Of a stretch of DNA of 64,000 bases, positions 1 to 64,000 are shown piece by piece. Both the position numbers and the translations under genes were made by a program. A model generated the notes under the pieces. That model did no database searches. It was not told the DNA's origin and saw only the letters and a list, made by a program, of their open reading frames with translations. The DNA comes from Liolophura sinensis (Eukaryota; Mollusca; Polyplacophora; Chitonida; Chitonidae). The stretch covers positions 12,526,001 to 12,590,000 of the forward strand of contig NC_088307.1 in assembly GCF_032854445.1 (NCBI RefSeq), given 5' to 3'. Every line of letters starts with the position of its first letter. Within the stretch, counting starts at the first letter, position 1.

Positions 1-22
1 TCTACCTGATGGCCTTAGGTGA

Positions 23-307
23 TTACATCCGTTTTAGGTTATTTCTTCTTTCATCACATTTTCTTTTTCCTTTCTTTTTTCCGATATTTGGACATGCATA
101 TGCCTTTAAGGCTTTATTAAGGAACCAAGTAACTGATGAAAAATCATACATGCATGTAATGTAATCACGTTTGTCAGTGTTCAATACTCTATTCAGATCG
201 TCAGTCTCTATATGCAGTCGAAGGGGTAAGACAAAAGCTAATGTTTTCTTTAAACCTTTTGTTACTTCAAAGACAGTTCGATCTACTGGCATATACGATA
301 CTTCCAT
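23..307 (-). other. Unassigned short open frame
   Basis: An open frame of 94 codons that ends in a strongly basic stretch (KKKGKRKCDERR). I recognise no domain and see no clear splice borders. It could be an exon, part of a decayed retroelement, or chance. No other feature is visible in bases 1-560. Confidence 0.15.
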
Positions 308-567
308 TTAGATTTCAACTATTCAGCGGGGAGATAATGGGCATTGCTTTAATGAAAAACTAAGATCTGCTTATAATTTGCGGATCTGTAATATCTAACA
401 AAACTTTCTGAATGCTTTAGTTATGCAACGTAATGCATTATGGGGATGGTTGACCATCAGCATTAACATCAAAGCAGCAACATGCCCATTAGCTTTAGAA
501 GTACAAAAATTCAGATCTGTTCTCTGAAGTACATAAATAAAAGTGGCCATAGATATTCCTAACTTAG

Positions 568-1150
568 TTGCATACCTGGTTGCCGCAACAATCCTGTCCA
601 CAAGATTGTATACCTGGTTGCTGTAACAGAGCTGCCCATAGGACTGTATACCTGGTTGCTGTAATAGACTCGCTCTTAAGACTGTATAACAGACTGCTGT
701 AACAGACTCGTCCACAGGAATGTATTCCGGACAGCTGTAACAAGTTCGTCCACGAGAGTGTACCTGCTTGCCGCAACAATCTCGCCCACAAGATTGTATA
801 CCTGGCTGCTGTAACAGAGTCGTCCACAGGACTGTATACCTGGTTGCTGTAACAGACTCGCTCTTAAGACTGTATAACAGACTGCTGTAACAGACTCGTC
901 CACAGGACTGTATACCGGACTTCTGTAACAGGTTCGTCCACGAGAGTGTATACCTGGCTGCCGTAACAAACTCGTCCACGAGGGTGTATACTTGTTTTCT
1001 GCTACAGACTCGTCCACAAGGCTGTATACCTGGTTACCGTAAAAGGCTCATCTACAAGAGTGTATACGTGAACGTCCTAACAGACTCGTCCACAAGATTG
1101 AACACCAAACCGTCGTAACAAGCTCATCCACCACAGCGCATACCTCGACG
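568..1150. repeat. 38-bp minisatellite
   Basis: About fifteen diverged tandem units of 38 bp, each running roughly 'tgtatacctggttgctgtaa' then 'cagactcgtccacaagac'. Units differ by scattered substitutions and a few short deletions. Neighbouring units share variants (for example the 'cgctcttaag' type at about 670 and 870), which implies block duplication inside the array. The long minus-strand frames across it are repeat-driven and not genes. Confidence 0.9.
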
Positions 1151-1320
1151 TTAAGGTATGTTGGAATTTCACGTTTAATCTATAGTCTGTCAATTTCTGC
1201 CAATAAATAAGCCAGTAAATAAGCTTCTAAAGCTGATTAATTAGACATTAATTGATATAGGATTATTCATATATAGCCGATTCTCTTAAAGTGTATGAAA
1301 TCAACCTTCACTGAAATTTT

Positions 1321-1608
1321 TGTGGGAGGTTTTCTCCTGGTGAATGTGGGAGGTTTCCTCCTGGCGAATGTGGGAGGTTTCCTCCTGGCGAATGTGGGAG
1401 GTTTCCCCCTGGCGAATGTGGGAGGTTTCCTCCTGGCGAATGTGGGAGGTTTCCTCCTGGCGAATGTGGGAGGTTTCCCCCTGGCGAATGTGGGAGGTTT
1501 CCCCCTGGCGAATGAGGGAGATTTCCTCTTTGCGAATGTGTGAGATTTCCTCTTGGCGAATGTGGGAGGTTTCCTCCTGGCGAATGTGGGAGGTTTCCTC
1601 CTGGCGAA
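1321..1608. repeat. 24-bp minisatellite, 12 exact-length units
   Basis: Twelve head-to-tail units of exactly 24 bp with consensus 'tgtgggaggtttcctcctgg' + 'cgaa', followed by a decayed partial unit to about 1620. Because 24 is a multiple of three, the array stays open in several frames on both strands. It would translate as 8-residue repeats (for example FLLANVGG on plus, TFARRKPP on minus). That openness follows from period and base content and is not evidence of coding. Confidence 0.95.
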
Positions 1609-1915
1609 TGTAGGACATTTAGTCATAGCACTTCAGTTTCCTTAACCCACAAATCTTACCGCAGTCGTAGAATTGAAAACTTCTCGAATATTTAAACTGT
1701 TGTATGGCTTTTTAAGTTACCCTTGCTCCGGCACATTTTGTCTGCCTCAGTTGTTCAAAGACCCTTGATGACATTTATACACGTACTTGGTCAACAGCTG
1801 TGAGTTTAAACGCCGAAACCAACACATGCCAGTCCTCAAACAAAATGGGCTCCCCTGGGTCAAATAATTGCAAGGCGAATTCATCAAACAACATTCAGCA
1901 TAAACCACAGAGGAG
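1609..1915. other. Intergenic, nothing recognised
   Basis: No open frame of note, repeat or RNA gene is visible between the 24-bp array and the SINE that follows. Confidence 0.6.
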
Positions 1916-2240
1916 GGGGCCTCCGTGGCGCAGTTGATTAGCGCGCTAGCGTAACGTAATGACTCAGGAGTCTCTTACCAATGCGGTCGCTGCGAGTTCA
2001 AGTCCAGCTCATGCTGGCTCATGAGCCCCTAAAAAATGCGATTGCTGTGACTTCAAATCCAGCTCATGCTGGCTTCCTCTCTGGTCGTACGTAAGAATGT
2101 CTGCCACGACGGGTGGTCGTGAGTTTCTACAGGGTTCTACCCAGATTCCTCCCACTGTCATGGTATTCCTCGTGGTATAAGTGAAATATTCTTGACGGAG
2201 TATCACGTAAAACACCAATAAAATCAAAAAATAATTAAAA
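1916..2240 (+). mobile_element. tRNA-headed SINE, full length
   Basis: The left end reads as a Pol III promoter. An A-box-like 'tggcgcagttgattagcgcg' lies at about 1927 and a B-box-like 'gagttcaagtcc' at about 1995. The right end is the reverse complement of the tail block found repeatedly in this window ('gtggtataagtgaaatattc', then 'gtaaaacaccaat' and an A-rich end). The B-box region is duplicated (1990-2030 and 2038-2070), probably a slippage change inside this copy. This is the only copy here with both head and tail. By memory it belongs to a SINE group common in molluscs, possibly the MetaSINE type; family name not verified. Confidence 0.8.
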
Positions 2241-2360
2241 GATGCTCTGGCTGTGATCATAACGAAGAAAGTGTATCTGGTAAAACTTGGAATACGGCAA
2301 TATGAACAAACATGTAGTTAGTAGGAGTTAATGACACAATATTTCATGTGACCAAAAATG

Positions 2361-2600
2361 AACAACTGTATACAAACGTGAACAACTGTGGGCAGACGTG
2401 AACAACTGTATACAAACGTGAACAACTGTATACAAACGTGAACAATTGTGGGCAGACGTGAACAACTGTGGACAAACGTGACCAACTGTGCACAGACGTG
2501 AATAACTGTGAACATACGTGACCAACTGTGCACAGACGTGAACAACTGTGGACAGGCGTGAACAATTGTGGACAAACGTGAACAACTGTGGACAAATTTG
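2361..2600. repeat. 20-bp minisatellite, 12 units
   Basis: Twelve units of exactly 20 bp, consensus 'aacaactgtggacaaacgtg', with two main variants ('tatacaaacgtg' and 'gggcagacgtg' endings) interspersed. Since 20 is not a multiple of three, each minus-strand frame reads the units in rotation (VHVCPQLF-like). The three overlapping minus-strand open frames here are artefacts of the repeat. Confidence 0.95.
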
Positions 2601-3296
2601 AAACAAATATGTGTTCGTAACAGATAGGCGATATATGGAAATCATTGGGGGGGAATGTTTATTTTAAACAATAATAGATCTATGCAGAAAACTAATCTAC
2701 TCTCTCTTTCGTTTCGCGAAATTTGCCCTGATACTACCTTTACTACCTTATTTGGTATGAATTCAACGGCAGTTTTCAACTGTGGCCTACATCTCTTCCA
2801 ACGCAATAGGCAACAGACACATTGTCATATAAGATAAAATTAAAATTATAAAACAAAACACAGGTGTTGTTTTGTATTTTTGCAAGATTCACCTTTTTGG
2901 TGAATGGTTACCAATTTTTTGTGTCATATCACACGGAAAAGAATTTTATTAGGTATGTCTTTTTCGTAAACATAAAACGTTGTACATTTGACCTTGATTC
3001 TCGCCACAGTTATCTTTATTAATGTATTTTTACTGAAGCAGTTTATATACAGATCGATATGTTTCTTGCTGTGAAAACAGTTCTGCTTCAAAGACGTGTC
3101 ACGTGATGCTTATTGTTTTTAAACTTTCTATGGCCATGAATTTCAAATAAAAAATTACAAAGGTCATTTGACCCAACGGAACTGTCATGAAGCACCGACA
3201 GAAAATAATGTCTTCGCTGCGTGGTACGGCACAAGACATTGCCCAAATGTTTAGATACAAATTTCACATCTAGTACAACATTTTACTTACAGAAAG
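2601..3296. other. Upstream region of the 3297 GPCR
   Basis: AT-rich, no repeat or gene recognised; a 60-codon frame at 2655-2837 has no recognisable content. The promoter of the GPCR that follows would lie here or further left, but no convincing TATA or initiator could be assigned. Confidence 0.5.
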
Positions 3297-4376
3297 ATGA
3301 GCAGCAGTTGCTGGAGTTGTAATCTCACTGAAGATACCCTCCGGAACGAGACTGATGATTGGCCGTTCAACGCTACCGGAAATGAGGTCAAAACAGACGG
3401 ATTGGGGCATACCAATAAAAAATCAACTGCGACTTTGTTTTTTGTCATGACGGCAACGGTTCGCATCGCACTAGGCTGTTCTGCTGCAACTCTAAACTAT
3501 TTTCTCTTACATGGTCTAAGTCGTGTTAAGAACTCCAAACTGAAGGTAAAAGCCCTTATACAGACAACTGCCATTGCCAACGTCATCTTGCCCTTTGCAT
3601 CAGGCTTGAAACCGGAGATCTTCGTATCACCTTTCTGGACAATGGACGAGAGCTTATCTCTATGTGTCCAAATGGTTTATAGGCTCATATATATTTTAGC
3701 CATGTATGTTCAGTCGTCATGTAACTTGGGATTGGCATGCGACCGCCTGTATGCAATGATCAAGCCTTTGCAGTATCACACAACCGACTATCACAGAGGC
3801 GGGAGAGTTTGCATGATTATCGCCCCTGTTTTGGTGGCGCTGCTAATCAACGGGGCACTCGTCCTTCTGTCTCTGAGGCTAAATCCATCCGTACCACCTG
3901 GCGTCAGTCCCGTGTGTGTTGTCCCTTTGGAGGCGCTGGAAATGCAGTTTAGTTTTGATTTTGTTGCCTTTTTCTTGCTATTTTGTAATTGCACCTCATT
4001 CGTCATGTACCTGAGTCTCTTGGTCGTTTTACGTTATCAGCGCGGGGAAATCAAAAGCGTATCCGAGTCTTCGGTGAAACGAGAAAGCGCCGTATTATCA
4101 GTTACTTATCTTTTGACAAACCTGTCAACATTACTACTCTATAGCCCGGCCCCTTTAATGTCATTCTTCTATGTTAGACATGTCAGAGAGAAAGAGGAGA
4201 TAATGAGACTGTTAACTACAATGTACATGGTAAATAGCTCGTTAGTCCCTTTGATCCTTTTGGCGAGAATCCCTGCCATTCGAAGGAGTTTGCCGTTTAA
4301 ATCAAGCATTCGGACCCGGGCTTCTCCGATAATTATAACTTCTAGCTTGAAAACCTGTCAGAACGTACCAAGTTAA
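3297..4376 (+). CDS. Atypical class A GPCR, single exon
   Basis: Intact 359-residue seven-helix receptor without introns. Three N-glycosylation sequons occur at N9, N17 and N25 in the outer N-terminus. Helices are at about residues 46-72, 83-107, 123-147, 168-193, 216-246, 264-292 and 302-324. Cys123 at the top of helix 3 and Cys207 in loop 2 are placed for the usual disulfide. The helix 3 end reads CDRLYAMIKPLQY (148-160), a DRY-type motif with Leu in place of Tyr but the typical PLxY loop. Two hallmark motifs are altered: helix 6 lacks CWxP and helix 7 has NSSLVPLILL where NPxxY is expected. It belongs to the rhodopsin-like fold but not to the GPCR group elsewhere in this window. The ligand is unknown; it may be an orphan or chemosensory receptor. 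The start is the first ATG of the frame and gives a credible short glycosylated N-terminus. Confidence 0.85.
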   Translation: MSSSCWSCNLTEDTLRNETDDWPFNATGNEVKTDGLGHTNKKSTATLFFVMTATVRIALGCSAATLNYFLLHGLSRVKNSKLKVKALIQTTAIANVILPFASGLKPEIFVSPFWTMDESLSLCVQMVYRLIYILAMYVQSSCNLGLACDRLYAMIKPLQYHTTDYHRGGRVCMIIAPVLVALLINGALVLLSLRLNPSVPPGVSPVCVVPLEALEMQFSFDFVAFFLLFCNCTSFVMYLSLLVVLRYQRGEIKSVSESSVKRESAVLSVTYLLTNLSTLLLYSPAPLMSFFYVRHVREKEEIMRLLTTMYMVNSSLVPLILLARIPAIRRSLPFKSSIRTRASPIIITSSLKTCQNVPS

Positions 4377-4955
4377 AAAAAAGGCTGAAACAACTAATAC
4401 CTAGAGTGAGTAAAACAGTGAGGTTGGCAAATATGGATCGTCGACGATCTGTGTCATTCTTGTCATATTTTGTGTCTTATCCCACTTTACCCGGAGATCA
4501 GGGCTTTATAACATTCAAGTTTGCTTTTGTAAACTGTTCTATTCAAAGTGCGACTGAAATACCCTTTTTGTGTTCGACCTATGTATTATTCAAGGACAGC
4601 AAGCTGGCAGTTGAACTGAATGTTTAGCCTAGGATATCGACTGTTCTCGGAGTCAATGGAACACAGGACGGTGGGTGGGGGATGGGTGGGGGTCGGAGAG
4701 CGTGCAGGTCTGAAGCACTAACTACGCTGATATCAGTTGTAGATGTTGTAACCATCCAGATAGATAGTGAGGTGTTGTACCCACCAGTAACACCGTAAAA
4801 TCTGGTTCTTATAGAGAATCTGTATGAGAACACGGTCACCGGCGATAATTTATCACTGGCTGTCCGCAGGTGGTCAGCACCTGTGCACAATAGACGTGTT
4901 CAACTTTCACGGTCAGCGCAGGTAAATCAAGGCCATGAAAACACTTGAACTCCTT
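4377..4955. other. Intergenic, no gene supported
   Basis: A 73-codon plus-strand frame (4406-4627) begins 30 bp after the GPCR stop, but its product shows no domain, signal or splice context. I treat it as chance. Confidence 0.4.
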
Positions 4956-5071
4956 GTCCCGCAAGGACCTCTTGTTCCACCTGCCTCGCCTGTCCCACCT
5001 GTCCCGCTTGTCCCGCCAGGACCTCTTGTTCCACCTGCCTCGCCTGTCCCACCTGTACCGCTTGTCCCGCC
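4956..5071. repeat. 54-bp tandem duplication of C/T-rich unit
   Basis: Two 54 bp units (4956-5009 and 5010-5063) plus a few bases of a third. Each is internally built from shorter 'cctgtcccac'-like repeats. The units differ at only two positions by eye (gcaagg/gccagg and tcccgc/taccgc). Confidence 0.9.
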
Positions 5072-5078
5072 CACAAAT

Positions 5079-6095
5079 GTGGTATAGAGTAGATACCGTC
5101 CCGGTAGCAGTCAACAAATGTGGTATACAGCAGATACCGTCCCAACAACAGTCAACAAGTGTGGTACAGAGTAGGTACCGTCCCGGTAGCAGTCAACACA
5201 TGTGGTACAGAGTAGATACCGCAACACGAGTAGGTACCCAGTGTGTTATACACTAGATATCGTCCCAGCAACAGTCAGCAAATGTGGTACAGAGTAGATA
5301 CCGTCCCAGCAACAAATATGGTACAGAGTAGATACCGTCCCAGCAGCAGTCAACAAATGTGGTACAGAGTAGATACCGTCCCAGCAGTAGTCAACAAGTG
5401 TAGTACAAAGTAGATACCGTCCCGGCAGTAGTCAGTGGTATACAGTAGATGCCACAGCACAAGTATATATCAAATGTTGTACAGTAGATGATGTAACGCC
5501 ACTAAATACCAAATGGTATATACTGTAGATGACGCAACACCACTAAATAGGTCTATCAAATGTCGGCACCACCAGTAGATGCTAAATATGGTATAGCCTA
5601 CAGTAGATACCAGCAGTACATAGCAAATGTGTGCTGTAACAACAGTGGGAATTGAATGTGATATACAGTAGATTCGGTAACAGCAGTAGGTGCTGAGTCT
5701 GGTATACAGAAAGTGCGGTAACAGAAGTAGGTGCTGAGTCTGTTATACAGTTGATGTTTAAACAGCAGTAGGTGCTGAATGTGATATACAGTAGATTCGG
5801 TAACAGCAGTAGGTGCTGAGTCTGGTATACAGTAGGTGCGGTAACAGCTGTAGGTGCTGAGTCTGGTATACAGTTGGTGCAGTAAGAGCAGTAGGTGCTG
5901 AATGTGATATACGGGAGATTCGGTAACACCAGTAGGTGCTGAGACTGATATACAATAGGTGCGCTAACAGCAGTAGGTGCTGAGTCTGGTATACAGTAGA
6001 TGTGACAGCAGTAGTTGCTGAAATTGATGTACAGTGGATGTAACAGCAGCAGGTGCTGAGTCTAGTATACCGTAGATGCTGTAACACAAGCAGGT
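5079..6095. repeat. 41-bp minisatellite with two subfamilies
   Basis: About 24 tandem units of 41 bp. The left part (to about 5450) has units like 'aaatgtggtacagagtagat' + 'accgtcccagcagcagtcaac'. The right part has units like 'gcagtaggtgctgagtctgg' + 'tatacagtagatgcggtaaca'. The shared 41 bp period and shared 'gta-ta-cag-gta' skeleton suggest one ancestral unit that diverged into two homogenised halves, with a degenerate bridge at about 5450-5640. Confidence 0.85.
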
Positions 6096-6528
6096 GCTAA
6101 AAATACCGCGTTAGATATGTCACGAATAGCCGCACATAGATTACATAGATCTGGCGTCTGGGCTTGAGGGTTTTAATGAGAAGGAATGTCCAGGAATCGT
6201 TCAGTTTCAAGGCCTGGCCAGAGGACGGTGCTCGACAGAAGGCTCTGGGTCCTGGTCTTACTCCAGCTCATGTACATTAGCGTTACGTTCCTTTAATCCG
6301 TACAAAACTGAACCATTTAGCTTAATAATCTAAGACTAATGCGAAATATTGCCAATATAGCACCACCGGGAATGTACAGTGTAATGAAGACACAGCTCTC
6401 CGCTGGTACAGGAGCCTTTGGACCGTGACCGACTGTACTCGACCGATTTGAAACAGGGCTTGGCTTAGGAGAAACCGCCCTGCCAGAATGGCGCCTTAGC
6501 ATTTCTTGTGACCCGAGTCACAAGATAA
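6096..6528. other. Intergenic, nothing recognised
   Basis: No repeat period or supported gene is visible; a 61-codon minus frame at 6317-6502 is without content. Confidence 0.5.
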
Positions 6529-6860
6529 GGGACAATTCGATAGTTCCGCAATGAATAGTTCTGTTGAAAAAGGGGAGATAATTCCTCCTCTGGCAAACAT
6601 GAAGCTTGGGTTCTGTAGGAAGATCCAGCGTCCCAAAACTGAAAGGGAGATAATTCCTCCTCTGGCAAACATGAAGCGTGGGTTCTGGCAAACATGAAGC
6701 GTGGGTTCTGTAGGAAGATCCAGCGTCACAAAACTGAAAGGGACAATTTGATAGTTCCGCAATGAATAGTTCTGTTCAAGAAGGGGAGATAATTCCTTCT
6801 CTGGCAAACATGAAGCGTGGGTTCTGTAGGAAGATCCAGCGTTCCAAAACTGAAAGGGAA
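6529..6860. repeat. 211-bp higher-order repeat
   Basis: A block starting 'gggacaattcgatagttccg' at 6529 recurs at 6740 (211 bp apart). Inside each block a module 'gataattcctcctctggcaa' + 'acatgaagcgtgggttctgt' is repeated again. The second copy within the first block carries a 27-bp stutter ('ggcaaacatgaagcgtgggttct' twice, about 6664-6710). Overlapping minus-strand open frames here are repeat artefacts. Confidence 0.85.
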
Positions 6861-6984
6861 CAAAACACTCAATCCATCTGAACTGAACAGACTTTTGACC
6901 TAAAACTTAATATTACTGTCTGCAAATGGAGTTTGATAATTGTGCTACGTATTTCTGTTATTTTCCGATCTTGAGATCGAACAT

Positions 6985-8425
6985 GTGTATCAGTTCAGAT
7001 CCCTGAGAGGTGATATGTGGGCATCAGGTCAGATACTTGAGCAGTGATATGTGGGCATCAGTTCAGATACTTGAGCAGTGATATGTGGGCATAGGTTCAG
7101 ATACTTGAGCAGTGATATGTGGTCATCAGTTCAGATACTTGTGCAGTGACATGTGGGCATCAGTTGAGATACTTGAGCAGTGATATGTGGGCATCAGTTG
7201 AGATACTTGAGCAGTGATATGTGGGCATCTGTTCAGATTCTTGAGAGGTGGTATGTGGGCATCAGTTCAGATTCTTGAGAGGTGGTATGTGGGCATCAGT
7301 TCACACCCCTGAGAGGTGGTGTGTGGGCATCAGTTCAGACCCCTGAGAGATGGTGTGTGGGCATCAGTTCAGATTCTTGAGAGGTGGTGTGTGGGCATCA
7401 GTTCAGATCCCTGAGAGGTGGTGCGTGGGCATCAGTTCAGATCCCTGAAAGGTAGTATGTGGGCATCAGTTCAGATCCCTGAGGGGTACTATGTGGGCAT
7501 CAGTTCAGATTGTCGGGAGGTGATATGTGGGCATCAGTTCAGATCCCTGAGAGGTGGTGTGTGGACATCAGTTCAGGTTCTTGAAAGGTGATGTGTGGGC
7601 ATCAGTTTAGACCCCTGAGAGGTGGTGTGTGGACATCAGTTCAGATTCTTGAGAGGTGGTATGTGGGCATCAGTTCAGATGCCTACGAGGTGGTGTGTGG
7701 ACATCAGTTCAGATTCTTGAAAGGTGATGTGTGGGCATCAGTTCAGATTCTTGAGAGGTCAGTTCAGATTCTTGAGAGGTGGTATGTGGGCATCAGTTCA
7801 GATTCTTCAGAGGTAATATGTGGGCATCAGTTTACACCCCTGAGAGGTGGTGTGTGGGCATCAGTTCAGACCCCTGAGAGGTGGTGTGTGGGCATCAGTT
7901 CAGATTCTTGAGAGGTGGTGTGTGGGCATCAGTTCAGATCCCTGAAAGGTAGAATGTGGGCATCGCTTCAGATCCCTGAGGGGTACTATGTGGGCATCAG
8001 TTTAGATTCTCGGGAGGTGATTTGTGTGCATCAGTTCAGATGCCTAAGAGGTGGTGCGTGGACATCAGTTCAGATTCTTGAGAGGTGGTATGTGGACATC
8101 AGTTCAAATCCCTGAGAGGTGGTATGTGGACATCAGTTCAGATTCTTGAGAGGTGGTGTGTGGGCATCAGTTCAGATTCTTGATGGTTGGTATATGGCGA
8201 TCGGTTCAGGTTTGTGAGAGTTGGTATGCGGGCATCAGTTCAGACTCTTGACGGGTAGTATGTGGACATCGGTTCAGATTCTTAATAGTTGGTATGTGGG
8301 CATCACTACAGTTTCTTCAGATGTCGTATGAGGGCATTAATTCTGTTTCTTCAGAGGTCGTATGTGGGCAACAGTCCAGTTTCCTCAGAGCACGTATGTG
8401 GGCATCGGTTCAGCTTCGTATATGC
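6985..8425. repeat. 34-bp minisatellite, about 42 units
   Basis: Long array of a 34 bp unit, consensus 'gaggtggtgtgtgggcatca' + 'gttcagatccctga'. Units at about 7000-7230 form a distinct subtype ('acttgagcagtgatatgtgg'). A block near 7290-7530 has been copied to about 7825-8020: variant-marked positions correspond at an offset of 531 bp, then 497 bp after one unit was lost. The right end (8170-8425) is progressively diverged. The plus-strand open frames (CGHQF-type repeats) come from the repeat. Confidence 0.95.
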
Positions 8426-9937
8426 GTATGATTGTTGTGTTTTACATCGTGCATGTTTAGGTATCAGATAATAATATTGTAAAATCTGAAATTTAGTGGA
8501 CCCCTCTCTACGCCTGCAGTTTTGTCTTGTATGCGTACAAGCAAGATTTGTAAATAAGTGTGTTATACATTTCAATATAAGCAGGTAATACACACTACAT
8601 GAGTTGTTAATACCATGTCTCATAAGAACGAACTTTATGTTGAATTGAGCGACGAGCGCACATTTTCATATTTAACACGTATATGCTCTACTCTTACATA
8701 TGCAAAAATAACACATCATACAAGATATTTTTGTTCATATTTAGATAATATATGTGGGTTTTTGGGGTAAAAAATTTTTGCGATATGATCTTTCATGTCC
8801 AACATAGAGTTTATGATATTTTACAAATTTTAATCCTTTGTTTTGCACGTTGCTTGATATTGTTCACTGAAATAAAAATAAATTTTGACCTCAGAATGTC
8901 TTCAATCCGTCTTATTTTTCCAGCAATATATTATAGCTATAATATAATAGATTAAAATCATTAAAATACATTGAATGTTTTCTTCCTTGACAAAGTTGAG
9001 ATGTGTAACAATCTTGTGTTTGAAGCTTTATGCCGTTCCTAAAATTCGCCATTATACTTGTGGTTCCCTGGTTTCCAGACTAAATACAGATAAGTGTTGG
9101 TTGTAACAAAGCCGTGTCACGTGATATAGTAGAATGACGTATTACTATCCACTCAACATGTCACGGATTCATTCCACAAATCCGTGTGGGCTGAATCTCA
9201 AATTAAAACTGGAGGAAGTTAAGTAGTGCTGAAAGTGTTTCAAGTGTTTTGGGTTGAGGTTTACCGTCGAATTCAACTTATCTGAGTTTATGTAGCCGAT
9301 CGGTGGAACTGTCGACATATCTACATGTACAGTCTGCCTCATAGAAAAAATCATGGAGAAGACACCAGGCATAAGGCCCCACAGTGTCGCAGGACACAGC
9401 GTATACAGTGCGTACCAATTTTAAATAATTATCAAATTTGAACCTTCTGTTTGATCCAAGAGGTGAGATACCCCATTATAAAGCGGCCAAGGTAGTTGTG
9501 TTTTTTATGAAAGGATCTTAAAATAAATATGAACCACATTTTTTATAGACTGGATATTAACAGTTTTCATCATGATACCAGTGTAAGTTCAACCTTCATT
9601 ATCTTTTGAAATCCCCCTGTTTTACGATCTGTGGAAGTGGGAATGAGTTTTATTTGAACCTTGAAGTGGAAAATCAAAACCAAAGTTTCGGAGAAACTGG
9701 TGCAAACTTTTTTCCAGTGTTGCCATAGTCAATTTAGTAAATAATGGTTCATGCCTTGGTGTTAAATTGTATCACGAATATGCAGGCAAGATCGAGGGTT
9801 AAATCTGTATACTTTTCTTCATTTCTCGTTCAAAAATATCAGATACTTTGGAAGATACTTTAGAAGATAATCGCGATTCCCTGTATGTATGCAATATTTT
9901 CTACATGGTGCGACACCATTGCTTGTGACTATAGGTT
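8426..9937. other. AT-rich intergenic, no gene supported
   Basis: Short frames at 8752-8955 (+) and 9169-9372 (-) have no recognisable domains and no splice context. Nothing else is visible. Confidence 0.45.
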
Positions 9938-10550
9938 AAATGTGATGAAAACCCACCATTTGGATTAATTCTAGATCAGTGATCTCTTATATATTGCAAT
10001 TAATATCATTGCATACTTTCTTACCTAATTCTGCTTAAGCCATGGCGCTTGTGTGCGTGTAATATACTACTTTTTAAGCATTTGCATGAACAGTTAGAAT
10101 AAAACCCTAAGTAAAACCGTAACTGGGATTAAGCAAAAAGGTTCCATATTTCACTGGTTATGCGTGACCATTTGCCAGATATCACACTGTCGTCGCCACT
10201 GTGGTTTTGCTTTCTGTATTGTACGTCTTTAGTTATATTGTATTTCTTGTATTATTTTATTGTATTATTTTATTGTATTACATAAACTGCGATTCTGCTG
10301 GTCCCTTTACATTGTTTTAATGTGATTCTATATTAAATGTGATGACACCACAGCGTTTTGAGTAATCCTAGACCAGTGACGTCTAATGCATTGCAAATAA
10401 CATTATTGCATATTGTCTTACCTCATTCTGCCTAAGCCAGGGATCTAAGGTGCTTGTAATGTGCTACTTTTTAAGCATTTGCATGAAAAGTTAGAATAAA
10501 ACCCCAACTGGGGTAAAGCAACAAGGGTCCGTATTTCAACAGTTATGTTA
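9938..10550 (+). repeat. Two direct copies of a dispersed element, 396 bp apart
   Basis: A block starting 'taaatgtgatga' occurs at 9938 and again at 10334. Both copies run through 'attctgc(c/t)taagcca' and 'tttttaagcatttgcatgaa' to 'gttagaataaaacccc'. The same element recurs at 45.38-45.56 kb (reversed) and 45.79-45.91 kb (forward), so it is a dispersed family and not only a local duplication. No coding content; type unknown. Confidence 0.7.
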
Positions 10551-10894
10551 TTTTCCCGTCCGATGTCTGGTTAAGGCTTAACTCCTCTCCAAACCTTAAT
10601 CTGTTAATTTTAACAGAAAATCCAAAAAAGATTTTATACGACTAACAGGCTACTTTGTTGGATATAACTGAAACATTATAACGGAATACAGACTATCATC
10701 ACTCACTAATTCCAGGAATCCCTCACTAATATGGTAGCTGTACAGCTATCAGTAAGATCATTTTTATCCGATTTATCCGAAGGAGCAAACATCACAGGGT
10801 GCCTTCCATTTGTCGATCAGACCGCTTCATTGTGACATTTCAATGTTCTGGACGTTAAGTCAAATCGCGTGAGCTAAGACGCTGCAATACAAGC

Positions 10895-11180
10895 TATCGA
10901 CTCCACTATCGTCCGGTTCGGTGAGGGCAATGGCGCTACCAGTGCCCTCCGATGCACTATGGAACGACAAGCCAACGGCCACTACCTTCTCCGGACACCC
11001 AGGAAAGAACTGAGCGCTATGGACATGTGGAATTGTCTACCGCAAACAAACACGACGCTCACATGAGAGGCCTCAGGAACCACGATGACCGGAAAGCGGT
11101 TTTGAATGACGTCAGCATGTGTTGGGATGGGCAAAGACGTCACAGTAGGACGTCACAAGTAAGTGACGTCACAAACATAT
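10895..11180 (+). promoter_or_regulatory. CRE-rich putative promoter and 5' exon, copy A
   Basis: Two perfect TGACGTCA palindromes (11107-11114 and 11164-11171) and two seven-of-eight matches (AGACGTCA at about 11135, GGACGTCA at about 11148) lie within 65 bp. The cluster is kept in copy B. A strong splice donor (caa/GTAAGT) sits at 11159-11160, so this is plausibly a 5' exon with an upstream open frame from 10952. That frame does not join in frame to the exons downstream, hence probably untranslated leader. Binding by CREB/ATF-type bZIP factors is inferred from the motif only. Confidence 0.5.
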
Positions 11181-11816
11181 CCCATGTGTTCATTTCAGCC
11201 GAATCGATTGTCAAGTTTGACATCACAAGCCTAGCTGTCATATCAAAGGACAGACATATTTTGATATATTCGTCAACAAATCCGCAAAGACAGGTACTAA
11301 TTTTCTTGTGTTACAGGAAAGAAATTGTTTTATCTTAATTTATGTTCATTTAGTAGGCGTTTAGATCAGCTTGAACCCTTGATCTCCATATTAGCTGCAT
11401 AATGCTCTGTGTAAAGTGTGACTGTTAGTCGGACACAACTTCTCGTCTTTTAACTATTAGCTACTCAAAGAAGCGGAAATATTTCGACTTTTGACTTGAT
11501 ATCTTTTTTTCTAATATCAACCTGTTGTCTGACTTCATCAACATGAAAAAAAAACTTAATTTATAAAACAAAAGTATTTAAAACACCAGATATGCCCACA
11601 AATTCATATAGGTCATCTCTTCTAAAACTTTGTTACATTTAGTTTTCCTTTAGATTTATGTATACTCTGTGCATTCCAGTTTTGTTCGCGGTCAAATGTC
11701 AAAACGACATTTAGATAAGGATAGTTTTAAACCAGGAATTCGTTGGACTGGGTTTCAAATTAAATCATACCGTATATGGGTTGTTTACGAATTCGTAATT
11801 TTGCTTTTCAGAAATC

Positions 11817-14800
11817 ATGCCCAAACAGACAGACAAGTTGCCCGTTATTGACACAGAAATTCGCAACCGTCATTCTCAGCCATCAAGAAGACAAGGTACA
11901 TTATAATCATTATATTACGAAACATTTACATAGAAAATATGGGATATATTATATGTCAGGTGAATGTTAAATCATCAATATTATTTTTCCAAAAAGATAT
12001 AGTAAAAAAGAACCACTATAGTGTATAATGCAAGATTCATGATGAATTTGTGGTAAAAACCTTCACCATATAATACACCCGAACTTTACAACGGCTAAGT
12101 TAAGTACACAATCTATGATACGTTATTTGAAGGCTGCGTTAGAAAATTGTAAGCTAATAGCAATGTGAAGTTCTGCCTAATTCTCATATCTTCATTTTCA
12201 GATCGAACGAATATGCTAGTTTTGCCAGCAATCCAGCCCAGGGATCAAAACCGTGCACGTAAGTCTTCCAAATATGTTCTTGAAAAGTTTATATGATTAT
12301 TAAAATTAATATTATTTAAATATGAATTGATAACTGTATCCAATGATATACCAGCGCACTGATATAAACAGTGGGACATAAATCTGTCCGAACAAATATT
12401 CTCACTTTATTTTACGTTCCTTGTTGTTCCCATGATTTCTCAAAGATTTAACCTCATAAACACAAACAATCTGCAATCAAAGACGAGATTTTTTCTTCCG
12501 CGGAATGTTTTTATCATGGCGTTCTATTGTAGGTATTTGTAGAGTTCCACGCCCATCTGGAAAACAATGCCATACAGTTTTGCTGTTATGGCTCCTGTTT
12601 ATTTATAAAAACAAAACAAGTTTTTGGTATTTACAACAAATATGTGATTAATATGTTGATTTAGTACCATTAAAGGGTATACAAGCGAATGATTTTTGTT
12701 TCCCAGGTCCGAAACTGGTTAAAGACCAGTTAACTTCCAACAAGGGTGTGCGATTTTCACCTTGTCTTCCACCACTGACCAACCCAGGAAGCCAAAGGAA
12801 GACCAGACAGACGACCTTGGAGATCAGACAGGGCAAAGGTGAATTGTTTTAGCATTTGTGTAAATGATGTATAATTAAATAGTTTATCGCATAGTTTACC
12901 AGAACGGCGAGTTTTATTCTACAATGGTTCTAAATTAATGTATGCGTTAAGACATTCATCTACGAGGTCTAACCCTTAACCCTAGAACCATCACTGTTTA
13001 TATTAATTATTTTACTTTTATCTTACATCCAGATGTTTTTGTTTCGGTTTTTTAAATGTTTCTTCTTTTTCAACCCTCAGTTGACACACGTTTGACATTG
13101 CGAAAAATCAAGGTCCGACCAAAACCTACAACAGAGGAGCACATAGGTTCGTAAAACTGTATTACTAGAACAGTTTGTTCCTGTCTTCAAGAACATTCCG
13201 AATGAAATGACAATTGAGACAGATGGAAAATAATGATTTGAAAATCCTGAAGTGTTTTAAACTACTGATTATCTCTGCACGTTCACCATATCATTCACCC
13301 TAAATTTACTGTGGTTAAGTAAAATACATAGGCTATGATATGTTATTTGCAGCCGGCATTGGAAAAGTGTGAGCCTATATCCATGTGCTATATCCACCCT
13401 AATTCCCGTATCTTCATTTTCAGATGGAACGAATAGGCTAGTTTTGCCAGCAATTCAGCCCAGGAATAAAAACCATGCTTGTAAGTCCTCCAGATATGTT
13501 CTTGAAAAGTTTATATCAATGTTAACATTAACATTAATTGAAAATGAATTAATAAATGCATTGTCTGATATACATGCGCACTGATATCAACATTTGGACA
13601 TAAATTTTCTTCTAACTTCATTTGGCGTGTCTTGTCGAACCAAAGATTTTTTCAAGATTTAACTTTACACCTAGGTCATAAACATAAATAACCTCCAATC
13701 CAATCTTTATTTTGGGGGAATGTTTTTAACATGTCTTTCTATTAAATGGTCTTAGGTCTTTGTAGAGTTCAACGCCCAAATTTAAAACAATGCTGTTATG
13801 GTTCCTGTTTATTTATAAAAAAAAAACAAGTTTTGGGTGTTTACGAAAATATGTGATTAGTATGTTGATTTAGTACCATTAATGCATATGCAAGAGAATG
13901 CTTTTTGTTTCCCAGGCCCTAAACTGGCTAAAGACCAGTTAACTCCCAACACAGGTCTGCAACCTTCAATTTGTGTGACCAACCCCGAAAGCCAAAGGGA
14001 GTTCAGACAGACGACCTTGGACATGAGACAAGGCAAAGGTGAATTGGTTTAGCCTTTGTGTAACTGATGTAGATTTATTAGTTTATCGCATAATTTACCA
14101 GATCGGCGAGTTTTATTCTAGAATGGTTCTTCGGGGAACTATTATGGAGAGACTAAATAATGTTGGCGATGAGTCATTCATCTGCCAGACCTAAATCAAA
14201 ATGGACTGTCAAGGTCAATAATTCCGAGGTCTAATCCTTGGAACCCTGGAACTATTTGTATTAAATATTTTGCTTTCGTCTCACAACCAGGTGTTTTTGT
14301 TTCGGTTGTATGAATGTTTCTCCTTTTTCTACTCACATCTGACACACCTTTGACACTGCCAATAATCCAAGTCAGACCAAAACCTACAAAAAATAATCAG
14401 ATAGGTTCGTATAGCTGTAATACTAAAACAATTTGTTCCTGTCTTTAAGAACATTCCGAATGTCATGACATTTCAGACAGATCGTATATTAATGATTTAA
14501 AATCCTGAAATTTTTTAAACTGCTAATTACCTCTGCATGGACGTTTGCACAAATTGCTTCAGTCAAAAATTATTGCACGTTCCTGTTTTCTTTGGAACAT
14601 TTAACATAAAAACTCAAATGATTGTCAAACAGAGCAGTGATTTTTCGTTACTATCTGCTACTCTGCAACGTGTTATGTGTCATCGAAGAGTTAAAAATGT
14701 AAAGATATCTTTTTCTTCAGGAAATATCGACCATTTCGGAAGAGCCATGCAACTTAAGGAGTTGAAGGAAAAACTTCTCACTGAAATTGAGAGAGAAACA

Positions 14801-16318
14801 GAGTTGAAGTCTTCTCAGACGGAGGATAAAAGGTACACGGCTTTTCAGATATTTTTGTCTTGTATTTACTCCCCCACTTTGTTATCTGCAGATTTAATAC
14901 TAAAATTCATTTTATTGATACCATGACGTTGCTGATACTGTGCAGGTTCAAACTTTACAAAACGAAAACATGGTTGGACGAAGCATTAAAATTTAAATTA
15001 TGTAATTATTAACCATTAGATAGTTCGGTTTCTTTGTCGAGCTTTGAAATATACTTACTAATCACCCATCATGTCAACTGAGCGTCTGTTCAAGATATAT
15101 TAGGCCTTCATCCCTGACGTTTTTTAAGAGTTATCCTTTTAATAACTATTTATTGATCTGATTGGTGTTTTACGTCCTTCTCAGTATATTTCACTTAGTG
15201 TTAAACTTTTTTTAACTGTAGAGACTAAAAGAATGAATAAATCGTCAATAATCCTCAATCCTAATCTTCATATTATCACTGTTGTATGGAACAAGATTTG
15301 AAGCTTTCATATATTAATGGTAACTCTGTCAAGTTAAACAGTGTTGTCTCTTCATAACCCTGTATAATTAAACAGAAATACATGGTGGCAGTGTATTGAA
15401 CTGTTTTTTTTTTATTCTTAACCTTAGAATTCACTAAAACATCAGCTGTGGTCAGTAAAATAACCATTTAGCTGGGTAACATAACCTTTTGAATATCGTA
15501 GCCGAAAAGCAGAAAGTGGCAATGCCTGTTTCGATTTGTATTCTGGGAAAATTTGTTTTAACAATAACTTAAATAGCTTTTGTCAAGAACAACATTGTCA
15601 ACAAATAAAGGAAGAATCATCTGGAATACATCTTTGCTGTTACCAAAAATCTTTTTTAAGTAAAATAGTGAGTTATCATTTAGAACAGAGAAATCTTTTT
15701 TTCTCTTTCAGGTATTTGAATCATCTTAGAAAAAACTTAACAGATCTCGTGCAGGAAACGGAAGGAACGATGAGTGAAACGATGGAAATTTCTGCCAAGA
15801 GCAATGAAGTTCGGGAGACATTGACATATATGAGACGGCAGATTGCAGACTTACAGGCAAGACAAACACGGATTATGTGCAACAGTGAGAGACTGCAGGA
15901 CGCATGCGTCAAATTAGAGGATGAGCTGACCAGAGAAATTCCAGACGTCATGAAAATCCTCTGCCGAAATGTGTCAAATAAGGTGGATGTCTCAAGAGTT
16001 CAAAACAGATTTGCTAGCTTTGTGGAAGAAAGGAAAGTGGTACAACAGAAGGCTTCCGTCTCAATCATCCGAGATGCTGCAAAAACACAACCCCAAGCAG
16101 GTGTGCCACATGATAAAGCAAAGATCACATCGAAAACTAAAGGTCGTTTCCACAAACTGACTGCCAGGATTTTGGGAGGCAGAAAAAAAAGACACGATGG
16201 TGATGTCAACGCATCGAGGAGTGAATCCCCAGTTCAGTACATCAGGCGAACATCTGAGAAATTGATCGGCAGATTTAAAGGACGAAACCAAATAACGCCA
16301 ATCCTCGAGGAAGACTAG
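11817..16318 (+). CDS. Coiled-coil protein, 8 coding exons, copy A
   Basis: Spliced frame built from consistent borders: 11817-11895, 12202-12258, 12707-12838, 13081-13146, 13424-13480, 13916-14038, 14721-14832, 15712-16318; 1,233 nt, 410 residues. Every intron has GT donors and polypyrimidine-AG acceptors. Junctions 1-6 are all phase 1 and the last is phase 2, and the frame stays open throughout. The ATG begins MPKQTDKLP. Residues about 27-171 are basic and proline-rich repeats from a duplicated exon cassette. About 177-330 is a charged heptad-like coiled coil (LKELKEKLLTEIERE and onward). The C-terminus is very basic (GGRKKRHDGD, LIGRFKGR). No enzyme motif, signal peptide or membrane helix is seen. 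Family not recognised; a structural, cytoskeletal or nuclear adaptor is possible. AATAAA at 16458-16463 fits the 3' end. The near-identical copy B shows the exon structure is real and under some constraint. Confidence 0.75.
12202..14402 (+). repeat. Tandem duplication of a three-exon cassette, copy A
   Basis: Exons 2-3-4 with their introns (12.2-13.15 kb) are repeated as exons 5-6 and a third exon-like piece (13.42-14.40 kb), about 1.22 kb apart. Protein units align: DRTNMLVLPAIQPRDQNRA with DGTNRLVLPAIQPRNKNHA, and PKLVKDQLT with PKLAKDQLT. Intron sequences (for example 'ttatttataaaa' and 'gtttttgtttcggtt') are also shared. All exons in the cassette are multiples of three with phase 1 at both ends, so duplication could not break the frame. 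Confidence 0.85.
14337..14402 (+). pseudogene. Decayed third cassette exon, acceptor lost
   Basis: The counterpart of exon 4 in the duplicated cassette keeps its body (encodes about ...VRPKPTKNNQI) and its donor-like end 'atag/gttcgt'. The acceptor is 'ctactcacat' instead of 'caaccctcag', so the AG is missing. Copy B has the same loss, so it predates the large duplication. Skipping a 66-nt symmetric exon leaves the frame intact. Confidence 0.65.
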
Positions 16319-16789
16319 ATGGTTGTAACAGGGAAGACATATTAAAGCCATGAGTTTTATGTAAGGTTAAGGGGAAACATTTTTCCTGCTTAAGCGTGCT
16401 TTTTAAGCAAAAACTAAACATAATCATAATTTCATAATTGTTTGACATCACTGACAAAATAAAACTGATGTACAGATACTGGCGTTTTTACAAAACAGTT
16501 ACATCTTCTTACTCCGCCACTCGCTTCACAGGTATAGTTGGTATAGTAAAAAAGAACTTTACTGAGTTGTCTTTTATATTACGCATATCCTGATATTAAT
16601 TTGCTATCAATGCTCTAAGCAGAGACTTTATTTTTTATTGTTTACATTTGCATGTACTTTTTACGCTTTGATCTAAATAATCTCTAATGGAGAATGATGA
16701 CATTTTACAAACTGTGTCCCTTTTTGTCTTATATATGATCTGATATTGTTTACTAAAATAAATGTAAACTATGGGCTTAACATTTAATA

Positions 16790-17060
16790 TTTCTTTTTTT
16801 TTGATGTTGTTATTAGTGGTGTTGTTGTTGTTTTTTTCTGTCATCGGTATGGACAAGAACTATTAAACTATTACGCCGTACTCAAGAATATTTCACTGAT
16901 ACAATGGCGGCCAGCATTATGGTGGGATGAATCCGGGCAGAGCCCGGGTGAAACCCACGACCATCCTGTCAGTCCTTACCGCGTCTGAAAGGAAAGGAGT
17001 GTAGTTTGAGCTTGACTTGAACTCACAGCGCCCTTGGCTAGAGGTTCACAAGATAATTTT
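16790..17060 (-). mobile_element. SINE, minus strand, present only in copy A
   Basis: Reads tail-first on plus: 'acgccgtactcaagaatatt', 'ggcggccagcattatggtgg', then part of the body with a 'gagcttgacttgaactcaca' segment matching the B-box region. The aligned place in copy B (about 53,070) goes directly from 'cttaacatttaa' to 'aaatttttaatgg'. The insertion, or its surrounding indel, therefore arose after the duplication or was removed cleanly from B. Confidence 0.75.
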
Positions 17061-17155
17061 ACTGTTAAATTTTTAATGGAACTATCCAAATGCTACCTTA
17101 ACTCAAAACAATTTGCTTCTGATTAAAACAGGACGATGTGCCCTAACGAATTGTG

Positions 17156-17520
17156 TCGATGAGAGTGAGTGAGGGCTTGGGGTTTAACTATAGAATTTAA
17201 CAATTTTTCAATGACGACGAAGGAATCTTTCGGATGCATGTAATGTGCCTCCTTGTTGAAGGACGGATTTCCACCACTCCATTATCTAGTGCTGATTCAA
17301 TGAGACGCTTTACCGAAGGCAAGTAAGACGCCCCTCATGAGCAATTATACTGATACGGGTTAACCAGCTGTTGCACTATCCGCTTAATGCTGAAGGCTAA
17401 ACGAGGAAGTTACAACTGCCTCTTTCAAGGTCTTAGGTGTGACTCGACTCAGGATTGACCCAGGATCTACAGCATCCGAATCGGACGCTCTACCCGGACG
17501 CTATCGGGACAGGTTAGGGT
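17156..17520 (-). mobile_element. Second SINE family, minus strand, copy A
   Basis: Begins on plus with 'gtgagtgagggcttggggtt' and ends with the reverse complement of a tRNA-like head (17440-17516: B-box-like 'gattgaccca', A-box-like 'acgctctacc...ctatcggga'). In this copy the head has a deletion next to the A-box compared with copy B. From memory this is a dispersed repeat common in molluscs. Confidence 0.75.
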
Positions 17521-17769
17521 CGATGATATGTTTCTATCCTGGCAACATATCAGGCGTTCATTCCCCAAATTTACTAGTATTGAATCTAAAGTTGACACTA
17601 GGTAAAGAGGAACAGGGTCAATTTAGCACGAAGTTTCACTTTAGGCGTCTCCTTGTATATTGTATACGATCCATAACACATTGATAAACCATGCCGAAGA
17701 CACCAGATTTGACACGAACGGGTTTTTCGATCAGCTAGTAATGCTCTGTTTGCCTTGATGCTCAGCGTG

Positions 17770-17905
17770 AAATGATTTATTTATTTATTTCTTTGATTGG
17801 TGTTTTACGCCGTACCCAAGAATATTTCACTTATACGACGGCGGCCAGAATTATGGTGAGAGAATACCGAGCAGAGCCCCGGGGAAACCCACGAACAACC
17901 CAAAA
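17770..17905 (-). mobile_element. 5'-truncated SINE tail, copy A
   Basis: Only the 3' domain is left: (ttta)n-like stretch, 'tttgattggtgttttacgcc', 'gacggcggccagaattatgg' and 'gcagagcccc'. Shared with copy B at 53.8 kb, so it predates the duplication. Confidence 0.8.
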
Positions 17906-18104
17906 CAAAAGCAAAACAATAAAAACGAGGAAAAAAAACTTCGCTCATCAAAAGATAAAGTACTGGGGTGAAATAGCAACCGATAAACTATAATATGGAT
18001 TGTTATCAAGCATCACGGAAATTGTTTCAGTTTTCAGGGAGAGCAACGGCCACGTGAAGGGCTTGTATATTCCCGTATCCTGCAGCCGACATTCATCTGG
18101 TTCA

Positions 18105-18400
18105 AAACCAAAAATTCTGTGCCATTTTTTTTTTGTTTTGTTTTTTTTTGGCGTACGTGCTTGTTATCCAAAGAATGGAACTTTGGACAGGGATGAGTTC
18201 CATTGATGAAAGTGTGAATTTCTCTGCTAATGGACACATGGTGTCAGATAGTGACGGGGCTGTGCGTGGCGTAACCTTGACATTGCTAGGTACCCATCCC
18301 ACCTGATGGCTTATAAATATGCAGATTTCAACAAACATGTATGTCAGGATTTTTATAAGTGCTGTCTCACAGGCTGACCAAGATAGACAGCAATGCTTAT
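18105..18400 (-). mobile_element. Ancient relative of the 453-bp element, copy A
   Basis: Collinear with the solo element at 25.75-26.19 kb read on plus. 'cattgatgaaagtgtgaatt' matches 'tattgatgagtttgaaattc'. 'gacacatggtgtcagatagtgacggg' matches 'gacacaaggtgtgaggtagtgatgag'. 'cattgctaggtacccatccc' matches 'cgttgctaggcacgcctcc', and 'ctcacaggctgaccaagata' matches 'ctcacaggctgggccaggta'. The termini are lost and it is much diverged, so the family was active long before the young copies in this window. Confidence 0.65.
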
Positions 18401-18799
18401 GGTTGAGTTATAGCACTAAACGCTTTTGCAATATAAAAAAGGGATATAAGGAAATACGAGTCTTTTGATAGGTGTTATCTGGTTTAGTTTGGCTGGAAAA
18501 TCAACAACGACGATGAAGCGTTTCTCCTGAACATTGGCCCTGAGTGCTGAATTGATAGGTCATTCACCTCCCCCAATATGCGGTGGGCTGACACCATATC
18601 TTTCCGTGCATTGTCCCGGAGTTACCGTGTAACTGATATTATCTCCGCTTGTAATACTCTTCCAGTCTTACGAGATTATTTGTTGACAAACTGCTTGAGG
18701 TTTACAGTCGTTTTCAACATTATTTCGGGCATGTCACATTGGTGTTTCCTTTTAGCAGGAAATGTTCATTGTCAGTTTATTTATAGCGCTTCCTCACTG

Positions 18800-20660
18800 A
18801 AACATGTTAAATCCGTTACAGTGGACAGGTTTTTCCTTAAGCCATGTTGAGTTTACATACCAATGAGAGATAGTAAAGATACTGGTTTGTCTCCAAACTT
18901 GAATACATGGAAACGTTTGCAGATTTTGAACGTTTGGCAACACACTTTGTTTTAAAGAAAAAATTCGATATAATGGTGTAGCTAGCTCATCTGCACAAGT
19001 TTACAGAAGAGGGCCTGCGATGCCTTCGTAGCCGCATGATATGGTACAATATTTAATAAAATTTTATGTTCCTTTTTAAAGGACAAGAAAATTTAAATAT
19101 CAAACAAATAACAATGAAAAGAGCATGCACTTTCTCGCACGTGCATGCCATAAAAATTCTAAAATGTACCTCAAGCTGATAAATTATAAATAAAGTCAGC
19201 GCCAAAATCCGCTGTGGGCGACTCCATTTTCCCTAAGAACTGCTCCTTAAGTCTTCTGTGTTAGGAGGAGAATTACGCTAGGAATCCGCCGAAGTGCAGT
19301 TCGTACATTTCCGGTAGAACTCTTTTTACCAGTAGGTAGCGAACAGTACAGTTCGCTTTCAGCCTGACGATCGGGAAGCCGGAATGTTGGACGTAGTTTC
19401 TAAGTTTACACGAACAAGCCGGCAGTTTTAACGACTCTCATTGACTGACAGGCAACACATTCCCAGCATAAATCACAGGGTGTTATAGATGGAGGACGCT
19501 GTGAACTCAGCGATTAATGCCAGCTTTGCCGTTTTCAGACTTCACCTGTATGTCGATTAAAAATCGCAACATTATCCTGCAGGAACCACCAGTTAGAACA
19601 AAAATGTGCTCTTTTAAGCCTATAGTGTCATTGTTTTACGTTTCCTTCTAATATAAAAGACAATTGGACGTTACACAATGTATTATTTTAGTTACATTCC
19701 ATTTGTGAAAGTTTCAACAGATCACTGTGTTAAAAACTGATATAGAATACCTGTTTATTAGGTCAGCAATAAGAGAAACATTAGTGGCATTATTGTCTTC
19801 ATCAAAAACATGATTAGGCAGTTCGGTCCTTTCTTTTTTTTTTACGAAACTCCTGTAGCGTTTAGTTTACATTTTGCTCAAAAGATTCCACATACCCATT
19901 ATATTGTACTTTTATTGCTTTTTCAGTTCTTTTGTCATGTGACTTAATCGGGCGTATTCGTCACTATTTTTGTTCTTGCCACATTTTTTGTTGTCCCTCA
20001 AGGCACAGTCCTTTGACTTTAAAAATGATATCAATTCAGAGTTATACCATTCCGGAAAAAAGCGATTTCGTAAGCACGTTTTTTTTATAATACGGAATAA
20101 ATTAACATAGAAATAATCAAATGCTTCATTAACGGAGTGAAAACAGTCAAAAACAGACCACTCAAAACAAGACAGGAGTATTTTCATGTGAAGAAAGTTC
20201 GCTTTCTTGTAGTTGAACACTTTCCGGTCGGCCGGCCGTGCAGTTTTTTGTTTCAGCTGGATGTCTGTGTGACCCACCACAGCCTGGTGAGTTGATTACA
20301 CGGCATTTTCAGTGTCACGCACATAGCTGCTACAACCTCGAGCTAGCACGAAATTAAACACCTTGTCAATTCACGTTTTTATCGAGTTACATTGATCCAG
20401 ATCGTACACGGTCAATAAGACAAAGGTTGTCAGAGTTGAGGGCGACCAGACGATGTGCAATGGGCCAAGTTGGTTGGACATAAACATCGAATCCCATGTA
20501 ATTTCACTCAGGTTAAACTCGCCACAAGTAAGAATGTTGTCATTGTCTCTCATGGACTTACTTACATACTCGACAGATTTCTCTAGTTGGTCAACGGCTG
20601 CAGGGGTAGCGTCAGATGCTATACATACACAAGCCAGGATTGAATGAAAGGCCAGCAAGG
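18800..20660 (-). mobile_element. LINE relic, minus strand, left of GPCR A1
   Basis: Two pieces of a non-LTR retrotransposon protein are readable on minus. The APE-type endonuclease C-terminal half (20371-20658) has the ILTCGEFNLSEITWDS motif (usual form GDFN). The linker between endonuclease and reverse transcriptase (19912-20280) has 'FNYKKANF...FPEWYNSELISFLKSK'. Further left (18.8-19.9 kb) it matches 27.9-28.7 kb. Several stops and frame breaks show it is dead. No reverse transcriptase portion is present here; that part appears to be missing next to 18.80 kb compared with copy B. The plus-strand open frames at 20.45-20.88 kb are its antisense shadow. Confidence 0.8.
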
Positions 20661-21250
20661 AACACTTTCACGCACACAATCCGAAATGTGTCGAAGTGTT
20701 CCCGACAAACACACTGTAAACTTGTACTACAGCCAATAGAACTCTATCCCCGAATACTTTCCCAAAAGTTACTATCACGCCATTATACTTTAAATGGCAA
20801 GTCCGTGAGTAATTCGCCTTTGAAGGTTATGCTCTGTGATTATGGAAAACAGATATTTAAATGCTTACTAACTGGGTGATGTAATCTAATACGGCTACCA
20901 AGCCGTGTCTCAAAGGCGAACATTTTTTAATCCATTTGGGTTAAACGATAATGGTTTTGATGCATTCAAAGGAGAATTACAGTACACTTAGACGTCAGCT
21001 TGGCCGGGAAGTCACTAAATTCAATATTTGGAAAACACTTGAATTTACTTTAGATGAGCTAGAACTTTTACGTAAGACTAGAGTAAACACACAACGATTA
21101 GCGGTCATCCCTAACCTCTGTCTAACAAAGGGTATTAATTGTCCTCGGGCGTTTCCTGGCATTGCCCAATATATCAAGGAGTTTTTGGTTATCTTCCAAC
21201 AAGAGCAATTCGTTTCAAGCTTTGGTGATCCCCAAAGGAATCAAATCCAG

Positions 21251-22297
21251 ATGGACACAGGATTACGTGCTGTAATCAATGCCTCCAACGTAAATAACAC
21301 ACGGGTGGTGTTTCACTTAACTACTGCTGGTGTGGCAACTCAGCTCACAGTTTTCTTTATAACTTTTATTCTAGGAGTCGTCGGGAACATCGTGTTGGTG
21401 TTGACAGTGTACAAGAGACCGGCCTTACACAGAGTCACCTACTACTTGGTGTCTGCTCTTGGCATCGAGGACACACTAGCGCTGGTGAATTATGGGATTT
21501 TTTATCCACAAGCCTTTATATTAGGCGATTGGTTTCTTGGTGATTCTGTTTGTTTTATGCACATTTTTCTGCTTTACCTGGCCGGACTTTGTGAACTCAG
21601 CCTGATGGCAGTGATAAGCTTAGATCGCTATTTTGCATGCTGCAGGCCTCTCCGGTATTCTCATGACATTACCCCACGGCGTTGCGCAGTTGCCATCGCT
21701 TGTTGTGGTGTTTACGCCATCGCCCTGACGCTCTTTCTCATGGTTACATGTCAAGCGTATGAATATGACGAATACTTCAAGAACTGTATCGTGGAGTTAT
21801 CAAACACACCAAAGCAGCAGCACTGTTCGATTGTGGCATTTTTTCTCTCAACTGTGCCCTGTACTACAACCATTGCCGTATGTCAATGGAAAATTCTAAA
21901 GCAAGTGAAAAGGGTTACTCAGAACACACCACCGAACGTCACTTCTGGCAACAACCAGGTCACTTCCGGCAACCACATGAACAAAGCTACAATGACGGTG
22001 ACTCTGATGACGGGAACTTACGTCATTTGTTGGTTACCCTTTGTGTTCATTCGTTTCTCTGGTATTTTTGTGGACTGGAAACAATCGGAATCCCTGCAAG
22101 GGACTTTATACATTCTCAAGCGGATAACCTTTCAGATTTTCTTGGTGTCTAAATTCGCCAACCCCATTATTTACAGAATTTACAATCGGGAATTCCGTAC
22201 GCAGTGTGGAAAATTACTTTGCTCTAAACTGAAAGTGAAAGTTGTTACAGCACAGCCAAAAAAAACCAGAGCAAAAATTGTAGTACCCAAATTCTAA
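21251..22297 (+). CDS. Class A GPCR A1, intact
   Basis: 348-residue rhodopsin-like receptor, single exon. Near the N-terminus NASNVNNT offers glycosylation sites. Helix 1 has GVVGN and helix 2 has SALGIED. The helix 3 end is DRYFACCRPLRY, helix 6 has CWLPFVFIRF and helix 7 has NPIIYRIYN. Cysteines at the helix 3 top (DSVCFM) and in loop 2 (KNCIVE) fit the conserved disulfide. The short basic tail (KLKVKVV) holds a cysteine that could be palmitoylated. An in-frame ATG at 20951 would add 100 residues. That extension has no domain, is interrupted by a stop in the A2 copy and is absent in B1, so the internal ATG (MDTGLRAV) is chosen. It lies between LINE relics pointing away from it on both sides. 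The ligand is unknown; probably a lineage-expanded orphan or chemosensory type receptor. Confidence 0.85.
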   Translation: MDTGLRAVINASNVNNTRVVFHLTTAGVATQLTVFFITFILGVVGNIVLVLTVYKRPALHRVTYYLVSALGIEDTLALVNYGIFYPQAFILGDWFLGDSVCFMHIFLLYLAGLCELSLMAVISLDRYFACCRPLRYSHDITPRRCAVAIACCGVYAIALTLFLMVTCQAYEYDEYFKNCIVELSNTPKQQHCSIVAFFLSTVPCTTTIAVCQWKILKQVKRVTQNTPPNVTSGNNQVTSGNHMNKATMTVTLMTGTYVICWLPFVFIRFSGIFVDWKQSESLQGTLYILKRITFQIFLVSKFANPIIYRIYNREFRTQCGKLLCSKLKVKVVTAQPKKTRAKIVVPKF

Positions 22298-22320
22298 TGC
22301 AGTTTTCGGAATTGGGTATA

Positions 22321-23830
22321 CTGCCAGCCCAGTGCCGTTCCCAGTTCAGCGAGAAATCGAACCCCGCCCTGGTCCACAAAATGGCAATAATGAGAACAAC
22401 AGAGCACTAAAAGTTTTGTGCGAAAAGATAAGAATATTTTATCAAAATTGTAGAAGCTTATGTAACAAAATCTCGCAACTGGATGTCCTTGTAAGTGAAT
22501 ATACATACGGCATTGTCTCTGCTTCTGACTTCAGGCTGTGCTCAGGAATTGTGGATTCAATGCTAGTAGATTCAAATCTGATAACATATATAGAAACGAT
22601 CGGGACAGGAGTTTTTTCAACAGGAGAACACCGATGGATGTATTTATTGCTGCAATAGCAGCTTACCTGAACAAATGGTCACGTGACTAAGAAAGAGAAA
22701 CACAACATGTGTGGGTAAAAGCCTCACTTTCTTATAGAAAGCTGTATGTTGTTGTGTTCATTTTCGACCAGATTGCATGGCTCTATAATTGGATGACTTT
22801 TAAACTCTCTTCGAAACGTTTCTCAATTTTAAGGACTGGCGATATCAACTTGTCTGATATTTTATGGCAAGAATCGGCTATTCCCGTGACCTACAGGTAA
22901 GGTCAATCTCAACAATGACATCACCTTCTAGCTGAGCATGATCTAATGCAACACAACAACAAGCCAAACGCCCGGTAGGGGTGTTCTTGATGTTATTTTG
23001 TCTAAATATCCACTCAAGATAAAGAAATTGATTCAGACATGACTTTAGATTCCGCCGCTCTTACTTTGCACTTCAAAGTAGCAAAGGAAGCACATCATGC
23101 CAGCTCAAAAATACATGTGTGTAACTGCATGTGGTCTGATCTCAAAAACCTCAGGACTTTGTGTGTTCGCTTCATTTATAATTAATTTTGTTGTGTGCTT
23201 GGATACCAAAACCAAAAAACGTTTATAGCTGCCAGAAACTTCAATACATATTGCTGGTTGAGAATTCCCTGTAATCGAAGTCTAAACGCTTCCGGTCATT
23301 AGTCAAATCAAAAGGAAAATGCACATGGTATAAAACTGTCAGCTTCAACAATATAACTGCGAAAAAACCGGCTGATATTTCCCATCTGTTTAGTGATTAT
23401 TTTCACACCAGCTGACATTTCCAATCTACTTAATGGTTATTTCCATTGTGTTTATGTCAACACGGATATTGAGGAAGTACCGCTCTTTGAAATCGTTTCA
23501 AATGATCGTTTGTAGTCATCGATTGTTAACGTGAACACTGTGAGAGATATCCCCCTGACAATAGATCCGCGCAAGGCTTGTGGCCTTGTGTTCTGAAAGA
23601 ATGTGTAAAAAATGTCAATGAACAAAGGCGAATATTCAGATTGCTTCAAATTTGCCAGTGTATTACCTTTTCGCAACTCTTGAAAAATTTAAAGTTTTTG
23701 AACGTCTCATTCATGAATAATATTTATCGAACCTTATATCTATGAATCTCAACTTGGTTTTGTGAAGGGGTGATTTCATTTTTGAACTTACACGTGTGTT
23801 TTAACAATATCACACAATCCATCAACCATA
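22321..23830 (+). mobile_element. LINE relic, plus strand, right of GPCR A1
   Basis: Starts with REIEPRPGPQNG and then the endonuclease N-terminus (KIRIFYQNCRSLCNKISQLD), followed by the endonuclease motif GDINLSDILW at about 22.84 kb. Past several stops come pre-reverse-transcriptase pieces near 23.45-23.78 kb (DIPLTIDPRKACGLVF; FKVFERLI; LGFVKG). A non-LTR element with APE endonuclease, broken by stops and shifts. Its relatives are at 31.3 kb and 59.1 kb, always immediately downstream of a GPCR. Confidence 0.8.
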
Positions 23831-23861
23831 TTGATTATTTTTTCAATATATGCTAAAAATA

Positions 23862-24036
23862 ATTCCCGAGGAAAACTCACAACCATCTGCACATTGCTGC
23901 CGCAAGACCTTCCCACGGACGGCCGGAGAGGGAGCCAGCATGAGCTGGACTTGAGCTCACATCGACCGCATTGGTGAGAGGCTCCTGGGTCATTATGCTG
24001 CGGCAGCACGCTAACCAACTGACCCACGAAGCCCCC
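23862..24036 (-). mobile_element. tRNA-headed SINE, minus strand, copy A
   Basis: On minus it starts 'gggggcttcgtgggtcagtt' + 'ggttagcgtgc' (A-box) and has 'gagctcaagtcc' (B-box) about 60 bp on. It then follows the body to 'cagatggttgtgagtttt', where the usual tail is replaced. Same head family as the SINE at 1916. The copy at 60.83-61.0 kb is its duplicate, so the insertion predates the large duplication. Open frames across it are not genes. Confidence 0.85.
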
Positions 24037-24039
24037 CAC

Positions 24040-24500
24040 AACTCAGGAGCCTCACTGAAGGACCAACGAATAGAGAGCGCGGAACCGTACAAATGGCAAT
24101 TAATTAAATCAGCATTCAATTTGCCTAAATTCAAAGTATGTAAAAATATGGAACGCACGAAGCAATTTGACATTGTTTTCTCTCCGTATTTAATAAGGTG
24201 TTAACTTAACATGTAAGGTAAGTATTCATTATCAACTGTGGCTTCAATTTTCACATTTAAGGGCAATATTCCTGGAGCTGGTCGGTTCATAGCACTCAGT
24301 ACCGAGTATGTCCACCGTTTTAGCCTCACAAAGAGCGTGAACTGTGATTACTGTATGTTCAAATGAAATGTTTCAAATTATGAGTCCAATTAGGAGGTAC
24401 AGAGTCAACTTGACACATATTAATTTTAACCTATCCATATTGTTGCATTATCACTGGTTTCTCGGAGAATCATTTGCACAGTGAAAATAAAATTAATATC
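24040..24500 (-). mobile_element. Tc1/mariner-like relic, 3' part
   Basis: A short minus-strand reading ('VHALREAKTVDILGTE'-like) resembles the last residues of Tc1-type transposases. The flanking text is shared with 41.38-41.64, 55.5-56.2 and 61.0-61.4 kb. Only the tail survives in this copy. Confidence 0.45.
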
Positions 24501-25017
24501 AGCATGTCTTTCCCACAGCATTTCTGCATCCTTAGTTTAGTTCAGTTTTTTTAACCATTCTCATAGAGACGGCAAGGTCCATTTCCAGAGGTGATAAGAA
24601 AATAAATGGTAACAGATATGAAAAACTAGAAAAAAAACTGACTGTCTGTAGACGCATAACAGAACAGATAATGAAGCTGTACAGATTTATAACCAAACAT
24701 GTGAGCGCCAAAGACACATAAAGCTGATAAAAGACATGTTAATAGAACAAGTCTCTTCATTTGGTTTGAAAATGTTGTAAAACGGTAAAAATGTGAATGT
24801 CCGATCTGGAGGATAGTTTGTCAAAAGGATTCTGGGATCTTATTACTACATTTTGAGCGAGATGCCCGGACAGGTGCTCCGCAAAATATTTTGATGCTTA
24901 AAAATATTTGCAATTGAAAAAACGATTTACACATCTATTTAAAAACCACAAGATCAAAATATTTCCCCCAGGTTTAAATACCAGAATAGATTGACAGAAG
25001 CATTACTTATGGATAAC

Positions 25018-25094
25018 AATTCCTGGATTTATTGTATTGGTGAAGTTTCGACCTGGACTTATTGTATTGGTGAAGTTTCGACCTGGAATTCTTG
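25018..25094. repeat. 30-bp short tandem repeat split by Tc1 insertion
   Basis: Units of 'tttattgtattggtgaagtt' + 'tcgacctgga'. Two and a half units lie left of the Tc1-like insertion and the rest right of it (27046-27085). Homologous uninterrupted arrays in copy B have three (56770) and four (61980) units. Confidence 0.85.
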
Positions 25095-25294
25095 TATACT
25101 ACTGAAATAAAGTAACTGTGCATCATCTGCAGTTATGCCATGTTCTAATGAATTAAGATAAGAATATGATATTTGGTATTCTGTTAAATCACCGTTTAAC
25201 TGTTGACAGGATAATCTCGAAATCTTTATCATTTAACACTAGACATCATGACACGCCCTCGAAGAGATGTGGTGTCAATAGTCAGTTCACAAAC

Positions 25295-26747
25295 TCAATA
25301 TCGTGTGTGTCCAGCATTGGCGTTGATGCAGGCTTCACAACGACGACGCACAGACGACACTAAGCGAGTGAAGAAAGCTTGGGGAATGTTGTTCCATGTC
25401 TGAAGCAACATTTGTCCCAAATCAGCTAACGTCAATGGCTGATTCGGGCCGTGACGTAATCGCCGTCGCATTTCATCCCATGCGCGCTCGATAGGGGACA
25501 GGTCAGGAGCAACTGCTGGCCAAGGGAGTACCGGAATGTTGTGCTGTCTCAAGAAATCCGTCACAACACGAGCCACATGTGGACGGGCATTATCTTGCTG
25601 AAGTGTGATGTTACGTCCATGTCCTTGAATGAACACTTGCACATGAGGCAGAATGATCTCGTCCCTGTATTGCAGGCCTGTCAGATTGCCATTCACAATG
25701 ACAAGTTGGGTCCGCCCATGAGATGTGATGCCTCCCCAAACCATAACAGGACACAGACCCCCATTACAACTTCCGTTTTTCGGTAAGGACTATTGTAGTT
25801 CTGTGAATTTTAGGGTATAAAGTCTCTTTTTGCTCCCAGGCGTCCATTTTTGGTGCACAGGTGCTTGGTATTAAAATGCTGGAAACTGTCTAAACTTTGA
25901 GGAGGTATGAGCTTTATTGATGAGTTTGAAATTCTGGGTGAGAGGACACAAGGTGTGAGGTAGTGATGAGGCTGCGAGTGACGTCCCCTTGGCGTTGCTA
26001 GGCACGCCTCCAGCTGCCGGCATGGAAAGGTCCAGATTTTGACGGTCAACCTATGTCAAGATTTTCATGGCTTCTTTCTCACAGGCTGGGCCAGGTATGC
26101 ACCAAAGCTTATTAGCCACGGAATGTTTGGGACAGACGCTAGACTTTAACATTGTCGCTTATTGAAAATTAATGGGGGTCCGAGGCCAACACTGCCGCCA
26201 CCAAACGCTCGACGTAGAACAACGCACGCGTCAGCATACTGTTCACCAGGACGTCTGTACACCCTTGCCCTGCCATCTGAGCCGTCCAGATAAAATCTCG
26301 ACTCGTCAGTGAACAGAACACCATCCCAATCTTGTCTCCTGTACCGTAGATGTTGTCTGCACCAGACAAGACGTGCCTGTCGGTGACGTTGGAGCAAAAT
26401 CGGACGTATGGCAGGACGTCTGGGGCGGATGTTGCGCTCCCGCAGTCGGTTCCGTACAGTCCTGGAACTGATTGGGCGTAACCCAATGGTCCGAGCAGTC
26501 AAACTGGAACTCTGGAATCGATTCCTCAGATGGGTCAGCCGAATATGGTTGTCTTGCTGACGTGACGTCACACGTGGACGGCCGGACCGGGGCAAATCTC
26601 TCGTGTTCCCATTCTGTTGAAAACGCCGCCATAGAGAGGATATCGTGTTTCGATGGACACCAAATGTCTGGCAACTTCATTCTGGGCCATCCCAGTCTCC
26701 AGCATACCCACGGCGCCGAGACGTTGATTTTCTGTAAGCCGTGGCAT
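25295..26747 (-). pseudogene. Tc1-like transposase, DD34E, broken
   Basis: Reads from ATG at 26747. The N-terminal helix-turn-helix begins MPRLTENQRLGAVGMLETGM, then NEVARHL. At least two frameshifts follow (about 26.68 and 26.64 kb). It then reads SGRPRVTSRQQD, ARTIG, the DDE part with FTDESRF (first Asp), and GGGS. A 439-bp insertion interrupts it there. It resumes MVWGGITSHGRTQ, QQDNARPH (second Asp) and, 34 residues later, the Glu of SPIERAWDEMRRR. The C-terminus ends NANAGHTRY. Catalytic triad intact, but the gene is dead because of the shifts and the insertion. Confidence 0.9.
25749..26187 (-). mobile_element. Solo 453-family element in the Tc1 transposase
   Basis: 439 bp, minus orientation relative to the copies at 35.9 and 40.0 kb. 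It starts GGACACAGACCCCCATTA and ends TAATGGGGGTCCGAGGCC. The flanks are AACA on both sides, a 4-bp target duplication. Removing the element and one AACA joins GGGSV to MVWGG in frame, which proves the borders. No coding capacity. It is either a non-autonomous insertion or the solo remnant of a full composite element after recombination between its direct repeats. Confidence 0.9.
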
Positions 26748-27085
26748 GTTGTACGCACAGTTTATGTTGAAGTTAACGTGTTTTCCACAACATTTAGAGG
26801 CTAAAGAATAATCAACAGTTCTTCAATTTTCGAAATCAGGTGTGTGAACTTCATGTGTCAAACATCATGCAGAATGTGAGTCATGTCATTATACACGAAG
26901 TGCACGTGCCACGCGCGAAACGTGACATGACATTTCATGAAAAATGCTTGGCTAAATGTTTATTGACGGTTAGGTTTATAATTTTTCAAACATCTTTTGT
27001 TTTGTCCCATTTTCTGTGATGCACAGTTACTTTTTTCCATTAGTATATTAGCGAAGTTTCGACCGGTTTATTGTACTCGTCACGT

Positions 27086-27890
27086 TTCGAAATTGAATAC
27101 CAGAAGTTTAAACCGTTTACATAACCATGCATACAGTGATATGTGATATTCCATCGATGACTTATAACACAAATACTTAATGCATTTCTTTGTAAATTTT
27201 CCATTCTTCCATCTGAACAGTTTTGATCAGGATTTGAGACTACGCCGCCTAACTCAACATATATTAATACCTGCTAAGCTTTTAAAAGATTTGCGATTAA
27301 GAGGAATCTGAACTGTTTATTCACAATGTGTTTTTACATGAGCCGAGAAGTTTAATTCATCAGTGAGATACATTTGATTTCGTGTACTGTGGTTAGTGAG
27401 TCTGATCCTAGACTATACTGCAATAGCTGGACCTTCTTTTTGAGAGTGTAGTTAATTAAAAAATATTTAGAAGAATTCAGTTTCAATTCCCAATCTTGGC
27501 ACCGGTTAAAAAATTTGTCCTAACCAGATTGCAGATGAGCACAATAATTCAGATCAGATACAGTTTTGAAAATGTTGACATCATTAAGAAATATTACACA
27601 TTTGGATTGAGATAGCTGAAGCGGCACGTCATTAACTTACAAGAAGGGACGGTCCAAAGATGGGACATCTGAAGTCTGACACTGCACCGTGCACCGCACT
27701 TCATAACTCGTTCCTTCCAGTTATTTAAATACGAGTGAAGCCATTTTAATAAATAATCAGAAACTCCTTAACATCTTAATTTGTACACAAGTAAGCTACG
27801 ATTGATGCAGTCAAACGCTTTTGAAAAATCTGAATAGATTGTATGTACATTCACATTGCCATTCAGTTAAGATGACACACAGTGGGTAAA
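27086..27890 (-). mobile_element. LINE reverse-transcriptase relic, minus strand, copy A
   Basis: Minus-strand text reads as the reverse transcriptase core and thumb of a non-LTR element. A SKAFDC-type stretch and LLKWLHSYL lie near 27.7-27.83 kb. At the YADD position it reads FLNDVNIFKTVSDLN (about 27.55 kb), and downstream CQDWELKLNSSK. Stops are frequent. It continues rightward (upstream on minus) into the endonuclease-linker block at 27.9-29.5 kb, so both are parts of one long element. Confidence 0.75.
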
Positions 27891-29540
27891 ACATGTCAAA
27901 TCCGTTACAGTGGACAGGTTTTTCCAAAAGCCTGTTGTTCACTACATAAAATTTGCTCACAAAATTGTTTAAATTGAGCATTATCTAACATTTTAAGCAA
28001 CGTCACCAATGAGAGGTAGTAAAGATACAGGTTTGTCTGCAAATTTGAAAACATGTAAACGTTTGCAAATTTTAAAACGTTTGGGAACACACTTTATTTA
28101 AAAAAAATAAAAACGTCGATATAATGGTATAGCTAGATCATATGCAAAACTGTACAAAAGCGGGCCTGCAATGCCATCCTAGCTGCATGACTTGTATGGA
28201 ACAATATTTAACAAAACTTCATGGCCCCATTTAAAGAACAAGAAAATTTAAATATCAAACAAATAACGATGAAAAGAGTATGCAATTTCACGCAGATGCA
28301 TGCCATAAAAGATTCTAACCTGCACCTCGAGTTGATAAATTATCAATAAAGTCAGCGCCAAAATTCGCTGTGGGCACTCCATTTTGCCTAAGAACTGGTC
28401 TTGGCCGTTTTCAGACCTTACGTGTAAGGAGAGGAAAAATCGCAAAATTATGCAGCAGGCACGATTATTTAGAAAAAAATGTGCTTTTAAGCTTATAGTG
28501 TCATTGTTTTAAGTTTCCTTTTCCTTCAAGAGACAATTTGACGTTACACAATGTAATACTTGAGTTACATGCCATTTGTGGAATCTTCAACAGATCACTG
28601 TGTTAAAAACTGATATAGAATACTTGTTCATTAAGTCAGCAATACCAGAAAGAATTAAGGCATTATTATCTTCATCAAAAACATGACCAGGAAGTTCGGC
28701 CTTTCATTTTTTTAACGAAACTCCTATAGCGCTTAGTGCTATTCTTTACATTTTGTTAAAAAGATTCCACATACCCATTTTGTGCTTTTTCAGTTCCTTT
28801 CTCATTTGACTTACTCTGAAGAATTCATCGTCATTTTTGTTAATGCCACATTTTTTGTAGTCCTTCAAGGCACGCTCCTTAATCTTTAAAAATGATTTCA
28901 ATTCAGAGTTATACCATGTCGGAAATGAGCGATTTCGCAAGCACGTTTTAGAATTATGTTTTTCATAATACAGAATAAAATATCATAGAAGAAATTGAAT
29001 GTTTCATCAACGGAGTGAAAACAGTCAACAATAGATCAATCAAAACACGACAAAAGTATTTTCATGTTGCAAAAGTCCGCTTTCTTGTAGTTGAACACTT
29101 TCCGGTCGGTCTTCCGTGCACTTTTCGTTTCAGCTGGATGTCTATGTGACCCACCACAGCCCGGTGAGTTGATTGCACCGCATTTTCAGTGTCACACATA
29201 TAGGTACTACAACCTCAAGCTATCACGAGATCAAACATCTTGTCAATTCACGTTTTTCTCGAGTTACATTGATCCACGTCCTGCACGGTCAATAAGACCA
29301 AAGTTTGACACAGTTGAGGGCGACCAGACGATGTGCAATGGGCCAAGTTGGTTGGACAAAGACATCGAATCCCATGTAATTTCTCTCAGGTTAAACTCAC
29401 CACAAGTAAGAATGTTGTCATTGTCTCTCATGGACTTACTTACCAACTCGACAGCTTTCTCTATTTGGTCAACGGCTGCAGGGGTAGGGTCAGACGGTAT
29501 ATATACACAAGCCAGGATTGAATGAACGGCCAGCAAGAAA
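27890..29540 (-). mobile_element. LINE endonuclease and linker relic, left of GPCR A2
   Basis: Second copy of the 18.8-20.66 kb block. Linker piece FPTWYNSELKSFLKIKERAL is at 28746-28940. Endonuclease piece ILTCGEFNLREITWDS is at 29264-29536. Unlike the first block it is still joined to the reverse-transcriptase part on its left. The plus-strand frame at 29091-29525 is its antisense. Confidence 0.8.
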
Positions 29541-30113
29541 CACTTTCACCCACAGAATCCCGAAATGTGTCGAAGTGTTCCCGACAAACACCCTGTAAAG
29601 TTGTACTACAGCCAATAGAACTCTATCCCTGAATACTTTCCCAAAAGTTACAATCCAGCCTGTATACTTTAAATGGCAAGTCCGTGAGAATTTTGCCTTT
29701 GAAGGCTATGTACCGTGATTATGGAAAAAAAGATATTTAAATGCTTACTAACTGGGTGATGTAATCTTATATGGCTACCGAGCCGTGTCTCCAAGGCGAG
29801 CATTTTTTAATACATTTGGGTTAAACGTTAATGGTTTTGATGCATTCAAGGGAGAATTACAGTACACTTTGACGTCAGCTTGGCCGGGAAGTCACTAAAT
29901 TCAATATTTGGAAAACACTTAAATTTACTACAGATCTTTTATGTAAGACTAGAGTAAACACAAAACGATTAGCGCTCATCCCTAACGTCTGTCTAACAGG
30001 GTGAGTTAATTGTCCTTTGGCAATTTGCCCAATATATCAAGCAGTTTTTGGTTATATTCGGACAAGGGCAATTCCTTCAAAGCTTTGAGGACCCCCGAAA
30101 GAATCAAATTCAG

Positions 30114-31110
30114 ATGGGCATGGGAATACGTGCTGTAATGAATGCCTCCAACGTAAATAACACACACGGGTGGTGTTTCACTTAACCACTGCTAGTGTAG
30201 CAACTCAGCTCACAGTTTTCTTCATAACCTTTGTTCTGGGAGTCGTTGGGAACATCGTGTTGGTGTTGACAGTCTACAAGAGACCAGCCTTACACAGAGT
30301 CGCCTACTACTTGGTGTCCGCTCTTGCCATCGAGGACACACTAGCGCTGGTGACTTACGCCATTTTTTTATCCGCGAGCTTTGATTTTAGGCGACTGGTT
30401 TTTCGGGGATCCCACTTGTTTCATGCAAATTTTTCTGCTTTACCTGGTCGGGTTTTGTGAGCTCAATCTGATGGCAATGATAAGCTTAGATCGCTACTTT
30501 GCCTGCTGCAGGCCTCTCCGGTATTCTCATGACATTACCCCACGGCGTTGCGCAGTTGTCATCGCTTGTTGTGGTTTTTACTCCATCTCTCTGGCGCTCT
30601 TTCTCATGGTTACATGTCAAGCGTATGGATATGACGAATACATGGAAACCTGTCTCATGGAGTTATCAAAGACACCAAAGCAGCAGCACTGTTCGATTGC
30701 AGCTTTTTTTCTCTCAACTGTGCCCTGTACTACAACCATTGCCGTGTGTCAATGGAAAATTCTAAAGCAAGTGAAAAGGGTTAATCAGAACACACCACCG
30801 AACCTCACTTCTGGCAACAACCAGGTCACTTCCGGCAACCACATGAACAAAGCTACAATGACGGTGACTCTGATTACAGCGACTTACGTCCTTTGTAGGT
30901 TGCCCTTTTTGTTCATTCGTTTTGTCTGGTATTTTTGTGGACTGGAAACAATCGGAATCCCTTCAAGCCACTCTATACATTCTCAGGCGAATAACAGCTC
31001 AGATTTTCATGGTGTCTAAATTCGCCAACCCCATTATTTACGGAATTTACAATCGGGAATTCTGTACGCAGTGTGGAAAGTTACTTTGTTTGGATCATTT
31101 GTTTGTTTGA
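30114..31110 (+). pseudogene. GPCR A2, frameshifted pseudogene
   Basis: Close paralogue of GPCR A1 and B1 over its full length but broken three times. A 2-bp gain in the 'acacac' run after NASNVNNT comes first. Then there is a 1-bp gain in the T run after TYAIF (about 30366) and a 1-bp gain in a T run in helix 6 (about 30922). The Trp of CWLP is Arg (CRLPF). The remaining text still shows SALAIED, DRYFACCRPLRY and NPIIYGIYN. All three shifts fall in short simple runs, so sequencing error is a conceivable alternative, but the Trp loss supports real decay. It is followed by a plus-strand LINE relic as in A1. Confidence 0.8.
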
Positions 31111-31269
31111 GTTTCTAATGGTCACAGGTAAATTAATTTAATAAGGGATTTAAAGAGCAAAAAGCTAAAAGAATAAAAGAGTACATTTCTAAAAGCCAGA
31201 TCTCTGAACTGAAAGTGAATAGTTCTATGATACAGAATTACAGCACAGCAAATGAAAGCAGAACAAAAA

Positions 31270-31960
31270 TGGTATCACCCAAATTCTAAGGCAATTTTCC
31301 AGTTTGCGTATAATGGCAGCCCAATGCCATTGTCAGTTCACCGAGATATCAAACCCAGCCCTGGTCCACAGAATGGCAATGATGAGAACAACGGGTCACC
31401 AATTTTCTGTGCGAACAGTTATGTGTATTTTACTAAAACTGGAGAAACTTAGGTAACAAAAATTGTGTAATTGGATGTCCTTGTAAGAGAATGTACACAG
31501 AAGATTGTCCATGTGTGTGAATCATAGCTTTGCTCCAGAATTGTGGACTCCAAGTTAGTGGAGTCAAATCTTATAGCGAAGGGATCGGGACAGCAGTTGT
31601 TTCAAGAAGAAAAATACGGAAAATGCCGTAAAGCGCTTTACCTTAACAAACGGTCACGAGACAAAGAAACAGAAACAGGATGTGTGGGGGGGAAAGTGTC
31701 ACTTTTCTGATAAAACACTGTATTTTGTGCTCATTTACCACCAGATTGTATGGATCAGTGCTTGTATGGCTTTTAAACCCTCTTCAAAACTTTTTCAGTT
31801 TTAAGCATTGGCGATATCAACTTGTCTGATATTGTATGGTAAGAATCGGCTATTCTCTTGACATACAGGTAAGGTAAATTTCAACAATAGCTTCACCTTC
31901 TAGCTGAGCATGATCTGATACAACGCAACAACAAGCCAAACACGCGGTAGAAGTGTTCAT
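31270..31960 (+). mobile_element. LINE relic, plus strand, right of GPCR A2
   Basis: Counterpart of 22.32-22.97 kb: VHRDIKPSPGPQNGND and decayed endonuclease, then the 'ggcgatatcaacttgtctga' segment at about 31.81 kb. Similarity stops near 31.96 kb, which marks the right edge of copy A. Confidence 0.75.
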
Positions 31961-33799
31961 GACGTTTTTTTTGTCTAGGTATTCTTTGTCTAGTTATTGT
32001 TTCCAAATTTGACTACCATTAAGCATTAGTTACTGGCTGGAATTGTCATGAATACCCACAATAAATTTTTTCATATTTTTTTTTTAAAATATTATTATTA
32101 TTATTATGTTGTATCTGGGGTTTGGGGGTCTGTTATTCAGTTTTTGCATCTTTTGGCTGTGCGTCGTAATAAATAAAGAGCAGCGTCAACGACGTGGTTG
32201 TAGCCAAATGGTGACACCTAATCGGTGAAATTCAGCAGCCTGTCAATTTTTTCAGTTAGTTAGTGTTTTGGCTATATATAATACCCTAGAAAGTTAACCA
32301 TGGCTTAAATGCAAGCACAATTATTCCAGATATGCGGTGATGTGAACAGAGTTCTTTAGACGCCTCTGTTCTAGAATTACTGGAAATGCTGTGTTGTGAT
32401 ATTTAATAAACATGCATTTTTGTGAATTTTAATTCAAAATTGTCTGGAACGTAGAAACATTGTTTAAATACTTGCATACATGTATATACAAACTATAGAA
32501 AATGTAGAAATGAAAACTTTCCCTTTGGGTTTTGTTTTCTTTACGATTTCTGACCATAACGATATTCACCATCACAGCCTAACGGCTGTTTTTGTAGAAA
32601 ATCATAATGGGTATATTTACAAGGTTTAAGGGAAAATTTAAGTTTATACCTCTGCAAAGAAAGGGATTTGTTGATGGGGAGCAAAATTTTAGATAATCAT
32701 CAGTGAAAAGTTAACCCCTCTTGTTTTCAATGCCAGGTTCCGCAGAAGGTTGCCAAAAGTTTGGCTCATTTCCTGCACAGCCATTTCCTTGGTTCTGTGC
32801 CAAAGGTCTTTATAAAATGTACAAGGGTGAGGATAAACCCGGTCTACCAGGTATCTCGCGACCAGGACTGCAGGTTTCACAAATCTACCGTCGTTGTGTC
32901 GTTCGCATCTCTTTAAATTTAACAACAAATGTTCCAAACGGCTGTCCTCCAGTGAATCTTCCAAGGGATAAAGTGCAAAATATGTTCTATGTGGCGATCA
33001 ACGCTGGAATATTAAAGCTTGTCATGAAAATATGCCCAGTTCCATGTAATAAAATGATCAGTTCTTCGTCGATTCCATGGAGGTGTGATTGATTCAAAAA
33101 TAATGAGTTAGGATCATAATGGAATGTGAATGTGGGTACGAATGAGGGAGATGTTTGTTCTATGTATGTCCTATTTTCCCTTGATTTCAGTGAAAATGAA
33201 AATATCTGATCTGGCCAAAATCTTTTTAAACAGTAGAAAATAACCCAATTATGCAATGCAATCTGAAGTTTGTAGTGTCAGGTAATAGCACTTTATATTT
33301 TAGGCATAAAACGTCAGTAACTAAGTGTAGGCCATACACTGCTTACCCTGTAGGTATTCGTGTTTTGATTAAAGAGTTTTACCTGTGCCCATGAACAGTA
33401 ACCCTTTAATGATAGGCATTTGTGACAATCATGCCGTTTAGGTGAATTTTAATATTTACCTAGGACTTAAATATTTCGAAAATATGGGCCCTATGCGCTG
33501 GTATCCTGTGTGTATATATGCTTGTATAAATCGATATTTGTTGCCAAGCAAATGTTCTTCCATAATGACTAATGTCTGAAAAGTTGGCATATCAATCGTG
33601 TCATTAGGATGTATGGTTGTCACCTTAATGAATATCCGATACAGGATCGGTTCGAAATGGCTTTTCACCATAGTAAAGAGAAGCTGTGACAGTGATTCAC
33701 TGTAGGCAAATTCTGAGCAACACTGTAAACTATATGTAAAGCCAGCTCACATCTGTTTGTAAATTTCGACGTAACTTACTAACAACTGTTATCAAATAG
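31961..33799. other. Spacer, no gene supported
   Basis: Overlapping open frames at 32721-33092 (+, 123 codons) and 32689-32964 (-, 91 codons) occupy the same DNA. The minus product (charged, MEDSLEDSRLEHLLLNLKRC at its start) looks slightly more protein-like, but I recognise neither. The rest is AT-rich with no recognised feature. Confidence 0.35.
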
Positions 33800-33965
33800 A
33801 CCATTGCCTCCGGCCGTACGTGGAAAGGTCTGCCAGCAAACTGCAGATGGTCGTGGGTTTCCACTGGGCTGTGCCGGGTTTCGTCTCACAATAATGCTGG
33901 CCGCTGTCGTATAAGTAAAATATTCTTGAGTAAGGCGTAAAAGACCCCTTCAAATAAAAACATGA
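33800..33965 (+). mobile_element. 5'-truncated SINE, plus strand
   Basis: Body and tail of the first SINE family: 'ccggccgtacgtggaaaggt', 'cagatggtcgtgggtttcca', 'ataatgctggccgctgtcgt', 'gtaaaatattcttgagtaag'. The head is missing. Confidence 0.85.
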
Positions 33966-35274
33966 ATAAATTAATAGTCTATTGCGAACTGTCCATTAAC
34001 AACGCGTAATTGTCCAACCACAGAGCGGTATTATTGCAAATAGGTCAGTCGGATGTCCCACACATTGGTCACAAATGTTCTGTGTTTTCATGACGTCACA
34101 ATGGCTTTCAGCGGGAATGGAATAAAATGGAAGGTTGTCAGGAGAAAGCGGGGTGGGACATCGGGTGTGGTGAATTTGTTTATGCTGGATGAATCCTTCG
34201 TCAAAGTAAAACTAGTCGGGACGAACAAATTGTGGACACCGAGTTACAGCAACTATAGCGCTGTTTGCACAAGATGACATATGCAGTACACAGATTACTG
34301 CATATGCATTACACAGATTACTGCATATAAAAACATAGTAAAAACAAATCTCACCCACAGGGAATAAATAAATATAAAGAGGGGTTTAATCAGGACGGCT
34401 AGTACAAGAGTACAGCATGAAAACAAAAACCAGAGCAGAGACGACAGTAAGATAGTTAGCACTTAATCTCACGCAGCCAATGAAATCCGGTCAAACTACC
34501 TCAGTTCCTCTTCTATTGTAACTGCTCATGTGAATGTAAAAATAGTACCCGTCTCATAGTACAAAGGTTTATGTAGTAAAAATACAGAGTGACCTACCAT
34601 TGAATCAAACAGGACAATTTGTTCGGAATTGTTTATATTAACATAATCATATCAGTTTTCTTTACACAGAACAGTATCTTAGCCAAATTGTCCATTGCAT
34701 AAAACCATTGTTCACAGATGGTCTGATGGTTTTGTAAATACATTAGCGGCAATCAACTTCAAGACAAGGGAGTAAACACATGTTTAACAGTGTGAATACA
34801 GCGCCCAATGTACACGACGATTGTAAAGACGTCTCAACAGACACACTTTGGTAAGATTTAAAAGTCGTCCAAAAACAAAAAAGGTTCTAAACCCCTTTTA
34901 ACTCATCGCATCATGCACATACGTCATTCGTACAGGGTCTGCTCGTTAGCCTAAACAGTTTTACATACTGCGCTCGAAATTCCAGTCTGTATATATCGCT
35001 TTGCTACTGTATGTATATAAAAGTTGTCGAAAAGACAAGCATTTAAAACTCGTCTGTATTTACTCTGAAAAAATTTATTTTGACAGAAAATCTGCTGTTT
35101 AAGTGATGTTAGAGTGTGTTCTGTTATCATAACGCAGAGTTCTGTCATATTCAACTTTATATCCTGATAGTCTAACAAAATAATCTGCAGCAATTGCAAA
35201 ATACATTCTACACCACTCAGATAACATAATTTTTGTTAAATTTGACATATTTTTAGTGTAATCTTACCGTGAAG
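33966..35274. other. Spacer, nothing recognised
   Basis: Short frames at 34053-34277 (+) and 34951-35199 (-) have no recognised content. A 'cattacacagattactgcat' phrase is repeated two to three times near 34280-34330. Confidence 0.4.
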
Positions 35275-35410
35275 AGACATTCGTAGTTCATCTGCTTCAC
35301 AGCCGGGACATTTTTCCACATTCTGATGGAAATTTCACACTGTATGGGTCATTTTGCTGAGATTAAAAAGTCAGGACTGAAGATTTCAACACGTCTGTAT
35401 CTAAACTAAA
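35275..35410 (-). pseudogene. GPCR helix-7 fragment, decayed
   Basis: Minus text reads '...VLKSSVLTFLIS' and, after a break, 'YSVKFPSECGKMSRL'. This parallels 'ILRIVIFHSFLISKF' and 'YNMEFRKECGKLFRL' of the GPCR C pseudogene a few hundred bases away. Probably the end of another tandem GPCR copy whose rest is gone. Confidence 0.5.
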
Positions 35411-35659
35411 AGAAAGCTAAATTATGAAGTAAGGATGATCATACAGACAACTGAGTTAAAAAAAACTACTACAACATGTAATGTCTTGATTAAAGCTGGA
35501 AAAACTTCCTTTGGCGTCAGAGTTCCTAAACTTTTATAGTATTGTACACACAAAAATAAATGAAAGTATGCTTATGCATGGTTGTCTGTATGATGAACCT
35601 TACTTCATATTTTAGCTTTCTTTTACTTTAATCGGTGCTTAAAGAAACATCATTCACAG

Positions 35660-35862
35660 TTAGGCTATTCTGTTCGACAGCCTGAACAATTTTCCACACT
35701 CTTTTCGAAATTCCATATTGTACACACCGTATATCAGTGGATTTGCAAATTTAGAGATGAGAAAACTATGGAAGATTACAATTCTTAAAATCCCCAGTGT
35801 TTTGCGGTGGTTATGGGATTGTTCCCAGTCTACTACGATCCCTGAAGCACGAACCGCCATAT
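35660..35862 (-). pseudogene. GPCR C pseudogene, helix 7 and tail
   Basis: Right-hand piece (in protein order the last) of a receptor split by the composite element: MAVRASGIVVDWEQS, then SFLISKFANPLIYGVYNMEF with an intact NPxIY motif and the stop at 35660-35662. It connects exactly with the part ending at 40450. With the element and one ATAT removed, CWLPY runs straight into MAVRASG, matching CWLPF-VFIRFSG of the intact paralogues. Confidence 0.85.
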
Positions 35863-36315
35863 GGCCTCGGACCCCCATTAATTTTCCATAAGCGACAATG
35901 TTAACGTCTAGCGCTGTAGCTCAGTCCCAAACATTCCGTGGCCATTAAGCTTTGGTGCATACCTGGCCCAGCCTGTGAGAAAGAAGCCATGAAAATCTTG
36001 ACATAGGTTGACCGTCAAAATCTGGACCTTTTCATGCCGTCAGCTGGGAGGCGTGCCTAGCAACGCCAAGGGGACGTCACTCGCAGCCTCATCACTACCT
36101 CACACCTTGTGTCCTCTCGCCCAGAATTTCAAACTTTCATCAATAAAGCTCATACCTCCTCAAAGTTTAGACAGTTTCCAGCATTTTAATACCAAGCATG
36201 CACCTGTGCACCAAAAATGGACGCCTGGGAGCAAAAAAAGACTTTATACCCTAAAATTCACAGAACTACAATCGTCCCTACCGAAAAACGGAAGTTGTAA
36301 TGGGGGTCTGTGTCC
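35863..36315 (+). repeat. Terminal direct repeat, left
   Basis: 453 bp, same length as the right repeat and differing from it at three positions by eye (catgaaa/cataaaa, tttt/tttc and ccgtcag/ccggcag). Contains AATAAA on plus (in 'tcatcaataaagctc') and TATAAA on minus (in 'tagggtataaagtc'). No reading frame of note. Confidence 0.9.
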
Positions 36316-37284
36316 TATCACACCAGCCACCTTTTTTCAAAATCAATAATTTTTGCACCACACAATTCCTGACACTTCTGAACCTCACAGGCAAAATTAG
36401 GGCTTGATACATGCAGAAACTTTGGAGTTGAATGAATTCAAGTTGGGGTACCCCCATCTTGAACATGTGTCTTTTTTCCAGGGTGAAAAAACTCTGAGGG
36501 GTAAACTTTGAAGCCTTGCAGTGCATATACCGTTCGAGATATCTCCATCAGGTCAACTGTTTTGGAAAGACAAGATGTTTATCTGCAAGAAAAGTTAAAA
36601 AAATCACATTGACAGAGCACTTTAGACTTTTCAAAAGCAAACATTTAGAGAAATATACATTTTTAAGAAGACTTTTCTACTCAGAGCAGCTTTAAATATC
36701 AAAGTTACAAGCCAAAAGTGTCAAAGCATACATCAAAATATAGGTAATTTATCTGACAATTAAATGTCAAAATATAAGACATTTACTTCAGCAACTATGT
36801 GAAAAAAATTGACTGACAGTGTGGTAGGGGGTATCAAAGCGGATTGTCACGATTTCAGAACAATCACTTGTGACCAAAATCAAAGCAAGAATAATGCCTC
36901 AAGGTGATAAAGACCTAATCACAGGCACTTTTTTAGTGGACAGGACTTAAGAAAAGACTAGTATCCCAGTTCCCCACTGAATAACATGATGAAACCCTTT
37001 AAAAGACCACCCAGCCAGGCACCCCCCCCCCCCCTGCCCTCCTCCCCCATGACTGCTGATTGGCTGACCAGCTCACCATGCAAAAACCTCCCTGCACCAT
37101 TGCTGTTGTCTCACAGCAGGTTATTACTCTGCACAGTAACATCAAAGGGTGTCACATTGGCATCTACAATATATAAACAGAGAGGAAAAATATGAATTTA
37201 ACATTTCCAATCAGGCAGCCACCAAGTACACCTATATTGGTCAGTCTGACAGTTAACAAGGCAAACAATCTACCCCAAAACACC
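36316..37284 (+). promoter_or_regulatory. Transposase 5' region
   Basis: No gene is recognised here. A TATATAA motif at about 37170 lies roughly 115 bp before the preferred transposase ATG and only 22 bp before an earlier in-frame ATG (37192). A transcript starting about 30 bp past the TATA box would exclude the earlier ATG. A C13-14 run sits at about 37022. Promoter role is inferred from position only. Confidence 0.3.
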
Positions 37285-39246
37285 ATGAAGGGAGACAGAA
37301 AGAGGAAACAGTCTAGATTTCAAGCTGGAAAGGCCCAGAATGGCTCAAATAACCTGTCAGCAGTTACAGACATGCTGAATCCTGTGCCTGGGTGTTCCTT
37401 GATGGACACAGATTTCCAGCCCAATCAGGAGGCTGTAAGAACACACCAGCCTGACACAAAGAGAATACAGCGGCCAAGACGGTGCAAGGTAGATTCCACG
37501 GCTGGATCAGACAGAGATACACATGAGCGGGAATGGGCTGCTGAAGGAATGCGACTCATAGATATACAGAAAATGGTGTGTATATGGAACAAAGTTATGC
37601 TTGAGCACAGTGAGACCAAGGACCACTGTCCACTGCCCAGGTTAGAGATAGCTGCAGAGAAAAAGTGGGGTTTAGCCTGGGCGTTCAGTTTTAAGTGCTG
37701 TGACTGTGACTATGTATCTGGCTTCCACAAATTCTACAAAGAGGTAGAATGCAACAGACCTGGCCAAAAAGCTGCGGCGGTGAACCGAGCTCTTCAAGTA
37801 GGCCTCCAGGACACACCAATGGGGAACACCCGAGCCAGACTCCTATTTGCAGCGATGGACGTGCCGCCTGCCACTCGTAGGAACATGCATCGCACTGCAA
37901 ACCATGTCGCATCTGCAATCGCAAAGCTGAACAGAGAGGATATGGCAAATAAGGTGGGAGAGGTAAAGGCATACAAAAGGCAAAGAGGAGAGGATGACAG
38001 CACAATAGATCTGGCCACAGACACTCGCTACAACAGCATTACCATAACCAGTCCCAAGAAACCGGGCCAGAATGCTTCACAAGCAATTTCCCTGGCTGTG
38101 GAGACATCAACAGACAAGCAATACATTGTCTCCGCAGCACTGAAGAATAAATTGTGTTGGACTGGGTCCTGGCTAAGAGGAAAAGGCTTCCAAGTAAAGT
38201 GCCCTGGAGGACACGAGGAGTGCACAGCGAACACAAACCCACATGCCCCCTGGTCCGAGTATAATATGGGGAACGAGATTGGCGAGGGATTGGCGAGGCA
38301 AGGTGTTTTAGCCAAACATGTAACCACAGACGGCGACTCCAGGTCAGCCAAGGGAGTGGAGGACGGCATCCGACTGGTCGAGCCACTGTGGGAGGTCGAA
38401 CGGTTAGCAGACCCCACGCACCTTGGTAGATCCCAGTTCAAGAAATGTAACCAGGCTAAGTTCAGCGATGCCATGTTCGAAGGACAGGGCCGAACGAGGG
38501 AAGCCAGGAAGAAAGCACAGAAGGTGTTGAGTCAGGATGTTAAGGCCAGGTGTAGCTTGATATTTTCTCAACTTATGTCTGAGCACATTGGTGACATGAG
38601 GAAAATAAAAACTTGCCTACCCAGGGTTGTGGATGCAACGGTCAGGTGTTACGGTGGGGACTGTTCCAAATGCCGCAGGAACAGTGTGGTTTGCTCCGGA
38701 GGGGAAACCAGCAGCTGGTGGGAGAGGTCCCTGTTTTTATCCACCAGTAAACTCTGCCCTTTTATCATGGATGACAACGACAGGAAACTATTGACCGAAG
38801 TACTGCACATGAGGTTGAGCGAGACAGCCGTCACCAGTCTCCGGATGAACACCAGCACTCAAAAGTGCGAAGCTGTCAATAGATCACTCAGCGTCTCCTT
38901 GCCCAAGAATGTAAACTACAGCAGAAATATGGAGGGAAGGGCGGCGTCCACAATCCACAGACTTAACAATGGCCAGGACAAGTCCACGGCTGCCAAACTC
39001 CAAGCTGTCGGCGCCAGTATTTCACCTAGGAGCGAGAGAACAGTACAACAGATTGAAAGGGTGAACCAGTACCACAAGGTTTATAAGAAGCGACAGACAG
39101 TTAAGGGGAGATCACTCCGCAATACAGCCAGAAAACTTCGAGAGCACATTGAGTACAGGCTTTCAAATCCAGAAGAAAAAACTGACTATGCCAAGGGACA
39201 ACTGGACAACACCCAAACAGATCACACATACACTAGATATTTGTAA
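37285..39246 (+). CDS. Mutator-like DDE transposase, intact
   Basis: 653 residues from MKGDRKRKQSRF. An in-frame ATG at 37192 adds 31 less basic residues. The N-terminus is basic with the F-x-G-K/N-Q-type start seen in this family. A CCDCDY cluster (about 138-143) precedes NRALQVGLQDTPMGNTRARL and TRRNMHR. Candidate catalytic residues: Asp about 246 in LATDTRYNS, Asp about 349 in VTTDGDSRSAKGV (family signature DGDS), and Glu about 529 in TQKCEAVNRSLSVSLPKNV. A CxxxxCxxC...C cluster (about 455-470) lies between the second Asp and the Glu, and HRLNNG follows. This order and these motifs match what I remember of invertebrate proteins annotated as Mutator-like transposase domain. It would cut and join DNA at the element's ends in the nucleus. 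No stops or shifts, so it may be functional. It lies tail to tail with the nuclease gene, 108 bp apart. Confidence 0.8.
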   Translation: MKGDRKRKQSRFQAGKAQNGSNNLSAVTDMLNPVPGCSLMDTDFQPNQEAVRTHQPDTKRIQRPRRCKVDSTAGSDRDTHEREWAAEGMRLIDIQKMVCIWNKVMLEHSETKDHCPLPRLEIAAEKKWGLAWAFSFKCCDCDYVSGFHKFYKEVECNRPGQKAAAVNRALQVGLQDTPMGNTRARLLFAAMDVPPATRRNMHRTANHVASAIAKLNREDMANKVGEVKAYKRQRGEDDSTIDLATDTRYNSITITSPKKPGQNASQAISLAVETSTDKQYIVSAALKNKLCWTGSWLRGKGFQVKCPGGHEECTANTNPHAPWSEYNMGNEIGEGLARQGVLAKHVTTDGDSRSAKGVEDGIRLVEPLWEVERLADPTHLGRSQFKKCNQAKFSDAMFEGQGRTREARKKAQKVLSQDVKARCSLIFSQLMSEHIGDMRKIKTCLPRVVDATVRCYGGDCSKCRRNSVVCSGGETSSWWERSLFLSTSKLCPFIMDDNDRKLLTEVLHMRLSETAVTSLRMNTSTQKCEAVNRSLSVSLPKNVNYSRNMEGRAASTIHRLNNGQDKSTAAKLQAVGASISPRSERTVQQIERVNQYHKVYKKRQTVKGRSLRNTARKLREHIEYRLSNPEEKTDYAKGQLDNTQTDHTYTRYL

Positions 39247-39354
39247 CCGCCAATTTTGTATATAATTTGTCACTGCTGTTGTTGCTTATGAAAGAAATTA
39301 AAAAATGATAACAGAAATTGAGCAAAATCTAAAACAATCTGTTATTTATTATTT

Positions 39355-39738
39355 TTAATGAGGGGAAACCAACCTGCTCAGTCTTAAATGCAACATGCAA
39401 CTTGCATACTGCCCATGGCCGAGACAGCAGTGCTGCCTGTTATTGTTAACACAATGTGATTCCAAGCTTATGTGGTCCACATTTACACAGCGTGTGTTGT
39501 GGCACACGTGTGAACAATCAAGCTTGGGATCTAAATGTGACAGCCCCTGTCTGGCCATATAAACAAGTCTACTGATGTGTTTCTTCTTCCATCGATGTGT
39601 GACGGGGTCTTTGTAGGAGGCAAGACCATATCGACCATCCCTCGTCAATGGTCCAGTCCACACTCGACAGGCTCCGTTTTCACTATAAACACTGAAACTT
39701 TCAATTTTTGCAGCAATTTCTGCTCTGAACGTCTCCAT
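39355..39738 (-). CDS. His-Me finger (zinc-loop) nuclease
   Basis: 127 residues from METFRAEI. CRVWTGPLTRDGRYG (about 24-38) is the usual entry strand of homing-endonuclease zinc-loop proteins. HISRLVYMAR follows. The core LDCSHVCHNTRCVNVDHISL (about 73-92) holds Cys75, His77, Cys79, His80, Cys84 and His89 in the spacing of the I-PpoI-like His-Me family (active His, zinc ligands, Asn-x-x-His). Then NNNRQHCCLGHGQYASC provides further Cys/His ligands. By family it should nick or cut DNA with a metal ion. It is complete, with AATAAA just past the stop on minus (about 39346). Inside the composite element and convergent with the transposase, so probably co-mobile. It could assist transposition, bias inheritance by cutting empty sites, or be a domesticated passenger; which is not decidable from sequence. 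Confidence 0.8.
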   Translation of the reverse strand: METFRAEIAAKIESFSVYSENGACRVWTGPLTRDGRYGLASYKDPVTHRWKKKHISRLVYMARQGLSHLDPKLDCSHVCHNTRCVNVDHISLESHCVNNNRQHCCLGHGQYASCMLHLRLSRLVSPH

Positions 39739-39996
39739 TTTCAAGCGTAGGAATACTAGAACGTTGCATGTTGTTCATTTCAGGATGCCTATACACATGC
39801 TACCCTACGCTGAACAGCATTTTACCGATTTTTCATCAAAATGGATATTTTCAAAATGTAAATAGCCCCAAGAAGCTATGAAACGGCCCAATCAATGCAA
39901 AACACATCACAGACATACCCACCAAAAATTATCAGGCTGCTGCGAAATCTAAGCGCATAGTGACATTTTTCACATTTTGGTGACTTCGTCAGTACA

Positions 39997-40449
39997 GGCC
40001 TCGGACCCCCATTAATTTTCCATAAGCGACAATGTTAACGTCTAGCGCTGTAGCTCAGTCCCAAACATTCCGTGGCCATTAAGCTTTGGTGCATACCTGG
40101 CCCAGCCTGTGAGAAAGAAGCCATAAAAATCTTGACATAGGTTGACCGTCAAAATCTGGACCTTTCCATGCCGGCAGCTGGGAGGCGTGCCTAGCAACGC
40201 CAAGGGGACGTCACTCGCAGCCTCATCACTACCTCACACCTTGTGTCCTCTCGCCCAGAATTTCAAACTTTCATCAATAAAGCTCATACCTCCTCAAAGT
40301 TTAGACAGTTTCCAGCATTTTAATACCAAGCATGCACCTGTGCACCAAAAATGGACGCCTGGGAGCAAAAAAAGACTTTATACCCTAAAATTCACAGAAC
40401 TACAATCGTCCCTACCGAAAAACGGAAGTTGTAATGGGGGTCTGTGTCC
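39997..40449 (+). repeat. Terminal direct repeat, right
   Basis: 453 bp copy of the left repeat. Its right end is the insertion border next to ATAT at 40450-40453. Confidence 0.9.
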
Positions 40450-41206
40450 ATATACGGTAACCAACATATGACGTAAGTTCCGGTCATCAGAGATACCGTC
40501 GTGGTGGCTTTGCTAGATGATTCCCCGGATGTTGTCCTGTGCGCAGTGGAGGTGATGTTGGCTGGTTTACAGTTGGTAATTTTTCTGACCTGCTTTAATA
40601 TTTTGTACTGACAAATTGCCATTGTCATCGAACTGGGTAGTGACACCAAAACAAACAATACAGCAGTGCAATACATTGCTTGTTGGCTGGCTGTAAACTG
40701 TATTTGACAATGGCGCGTATAAGAATTGTGCCCATAAAATTGACACCCAAGTGTCAGACACAATGACAGAATGGCGGGAAACAACCGGCAAAATCCAATA
40801 ACAAACGCGCACCGGCGAGGAGTAGCCATATTTGAATACTGTAGCGGTCTGCAGCAAGCAATGTAACAGTCCAAACTAATCGCCCCCATTAAATACAGCT
40901 CACCACTTCCGTAGAAAATTGAAAAGAACACATACACACCACAAGCTGGTAGACTTAAGGCCGCGTCGCCTCTAATCCGCTGTTGTGGATAAAACCCGAC
41001 ATTAGATAAACAAGCCAGAAGGTCTTCCACAGCGAGAGCAGACACCAAGTAGTAGGTAACTCTGTGTAAGACCGGTCTCTTGTAGACTGTCACAAGCAAA
41101 ACACGATGTTTCCAACGATAGCCAAGTGTGAACCAATAGCGAAGAGAACGTATTGGGTGACGACAACTCCAGTAGAGAATCCATCTGTTTGAGTCGAGTT
41201 GTTCAT
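40450..41206 (-). pseudogene. GPCR C pseudogene, N-terminus to helix 6
   Basis: Begins MNNSTQTDGFSTGVVVTQ and continues through helix 1 to VGNIV. A net 2-bp change at about 41105 shifts the frame. The text resumes LLVTVYKRPVLHRVTYYLV, SALAVEDLLAC, then LDCYIACCRPLQY (DRY motif changed to DCY) and ends VICWLPY at the insertion. It is related to GPCR A1/B1 but clearly diverged (about half identical by eye). Opposite in direction to the array GPCRs. Since both the frameshift and the insertion break it, which came first is unknown; the DRY change hints at earlier relaxation. Confidence 0.85.
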
Positions 41207-41377
41207 TTTGCCTGCCGTTCAGATCGAATGAACTTCGATCGATTTTACGCTATCACTTACAATGGTGATTAAAACTGATCGGATTATATATTTCTGATAT
41301 GGATATGAATATTCACTGTCATAACTAAACCATACATATATATTCATGTATATTCACTGCCTCTACAAATTATAATA

Positions 41378-41640
41378 CTCAACAAAAATATAAACCCACA
41401 TTTTATATTGTTTTCTCTAAGTATTAAATAACGCGCATTCATTATTAGTTGTGGCTTCAACTGAAACCTGATTTTTTTCAGTTTAGGGCAATAATCCAAG
41501 AGCTATGTCAGCATGACATAGAGTGGTCGGTAATCACAGTTCACAGCAATCAGTGCCAAGTGCGTCCCCCTTTAGCATTACGAAGAGCGTGAACTGTGAT
41601 TACCGACCACTCTGACCAATCTGGTGGAAATGAAACCACG
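41378..41640 (-). mobile_element. Tc1/mariner-like relic with 25-bp inverted repeat
   Basis: Left border text 'actcaacaaaaatataaacc' resembles a frequent Tc1/mariner terminus. Near the right the minus strand reads VHALRNAKGGRTWH and a stop, like Tc1 transposase ends. Inside, a perfect 25-bp inverted repeat pairs 41520-41544 with 41589-41613 around a 44-nt loop. Related, more decayed copies are at 24.05, 55.5 and 61.0 kb. Confidence 0.6.
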
Positions 41641-42412
41641 ATTGATTAAGAAAAGTTACCCTGATTGTCGAGTTATCTTGTTATTCAACACTGAAAAAAA
41701 ATAATATAGAATTGCTTCATACGTTTATATCTTAGTTTATTATATTTTCATATAACGTGACACAACTTAAATAAATCAAAGCCGTCTGTACCCTTCCATT
41801 CGTTTTCAAAGTCCATCCATTCAGCAGACACTGACGCACGAAAGTGGTTCAACAGTACTACACGTTGAATCGTCAGCATATAACTGCGGAAATAGGTGAA
41901 TGCCGTTTTGAATAAAATCGATAAAGCCTATATTTGCATTTTTCGTAAATTAAATTTAAGGGGCTAAAAAGGAAATCAAAACACCTTTAATATGAAATTC
42001 GGACTTACCTGTCCTCTCTGAAAACCTAATAAGATTGAAAAAATAACGGTACATTTCTAAAAAAAATGATGGACCCTGCCCCGTCGTAAGAAACGCTCAC
42101 ATCGGTGTGGCGAGTATGGTCACTGTGTAAATGCAATAGCATTTAATTCACCGATATGTGTTTGTTTGTATCCTAAGCAACGCTATCCCATCAAATAGTT
42201 TTAGAAATCCCATCCATCGTTATATATTTACATTGCATTAGGCATTATTGATGTCCGCATTTATAGTCAGATTTCAACCAGATGGAGTTTCGAATCCGCT
42301 AAGGCATTATGTTTGCTTTAGAAAGTATATTGATTAGTATATATAGTTTTCGTCATTTGTCATGTCAATGGATACTTTGTTAATATGCACTATTTAAAGA
42401 TTTACAGATTTA
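41641..42412. other. Spacer, nothing recognised
   Basis: AT-rich; no open frame, repeat or RNA gene identified. Confidence 0.5.
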
Positions 42413-42765
42413 CTGGCCCAGTGGTTAGAACATCCCATGGATACCTGGGAACAAAACCGGGGCGGGTCATACCAAGGATTAAAATTGGTACTTGTGGCAG
42501 TTTCGCTTGGCGCTCAGCACTGAGCGGTTAGAGCAAGAAGTCAGGACATGCTGGCCCTGTGTCTGTATAATATGACTGGATGGGGTGTCAAGTCTGGTGT
42601 CTTCAGCATGATGCTTCAGAGGCAGCAGCACTTTGACGGCATGGACTCGCCCTCTTACAAAAAGACACAATGTATATACACACACCCAATGACTCCTCGA
42701 CGTCAAGCCTTAAAAACTGTGAAGTTGTACGCGAAAGCCCACGTACATTTATCTGTTAAGTGTTT
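42413..42765 (+). mobile_element. Probable SINE-like dispersed repeat
   Basis: Starts with an A-box-like 'tggcccagtggttagaacat'. It then carries 'gcttggcgctcagcac', 'tggatggggtgtcaagtctg', 'gtcttcagcatgatgcttca' and 'ccaatgactcctcgacgtca', phrases I recall as a repeat in molluscan sequence. Overlapping open frames on both strands are incidental. Single copy in this window, so family status rests on memory. Confidence 0.45.
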
Positions 42766-44110
42766 AACCCCGTAGTTATCATCAGTGCCAAAAACAGGAA
42801 AACATCTTACAGAAAACATTGATCTCGACTGTTACATTACATACCGGTTGCCCTATAAACTTGACTGAAGCATAGTAACTGAAATAAGCCTCAGTAATAT
42901 ACCTTTCGTGTTTTTGTAATTTAAACCTTTGCCCTTTCTTGTTTGATTTTATTGTGTTTACAACCTTACTTTTTTAAGGTCAATTCAAAAAAAGAACGCA
43001 AGGAGAAGCAATCGGCTTCCAAATATTACAATACTTTCCGTCATTCATGTACGCAGCATGAATACGACAATCAGAACTATTGTCAGGGAATACACTACTA
43101 ACAAACAAACGATTGGAGGTAAACGTATGTTCGAAATAGAAAGCCTATGATTGATATATAGTCAGTAACTAATTTACGGGCACAAAAATCAGTGATTATA
43201 TTGATCGTTAACTGATAACAGTGGACTAAAATAAAATTACCGCTCTTCAAATAGCAAGACACATTGTTAGATTACCATTGGCAAATGCTGACAGGTAACT
43301 GTGGAAATACAGGACTTACCTCCCTCCTTTCCTGGCACACCTCATCAGACAGATAGGCTAGAGAGCAGGCCGGATTCAGCCGATAGATGTGACGGCATCG
43401 TCACGTGTGCTCTCCACAGCTCTGCGTTAATGGATTTCTATGAGTAGGCTGGACAGTAGTGTCACGACCGAGAAATCTCCTGGGATAGTTTTTACAATTA
43501 GCTGTTAACATACATCAATGTTCATTCAACAAGCACTATTGAGCCTTATATTTGTGCTTCCTTCTTATGACAAATACTTATTGTTTACAAAGTAAATTAT
43601 AAAGGGCAAATATACGATTAGTGAAAGTCACCAAAATAATATTAGTTTTGTATATACAAAGTTGGCTGTGTTTCGGAATGTGACGGAATACTTGAAGGCC
43701 TTGCAGCAACATAGAGCAGCGTAGAGCAATTCTTCTGAAGTGCTTGGTACAAACAAAGAGAAAATTGGTCAAACATAAATTACTGCTGAGTATAGCCCTC
43801 TTACATAATTATCCTGCAGCCATTATCGTCATCACCTTTTTCTGAAACCCTAACCTAGGTCACATGTATGTTAAAAATACAGAACACTTAAACGATGTCA
43901 AGTGAAGATCCATTATTCACCATCATATGAAACCTATCAATTTTTTTTTTTACTTTTTCCAACTGGGTATAATGGCTTTACAATATTGGATTACATTGTA
44001 GTCTACTCTACCAAGTGGGTATCAATGACGTCGTATGCATTGTTTTGGCTTCAAACAATTCCGAGAATGCCTTTACAACTGTATATGTAGGTATATATGC
44101 ATTTCCGAAT
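42766..44110. other. Spacer, no gene supported
   Basis: Short frames (43578-43772 minus, 43902-44090 plus) have no recognised content; otherwise featureless. Confidence 0.4.
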
Positions 44111-44114
44111 ACAA

Positions 44115-44215
44115 AAGCGTATGTGTGCGTGTATGCTTGGGGTTTAACGTCGTACTTGACAATTGTTAGTCATATGACGACGAGGAGTAATTAAGTGCAA
44201 TACAAACGTGTAGCA
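44115..44215 (+). mobile_element. Fragment of second SINE family
   Basis: 'tatgcttggggtttaacgtc' + 'gtacttgacaatt' and 'gtcatatgacgacgagga' match the left end of the elements at 17.16 and 53.17 kb; the rest is missing. Confidence 0.65.
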
Positions 44216-45200
44216 GTCTACATTCATGTATATGCATTATGTGAAAGTGGTCAAAGCTGTTGTAGAGTTTGGTGGCCGTTTTTCGTCTAAAAAGACTTTG
44301 TTATTGGTTTTATTTTGGAGGGTGAAGGGTGGGGGGGGGGGGGGGTCCAGCTTTCATATTTACCTGACTTTCTCTGATATGAAGTTTAAACAGAACCAGT
44401 GGGTATTGCTCGTTGTAATAGCTCCATCTGAGGAATTAAAACAAAAGACATCAGCATGGAAAGGAAACACACTCAGTGACATAGTTGGCAAAAGGGTCAC
44501 AAGTAAAGGAAAGGACAATAAATAATATAACCTAACAAGTGGTCAAAAACAGATCGAGACAGACCTAAACGACAGCAGCCAGTTGGGTCCGACGTGCTGG
44601 GTAACCGTATAAATTAACTTTCGATCTGGAATTCTTACCAGGCCATTGGATTCGCCGTGGGTTCATCTTTCTTCAATTTTCACTTAAATCAATGTGTCGA
44701 AACAGACAGTCGTCACCCATCAACCAAGAAGGACGTTCCACGTCAGTAATCGCAAGGTCAATTCCCAAAACGACGCGAAAAGAAACAACTAAAGAGCTAA
44801 AAAAGTATATAAAGTACTAAAATAGGAAGAAATCGTGCAAAGGGAAGCAGTCAACAGTTTTGAATGATGCTGGAAAGACGTAAGGTATGCTCAGGGCGAC
44901 TGAGCCAAATTAGCATTCTGGACACTTTCAAGGAGCATGTGTTTGTCGTCTGTTATTTAACAGTGGATCATTCGAGTTTAGCATGCGCAGCAAACCCAAG
45001 AGCAATCGCCAATACTCTGGTGCGTTTGTTAACATGAACTTTGGAATCTGTAAATAGTCAAAACAATCCTATTTGAATTTTTTTGGACATCAAACTGTTT
45101 GCTTTCCAGAAAACAAACATAAATCCATTAATCCAGTGCTGTGGACAGCAGAAATGACAATAGGTTTACGTAGGGTGATATATCCACTGGTGTCATCGAA
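44216..45200. other. Spacer with poly-G run
   Basis: A run of 14-15 G (about 44332-44346) lies in a 99-codon plus frame whose product is low-complexity around it. I do not support it as a gene. Confidence 0.4.
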
Positions 45201-45201
45201 C

Positions 45202-46244
45202 ATGTCGCCGTCCGTGTCTGATGAGGGCAGTTGGAAGAAAAGACAGGTAAGTCTACTGTGATTAAGCTGATTTAAAGCATTAAATCTATCCTGGAATATG
45301 CAGATTATAAAGATCTACATATGGCTAAATCTATGTGATAGACAAGCGATTCTAGACTAGGGAGAAAAACGAGATCAATGACGACAGTGTGATAGAGTTT
45401 TAAAATAGTCACACGTAACCGGTGAAATTAAGCGTAATTTACCTGAGTTAGGGTTTTATTCTAACTGCTCAAGTAATTTGCTTAAGTATTAGCAACCTAT
45501 ACACCCTCTAGCACCATAGTCTACGCAGAATTGGGTAAAACATGCTGTGTTGGTTACGATTTAATAGAAATTGTCACACTCGTACTTGGACGATGATGTT
45601 ACAATGTTGTTAAAATTTGATATATTTATAATGCTTTGTACATAAAAGCAAAGTTACAATGCTATGATCGAGTCTAATATACTGGGAGGAATTTAATCAT
45701 TGGAGATATTCTAAAATAACGAGAAGAAATATTTTGAAATACAATCGATTTTCATGAGGAATGTCAGATATGGATATTTGAGGTCATGGTGTGAGTGTTT
45801 AAACATTTACGTGAACAGTTAGAATGAAAACCTGACAAAAGACCCGATAACAACGGTTGCGTGTGATGATTTGCCAACTATCACATTGCCTTCGCTGCAC
45901 CGGTTTTACTCACTATCTTTTGTGTTTTTATATCGGCACAGAATACAAGCCTATCGACCCGGGATGACCCTCATCTACCTGGCGTAGGACAAGTTGTAAT
46001 TTCTATTGGATGAAAATTATTTATGATAAAACTATCCAGGCGTCGGCAGATGTTTGTACTTCAATATGTAGTGATCTGTCGGGCTCTTCAAAAACTTCCT
46101 GTAATCCAGCTTAAAGTTTCATACCCTATCTGCAGTTTTACCAGGAGGAATATGATCTCTTGTTTAACAGTTGAATTTATTTTTGCTTTTTTGCAGGAGA
46201 AAAACGGCTTTCCAACAAAGCCCGTTGGCAGTGTTGTGACCTGA
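45202..46244 (+). other. Possible two-exon leader with 30-codon frame
   Basis: ATG at 45202 opens MSPSVSDEGSWKKRQ up to a good donor (cag/GTAAGT at 45246-45247). A good acceptor (tttttgcag/) at 46196 continues in phase 0 as EKNGFPTKPVGSVVT and a stop at 46242-46244. The 30-codon product is unknown. A GPCR N-terminal relic starts 115 bp downstream, so this may be the old spliced leader of that receptor gene. No transcript evidence is available. Confidence 0.3.
45378..45905. repeat. Inverted pair of dispersed elements in the intron
   Basis: 45378-45560 is a reversed copy, and 45790-45905 a forward copy, of the element seen twice at 9.94-10.55 kb. Shared phrases include 'gttagaataaaaccc' and 'cgtgtgatgattt'-like ends. 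The arms could pair over about 110 bp with roughly three-quarters identity. Confidence 0.55.
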
Positions 46245-46359
46245 CTTCGTCGTCAGATCTCAAGATTCTGTTCTCAGAAACGCCCTCTTAATTCTGACAG
46301 AGTAAAAGAGACCACGTAGAAGTAGAACAAGGACCTGCTGAATCAAATTAAAAGATAAC

Positions 46360-46428
46360 ATGAACAACTCAACACAATTCGAAATGAATGGATTTTCGAC
46401 TGGGGCTGTGGTGACACATCTTATTTAA
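46360..46428 (+). pseudogene. GPCR N-terminal relic
   Basis: Encodes MNNSTQFEMNGFSTGAVVTH and stops two codons later. The matching start of GPCR C is MNNSTQTDGFSTGVVVTQ. Nothing of the helices is recognisable downstream. It indicates another lost family member just left of copy B. Confidence 0.6.
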
Positions 46429-47194
46429 TCAGTTGCTTGCTGGACTTAAACCAAGCCAGTATTTTTTTTTTTTGAACAAAGTTGTGAACTTAAATATGTA
46501 AAGTGTGCACACTACTGAGTCAGCAGTGGAGTGTAAAGATTATATGCAGTTACATGTAGTTATCCTCATGGCGAGGGCACTGTATGGCAGCAGAGGTTAC
46601 TCTTGAGTCCGATCCAGCAGCAGAGGTTATAGTTCCTTGTGACCCGTTAGGAGATCGCAGCCATTTTGTTTATGCTTGCATAAGACATTAGGTGATTTTC
46701 GCATAATATTTTATCCATACACATCGTGCCACCAAATCTGGCGAGTAATTTTCTTGTGAGAAGTAATTCATAACATTTTTTGGACGTTTTCTCTGTCCGT
46801 TTTTGCTTAACAACATTTGTTTTTTGAAGTTGAATCGATTTTAATGGGACATTATTTCACTGCAGAGCAAATTACTTGTTTGTCGTCGGTTAAATTAGTC
46901 TGTATACATGTTTTTCGGAATAGAGTTAGCGAAATGATTTTATTGTACTAAGAATAAAGATGTTTACTGTAAATGGAATTGCGTATGTAGTTGCTGATGA
47001 TAATGTAGAAAGAGATCTGTGCAGCTTTGAGAATTCTTCTTGTTGTAGAAAAATTTCTGTGTTGCATTTTTATCTTTATATTCACTGTGTAATTTAGTGA
47101 AAGTCATACTACATTTGTTAGGCCATTAGGTGCCTTTTAGTTGTCGTAGACCTTATAGTTGCTGTGGTGACGAGTTGTCCTTATAGCTTATTTC
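46429..47194. other. Spacer, nothing recognised
   Basis: AT-rich with no supported feature; copy B begins near its right end. Confidence 0.5.
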
Positions 47195-47490
47195 AACCCA
47201 CTCCATGGACTCCTCTCTCGTCAGATTAGGTGAGAGCAATGTCAATACTAGTGCCCTCCGATGCACTGTGGAAAGACAAGCCAACGGCCGCTACATCCTC
47301 TGGCCACCCAGGAGCGAATGGAGCGCAATGGACATGTGGATTTGTCTACCGCAAACAAACACGACGCTCACATAATACGACTAAGGAACCACGTTGACCG
47401 GAAAGCCGTTTTGAAAGACGTCAGCATGTGTTGGGACGGGCAAAGACGTCAGAGTATGACGTCACAAGTAAGTGACGTCACAAACACATC
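47195..47490 (+). promoter_or_regulatory. CRE-rich putative promoter and 5' exon, copy B
   Basis: Keeps all four CRE-like sites of copy A: TGACGTCA at 47457-47464 and 47473-47480, and AGACGTCA at about 47416 and 47443. One site perfect in A is seven of eight in B, and one imperfect in A is perfect in B. The donor caa/GTAAGT is retained. Confidence 0.5.
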
Positions 47491-48101
47491 CAATGTGTTC
47501 ATTTCAGCCAAATCGATTGTCAAGTTTGACATCACAAGCCTAGCTGTCATATCAAAGGACAGACATATTTTGATATATTCGTCAATAAATCCGCAAAGAC
47601 AGGTACTGATTTTCTTGTGTTACAGAAAAGAGATTGTTTTATAGAGATTGCTCCATATTAACTGCGTAATGCTCTGAGTAAAGTGTGACTGTCAGTCGCA
47701 CACAACCTTTCGTCTTTTAGCTATTAGCTACTCAAAGAGGCGAAAATATTTCTTTACGACAATACGACTTTTGACTTGATATCTTTATTGGTTAAGGTCA
47801 ACCTGTTGTCTGATTTCATCAAAATGAAGAAAAAAATAACTTAATTTATAAAACAAAAGTATTTAAAACACCAGATATGCCCACAAATTCATATAGGTCA
47901 TCTGCTCTAAAACTTTGTTACATTTAGTTTTCCTTTTGATATATGTATACTCTGTGCAGTTCAGTTTTGTTCGCCGTCAGATGTCAAAACGATATTTAGA
48001 TAAGGATAGTTTTAAACCAGGAATTTGTTGGACTGGGTTTCCAATTAAATCACACCATATGTGGGTTGTTTATCAGTTCGTAATTTTGCTTTTCAGAAAT
48101 C

Positions 48102-51100
48102 ATGCCCAAAGAGACAGACAAGTTGCCCGTTATTGACACAGGAATTTGCACGCGTCATTCTCAGCCATCAAGAAGACAAGGTACATTATAATCCTCATAT
48201 TACAAAACATTTACATAGAAAATATGGGATATATTATATGTCAGGTGAATGTTAAATCATCAATATTATTTTTTCAAAAAGATATAATAAAAAAGAACTA
48301 TTATAGTGTATAATGCAAGCTTCATGATGAATTTGTTTCAAAAACCTTCACCATATAATACACCCGAACTTTACAACGGCTAAGTAAAGTACACAATCTA
48401 TGATACGTTATTTGAAGCATGTTGGAAAATTGTAAGCTAATAGCAATGTGACGCTCTGCCTAATTCTCATATCTTCATTTTCAGATCGAACGAATATGCT
48501 AGTTTTGCCACCAATTCAGCCCAGGGATCAAAGCCGTGCATGTAAGTCTTCCAAATATGTTCTTGAAGAGTTAATATGATTATTAAAATTATTATTATTT
48601 AAATATGAATTGATAACTGTATTATCTGATATACCAGCCCAATGATATAAACCGTGGGACATAAATCTGTCCTAACAAATATTCTCACTTTACTTTACGT
48701 TCCTTGTTGTTCCCATGATTTCTCAAAGATTTAACCTCATAAACACAAACAGTCTGCAATCAAAGACGAGATTTTTTCTTCCGCGGAATGTTTTTATCAC
48801 GGCGTTCTATTCTAGGTATTTGTAGAGTTCCACGCCCAGCTGGAAAACAATGCCATACAGTTTTGCTGTTATGGTTCCTGTTTATTTATAAAAAAAAAAA
48901 ACAAGTTTTTGGTATTTACAACAAATATGTGATTAATATGTTGATTTAGTACCATTAAAGGGTATACAAGCGGATGATTTTTGTTTCCCAGGTCCAAAAC
49001 TGGCTAAAGACCAGTTAACTTCCAACAAGGGTGTGCGATTTTCACCTTGTCTTCCACCACTGACCAACCCAGGAAGCCAAAGGAAGACCAGACAGACGAC
49101 CTTGGAGATCAGACAGGGCAAAGGTGAATTGTTTTAGCATTTGTGTAAATGATGTATAATTAAATAGTTTATGGCATAATTTACCAGAACGGCGAGTTTT
49201 ATTCTAGAATGGTTCTAAATTAATGTATGCGTTAAGACATTCATCTACGAGGTCTAACCCTTAACCCTAGAACCATCACTGTTTATGTTAATTATTTTAC
49301 TTTTATCTTACATCCAGATGTTTTTGTTTGGGTTTTTTAAATGTTTCTTCTTTTTCAAACCTCAGTTGACACACGTTTGACATTGCCAAAAATCAAGGTC
49401 CGACCAAAACCTACAACAGAGGAGCACATAGGCTCGTAAAACTGTATTACTAGAACAGTTTGTTCCTGTCTTCAAGACCATTCCGAATGAAATGACAATT
49501 GAGACAGATGGAAAATAATGATTTGAAAATCCTAAAGTGTTTTAAACTACTGATTATCTCTGCACGTTCACCATATCATTCACCCGAAATTTACTGTGGT
49601 TAAGTAAAATACACAGCCTATGATATGTTATTTGCAGCCGGCATTGGAAAAGTGTGAGCCTATATCCATGTGCTATATCCACCCTAATTCCCGTATCTTC
49701 ATTTTCAGATGGAACGAATAGGCTAGTTTTGCCAGCAATTCAGCCCAGGAATAAAAACCATGCTTGTAAGTCCTCAAGATATGTTCTTGAAAAGTTTATA
49801 TCAATGTTAACATTAACATTAATTGAACATGAATTAATAAATGCATTATCTGATATACATGCGCACTGATATCAACATTTGGACATAAATTTTCTTCTCA
49901 CTTCATTTGGCGTGTCTTGTCGAACCAAAGATTTTTTCAAGATTTAACTTTACACTTAGGTCATGAACATAAATAACCTCCAATCCAGTCTTTATTTGGG
50001 GGGAATGTTTTTAACATGTCTTTCTATTAAATGGTATTAGGTCTTTGTAGAGTTCAACGCCCAAATTTAAAACAATGCTGTAATGGTTCCTGTTTATTTA
50101 TAAAAAAAAACAAGTTTTAGGTGTTTACGAAAATATGTGATTAGTATGTTGATTTAGTACCATTAAGAGTGCAAGAGAGTGCTTTTTGTTTCCCAGGCCC
50201 TAAACTGGCTAAAGGCCAGTTAACTCCCAACACAGGTCTGCAACCTTCAATTTGTCTGACCAACTCCGAAAGCCAAAGGGAGTTCAGACAGACGACCTTG
50301 GACATCAGACAAGGCAAAGGTGAATTGGTTTAGCCTTTGTGTAACTGATGTAGATTTATTAGTTTATCGCATAATTTACCAGATGGGCGAGTTTTATTCT
50401 AGAATGGTTCTTCGGGGAACTATTATGGAGAGACTAAATAATGTTGGCGATAAGACATTCATCTGCCAGACGTGAATCAAAATGGACTGTCAAGGTCAAT
50501 AATTCCGAGGTCTAATCCTTGGAACCCTGGAACCATCACTATTTGTATTAAATATTTTGCTTTCGTCTCACAACCAGGTGTTTTTGTTTCGGTTGTATAA
50601 ATGTTTCTCCTTTTTCTACTCACATTTGACACACGTTTGACACTGCCAATAATCCAGGTCAGACCAAAACCTACAAAAGATAATCAGATAGGTTCGTATA
50701 GCTGTAATATTAAAACAATTTGTTCCTGTCTTTAAGAACATTCCGAATGTCATGACATGTCAGACAGATCGTATATTAATGATTTAAAATCCTGAAATTT
50801 TTTAAACTGCTAATTACCTCTGCATGGACGTTTGCACAAATTGCTTCAGTCAAAAATTATTGTACGTTCCTGTTTTCTTAGGAACATTTAATATAAAAAT
50901 TCAAATGATTGTCAAACAGAGCAGTGATTTTTCGTTACTATCTGCTACTCTGCAACGTGTTGTGTGTCATCGAAGAGTTAAAAATGTAAGGACATCTTTT
51001 TCTTCAGGAAATATCGACCATTTCGGAAGAGCCATGCAACTTAAGGAGTTGAAGGAAAAACTTCTCACTGAAATTGAGAGAGAAACAGAGTTGAAGTCTT

Positions 51101-52607
51101 CTCAGACGGAGGATGAAAGGTACACGGCTTTTTAGATATTTTTGTCTTGTTGTATTTACTCCCCAACTTTGTTATCTGCAGATTTAATCCTAAAATTCAG
51201 TTTATTGATACCATGACGTTGCTGATACTGTGCAGGTTCAAACTTTACAAAACGAAAACTTGGTTTGACGAAGCTTTAAAATTTAAATTATGTAATTATT
51301 AACCATTAGATAGTTCGGTTTCTTTGTCGAGCTTTGAAATATACTTACTAATCACCCATCATATCAACTGAGCGTCTGTTCAAGATATATTAGGCCTCCA
51401 TCCCTGACGTTTATTAAGAGTTATCCTTTTAATAACTATTTATTTATTGATCTAATTGGTGTTTTATGTCCTTCTCAATATATTTCACTTAGTGTTAAAC
51501 TTTTTTTAACTCTAGAGACTAAAAGAATGAATAAATCGTCAATAATCCTCAGTCGTAATCTTCATATTATCACTGTTGTATGGAACAAGATTTGAAGCCT
51601 TCATATATTAATGGTAACTCATTAAACAGTGTTGTCTCTTCATAACCCTGTATAATTAAACAGAAATACATGGTGGCAGTGTATTGAACTGTTTTTTTTT
51701 TATTTTTAACCTTAGAATTCACTAAAACATCAGCTGTGGTCAGTAAAATAACCATTTAGCTGGGTAACATAACCTTTTGAGTATCGTAGCCGAAAATCAG
51801 AAAGTGGCAATGCCTGTTTCGATTTTGTATTCTGGGAAAATTTGTTTTAACAATAACTTAAATAGCTTTTGTCAAGAACAACATTGTTACCAAATAAAGG
51901 AAGAAACATCTGGAATACATCTTTGCTGTTACCAAAAATCTTTTTTAAGTAAAATAGTGAGTTATCATTTAGAACAGAGAAATCTTTTTTTCTCTTTCAG
52001 GTATTTGAATCATCTGAGAAAAAACTTAACAGATCTCGTGCAGGAAACGGAAGGAACGATGAGAGAAACGATGGAAATTTCTGCCAAGAGCAATGAAGTT
52101 CGGGAGACATTGACATATATGAGACGGCAGATTGCAGACTTACAGGCAAGACAAACCCGGATTACGTGCAACAGTGAGAGACTGCAGGACGCATACGTCA
52201 AATTAGAGGATGAGCTGACCAGAGAAATTCCAGACGTCATGAAAATCCTATGCCGAAATGTGTCAAATAAGGTGGATGTCTCAAGAGTTCAAAACAGATT
52301 TGCTAGCTTTGTGGAACAAAGGAAAGTGGTACAACAGAAGGCTTCCGCCTCAATCATCCGAGATGCTGCAAAAACGCAACCCCAAGCAGGTGTGCCACAT
52401 GATAAAGGAAAGATCACATCGAAAACTAAAGGTCTTTTCCACAAACTGACTGCAAGGATTTTGGGAGGCAGAAAAAAAAGACACGATGGTGATGTCAACG
52501 CATCGAGGAGTGAATCCCCAGTTCAGTACATCAGGCGAACATCTAAGAAATTGATCGGCAGATTTAAAGGACGAAACCAAATAACGCCAATCCCCAAGGA
52601 AGACTAG
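48102..52607 (+). CDS. Coiled-coil protein, 8 coding exons, copy B
   Basis: Exons 48102-48180, 48485-48541, 48992-49123, 49366-49431, 49709-49765, 50197-50319, 51008-51119, 52001-52607. Every exon has the same length as in copy A, giving 410 residues. Differences are scattered substitutions (for example MPKETDKL for MPKQTDKL, DVSRVQNRFASFVEQRK for ...VEERK), so both copies look intact. One odd point: the exon 4 donor is GC (atag/gctcgt) where copy A has GT. If exon 4 is skipped, 22 residues are lost without a shift. AATAAA lies at 52747-52752. Function as for copy A: unknown, coiled coil (about residues 177-330) with basic ends. Confidence 0.75.
48485..50700 (+). repeat. Tandem duplication of a three-exon cassette, copy B
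   Basis: Same internal exon-cassette duplication as copy A (exons 2-4 against 5-6 plus the acceptor-less third piece at about 50,630-50,690), so the cassette doubled before the gene did. Confidence 0.85.
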
Positions 52608-53164
52608 ATGGTTGTAACACGGAAGACATATTAAAGCCATGAATTTTATGTGAGGTTAAGGGGAAACATTTTTCTTGCTTAAGCGTGCTTTTTAAACAAA
52701 AATTAAACATAATCATAATTTCATAATTGTTTGACATCACTGACAAAATAAAGCTGATGTACAGACACTGGCCTTTGTACAAAAGAGTTACATCTTCTTA
52801 CTCCGCCACTCGCTTCACAGGTATAGTTTGTATAGTAAAACAGAACTTTACTGAGTTGTCTTATATTACGCATACCCTGATATTAATTTGCTATCAATGC
52901 TCTAAGCAGAGACTTTATTTTTTAATTGTTTACATTTGCATTTACATTTTACGTTTTGATCTAAATAATCTATAATGGAGAATGATGACATTTTACAAAT
53001 TGTGTCCCTTTTTGTCTTATATATGATCTGATATTGGTTACTAAAATAAATGTAAACTATGGGCTTAACATTTAAAACATTAAATTTTTAATGGACCTAT
53101 CCAAATGCTACCTTAACACAAAACAGTTTGCTTCTGATTGAAACAGGACCACGTGCCCTAACGA

Positions 53165-53530
53165 ATTGTGTCGATGAGAGTGAGTGAGGGCTTGGGGTTT
53201 AACGTCGTACTTAACAATATTTCAATCATATGACTACAAAGGAATCCTTAGGATGCATGTAATGTGCCTCCTTGTTGAAGGGCGGATTTCCACCACTCCA
53301 TTATCTAGTGCTGCTTCAATGAGACGCTTTACCGAAGGCAAGTAAGAGACTCCTCATGAACAATTATGATGATATGGGTTAACCAGTCGTTGCACTATCC
53401 CTTTAATGGTAATGCCAAACTAGGAAGTTACAACTTCCTCTTTTAAGGTCTTAGGTGTGACTCGACTCAGGATTGACCCAGAATCCACCGCTTCCGAAGC
53501 GGACGCTCTACCATCTGTGCTATCGGGACC
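53165..53530 (-). mobile_element. Second SINE family, minus strand, copy B
   Basis: More complete than its copy A partner. On minus the head reads 'tcccgatagcacagatggta' + 'gagcgtccgcttcggaagcgg', then the B-box-like 'gggtcaatcctga'. The tRNA-like anticodon arm is recognisable, confirming a tRNA-derived origin. The other end is 'gcttggggtttaacgtcgta'. Confidence 0.85.
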
Positions 53531-53799
53531 GGTTAGGGTCGATGAGATGTTTCTATCCTGGCAACATATCATGCGTTCATTCCCCAAATTTACTAGTATT
53601 GAATCTAAAGTTGACACTAGGTAAAGACGAACAGGGTCAATTTAGCACGAAGTTTCACTTTAGGCGTCTCCTTGTATATTGTATACGATCCATAACAAAT
53701 TGATAAACCATGCCGAAGACACCAGATTTGACACCAACACAGTGGATTTTTCGATCAGCTAGTAATGCTCTGTTTGCCTTGATGTCCGGCGTAAAATGA

Positions 53800-53925
53800 T
53801 TTCTTTATTTATTTATTTGATTGGTGTTTGACGCCGTACTCAAGAATATTTCACTTATACGACGGCGGCCAGAATTATGGTGGGAGGATATCGGGCAGAG
53901 ACCGGGGAAACCCAAGAACAACCCA
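53800..53925 (-). mobile_element. 5'-truncated SINE tail, copy B
   Basis: Partner of the tail at 17.77 kb: (ttta)n, 'ttgattggtgtttgacgccg', 'gacggcggccagaattatgg'. Confidence 0.8.
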
Positions 53926-54124
53926 AAACAAAAGCAAATCAATCAAAACGAGAAAAAGAACTTCGCTCATCAAAAGATAAAGTACTGGGGTGAAATAGCA
54001 ACCGATAAACTATAATATGGATTGTTATCAAGCATCACGAAAATTGTTTCAGTTTTCAGGGAGAGCAACGGCCACGTGAAGGGCTTGTATATTCCCGTAT
54101 CCTGCAGCCTACATTTATTTGGTT

Positions 54125-54470
54125 CAGAACGATATTAATTCTGTGTATTTTACAGGTATAAAATCTTTTTTTAGCCATATTTTTTTGTTTTTCTTTGTTT
54201 TTTTTTGTTTTTTTTTTGACGTACGTGCTTGTTATCCAAAGAATGGAACTTTGGATAGGGACGAGTTTCATTGATGAAAGTGTGAATTTCTTGGCTAATG
54301 GACACACGGTGTCAGGTAGTGACGGGGTTGTGCGTGGCGTAACCTTGACATTGCTAGGTACCCATCCCACCTGATGGCTTATAAATATGCAAATTTCAAC
54401 AAACATGTATGTCAAGATTTTTATAAGTGCTTTCTCACAGGCTGACCAAGATAGACAGCAATGCTTATGG
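54125..54470 (-). mobile_element. Ancient relative of the 453-bp element, copy B
   Basis: Partner of 18.1-18.4 kb but longer. It keeps 'ttctgtgtattttacaggta' + 'taaaatc', matching 'ttctgtgaattttagggtat' + 'aaagtc' of the young solo copy. It then has 'cattgatgaaagtgtgaatt', 'cattgctaggtacccatccc' and 'ctcacaggctgaccaagata'. The end with the CCCCCATTA motif is gone. Confidence 0.7.
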
Positions 54471-54859
54471 TTGAGTTATAGCACTTTTGTAATATAAAAA
54501 AGGGATATAAGGAAATACGCGTCTGCTCAATAAATTATCTGCTTTAGTTTGGCTGGAAAAACAACAACGACAATGAAGCGATTCTCCTGAACATTGGCCT
54601 TCAATGCTGAATTGATAGGTCATTCACCTCCCCCAATATCCGGGAGACTGACACCATATCTTTCCGTGTATTGTCCCTGAGTAACCGTGTAACTAATATT
54701 ATCTCCCCTTGTAATACTCTTCCAGTCTTGCGTGATTATTTGTTGATTGACTGCTTGAGGTTTCCAGTCGTTTTCAACATTATTTCGGGCATGTCACATT
54801 GGTGTTTCCTTTCAGCAGGAAATTTTCAGTCAGCTAATTTATAGCGTTTCCACACTGAA

Positions 54860-55440
54860 ACATCGTGTCCCAGACACCAACCTTGATGTCAAACTCACGA
54901 ACTGCAGACTAACATCAGGTTTAGCCATCTGTGCTCAGTGCTATAACATGAGCAAAATAAAAGTTTTCAATTAGTTACAAGGCAGTAGTTTTGCCCTACA
55001 ACGACCAAAATTGCCATAAGTTTGGTTGAAATGATCCTTATAGTATCTTGGAGATGACAATGATGACGGTAAAGAACCGCCAGAAATGTTGAAATGTTAC
55101 ACTCCAGTTCAATAATTACCAGACCAACTTTCAATACAACCTTCAATAGAAACCGCCATAAATGTATACAAAGTAAGAAAGTGAGATGGGGTCATAAAAA
55201 GAAAAGCAGACAATACTTTTTTATCGTTGATGAAATCATGCAAGTAGTAGTCTAATGATATATATCTTTATTTATCGCCATCTTTTACAATGTTTTACCT
55301 ATATTATGGAGGACGGTGAATTATAAGAGCAGAGGAGTTTAGTGGAAAGTAGAGATATTAACACCATGTTGCCAGAAGGCAAGCAGTCGTCAAGAAAGAT
55401 TAGACTGTGGAAAGAACCATGGTATCCTTATCAAACATCC
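54860..55440. other. Copy-B-specific stretch, nothing recognised
   Basis: No match to copy A and no open frame or repeat recognised; part of the 2.8 kb absent from copy A at 18.80 kb. Confidence 0.5.
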
Positions 55441-57645
55441 AATGAATAGAGGGCAAGGAACTGTACAAATGTGAAAAAATTAAATCAGAATTTAATTTGG
55501 CTATATTCAAAGTATACTCAACAAAAATATTAAAGGCACGAAGCAATTTTATATTGTTTTCTCTCAGTATTAAATAAGTTGTTAACTCAACATGTAGAAT
55601 AGGTATTTATTATCAACTGTGGCTTCAGTACGCATGTTTGGAGAAATTAAATTAAGGCGACACAGTGACCCCTCTTTATAATATGACGTCGTCACTTTAC
55701 TGGTAATTAACTAATCTGGTAATTTTAACATCCGATGGTATATAGAATATGGAGAACTAATTGAAAGGATTACACTGATCTTCTCAGCTGTGTTCAGGGG
55801 TAAATTTGTGTTCCCAATATTGCACAAAAAATGATGTTCTGACGATACTTTGATCTAAACACGATCACTGCCATGTTAAAAGATAGGCAAGTAGACCTAA
55901 TGTGCCGTAAATTAGTGACGTTTTGCGCCGGAACGTCATTCTGTTGTCGTAATAGCTAATACTACAGATTTTCACATTTCAGGGCAATATTCCTGGAGCT
56001 ATGGCGGTGTGAAAACAGAGTGGTCCGTAGTCGGTTCACAGCACTCAGTACCGAGTATGTCCAGCGTTTTAGCCTCACGAAGAGCGTGAACTGTGATTAC
56101 TATATATTCAAATGTAGTGTTTGAAATTATGAGTCCAATTAGGAGGTACAGAGTCAACTTGACACATATTAATTTTAATCTGTCCATATTGTTGCATTAT
56201 CACTGGTTCCTCGGAGAATCATTTGCGCAATGAGAATAAAATTAATTTCAGCATATTTTCCCCTCAGCATTTCCGCATGCTTGGTTTAGTTTAGTTTATT
56301 TACCCATTCTCATACAGACAGCAAGGTTCATTAAAAGAGGTGACAAGAAAATGAATGGTAACAGATATGAATAACTAAAAAACTGACGGTCTGTAAACGC
56401 ATAACAGAACAGATAATGAAGCTGTACAGATTCATAACCATACATGTGAGCGCCAAAGACACAAAAAGCTGAATAAAGACAAGTAAATCGAACAAGTCTC
56501 TGCATTTGGTTTGAAAATGTTGTAAATCGGTAAAAATGTGAATGCCTGATCCGAAAGACAGTTTATCAAAAGGATTCTGGGATCTTATTAATACATTTTG
56601 AGCGAGATGCCCGGACAGGTGCTCTGCAAAATATTTTGATGCTTAAACATATATACAATTGAAAGAACGATTTACACATCTATTTAAAAACCACAAGATC
56701 AAAATATTTCCCTTAGGTTTGAATACCAGAAAAGATTGACAGAGGCATAACTTATGGATAACAATTCCTGGATTTATTGTATTGGTGAAGTTTCGACCTG
56801 GATTTATTGTACTGGTGACGTTTCGACCTGCATTTATTGTATTGGTGACGTTTCGAAATTGAATACCAGAAGTTTAAACCGTTTGCATAACCATGCTTAC
56901 TGTGATATGTGATATTCTATCGATGACTTATAACAAAAATATTTAATGAATTTCTTTGTAAATTTTCCATTCTTCCTTCTGAACAGTTTTGATCAGGATT
57001 TGAGACTACGCCGCCTAACTCAACATATATTGATACCTGCTAAGCTTTTATAAGGTTTGCGATTACGAGGAATCTGAACGGTGAGCCGAGAAGTTTAATT
57101 CATCAGTGAGATACGTTTGAATTCGTGTACTACGGATAGTTTGTCTGATCCTAGACTATATTGAAACAGCCTGACCTTCTTTTTGAGAGTGTAGTTAAAT
57201 AAAAAACATTTAGACGCATTCAGTTTCAATTCCCAATCTTGGCACCAGTTAAAAATGTGCCCGAAGCAGATTTCAGCTGAACACAGTCATTGAGATCAGA
57301 TACAGATTTGAACATGTTGACTTCATTAAGAAACAGTACACATTCAGAGCGAGATAGCTGAAGCGGCAAGTCATTTACTTACAAGAAGGGACGGTCCCAA
57401 GATGGGGTCCTACGGGACACCTGAAGTCACAGTAGTCCAGTGTGACACTGCATCGTGCACCGTACACCATTACTCGTTGCTTGCAGTAATTTAAATACGA
57501 GTGAAGCCATTTTAACAAATTATCAGAAATTTCTAAATATGTTAACTTGTACACAAGTAAGCTACGATTGACACAGTCAAACGGTTTTGAAAAGCCTGGA
57601 CAGATTGTATGTGTATGCACATTACGATTAAGTTAAGATGACATG
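55440..57645 (-). mobile_element. LINE reverse-transcriptase block with Tc1 relic, copy B unit 1
   Basis: Third copy of the block at 24.04-27.89 kb, without the Tc1-like insertion of copy A. It contains a Tc1/mariner-like relic (55.5-56.2 kb; terminus 'actcaacaaaaatatt', tail 'VHALREAKTLDILGTE') and the 30-bp repeat (56770-56850). The LINE reverse transcriptase on minus (57375-57620) reads FSKPFDCVNRSLLVYKL, ISDNLLKWLHSYLNY and KQRVMVYGA. About 350 bp at 55.63-55.98 kb is extra compared with the other copies. Confidence 0.75.
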
Positions 57646-58042
57646 TGAAATTCGTTACAGTGGAGAGATATTGCCTAAAGCCATGTTTACATACCAATGA
57701 GAGGTAGTAAAATTACAGGTTCGTCTTTAAATTTGAATACATGGAAACGTTTGCAAATTCTAAATCGTTTGGGAACACACCTTGTTAGAAAGAAAAATAA
57801 AAAAATCGACATAATGGTGTAGCATGTTCATCTGCACAACTTTACACCAGAGGGCCTGCAATGCCATCCTAGCCGCATGACTTGTATGGTACAATATTTA
57901 ACAAAACTTCATGTCCCCCTTTAATAGACAAGAAAATTTAAATATTATACAAATAATAATGAAAAGACTATGCATTTCCTCGCAGGTGCATGTCATAAAA
58001 GTTCTATTATGTACCTCAAGTTGATAAATAATCAATAAAGTC
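57646..58042 (-). mobile_element. LINE relic, shortened, left of GPCR B1
   Basis: Matches 18.80-19.20 kb, then breaks at 'aataaagtcagc' and jumps to text equal to 21,222 in copy A. The 2.03 kb between, containing the LINE linker and endonuclease pieces, is missing. The junction shows an AGC(TTT) microhomology. Confidence 0.75.
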
Positions 58043-58075
58043 AGCTTTGCTGATCCCCAAAGGAATCAAATCCAG

Positions 58076-59107
58076 ATGGACACGGAAATACGTGCTATAA
58101 TGAATGCCTCCAACGTAAATAACACACGGGTGGTGCTTGACTTAACTACTGCTGGTGTAGCAACTCAGCTCACCGTTTTCTTCATAACCTTTGTTCTGGG
58201 AGTCGTCGGGAATATCCTGTTGGTGTTGATAGTCTACAAGAGACCGGCCTTACACAGAGTCACCTACTACTTGGTGTCTGCTCTTGCCATCGAGGACACA
58301 CTAGCGCTGGTGACTTACGCCATTTTTTATCCGCAAGCTTTGATTTTAGGCGACTTGTTTTTCGGGGATCCCTCTTGTTTCATGCAAATTTTTCTGCTTT
58401 ACCTGGCCGGGTTTTGTGAACTCAATCTGATGGCAATGATAAGCTTAGATCGCTATTTTGCCTGCTGCAGGCCTCTCCGGTATTCTCATGACATTACCCC
58501 ACGGCGTTGCGCAGTTGCCATTGCTTGTTGTGGTATTTACGCCATCGCTCTGACGCTCTTTCTCATGGTTACATGTCAAGCGTATGGATATGATGAATAT
58601 TTGAAGAACTGTCTCATGGAGTTATCAAACACACCTAATCAACAGCACTGTTCGATTGTGGCACTTTTTCTCTCAACTGTGCCCTGTACTACTACCATTG
58701 CCGTGTGTCAATGGAAAATTCTAAAGCAAGTGAAAAGGGTTATTCAGAACACACCACCGAACGTCACTTCTGGCAACAACGATGTCACTTCCGGAAACCA
58801 CATGAACAAAGCTACAACGACGGTGACTCTGATGACGGGAACTTACATCACTTGTTGGTCGCCCTTTGTGTTCATTCGTTTGTCTGGTATTTTTGTGGAC
58901 TGGAAACAATCGAATTTCCTTAAAAACACTTTATACATTCTCAAGCGGATAACCTTTCAGATTTTTTTGGTGTCTAAATTCGCCAACCCCATTATTTACG
59001 GAATTTACAATCGGGAATTCCGTACGCAGCGTGGAAAATTACTTTGCTCTAAACTGAAGGTGAAAGTTGTTTCAGCACAGCAAAAGAAACCAGAGCAAAA
59101 ATTGTAG
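58076..59107 (+). CDS. Class A GPCR B1, intact
   Basis: 343-residue single-exon receptor starting MDTEIRAIMNASNVNNT. Helices at about 31-54 (Asn46 in GVVGN), 66-86 (SALAIED), 102-125, 146-167, 192-212, 249-273 and 291-314. Cys101 and Cys179 fit the class A disulfide. DRYFACCRPLRY is at 125-136. CWSP (260-263) replaces the CWLP of A1. NPIIY is at 304-308. Short basic tail. Nearly identical to GPCR A1 over the core (about nine in ten residues by eye), differing mostly in loop 3 and the tail. The start is fixed by the deletion that removes the upstream region present in A1, which leaves this ATG as the first good one. Promoter context therefore differs from A1, so expression may differ. Followed by a plus-strand LINE relic. 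Confidence 0.88.
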   Translation: MDTEIRAIMNASNVNNTRVVLDLTTAGVATQLTVFFITFVLGVVGNILLVLIVYKRPALHRVTYYLVSALAIEDTLALVTYAIFYPQALILGDLFFGDPSCFMQIFLLYLAGFCELNLMAMISLDRYFACCRPLRYSHDITPRRCAVAIACCGIYAIALTLFLMVTCQAYGYDEYLKNCLMELSNTPNQQHCSIVALFLSTVPCTTTIAVCQWKILKQVKRVIQNTPPNVTSGNNDVTSGNHMNKATTTVTLMTGTYITCWSPFVFIRLSGIFVDWKQSNFLKNTLYILKRITFQIFLVSKFANPIIYGIYNREFRTQRGKLLCSKLKVKVVSAQQKKPEQKL

Positions 59108-59124
59108 TACCCAAATTCTAATGC

Positions 59125-60750
59125 AGTTTTCCGGATTGGGTATAATGCCAGCCCAATGCAATTCTCAATTCAGCGATATATCGAGTCCAGCCCTGGTCCA
59201 CAGAATAGCAATAATAAGAACAACAGAGCACTAAAATTTCTTTGCGAAAAGATAAGAATATTTTATCAAAATTGTAGAAGCTTATGAAACAAAATCTCGT
59301 AACTGGATGTCCTTGTAAGTGAATGTACATACGGCATTGTCTCTGCGTCTGACTTCAGGCTTAGCTCAGGAATTGTGGACACCAAGCTAGTGGAGTCAAA
59401 TCTGATAACATATACAGAAGCGATCGGGACAGGAGTTGTTCCAAGAAGAGAAACACCGATGGAGGTATTTATTGCTGCAATAGCCGCTTTCCTGAACAAA
59501 CGGTCATGTGACTAAGAAACAGAAACACCAAATGTGTGGGTGAAAACCTCACTTTCTTATAGAAAGCTGTATGTTGTGTTCATTTGCGACCAGATTGCAT
59601 GGCTCTATAATTGGATGACTTTTATTTATTTATTTATTTATTTATTTATTTGATTGGTGTTTTACGCCGTACTCACTTATACGCTGTTTCACTTATACGA
59701 CGGCGGCCAGCATTATGGTGGGAGGAAATCGGGCACAGCCCGGGGGTGGATGACTTTTAAACTCTCTTCAAAACGTTTCTCAATTTTAAGAACTGGCGAT
59801 ATCAACTTGTTTGATATTTTATGAAAAGAATGGGCTATTCTCGTAACATACAGGTAAGGTCAATCTCAACAATGGCATCACCTTCGAGCTGAGCATGATC
59901 TGATGGAACACAACAACAAGCCGAACACGCGGTAGGGGTGTTCTTGATGTTATTTTGTCTAAATATCCACTCAAGATAAAGAAATTGATTCAGACATGAC
60001 TTTAGCTTCCGCCGCTCTTACTTTGCACTTCAAAGTAGCAAAGGAAGCACATCATGTCAGCTCAAAAATACATGTGTGTAACTGGATGTGGTCTGATCTC
60101 AAAAACCCCAGGACTTGTGTGTTCGCTTTATTTATAATTAATTTTGTTGTGTGCTTGGATACCAAAACCAAAAAACGTTTATAGCTGCCAGAAACTTGAA
60201 TACATATTGCTGGTTGAGAATTCCCTGCAATCGAAGTCTAAACGCTTCCGGTCATTAGTCAAATTAAAAGGAAAATGCACATGGTATAAAACTGTCAGCT
60301 TCAAAAATATAACTGCGAAAACACCGGCTGATATTTCCTATGTGTTTAGTGATTATTTTCACACCATCTGACATTTCCAATCTATTTAATGGTTATTTCC
60401 ATTGTGTTTATGTCAACACGGATATTGAGGAAGTACCGCACTTGGAAATCGTTTCAAATGATCGTTTGTAGTCATCGATTGTTAATGTGAACACTGTGAC
60501 AGATATCCCCCTGACAATAGATCCGCGCAAGGCTTGTGGCCTTGTGTTCTGAAAGAATGTGTAAACAAATGTCAATGAACAAAGGAGAATATTCAGATTG
60601 CTTCAAATTTGCCAGTGTATTACCTTTTCGCAACTCTTGAAAAATTTAAAGTTTTTGAACGTCTCATTCATGAATAGTATTTATCGAACCTTATATCTAT
60701 GAATCTCAACTTGGTTTTGTGAAAGGGTGATTTCATTTTCGAACTTACAC
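59125..60750 (+). mobile_element. LINE relic, plus strand, right of GPCR B1
   Basis: Counterpart of 22.32-23.83 kb: RYIESSPGPQ near 59,175, 'KIRIFYQNCRSL', the endonuclease segment near 59.79 kb and the pre-reverse-transcriptase segment near 60.42-60.72 kb. Broken by stops and by the SINE insertion. Confidence 0.8.
59612..59759 (-). mobile_element. Young SINE tail insertion with 13-bp target duplication
   Basis: A (ttta)n tail, 'tttgattggtgttttacgcc', 'gacggcggccagcattatgg' and 'cgggcacagcccggg' lie between two copies of TGGATGACTTTTA (59612-59624 and 59747-59759). The copy A site (about 22,790) has a single TGGATGACTTTTA. Target-primed insertion of a 5'-truncated SINE after the segmental duplication. 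Confidence 0.92.
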
Positions 60751-60824
60751 GTGTATTTTAACAATATCACACAATCCATCAACCATATTGATTATTTTTT
60801 CATTATATGATAATAATAATTCCT

Positions 60825-60998
60825 GGGGGAAACTCACAACCATCTGCACATTGCTGCCGCAAGATCTTCCCACGGACGGCCGGAGAAGGAGCCAGCATGA
60901 GCTGGACTTGAGCTCACATCGACCACATTGGTGAGAGGCTCCTGGGTCATTACGCTGCGGCAGCGCGCTAACCAACTGACCCACGAAGCCCCCCACAA
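60825..60998 (-). mobile_element. tRNA-headed SINE, minus strand, copy B
   Basis: Partner of the copy at 23.86-24.04 kb, with the same head ('gggggcttcgtgggtcagtt'), body and truncated tail. Confidence 0.85.
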
Positions 60999-60999
60999 C

Positions 61000-61460
61000 T
61001 CAGGAGCCTCATCGAAGGACCAACGAATAGAGAGCGCGGAACCGTACAAATGCGAATTAATTAAATCAGCATTCAATTTGCCTAAATTCAAAATATGTAA
61101 AAATATTGAACGCTCAAAGCAATTTGATATTCTTTTCTCTCCGTATTTAATAAGGTGTTAACTTAACATGTAGGGTAAGTATTCATTATCAACTGTGGCT
61201 TCAATTTTCACATTTAAGGGCAATATTTCTGGAGCTGGTCGGTACATAGCACTCAGTACCGAGTATGTGCACCGTTTTAGCCTCGCGAAGAGCGTGAACT
61301 GTGATTACTATATGTTCAAATGTAGTGTTTGAAATTATGACTCCAATTAGGAGGTACAGAGTCAACTTGACACATATTAATTTTAATCTGTCCATATTGT
61401 TGCATTATCACTGGTTTCTCGGAGAATCATTTGCACAATGAAAATAAAATTAATTGCATG
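61000..61460 (-). mobile_element. Tc1/mariner-like relic, 3' part, copy B unit 2
   Basis: Partner of 24.04-24.50 kb; minus text 'VHALREAKTVHILGTE'. Confidence 0.45.
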
Positions 61461-61978
61461 TCTTTCCCACAGCATTTCAGCATCCTTAGTTTAGTTCAGG
61501 TTTTTTACCCATTCTCATACAGACAGCAAGGTCCATTTACAGAGGTGATAAGAAAATAAAAGGTAACAGATATGAAAAACTAGAAAAATAACTGACAGTC
61601 TGTAAACGCATAACAGAACAGATAATAAAGCTGTACAGATTCATAACCAAACATGTGAGCGCCAAAGACACAAAAAGCTGATAAAAGACATGTTAATAGA
61701 ACAAGTCTCTTCATTTGGTTTGAAAATGTTGTAAAACGGTAAAAATGTGAATGTCCGATCTGGAGGGTAGTTTGTCAAAAGGATTCTGGGATCTTATTAC
61801 TACATTTTGAGCGAGATGCCCGGACAGGTGCTCTGCAAAATATTTTGATGCTTAAAAATATATGCAATTGAAAAAACGATTTACACATCTATTTAGAAAC
61901 CACAAGATCAAAATATTTCCCCCAGGTTTAAATACCAGAATAGACTGACAGAAGCATTACTTATGGATAACAATTCCT

Positions 61979-62095
61979 GGATTTATTGTATTGGTAAAGT
62001 TTCGACCTGGTCTTATTGTATTGGTGAAGTTTCAACCTGGAATTATTGTATTAGCGAAGTTTCGACCTGCATTTATTGTATTGGTGACGTTTCGA
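61979..62095. repeat. 30-bp short tandem repeat, four units
   Basis: Uninterrupted version of the array split by the Tc1-like transposon in copy A; consensus 'tttattgtattggtgaagtt' + 'tcgacctgga'. Confidence 0.85.
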
Positions 62096-62890
62096 AATTG
62101 AATACCGGAAGTTTAAACCGTTTACATAACCGTGCATACTGTGATATGTGATATTCCATCGATGACTTATAACACAAATACTTAATGAACTTCTTTGTAA
62201 ATTTTCCATTCTTCCTTCTGAACAGTTTTAAACAGGATTTCAGACTACGCCGCCTAACTCAACATATATTGATACCTGCTAAGCTTTTAAAAGATTTGCG
62301 ATTAAGAGGAATCTGAACGGTTTATTCACAATGTCTTTTTACGTGAGCCGAGAAGTTTAATTCATCAGTGAGATACATTTGAATTCGTGTACTGTGGTTA
62401 GTGAGTCTGATCCCAGACTATACTGAAATAGCTGGACCTTCTTTTTGAGAGTGTAGTTAATTAAAAAATTCAGTTTCAGTTCCCAATCTTGGCACCAGTT
62501 AAAAAATTTGTCCTAACCAGATTGCAGATGAGCACAATAATTGAGATCAGATACAGTTTTGAAAATGTTGACGTCATTAAGAAATAGTACACATTTAGAG
62601 TGAGATAGCTGAAGCGGCACGTCATTTACTTACAAGAAGGGACGGTCCCAAGATGGGTTCCTACGGGACATCTGAAGTCTGACACTGCACCGTGCACCGC
62701 ACATCATAACTCGTTCCTTCCAGTTATTTAAATACGAGTGAAGCCATTTTAACAAAAAATCAGAAACTCCTTAACATCTTAACTTGTAAACAAGTAAGCT
62801 ACGATTGATGCAGTCAAACGCTTTTAAAAAATCTGAATAGATTGCATGTACATTCACATTGCCATTCAGTTAAGATGACACACAGTGGGT
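62096..62890 (-). mobile_element. LINE reverse-transcriptase relic, copy B unit 2
   Basis: Partner of 27.09-27.89 kb, with the same minus-strand reverse-transcriptase core text near 62.46-62.86 kb, including stops. Confidence 0.75.
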
Positions 62891-64000
62891 AAAACACGTC
62901 AAATCCGTTACAGTGGACAGGTTTTTCCAAAAGCCATGTTGTTCACTACATAAAATTTACTCACAAAATTGTTTAAATTGAGCATTATCTAACATTTTAA
63001 GCAACGTCACCAATGAGAGGTAGTAAAGATACAGGTTTGTCTGCAAATTTGAAAACATGTTAACGTTTGCAAATGTTAAAACGTTTGGGAACACACTTTA
63101 TTTAAAAAAAAATAAAAACGTCGATATAATGGTATAGCTAGATCATATGCATAACTGTACAAAAGCGGGCCTGCAATGCCATCCTAGCTGCATGAGTATG
63201 GAACAATATTTAACAAAACTTCATCGCCCCATTTAAAGAACAAGAAAATTTAAATATCAAACAAATAACAATGAAAAGAGTATGCAATTTCACGCAGATG
63301 CATGCCATAAAAGATTCTAACCTGCACCTCGAGTTGATAAATTATCAATAAAGTCAGCGCCAAAATTCGCTGTGGGCACTCCATTTTGCCTAAGAACTGG
63401 TCTTGGCCGTTTTCAGACCTTACGTGTAAGGCGAGGAAAAATCGCAAAATTATGCAGCAGGCACGATTATTTAGAAAAAAATGTTCTCTTTTAAGCTTAT
63501 AGTGTCATTATTTTAAGTTTCCTTTTCCTTCAAGAGAAAATTTGACGTTACACAATGTAATATTTGAGTTACATGCCATTTGTGGAATCTTCAACAGATC
63601 ACTGTGTTAAAAACTGATATAGAATACTTGCTCATTAAGCCAGCAATACCAGAAAAAATTGTGGCATTATTATCTTCATCAAAAACATGACCAGGAAGTT
63701 CGGTCTTTCATTTTTTTAACAAAACTCCTATAGCGCTTAGTGCTATGCTTTACATTTTGTTAAAAAGATTCCACATACCCATTTTTGTGCTTTTTCAGTT
63801 CCTTTCTTATTTGACTTACTCTGAAGAATTCATCGTCATTTTTGTTAATGCCACATTTTTTGTAGTCATTCAAGGCACTCTCCTTAATCTTTAAAAATGA
63901 TTTCAATTCAGAGTTATACCATGTCGGAAATGAGCGAGCTCGCAAGCACGTTTTAGAATTATGTTTTTCATAATACAGAATAATAATCATACAAGAAATT
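62890..64000 (-). mobile_element. LINE linker relic running off the window, copy B unit 2
   Basis: Partner of 27.89-29.0 kb. The linker piece FPTWYNSELKSFLKIKE lies at 63760-63990. The endonuclease piece and the next GPCR are expected beyond the edge. Confidence 0.75.

Follow-up and report, generated by a model that had tools for sequence, protein, structure and literature searches.

An intact KolobokP transposon in a chiton genome

The window, a 64,000-nucleotide stretch of the genome of the chiton Liolophura sinensis (contig NC_088307.1), contains an element built of two long direct repeats (R1 and R2, each an R) around an internal region with two convergent genes. The coordinates are collected in Table 1.

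Table 1 Features of the element in the window
Feature	Position	Strand	Basis
Left target-site duplication ATAT	35859-35862	.	sequence
Left long terminal direct repeat (LTDR, R1), 453 bp	35863-36315	+	repeat comparison
R1 left inverted end, GG.. terminus	35863-35880	+	inverted-repeat pairing
R1 right inverted end, ..CC terminus	36298-36315	+	inverted-repeat pairing
Internal region (INT), 3681 bp, start TATCACA, end CAGTACA	36316-39996	+	
DDE transposase, 684 aa, DPTH (C/DxxH-type) at residue 407, CCHC-type zinc motif from residue 322	37192-39246	+	
His-Me (His-Cys box) nuclease, 129 aa from TTG; first ATG two codons in	39355-39744	-	
Right LTDR (R2), 453 bp	39997-40449	+	repeat comparison
R2 left inverted end	39997-40014	+	inverted-repeat pairing
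R2 right inverted end	40432-40449	+	inverted-repeat pairing
Right target-site duplication ATAT	40450-40453	.	sequence

R1 and R2 lie in direct orientation and differ by three substitutions, each found in R1 and in no other of the 113 Rs compared; the repeat-finding program alone recovered a 300-nt match between the two at 99%. The inverted ends of each R, 18 nt long and 83% complementary, have the form GG..CC and contain an 11-bp GACCCCCATTA core. A sequence-only reading of the locus had described these repeats with their three differences, imperfect inverted termini and core, as well as the convergent genes and the outer ATAT duplication, and our comparison bears out each of these features. 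Joining the flanks of the element restored an uninterrupted GPCR reading frame, indicating that it occupies one insertion site.

The transposase open reading frame matches the Pfam family PF20700 (Mutator-like transposase; E 1.5e-76). Its DPTH and CCHC-like motifs were found by pattern, with the C/DxxH and CCHC definitions taken from the available text of PMC9587614, and the catalytic residues are predicted. The nuclease frame matches PF05551 (E 7e-8), and all five of its matches to solved structures are I-PpoI, at weak scores (best E 0.012). A 148-aa interior frame and three frames over R gave no Pfam match above the cut-off; the frames scanned over R1 and R2 encode 81-113 aa and yielded a sub-threshold DUF4722 match alone (E 0.04-0.05). 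No reverse transcriptase was seen among the interior frames scanned (transposase, nuclease and the 148-aa frame), and an LTR element was therefore rejected. In this genome, 26 of 78 transposase matches cover the whole protein without a stop.

By architecture, motifs and Pfam matches, the element is a KolobokP transposon (LTDR-INT-LTDR), and an intact, recently active member of that lineage. KolobokP comprises animal DNA transposons that look like LTR elements and encode a DNA transposase (Kojima & Bao 2022, PMC9587614). As set out in the available text of that paper, they have terminal repeats in direct orientation, roughly 450 or 660 bp long, with inverted ends of 11-18 bp, RR..YY termini and 3-5 bp target duplications; a DDE transposase with C/DxxH and a CCHC zinc motif; and an I-PpoI-like His-Me nuclease on the complementary strand. 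We found the corresponding repeat length, with each LTDR carrying its own short inverted ends, together with the termini, duplications, DDE motifs and gene orientation (transposase on the plus strand, His-Me nuclease on the minus strand). Also shared are non-autonomous families, solo LTDRs and two kinds of array, (LTDR-INT)n-LTDR and LTDR-(INT)n-LTDR, the latter missing a few bases at the INT-INT joins. Since solo repeats and multimers of the same architecture were already reported in 2022, the view in the sequence-only reading that the architecture had not been described does not hold, whereas the likeness it drew to LTR and solo-LTR behaviour is matched by the repeat pairs, solo Rs and arrays of this genome. 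What differs is the host: Polyplacophora is not in Table 1 of PMC9587614, and the main text of that paper as available contains neither "chiton" nor "Polyplacophora". The element thus adds a family, from a host class missing from that table, to a kind of element already known.

Copies across the genome

A search for full-length copies recovered the R-interior-R arrangement at 38 other fetched loci; copy counts are lower bounds, with 40 of 2071 R candidates and 40 of 417 interior candidates scored in the DNA searches. In all 14 further elements for which the two flanks were retrieved separately, R is present on both sides (one right R runs into Ns). An interior with termini and target duplications of its own, a possibility the sequence-only reading had raised, was not seen in these 14, where the inner ends adjoin R, and it was rejected because the inner junctions are constant. 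It is also unlikely that the second repeat is an assembly error, as that reading had considered: the structure recurs across the genome, and the HiFi reads of the source assembly average 8,347 bp (PMC11068029), longer than the 4.6-kb element.

We collected 41 R pairs, keeping Rs aligned from positions 1-3 to 450-453 and dropping incomplete or split ones (e.g., L012, L043, L106 and L111); L084 and L085 yielded no pair, and one or both complete Rs are missing from the damaged copies L041, L042, L044, L122 and L124-L126. The sequence after R1 is constant in 39 of the 41 pairs. An exact 4-bp duplication lies outside 33 of them. Shuffling left and right flanks 1000 times gave 1.9 exact matches on average and never more than 7; the outer match in this family is not due to chance. 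Solo Rs, counted without those adjoining an interior, carry an exact 4-bp duplication in 16 of 19 cases. The outer 4-mers differ in the remaining eight pairs: L096 has a 5-bp duplication, L066 and L070 have one base different, the duplication of L045 is shifted by one position, no match exists in L036 and L076, and L098 and L099 are not simple R pairs. Among the 49 exact duplications, 35 begin with A and 41 end with T, and the TTAA specificity of Kolobok elements with TTAA targets was not found.

R pairs around an interior are in direct orientation in the copies compared. Nearly all copies of subfamily A were chosen by interior or R matches irrespective of orientation; the six of subfamily B were chosen by same-strand R ends about 2.9 kb apart and are thus uninformative on this point. 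When one B copy was compared with the window element, R was 89-98% alike, whereas well-aligned interior stretches were mostly 56-77% alike.

Arrays form a minority of the fetched loci. The C9 array contains five Rs and four interiors with AGGT outside, and four of its Rs are identical, the fifth differing at one site. The C12 array (R-I-R-I-R, CAAT outside) contains an assembly gap. A long subfamily B array on C7 has 11 exact R-interior junctions and includes interiors joined without R; its outer flanks are unmatched.

The two repeats of a copy probably start identical

Left and right Rs were then compared across copies, leaving L098 and L099 out of the side-inheritance test and out of the test pairs for same-side sharing but retaining them among the 41 pairs for within-pair differences and flank counts. 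The two Rs of one copy are separated by a mean of 1.48 differing sites, compared with 4.4-4.7 for Rs of different copies (33 pairs); none of 2000 permutations gave so low a value. Of the copy-cells with inherited R alleles in A, 55 of 58 had the allele on both sides; the figures were 6 of 6 for B and 241 of 250 for A and B combined. Two of the three one-sided A cells are at site 171, where L060 and L082 carry the variant on opposite sides, and the third, at site 53, belongs to L082 alone; same-side sharing of variants between R pairs was limited to two sites, between distant copies. Among the copies compared, no R variant was clearly inherited on one side only.

These results bear on the sequence-only proposal of a composite moved as a unit by its outermost ends. 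The outer duplications, the constant inner junctions and the single insertion site in the GPCR frame agree with such movement. If nothing evened out the two Rs, however, mutations inherited on one side should accumulate, and A shows just those three cells; an unchanged composite is contradicted as far as the sample goes, and we regard it as extremely improbable.

Where the two Rs of a copy differ, the variant is mostly private to that copy; in many young copies they are identical. Five of the six B copies (the old copy L096 is left out of this count) carry 71 private interior substitutions, yet one one-sided R substitution, compared with 26.2 expected if all arose after insertion, and 10 two-sided R substitutions, compared with 13.1 expected if all arose before it. 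Because inherited variants occupy both Rs, differences are private and young Rs are often identical, the two Rs probably start identical at each insertion. This left-right comparison across copies, which points to probable identity at birth, is what we add to the 2022 description; we saw no such test in the available text of PMC9587614.

Old copies, in contrast, retain one-sided changes (11 one-sided to 0 two-sided in L082; 8 to 2 in L096). In A the one-sided to two-sided ratio was 33:7 in old and 5:6 in young copies (Fisher P 0.02); applying a single per-site cut to A and B together gave P 0.05, and a 1% cut gave 0.001. These tests are modest, as the cuts were picked after the data had been seen and "private" depends on the sample. 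The one-sided share also varied between copies beyond chance (1 of 5000 shuffles). This pattern bears on a pathway of cut-and-paste movement in which R1 and R2 of resident copies often undergo gene conversion. Conversion after insertion could produce the copy-specific variants found in both Rs, but the old copies hold one-sided mutations and their share of two-sided private changes is lower than in young copies (a modest test, P 0.02 to 0.05), and we consider this explanation improbable. In L096 the private R changes (8 one-sided, 2 two-sided) lie far below the 45.4 and 22.7 expected from the interior, and R may evolve more slowly than the interior.

A proposed replicative circle and competing pathways

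The molecular pathway of KolobokP is called unknown by its authors, who speculate on how the composite structure is kept up (available text of PMC9587614). Probable R identity at insertion narrows the candidate pathways to those in which one repeat templates both, and hints at how the odd direct-repeat structure would be maintained.

We tentatively favour, at somewhat short of even probability, a cycle with replicative, cointegrate-type insertion of a one-R circle. The unit recognised by the transposase would be R with its inverted ends. Recombination between two Rs would leave a solo R behind and release a circle of one R plus interior; the transposase would attach this R by both its ends to a new target, the joins being staggered by 4 bp, and replication running through R, as in the formation of Shapiro cointegrates, would insert the whole circle and copy R. 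In the product, target-R-interior-R-target, the Rs would be identical and in direct orientation, and 4 bp would be duplicated on the outside. That KolobokP as a whole is a cointegrate-forming animal DNA transposon, with R-by-R recombination returning the circle and leaving the solo, is possible but held with still more reserve.

Cointegrates yield direct repeats only, whereas composites, according to the available text of PMC9587614, can have either orientation, so the direct orientation of the R pairs in the A copies counts in favour of this cycle. So do the outer duplications of pairs and solos, the similarity of Rs within copies with inherited alleles on both sides, the near-absence of one-sided R substitutions in the B copies, the one-sided changes of old copies with their age trend, and the conservation of R beyond that of the interior. 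Other observations count against it. To our knowledge, no eukaryotic DDE transposon has been shown to form cointegrates. The eight pairs with differing outer 4-mers and the modest age tests weigh on the same side, as do the R changes of L096, which are far below the interior-based expectation on either reading. A cutting pathway exists, as indicated by the C7 interiors joined without R and by the LTDR excision inferred in the available text of PMC9587614. Repeated expansion and contraction of arrays before monomers move could also give identical Rs.

Such array turnover is the main rival of the one-R circle cycle. In the dual route of Kojima and Bao, LTDR-INT-LTDR moves by cut and paste, while unequal crossover, nuclease-induced or spontaneous, builds and shrinks arrays and keeps the Rs alike up to the departure of a monomer. 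Arrays with outer duplications (C9 and C12), the long C7 array, the near-uniform Rs of C9 and the proposal of unequal crossover in the available text of PMC9587614 all favour it. On the other hand, arrays are few among the fetched loci, yet identical or near-identical Rs are common in young monomers; moreover, unequal crossover would leave the outermost R segments unmixed, so that turnover would be needed in nearly every lineage between moves. We rate the dual route as rather unlikely.

The sequence-only reading had alternatively proposed that a circle of one R plus interior enters a resident solo R by homologous exchange; nuclease-induced homing would be a variant. Solo Rs with the same kind of duplication are abundant, the interior encodes a homing-type nuclease, and this is one route proposed in the available text of PMC9587614. 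It predicts R1 and R2 to be reciprocal mosaics that differ where resident and circle differ, but young copies mostly have identical Rs, and entry into a resident solo is disfavoured as the main route and very unlikely. The data are compatible with it if the resident and circle Rs were identical.

Probable R identity at insertion also opens the idea of a replicative, circle-based DNA transposon in animals to testing, and the chiton genome, with its many near-identical copies, is a good ground for such tests.

Comparison with other systems

IS26/IS6 pseudo-compound transposons and translocatable units likewise have direct repeats, arrays and a proposed one-repeat circle. The IS26 transposase is encoded within the repeat, whereas that of the present element is encoded in the interior, the R frames being short and without a Pfam match above the cut-off. 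LTR retrotransposons likewise show a pair of direct repeats that start out alike, together with solo repeats and short target duplications, but the present element has a DDE transposase, no reverse transcriptase among the scanned frames, and repeats with inverted ends. Bacterial composite transposons with direct IS copies share the repeat-interior-repeat plan and repeats with their own inverted ends; here, in contrast, the genes are in the interior, the orientation is fixed, and the structure is sustained as a family.

Other candidate loci

L098 (R-X-R, X being 5.2 kb) was rejected as a third cargo and taken for a local tandem duplication containing R: both Rs have the same flanks, and the first 3000 bases of X gave long matches solely at that C1 locus among the 40 of 10572 candidates scored, the others being short repeats. 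L116, with Rs in opposite orientation and no interior match above 60 bp between them, was rejected as an inverted composite copy. Among other PF20700 elements, L048-L050 have inverted ends of 21-26 bp with no long direct repeats at their ends, and no self-repeat was found in L051. Eight further loci with weaker PF20700 matches are decayed copies of the window element's family.

A KolobokP-type transposon interrupts a chiton GPCR gene

The window holds a transposon in which two 453-bp direct repeats (R, or LTDR; R1 on the left, R2 on the right) enclose a 3681-bp interior (INT). Direct repeats with inverted termini and three differences, an interior with DDE transposase and His-Me nuclease genes, and an outer ATAT duplication had all been claimed by the sequence-only reading and were confirmed here. 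Both repeats carry imperfect inverted repeats of 18-nt at their ends, and at the three differing sites R1 carries a variant found in none of the other Rs compared. Within the interior, the plus strand encodes a transposase of 684 aa (PF20700) and the minus strand a His-Me nuclease of 129 aa (PF05551); ATAT flanks the element on both outer sides.

That reading knew of no earlier description of such an architecture; however, Kojima and Bao (2022; PMC9587614) had described KolobokP with it from seven phyla, and they also reported excision and INT-INT joins as well as multimers and solo LTDRs. The chiton element is a KolobokP member in a host class absent from the list in the main text of that paper. 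The name KolobokP was found in the literature only there, and no other eukaryotic DNA transposon with an R-interior-R architecture was found in titles and abstract openings among the matches listed, preprints and most subscription journals lying outside both searches. Our analysis adds evidence on what keeps the two repeats alike.

The right flank encodes, on the minus strand, a rhodopsin-type GPCR (PF00001, E 1.2e-26) whose coding sequence is broken at the element. When the flanks were joined with one ATAT removed, a 332-codon open stop-to-stop frame ran through the join into the NPLIY-containing segment. Because this frame is open, the R-interior-R unit sits in one site that was R-free while the gene was intact; entry in one step or two would fit.

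Features of the window element and arrays elsewhere in the genome
Feature	Location	Description	Strand or basis
R1	35863-36315	direct repeat, 453-bp	sequence comparison
Interior	36316-39996	between R1 and R2	
R2	39997-40449	direct repeat, 453-bp	sequence comparison
Split rhodopsin-type GPCR gene	window 35663-35862 and 40454-41249	interrupted before NPLIY segment	minus strand
Array	contig C9	5 R + 4 interiors; AGGT outside	
Array	contig C12	R-I-R-I-R; CAAT outside; contains assembly gap	
Array, subfamily B	contig C7	11 exact R-interior junctions; includes three successive interiors without R	

Related copies are widespread in the genome

We searched the 609-Mb genome (632 contigs; the window lies on contig C13). 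The R search gave at least 40 matches, and the R and interior searches covered the best 40 candidates each. Exact matches to the 17-base right end of R number 663, and there are 188 exact R-interior junctions, with 0 occurrences of either reversed-pattern control; flanks were compared at part of these occurrences. R was present on both sides in 14/14 other elements of the first set with both flanks compared, one right R entering Ns. From 113 complete Rs we obtained 41 left/right pairs, among them the window element and 38 other R-interior-R loci (including 6 of subfamily B and two arrays); L098 and L099, neither of them a simple pair, complete the set.

Full-length copies with 4-bp duplications, for which the sequence-only reading had proposed a search, were indeed found: in 33 of the 41 pairs the two outer 4-mers match exactly (shuffled mean 1.9, maximum 7), and exact 4-mer flanks are present at 16/19 solo Rs. 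Two of the remaining eight pairs are L098 and L099; in L066 and L070 a single base differs, in L045 the match is shifted by one base, in L096 the duplication is 5 bp long, and L036 and L076 have no match. The inner flanks vary little: TATCACA directly follows R1 in 39 pairs, and R2 is preceded by CAGTACA in 33 and by CAGATCA in 5. The same structure was seen in the older copies L045 and L121 (AGTA both sides) and in the damaged copy L043, whose interior is 89% like that of the window. Locus L098 (C1:56713230-56719560) looks like the product of a local tandem duplication in which R was copied along with unrelated DNA, and at L089 (C13:27282180-27289380) ~3.5 kb of other DNA breaks the interior copy near position 880.

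Subfamily B (L092-L097) has Rs 91-93% like those of the window, and its interiors align only piecewise (~65-75%) and lack parts of the transposase; the subfamily appears to be non-autonomous. Along the alignment of its copy L092 with the window element, likeness is 89-98% within R; it is 83% immediately beyond R1 and mostly 56-77% in interior stretches with many aligned bases. R thus behaves as a separate module, being far more similar between the subfamilies than the interior is.

The two repeats of a copy mostly share inherited variants

In 33 copies of subfamily A, which includes the window element, R1 and R2 differ within a copy at a mean of 1.48 sites, compared with 4.4-4.7 between copies, and 0/2000 permutations gave so low a within-copy mean. 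Of the 58 substitutions separating R1 from R2 across 39 pairs, 39 are private to one copy; the other 19 recur elsewhere, 13 of them in one other R. Gap differences occupy 75 alignment columns, mostly in L045 and L080. In three cells, spread over two alignment sites, a variant was also present on the same side of another pair, the copies concerned being distant.

The sequence-only reading had suggested a composite moved unchanged by its outermost ends. Such movement predicts one-sided inheritance of R variants, whereas alleles in at least two A copies are present in both Rs in 55/58 copy-cells; shared alleles are likewise in both Rs in 6/6 copy-cells for B and 241/250 for A and B together. This part of the reading is thus contradicted by the copies compared.

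Array turnover that keeps the Rs alike, followed by cut-and-paste, is the main rival to the replicative route proposed below. Arrays are present in both subfamilies, with lengths taken as assembled, the average read being shorter than the arrays. In the long C7 array (L115, C7:32956100-32966000) three non-autonomous interiors stand in a row, and at their joins R and five more bases are lost, leaving one ATCA copy.

Repeat differences in relation to copy age

We compared private changes in R with those in the interior for 17 copies of subfamily A and 6 of subfamily B. The A copies carry 286 private interior substitutions. Of their private R changes, 38 are one-sided, where 70.4 would be expected if all arose after insertion, and 13 are two-sided, where 35.2 would be expected if all arose before it. 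Five B copies, with 71 private interior substitutions, show 1 one-sided change against 26.2 expected and 10 two-sided changes against 13.1 expected; the sixth, L096, with 123, shows 8 (45.4) and 2 (22.7), a deficit either way. The one-sided share varies among copies beyond chance (1 of 5000 shuffles). Continuing gene conversion between the two Rs of a copy would also keep them alike, but old A copies are more one-sided (33:7) than young ones (5:6; P 0.02), and A and B together with one per-site age cut gave P 0.05, all cuts being picked after viewing the data. Taken together, these patterns suggest that the Rs are probably identical at insertion and then decay independently; the preference for this reading over continuing gene conversion is modestly supported. 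The repeats of LTR elements are likewise identical at insertion and decay independently, and the KolobokP copies here read the same way.

The proposed mechanism is that a putative one-R circle would insert replicatively, giving direct, identical Rs and the outer duplication in a single step, and that R-by-R recombination would close the cycle, leaving solo Rs. Kojima and Bao (2022; PMC9587614) proposed either that induced unequal crossover accompanies transposition or that a circle enters a solo LTDR, and called the pathway unknown; the word 'cointegrate' is absent from the main text of their paper.

Other transposons in the genome

Three further PF20700 transposons (L048, L049 and L050) have ordinary inverted ends. 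In L049 and L050 these ends contain TTAA, which would be expected for classical Kolobok elements. On contig C21, three decayed transposase copies that resemble one another lie ~155-160 kb apart (C21:59476, C21:214625 and C21:374595) and probably derive from large duplications.
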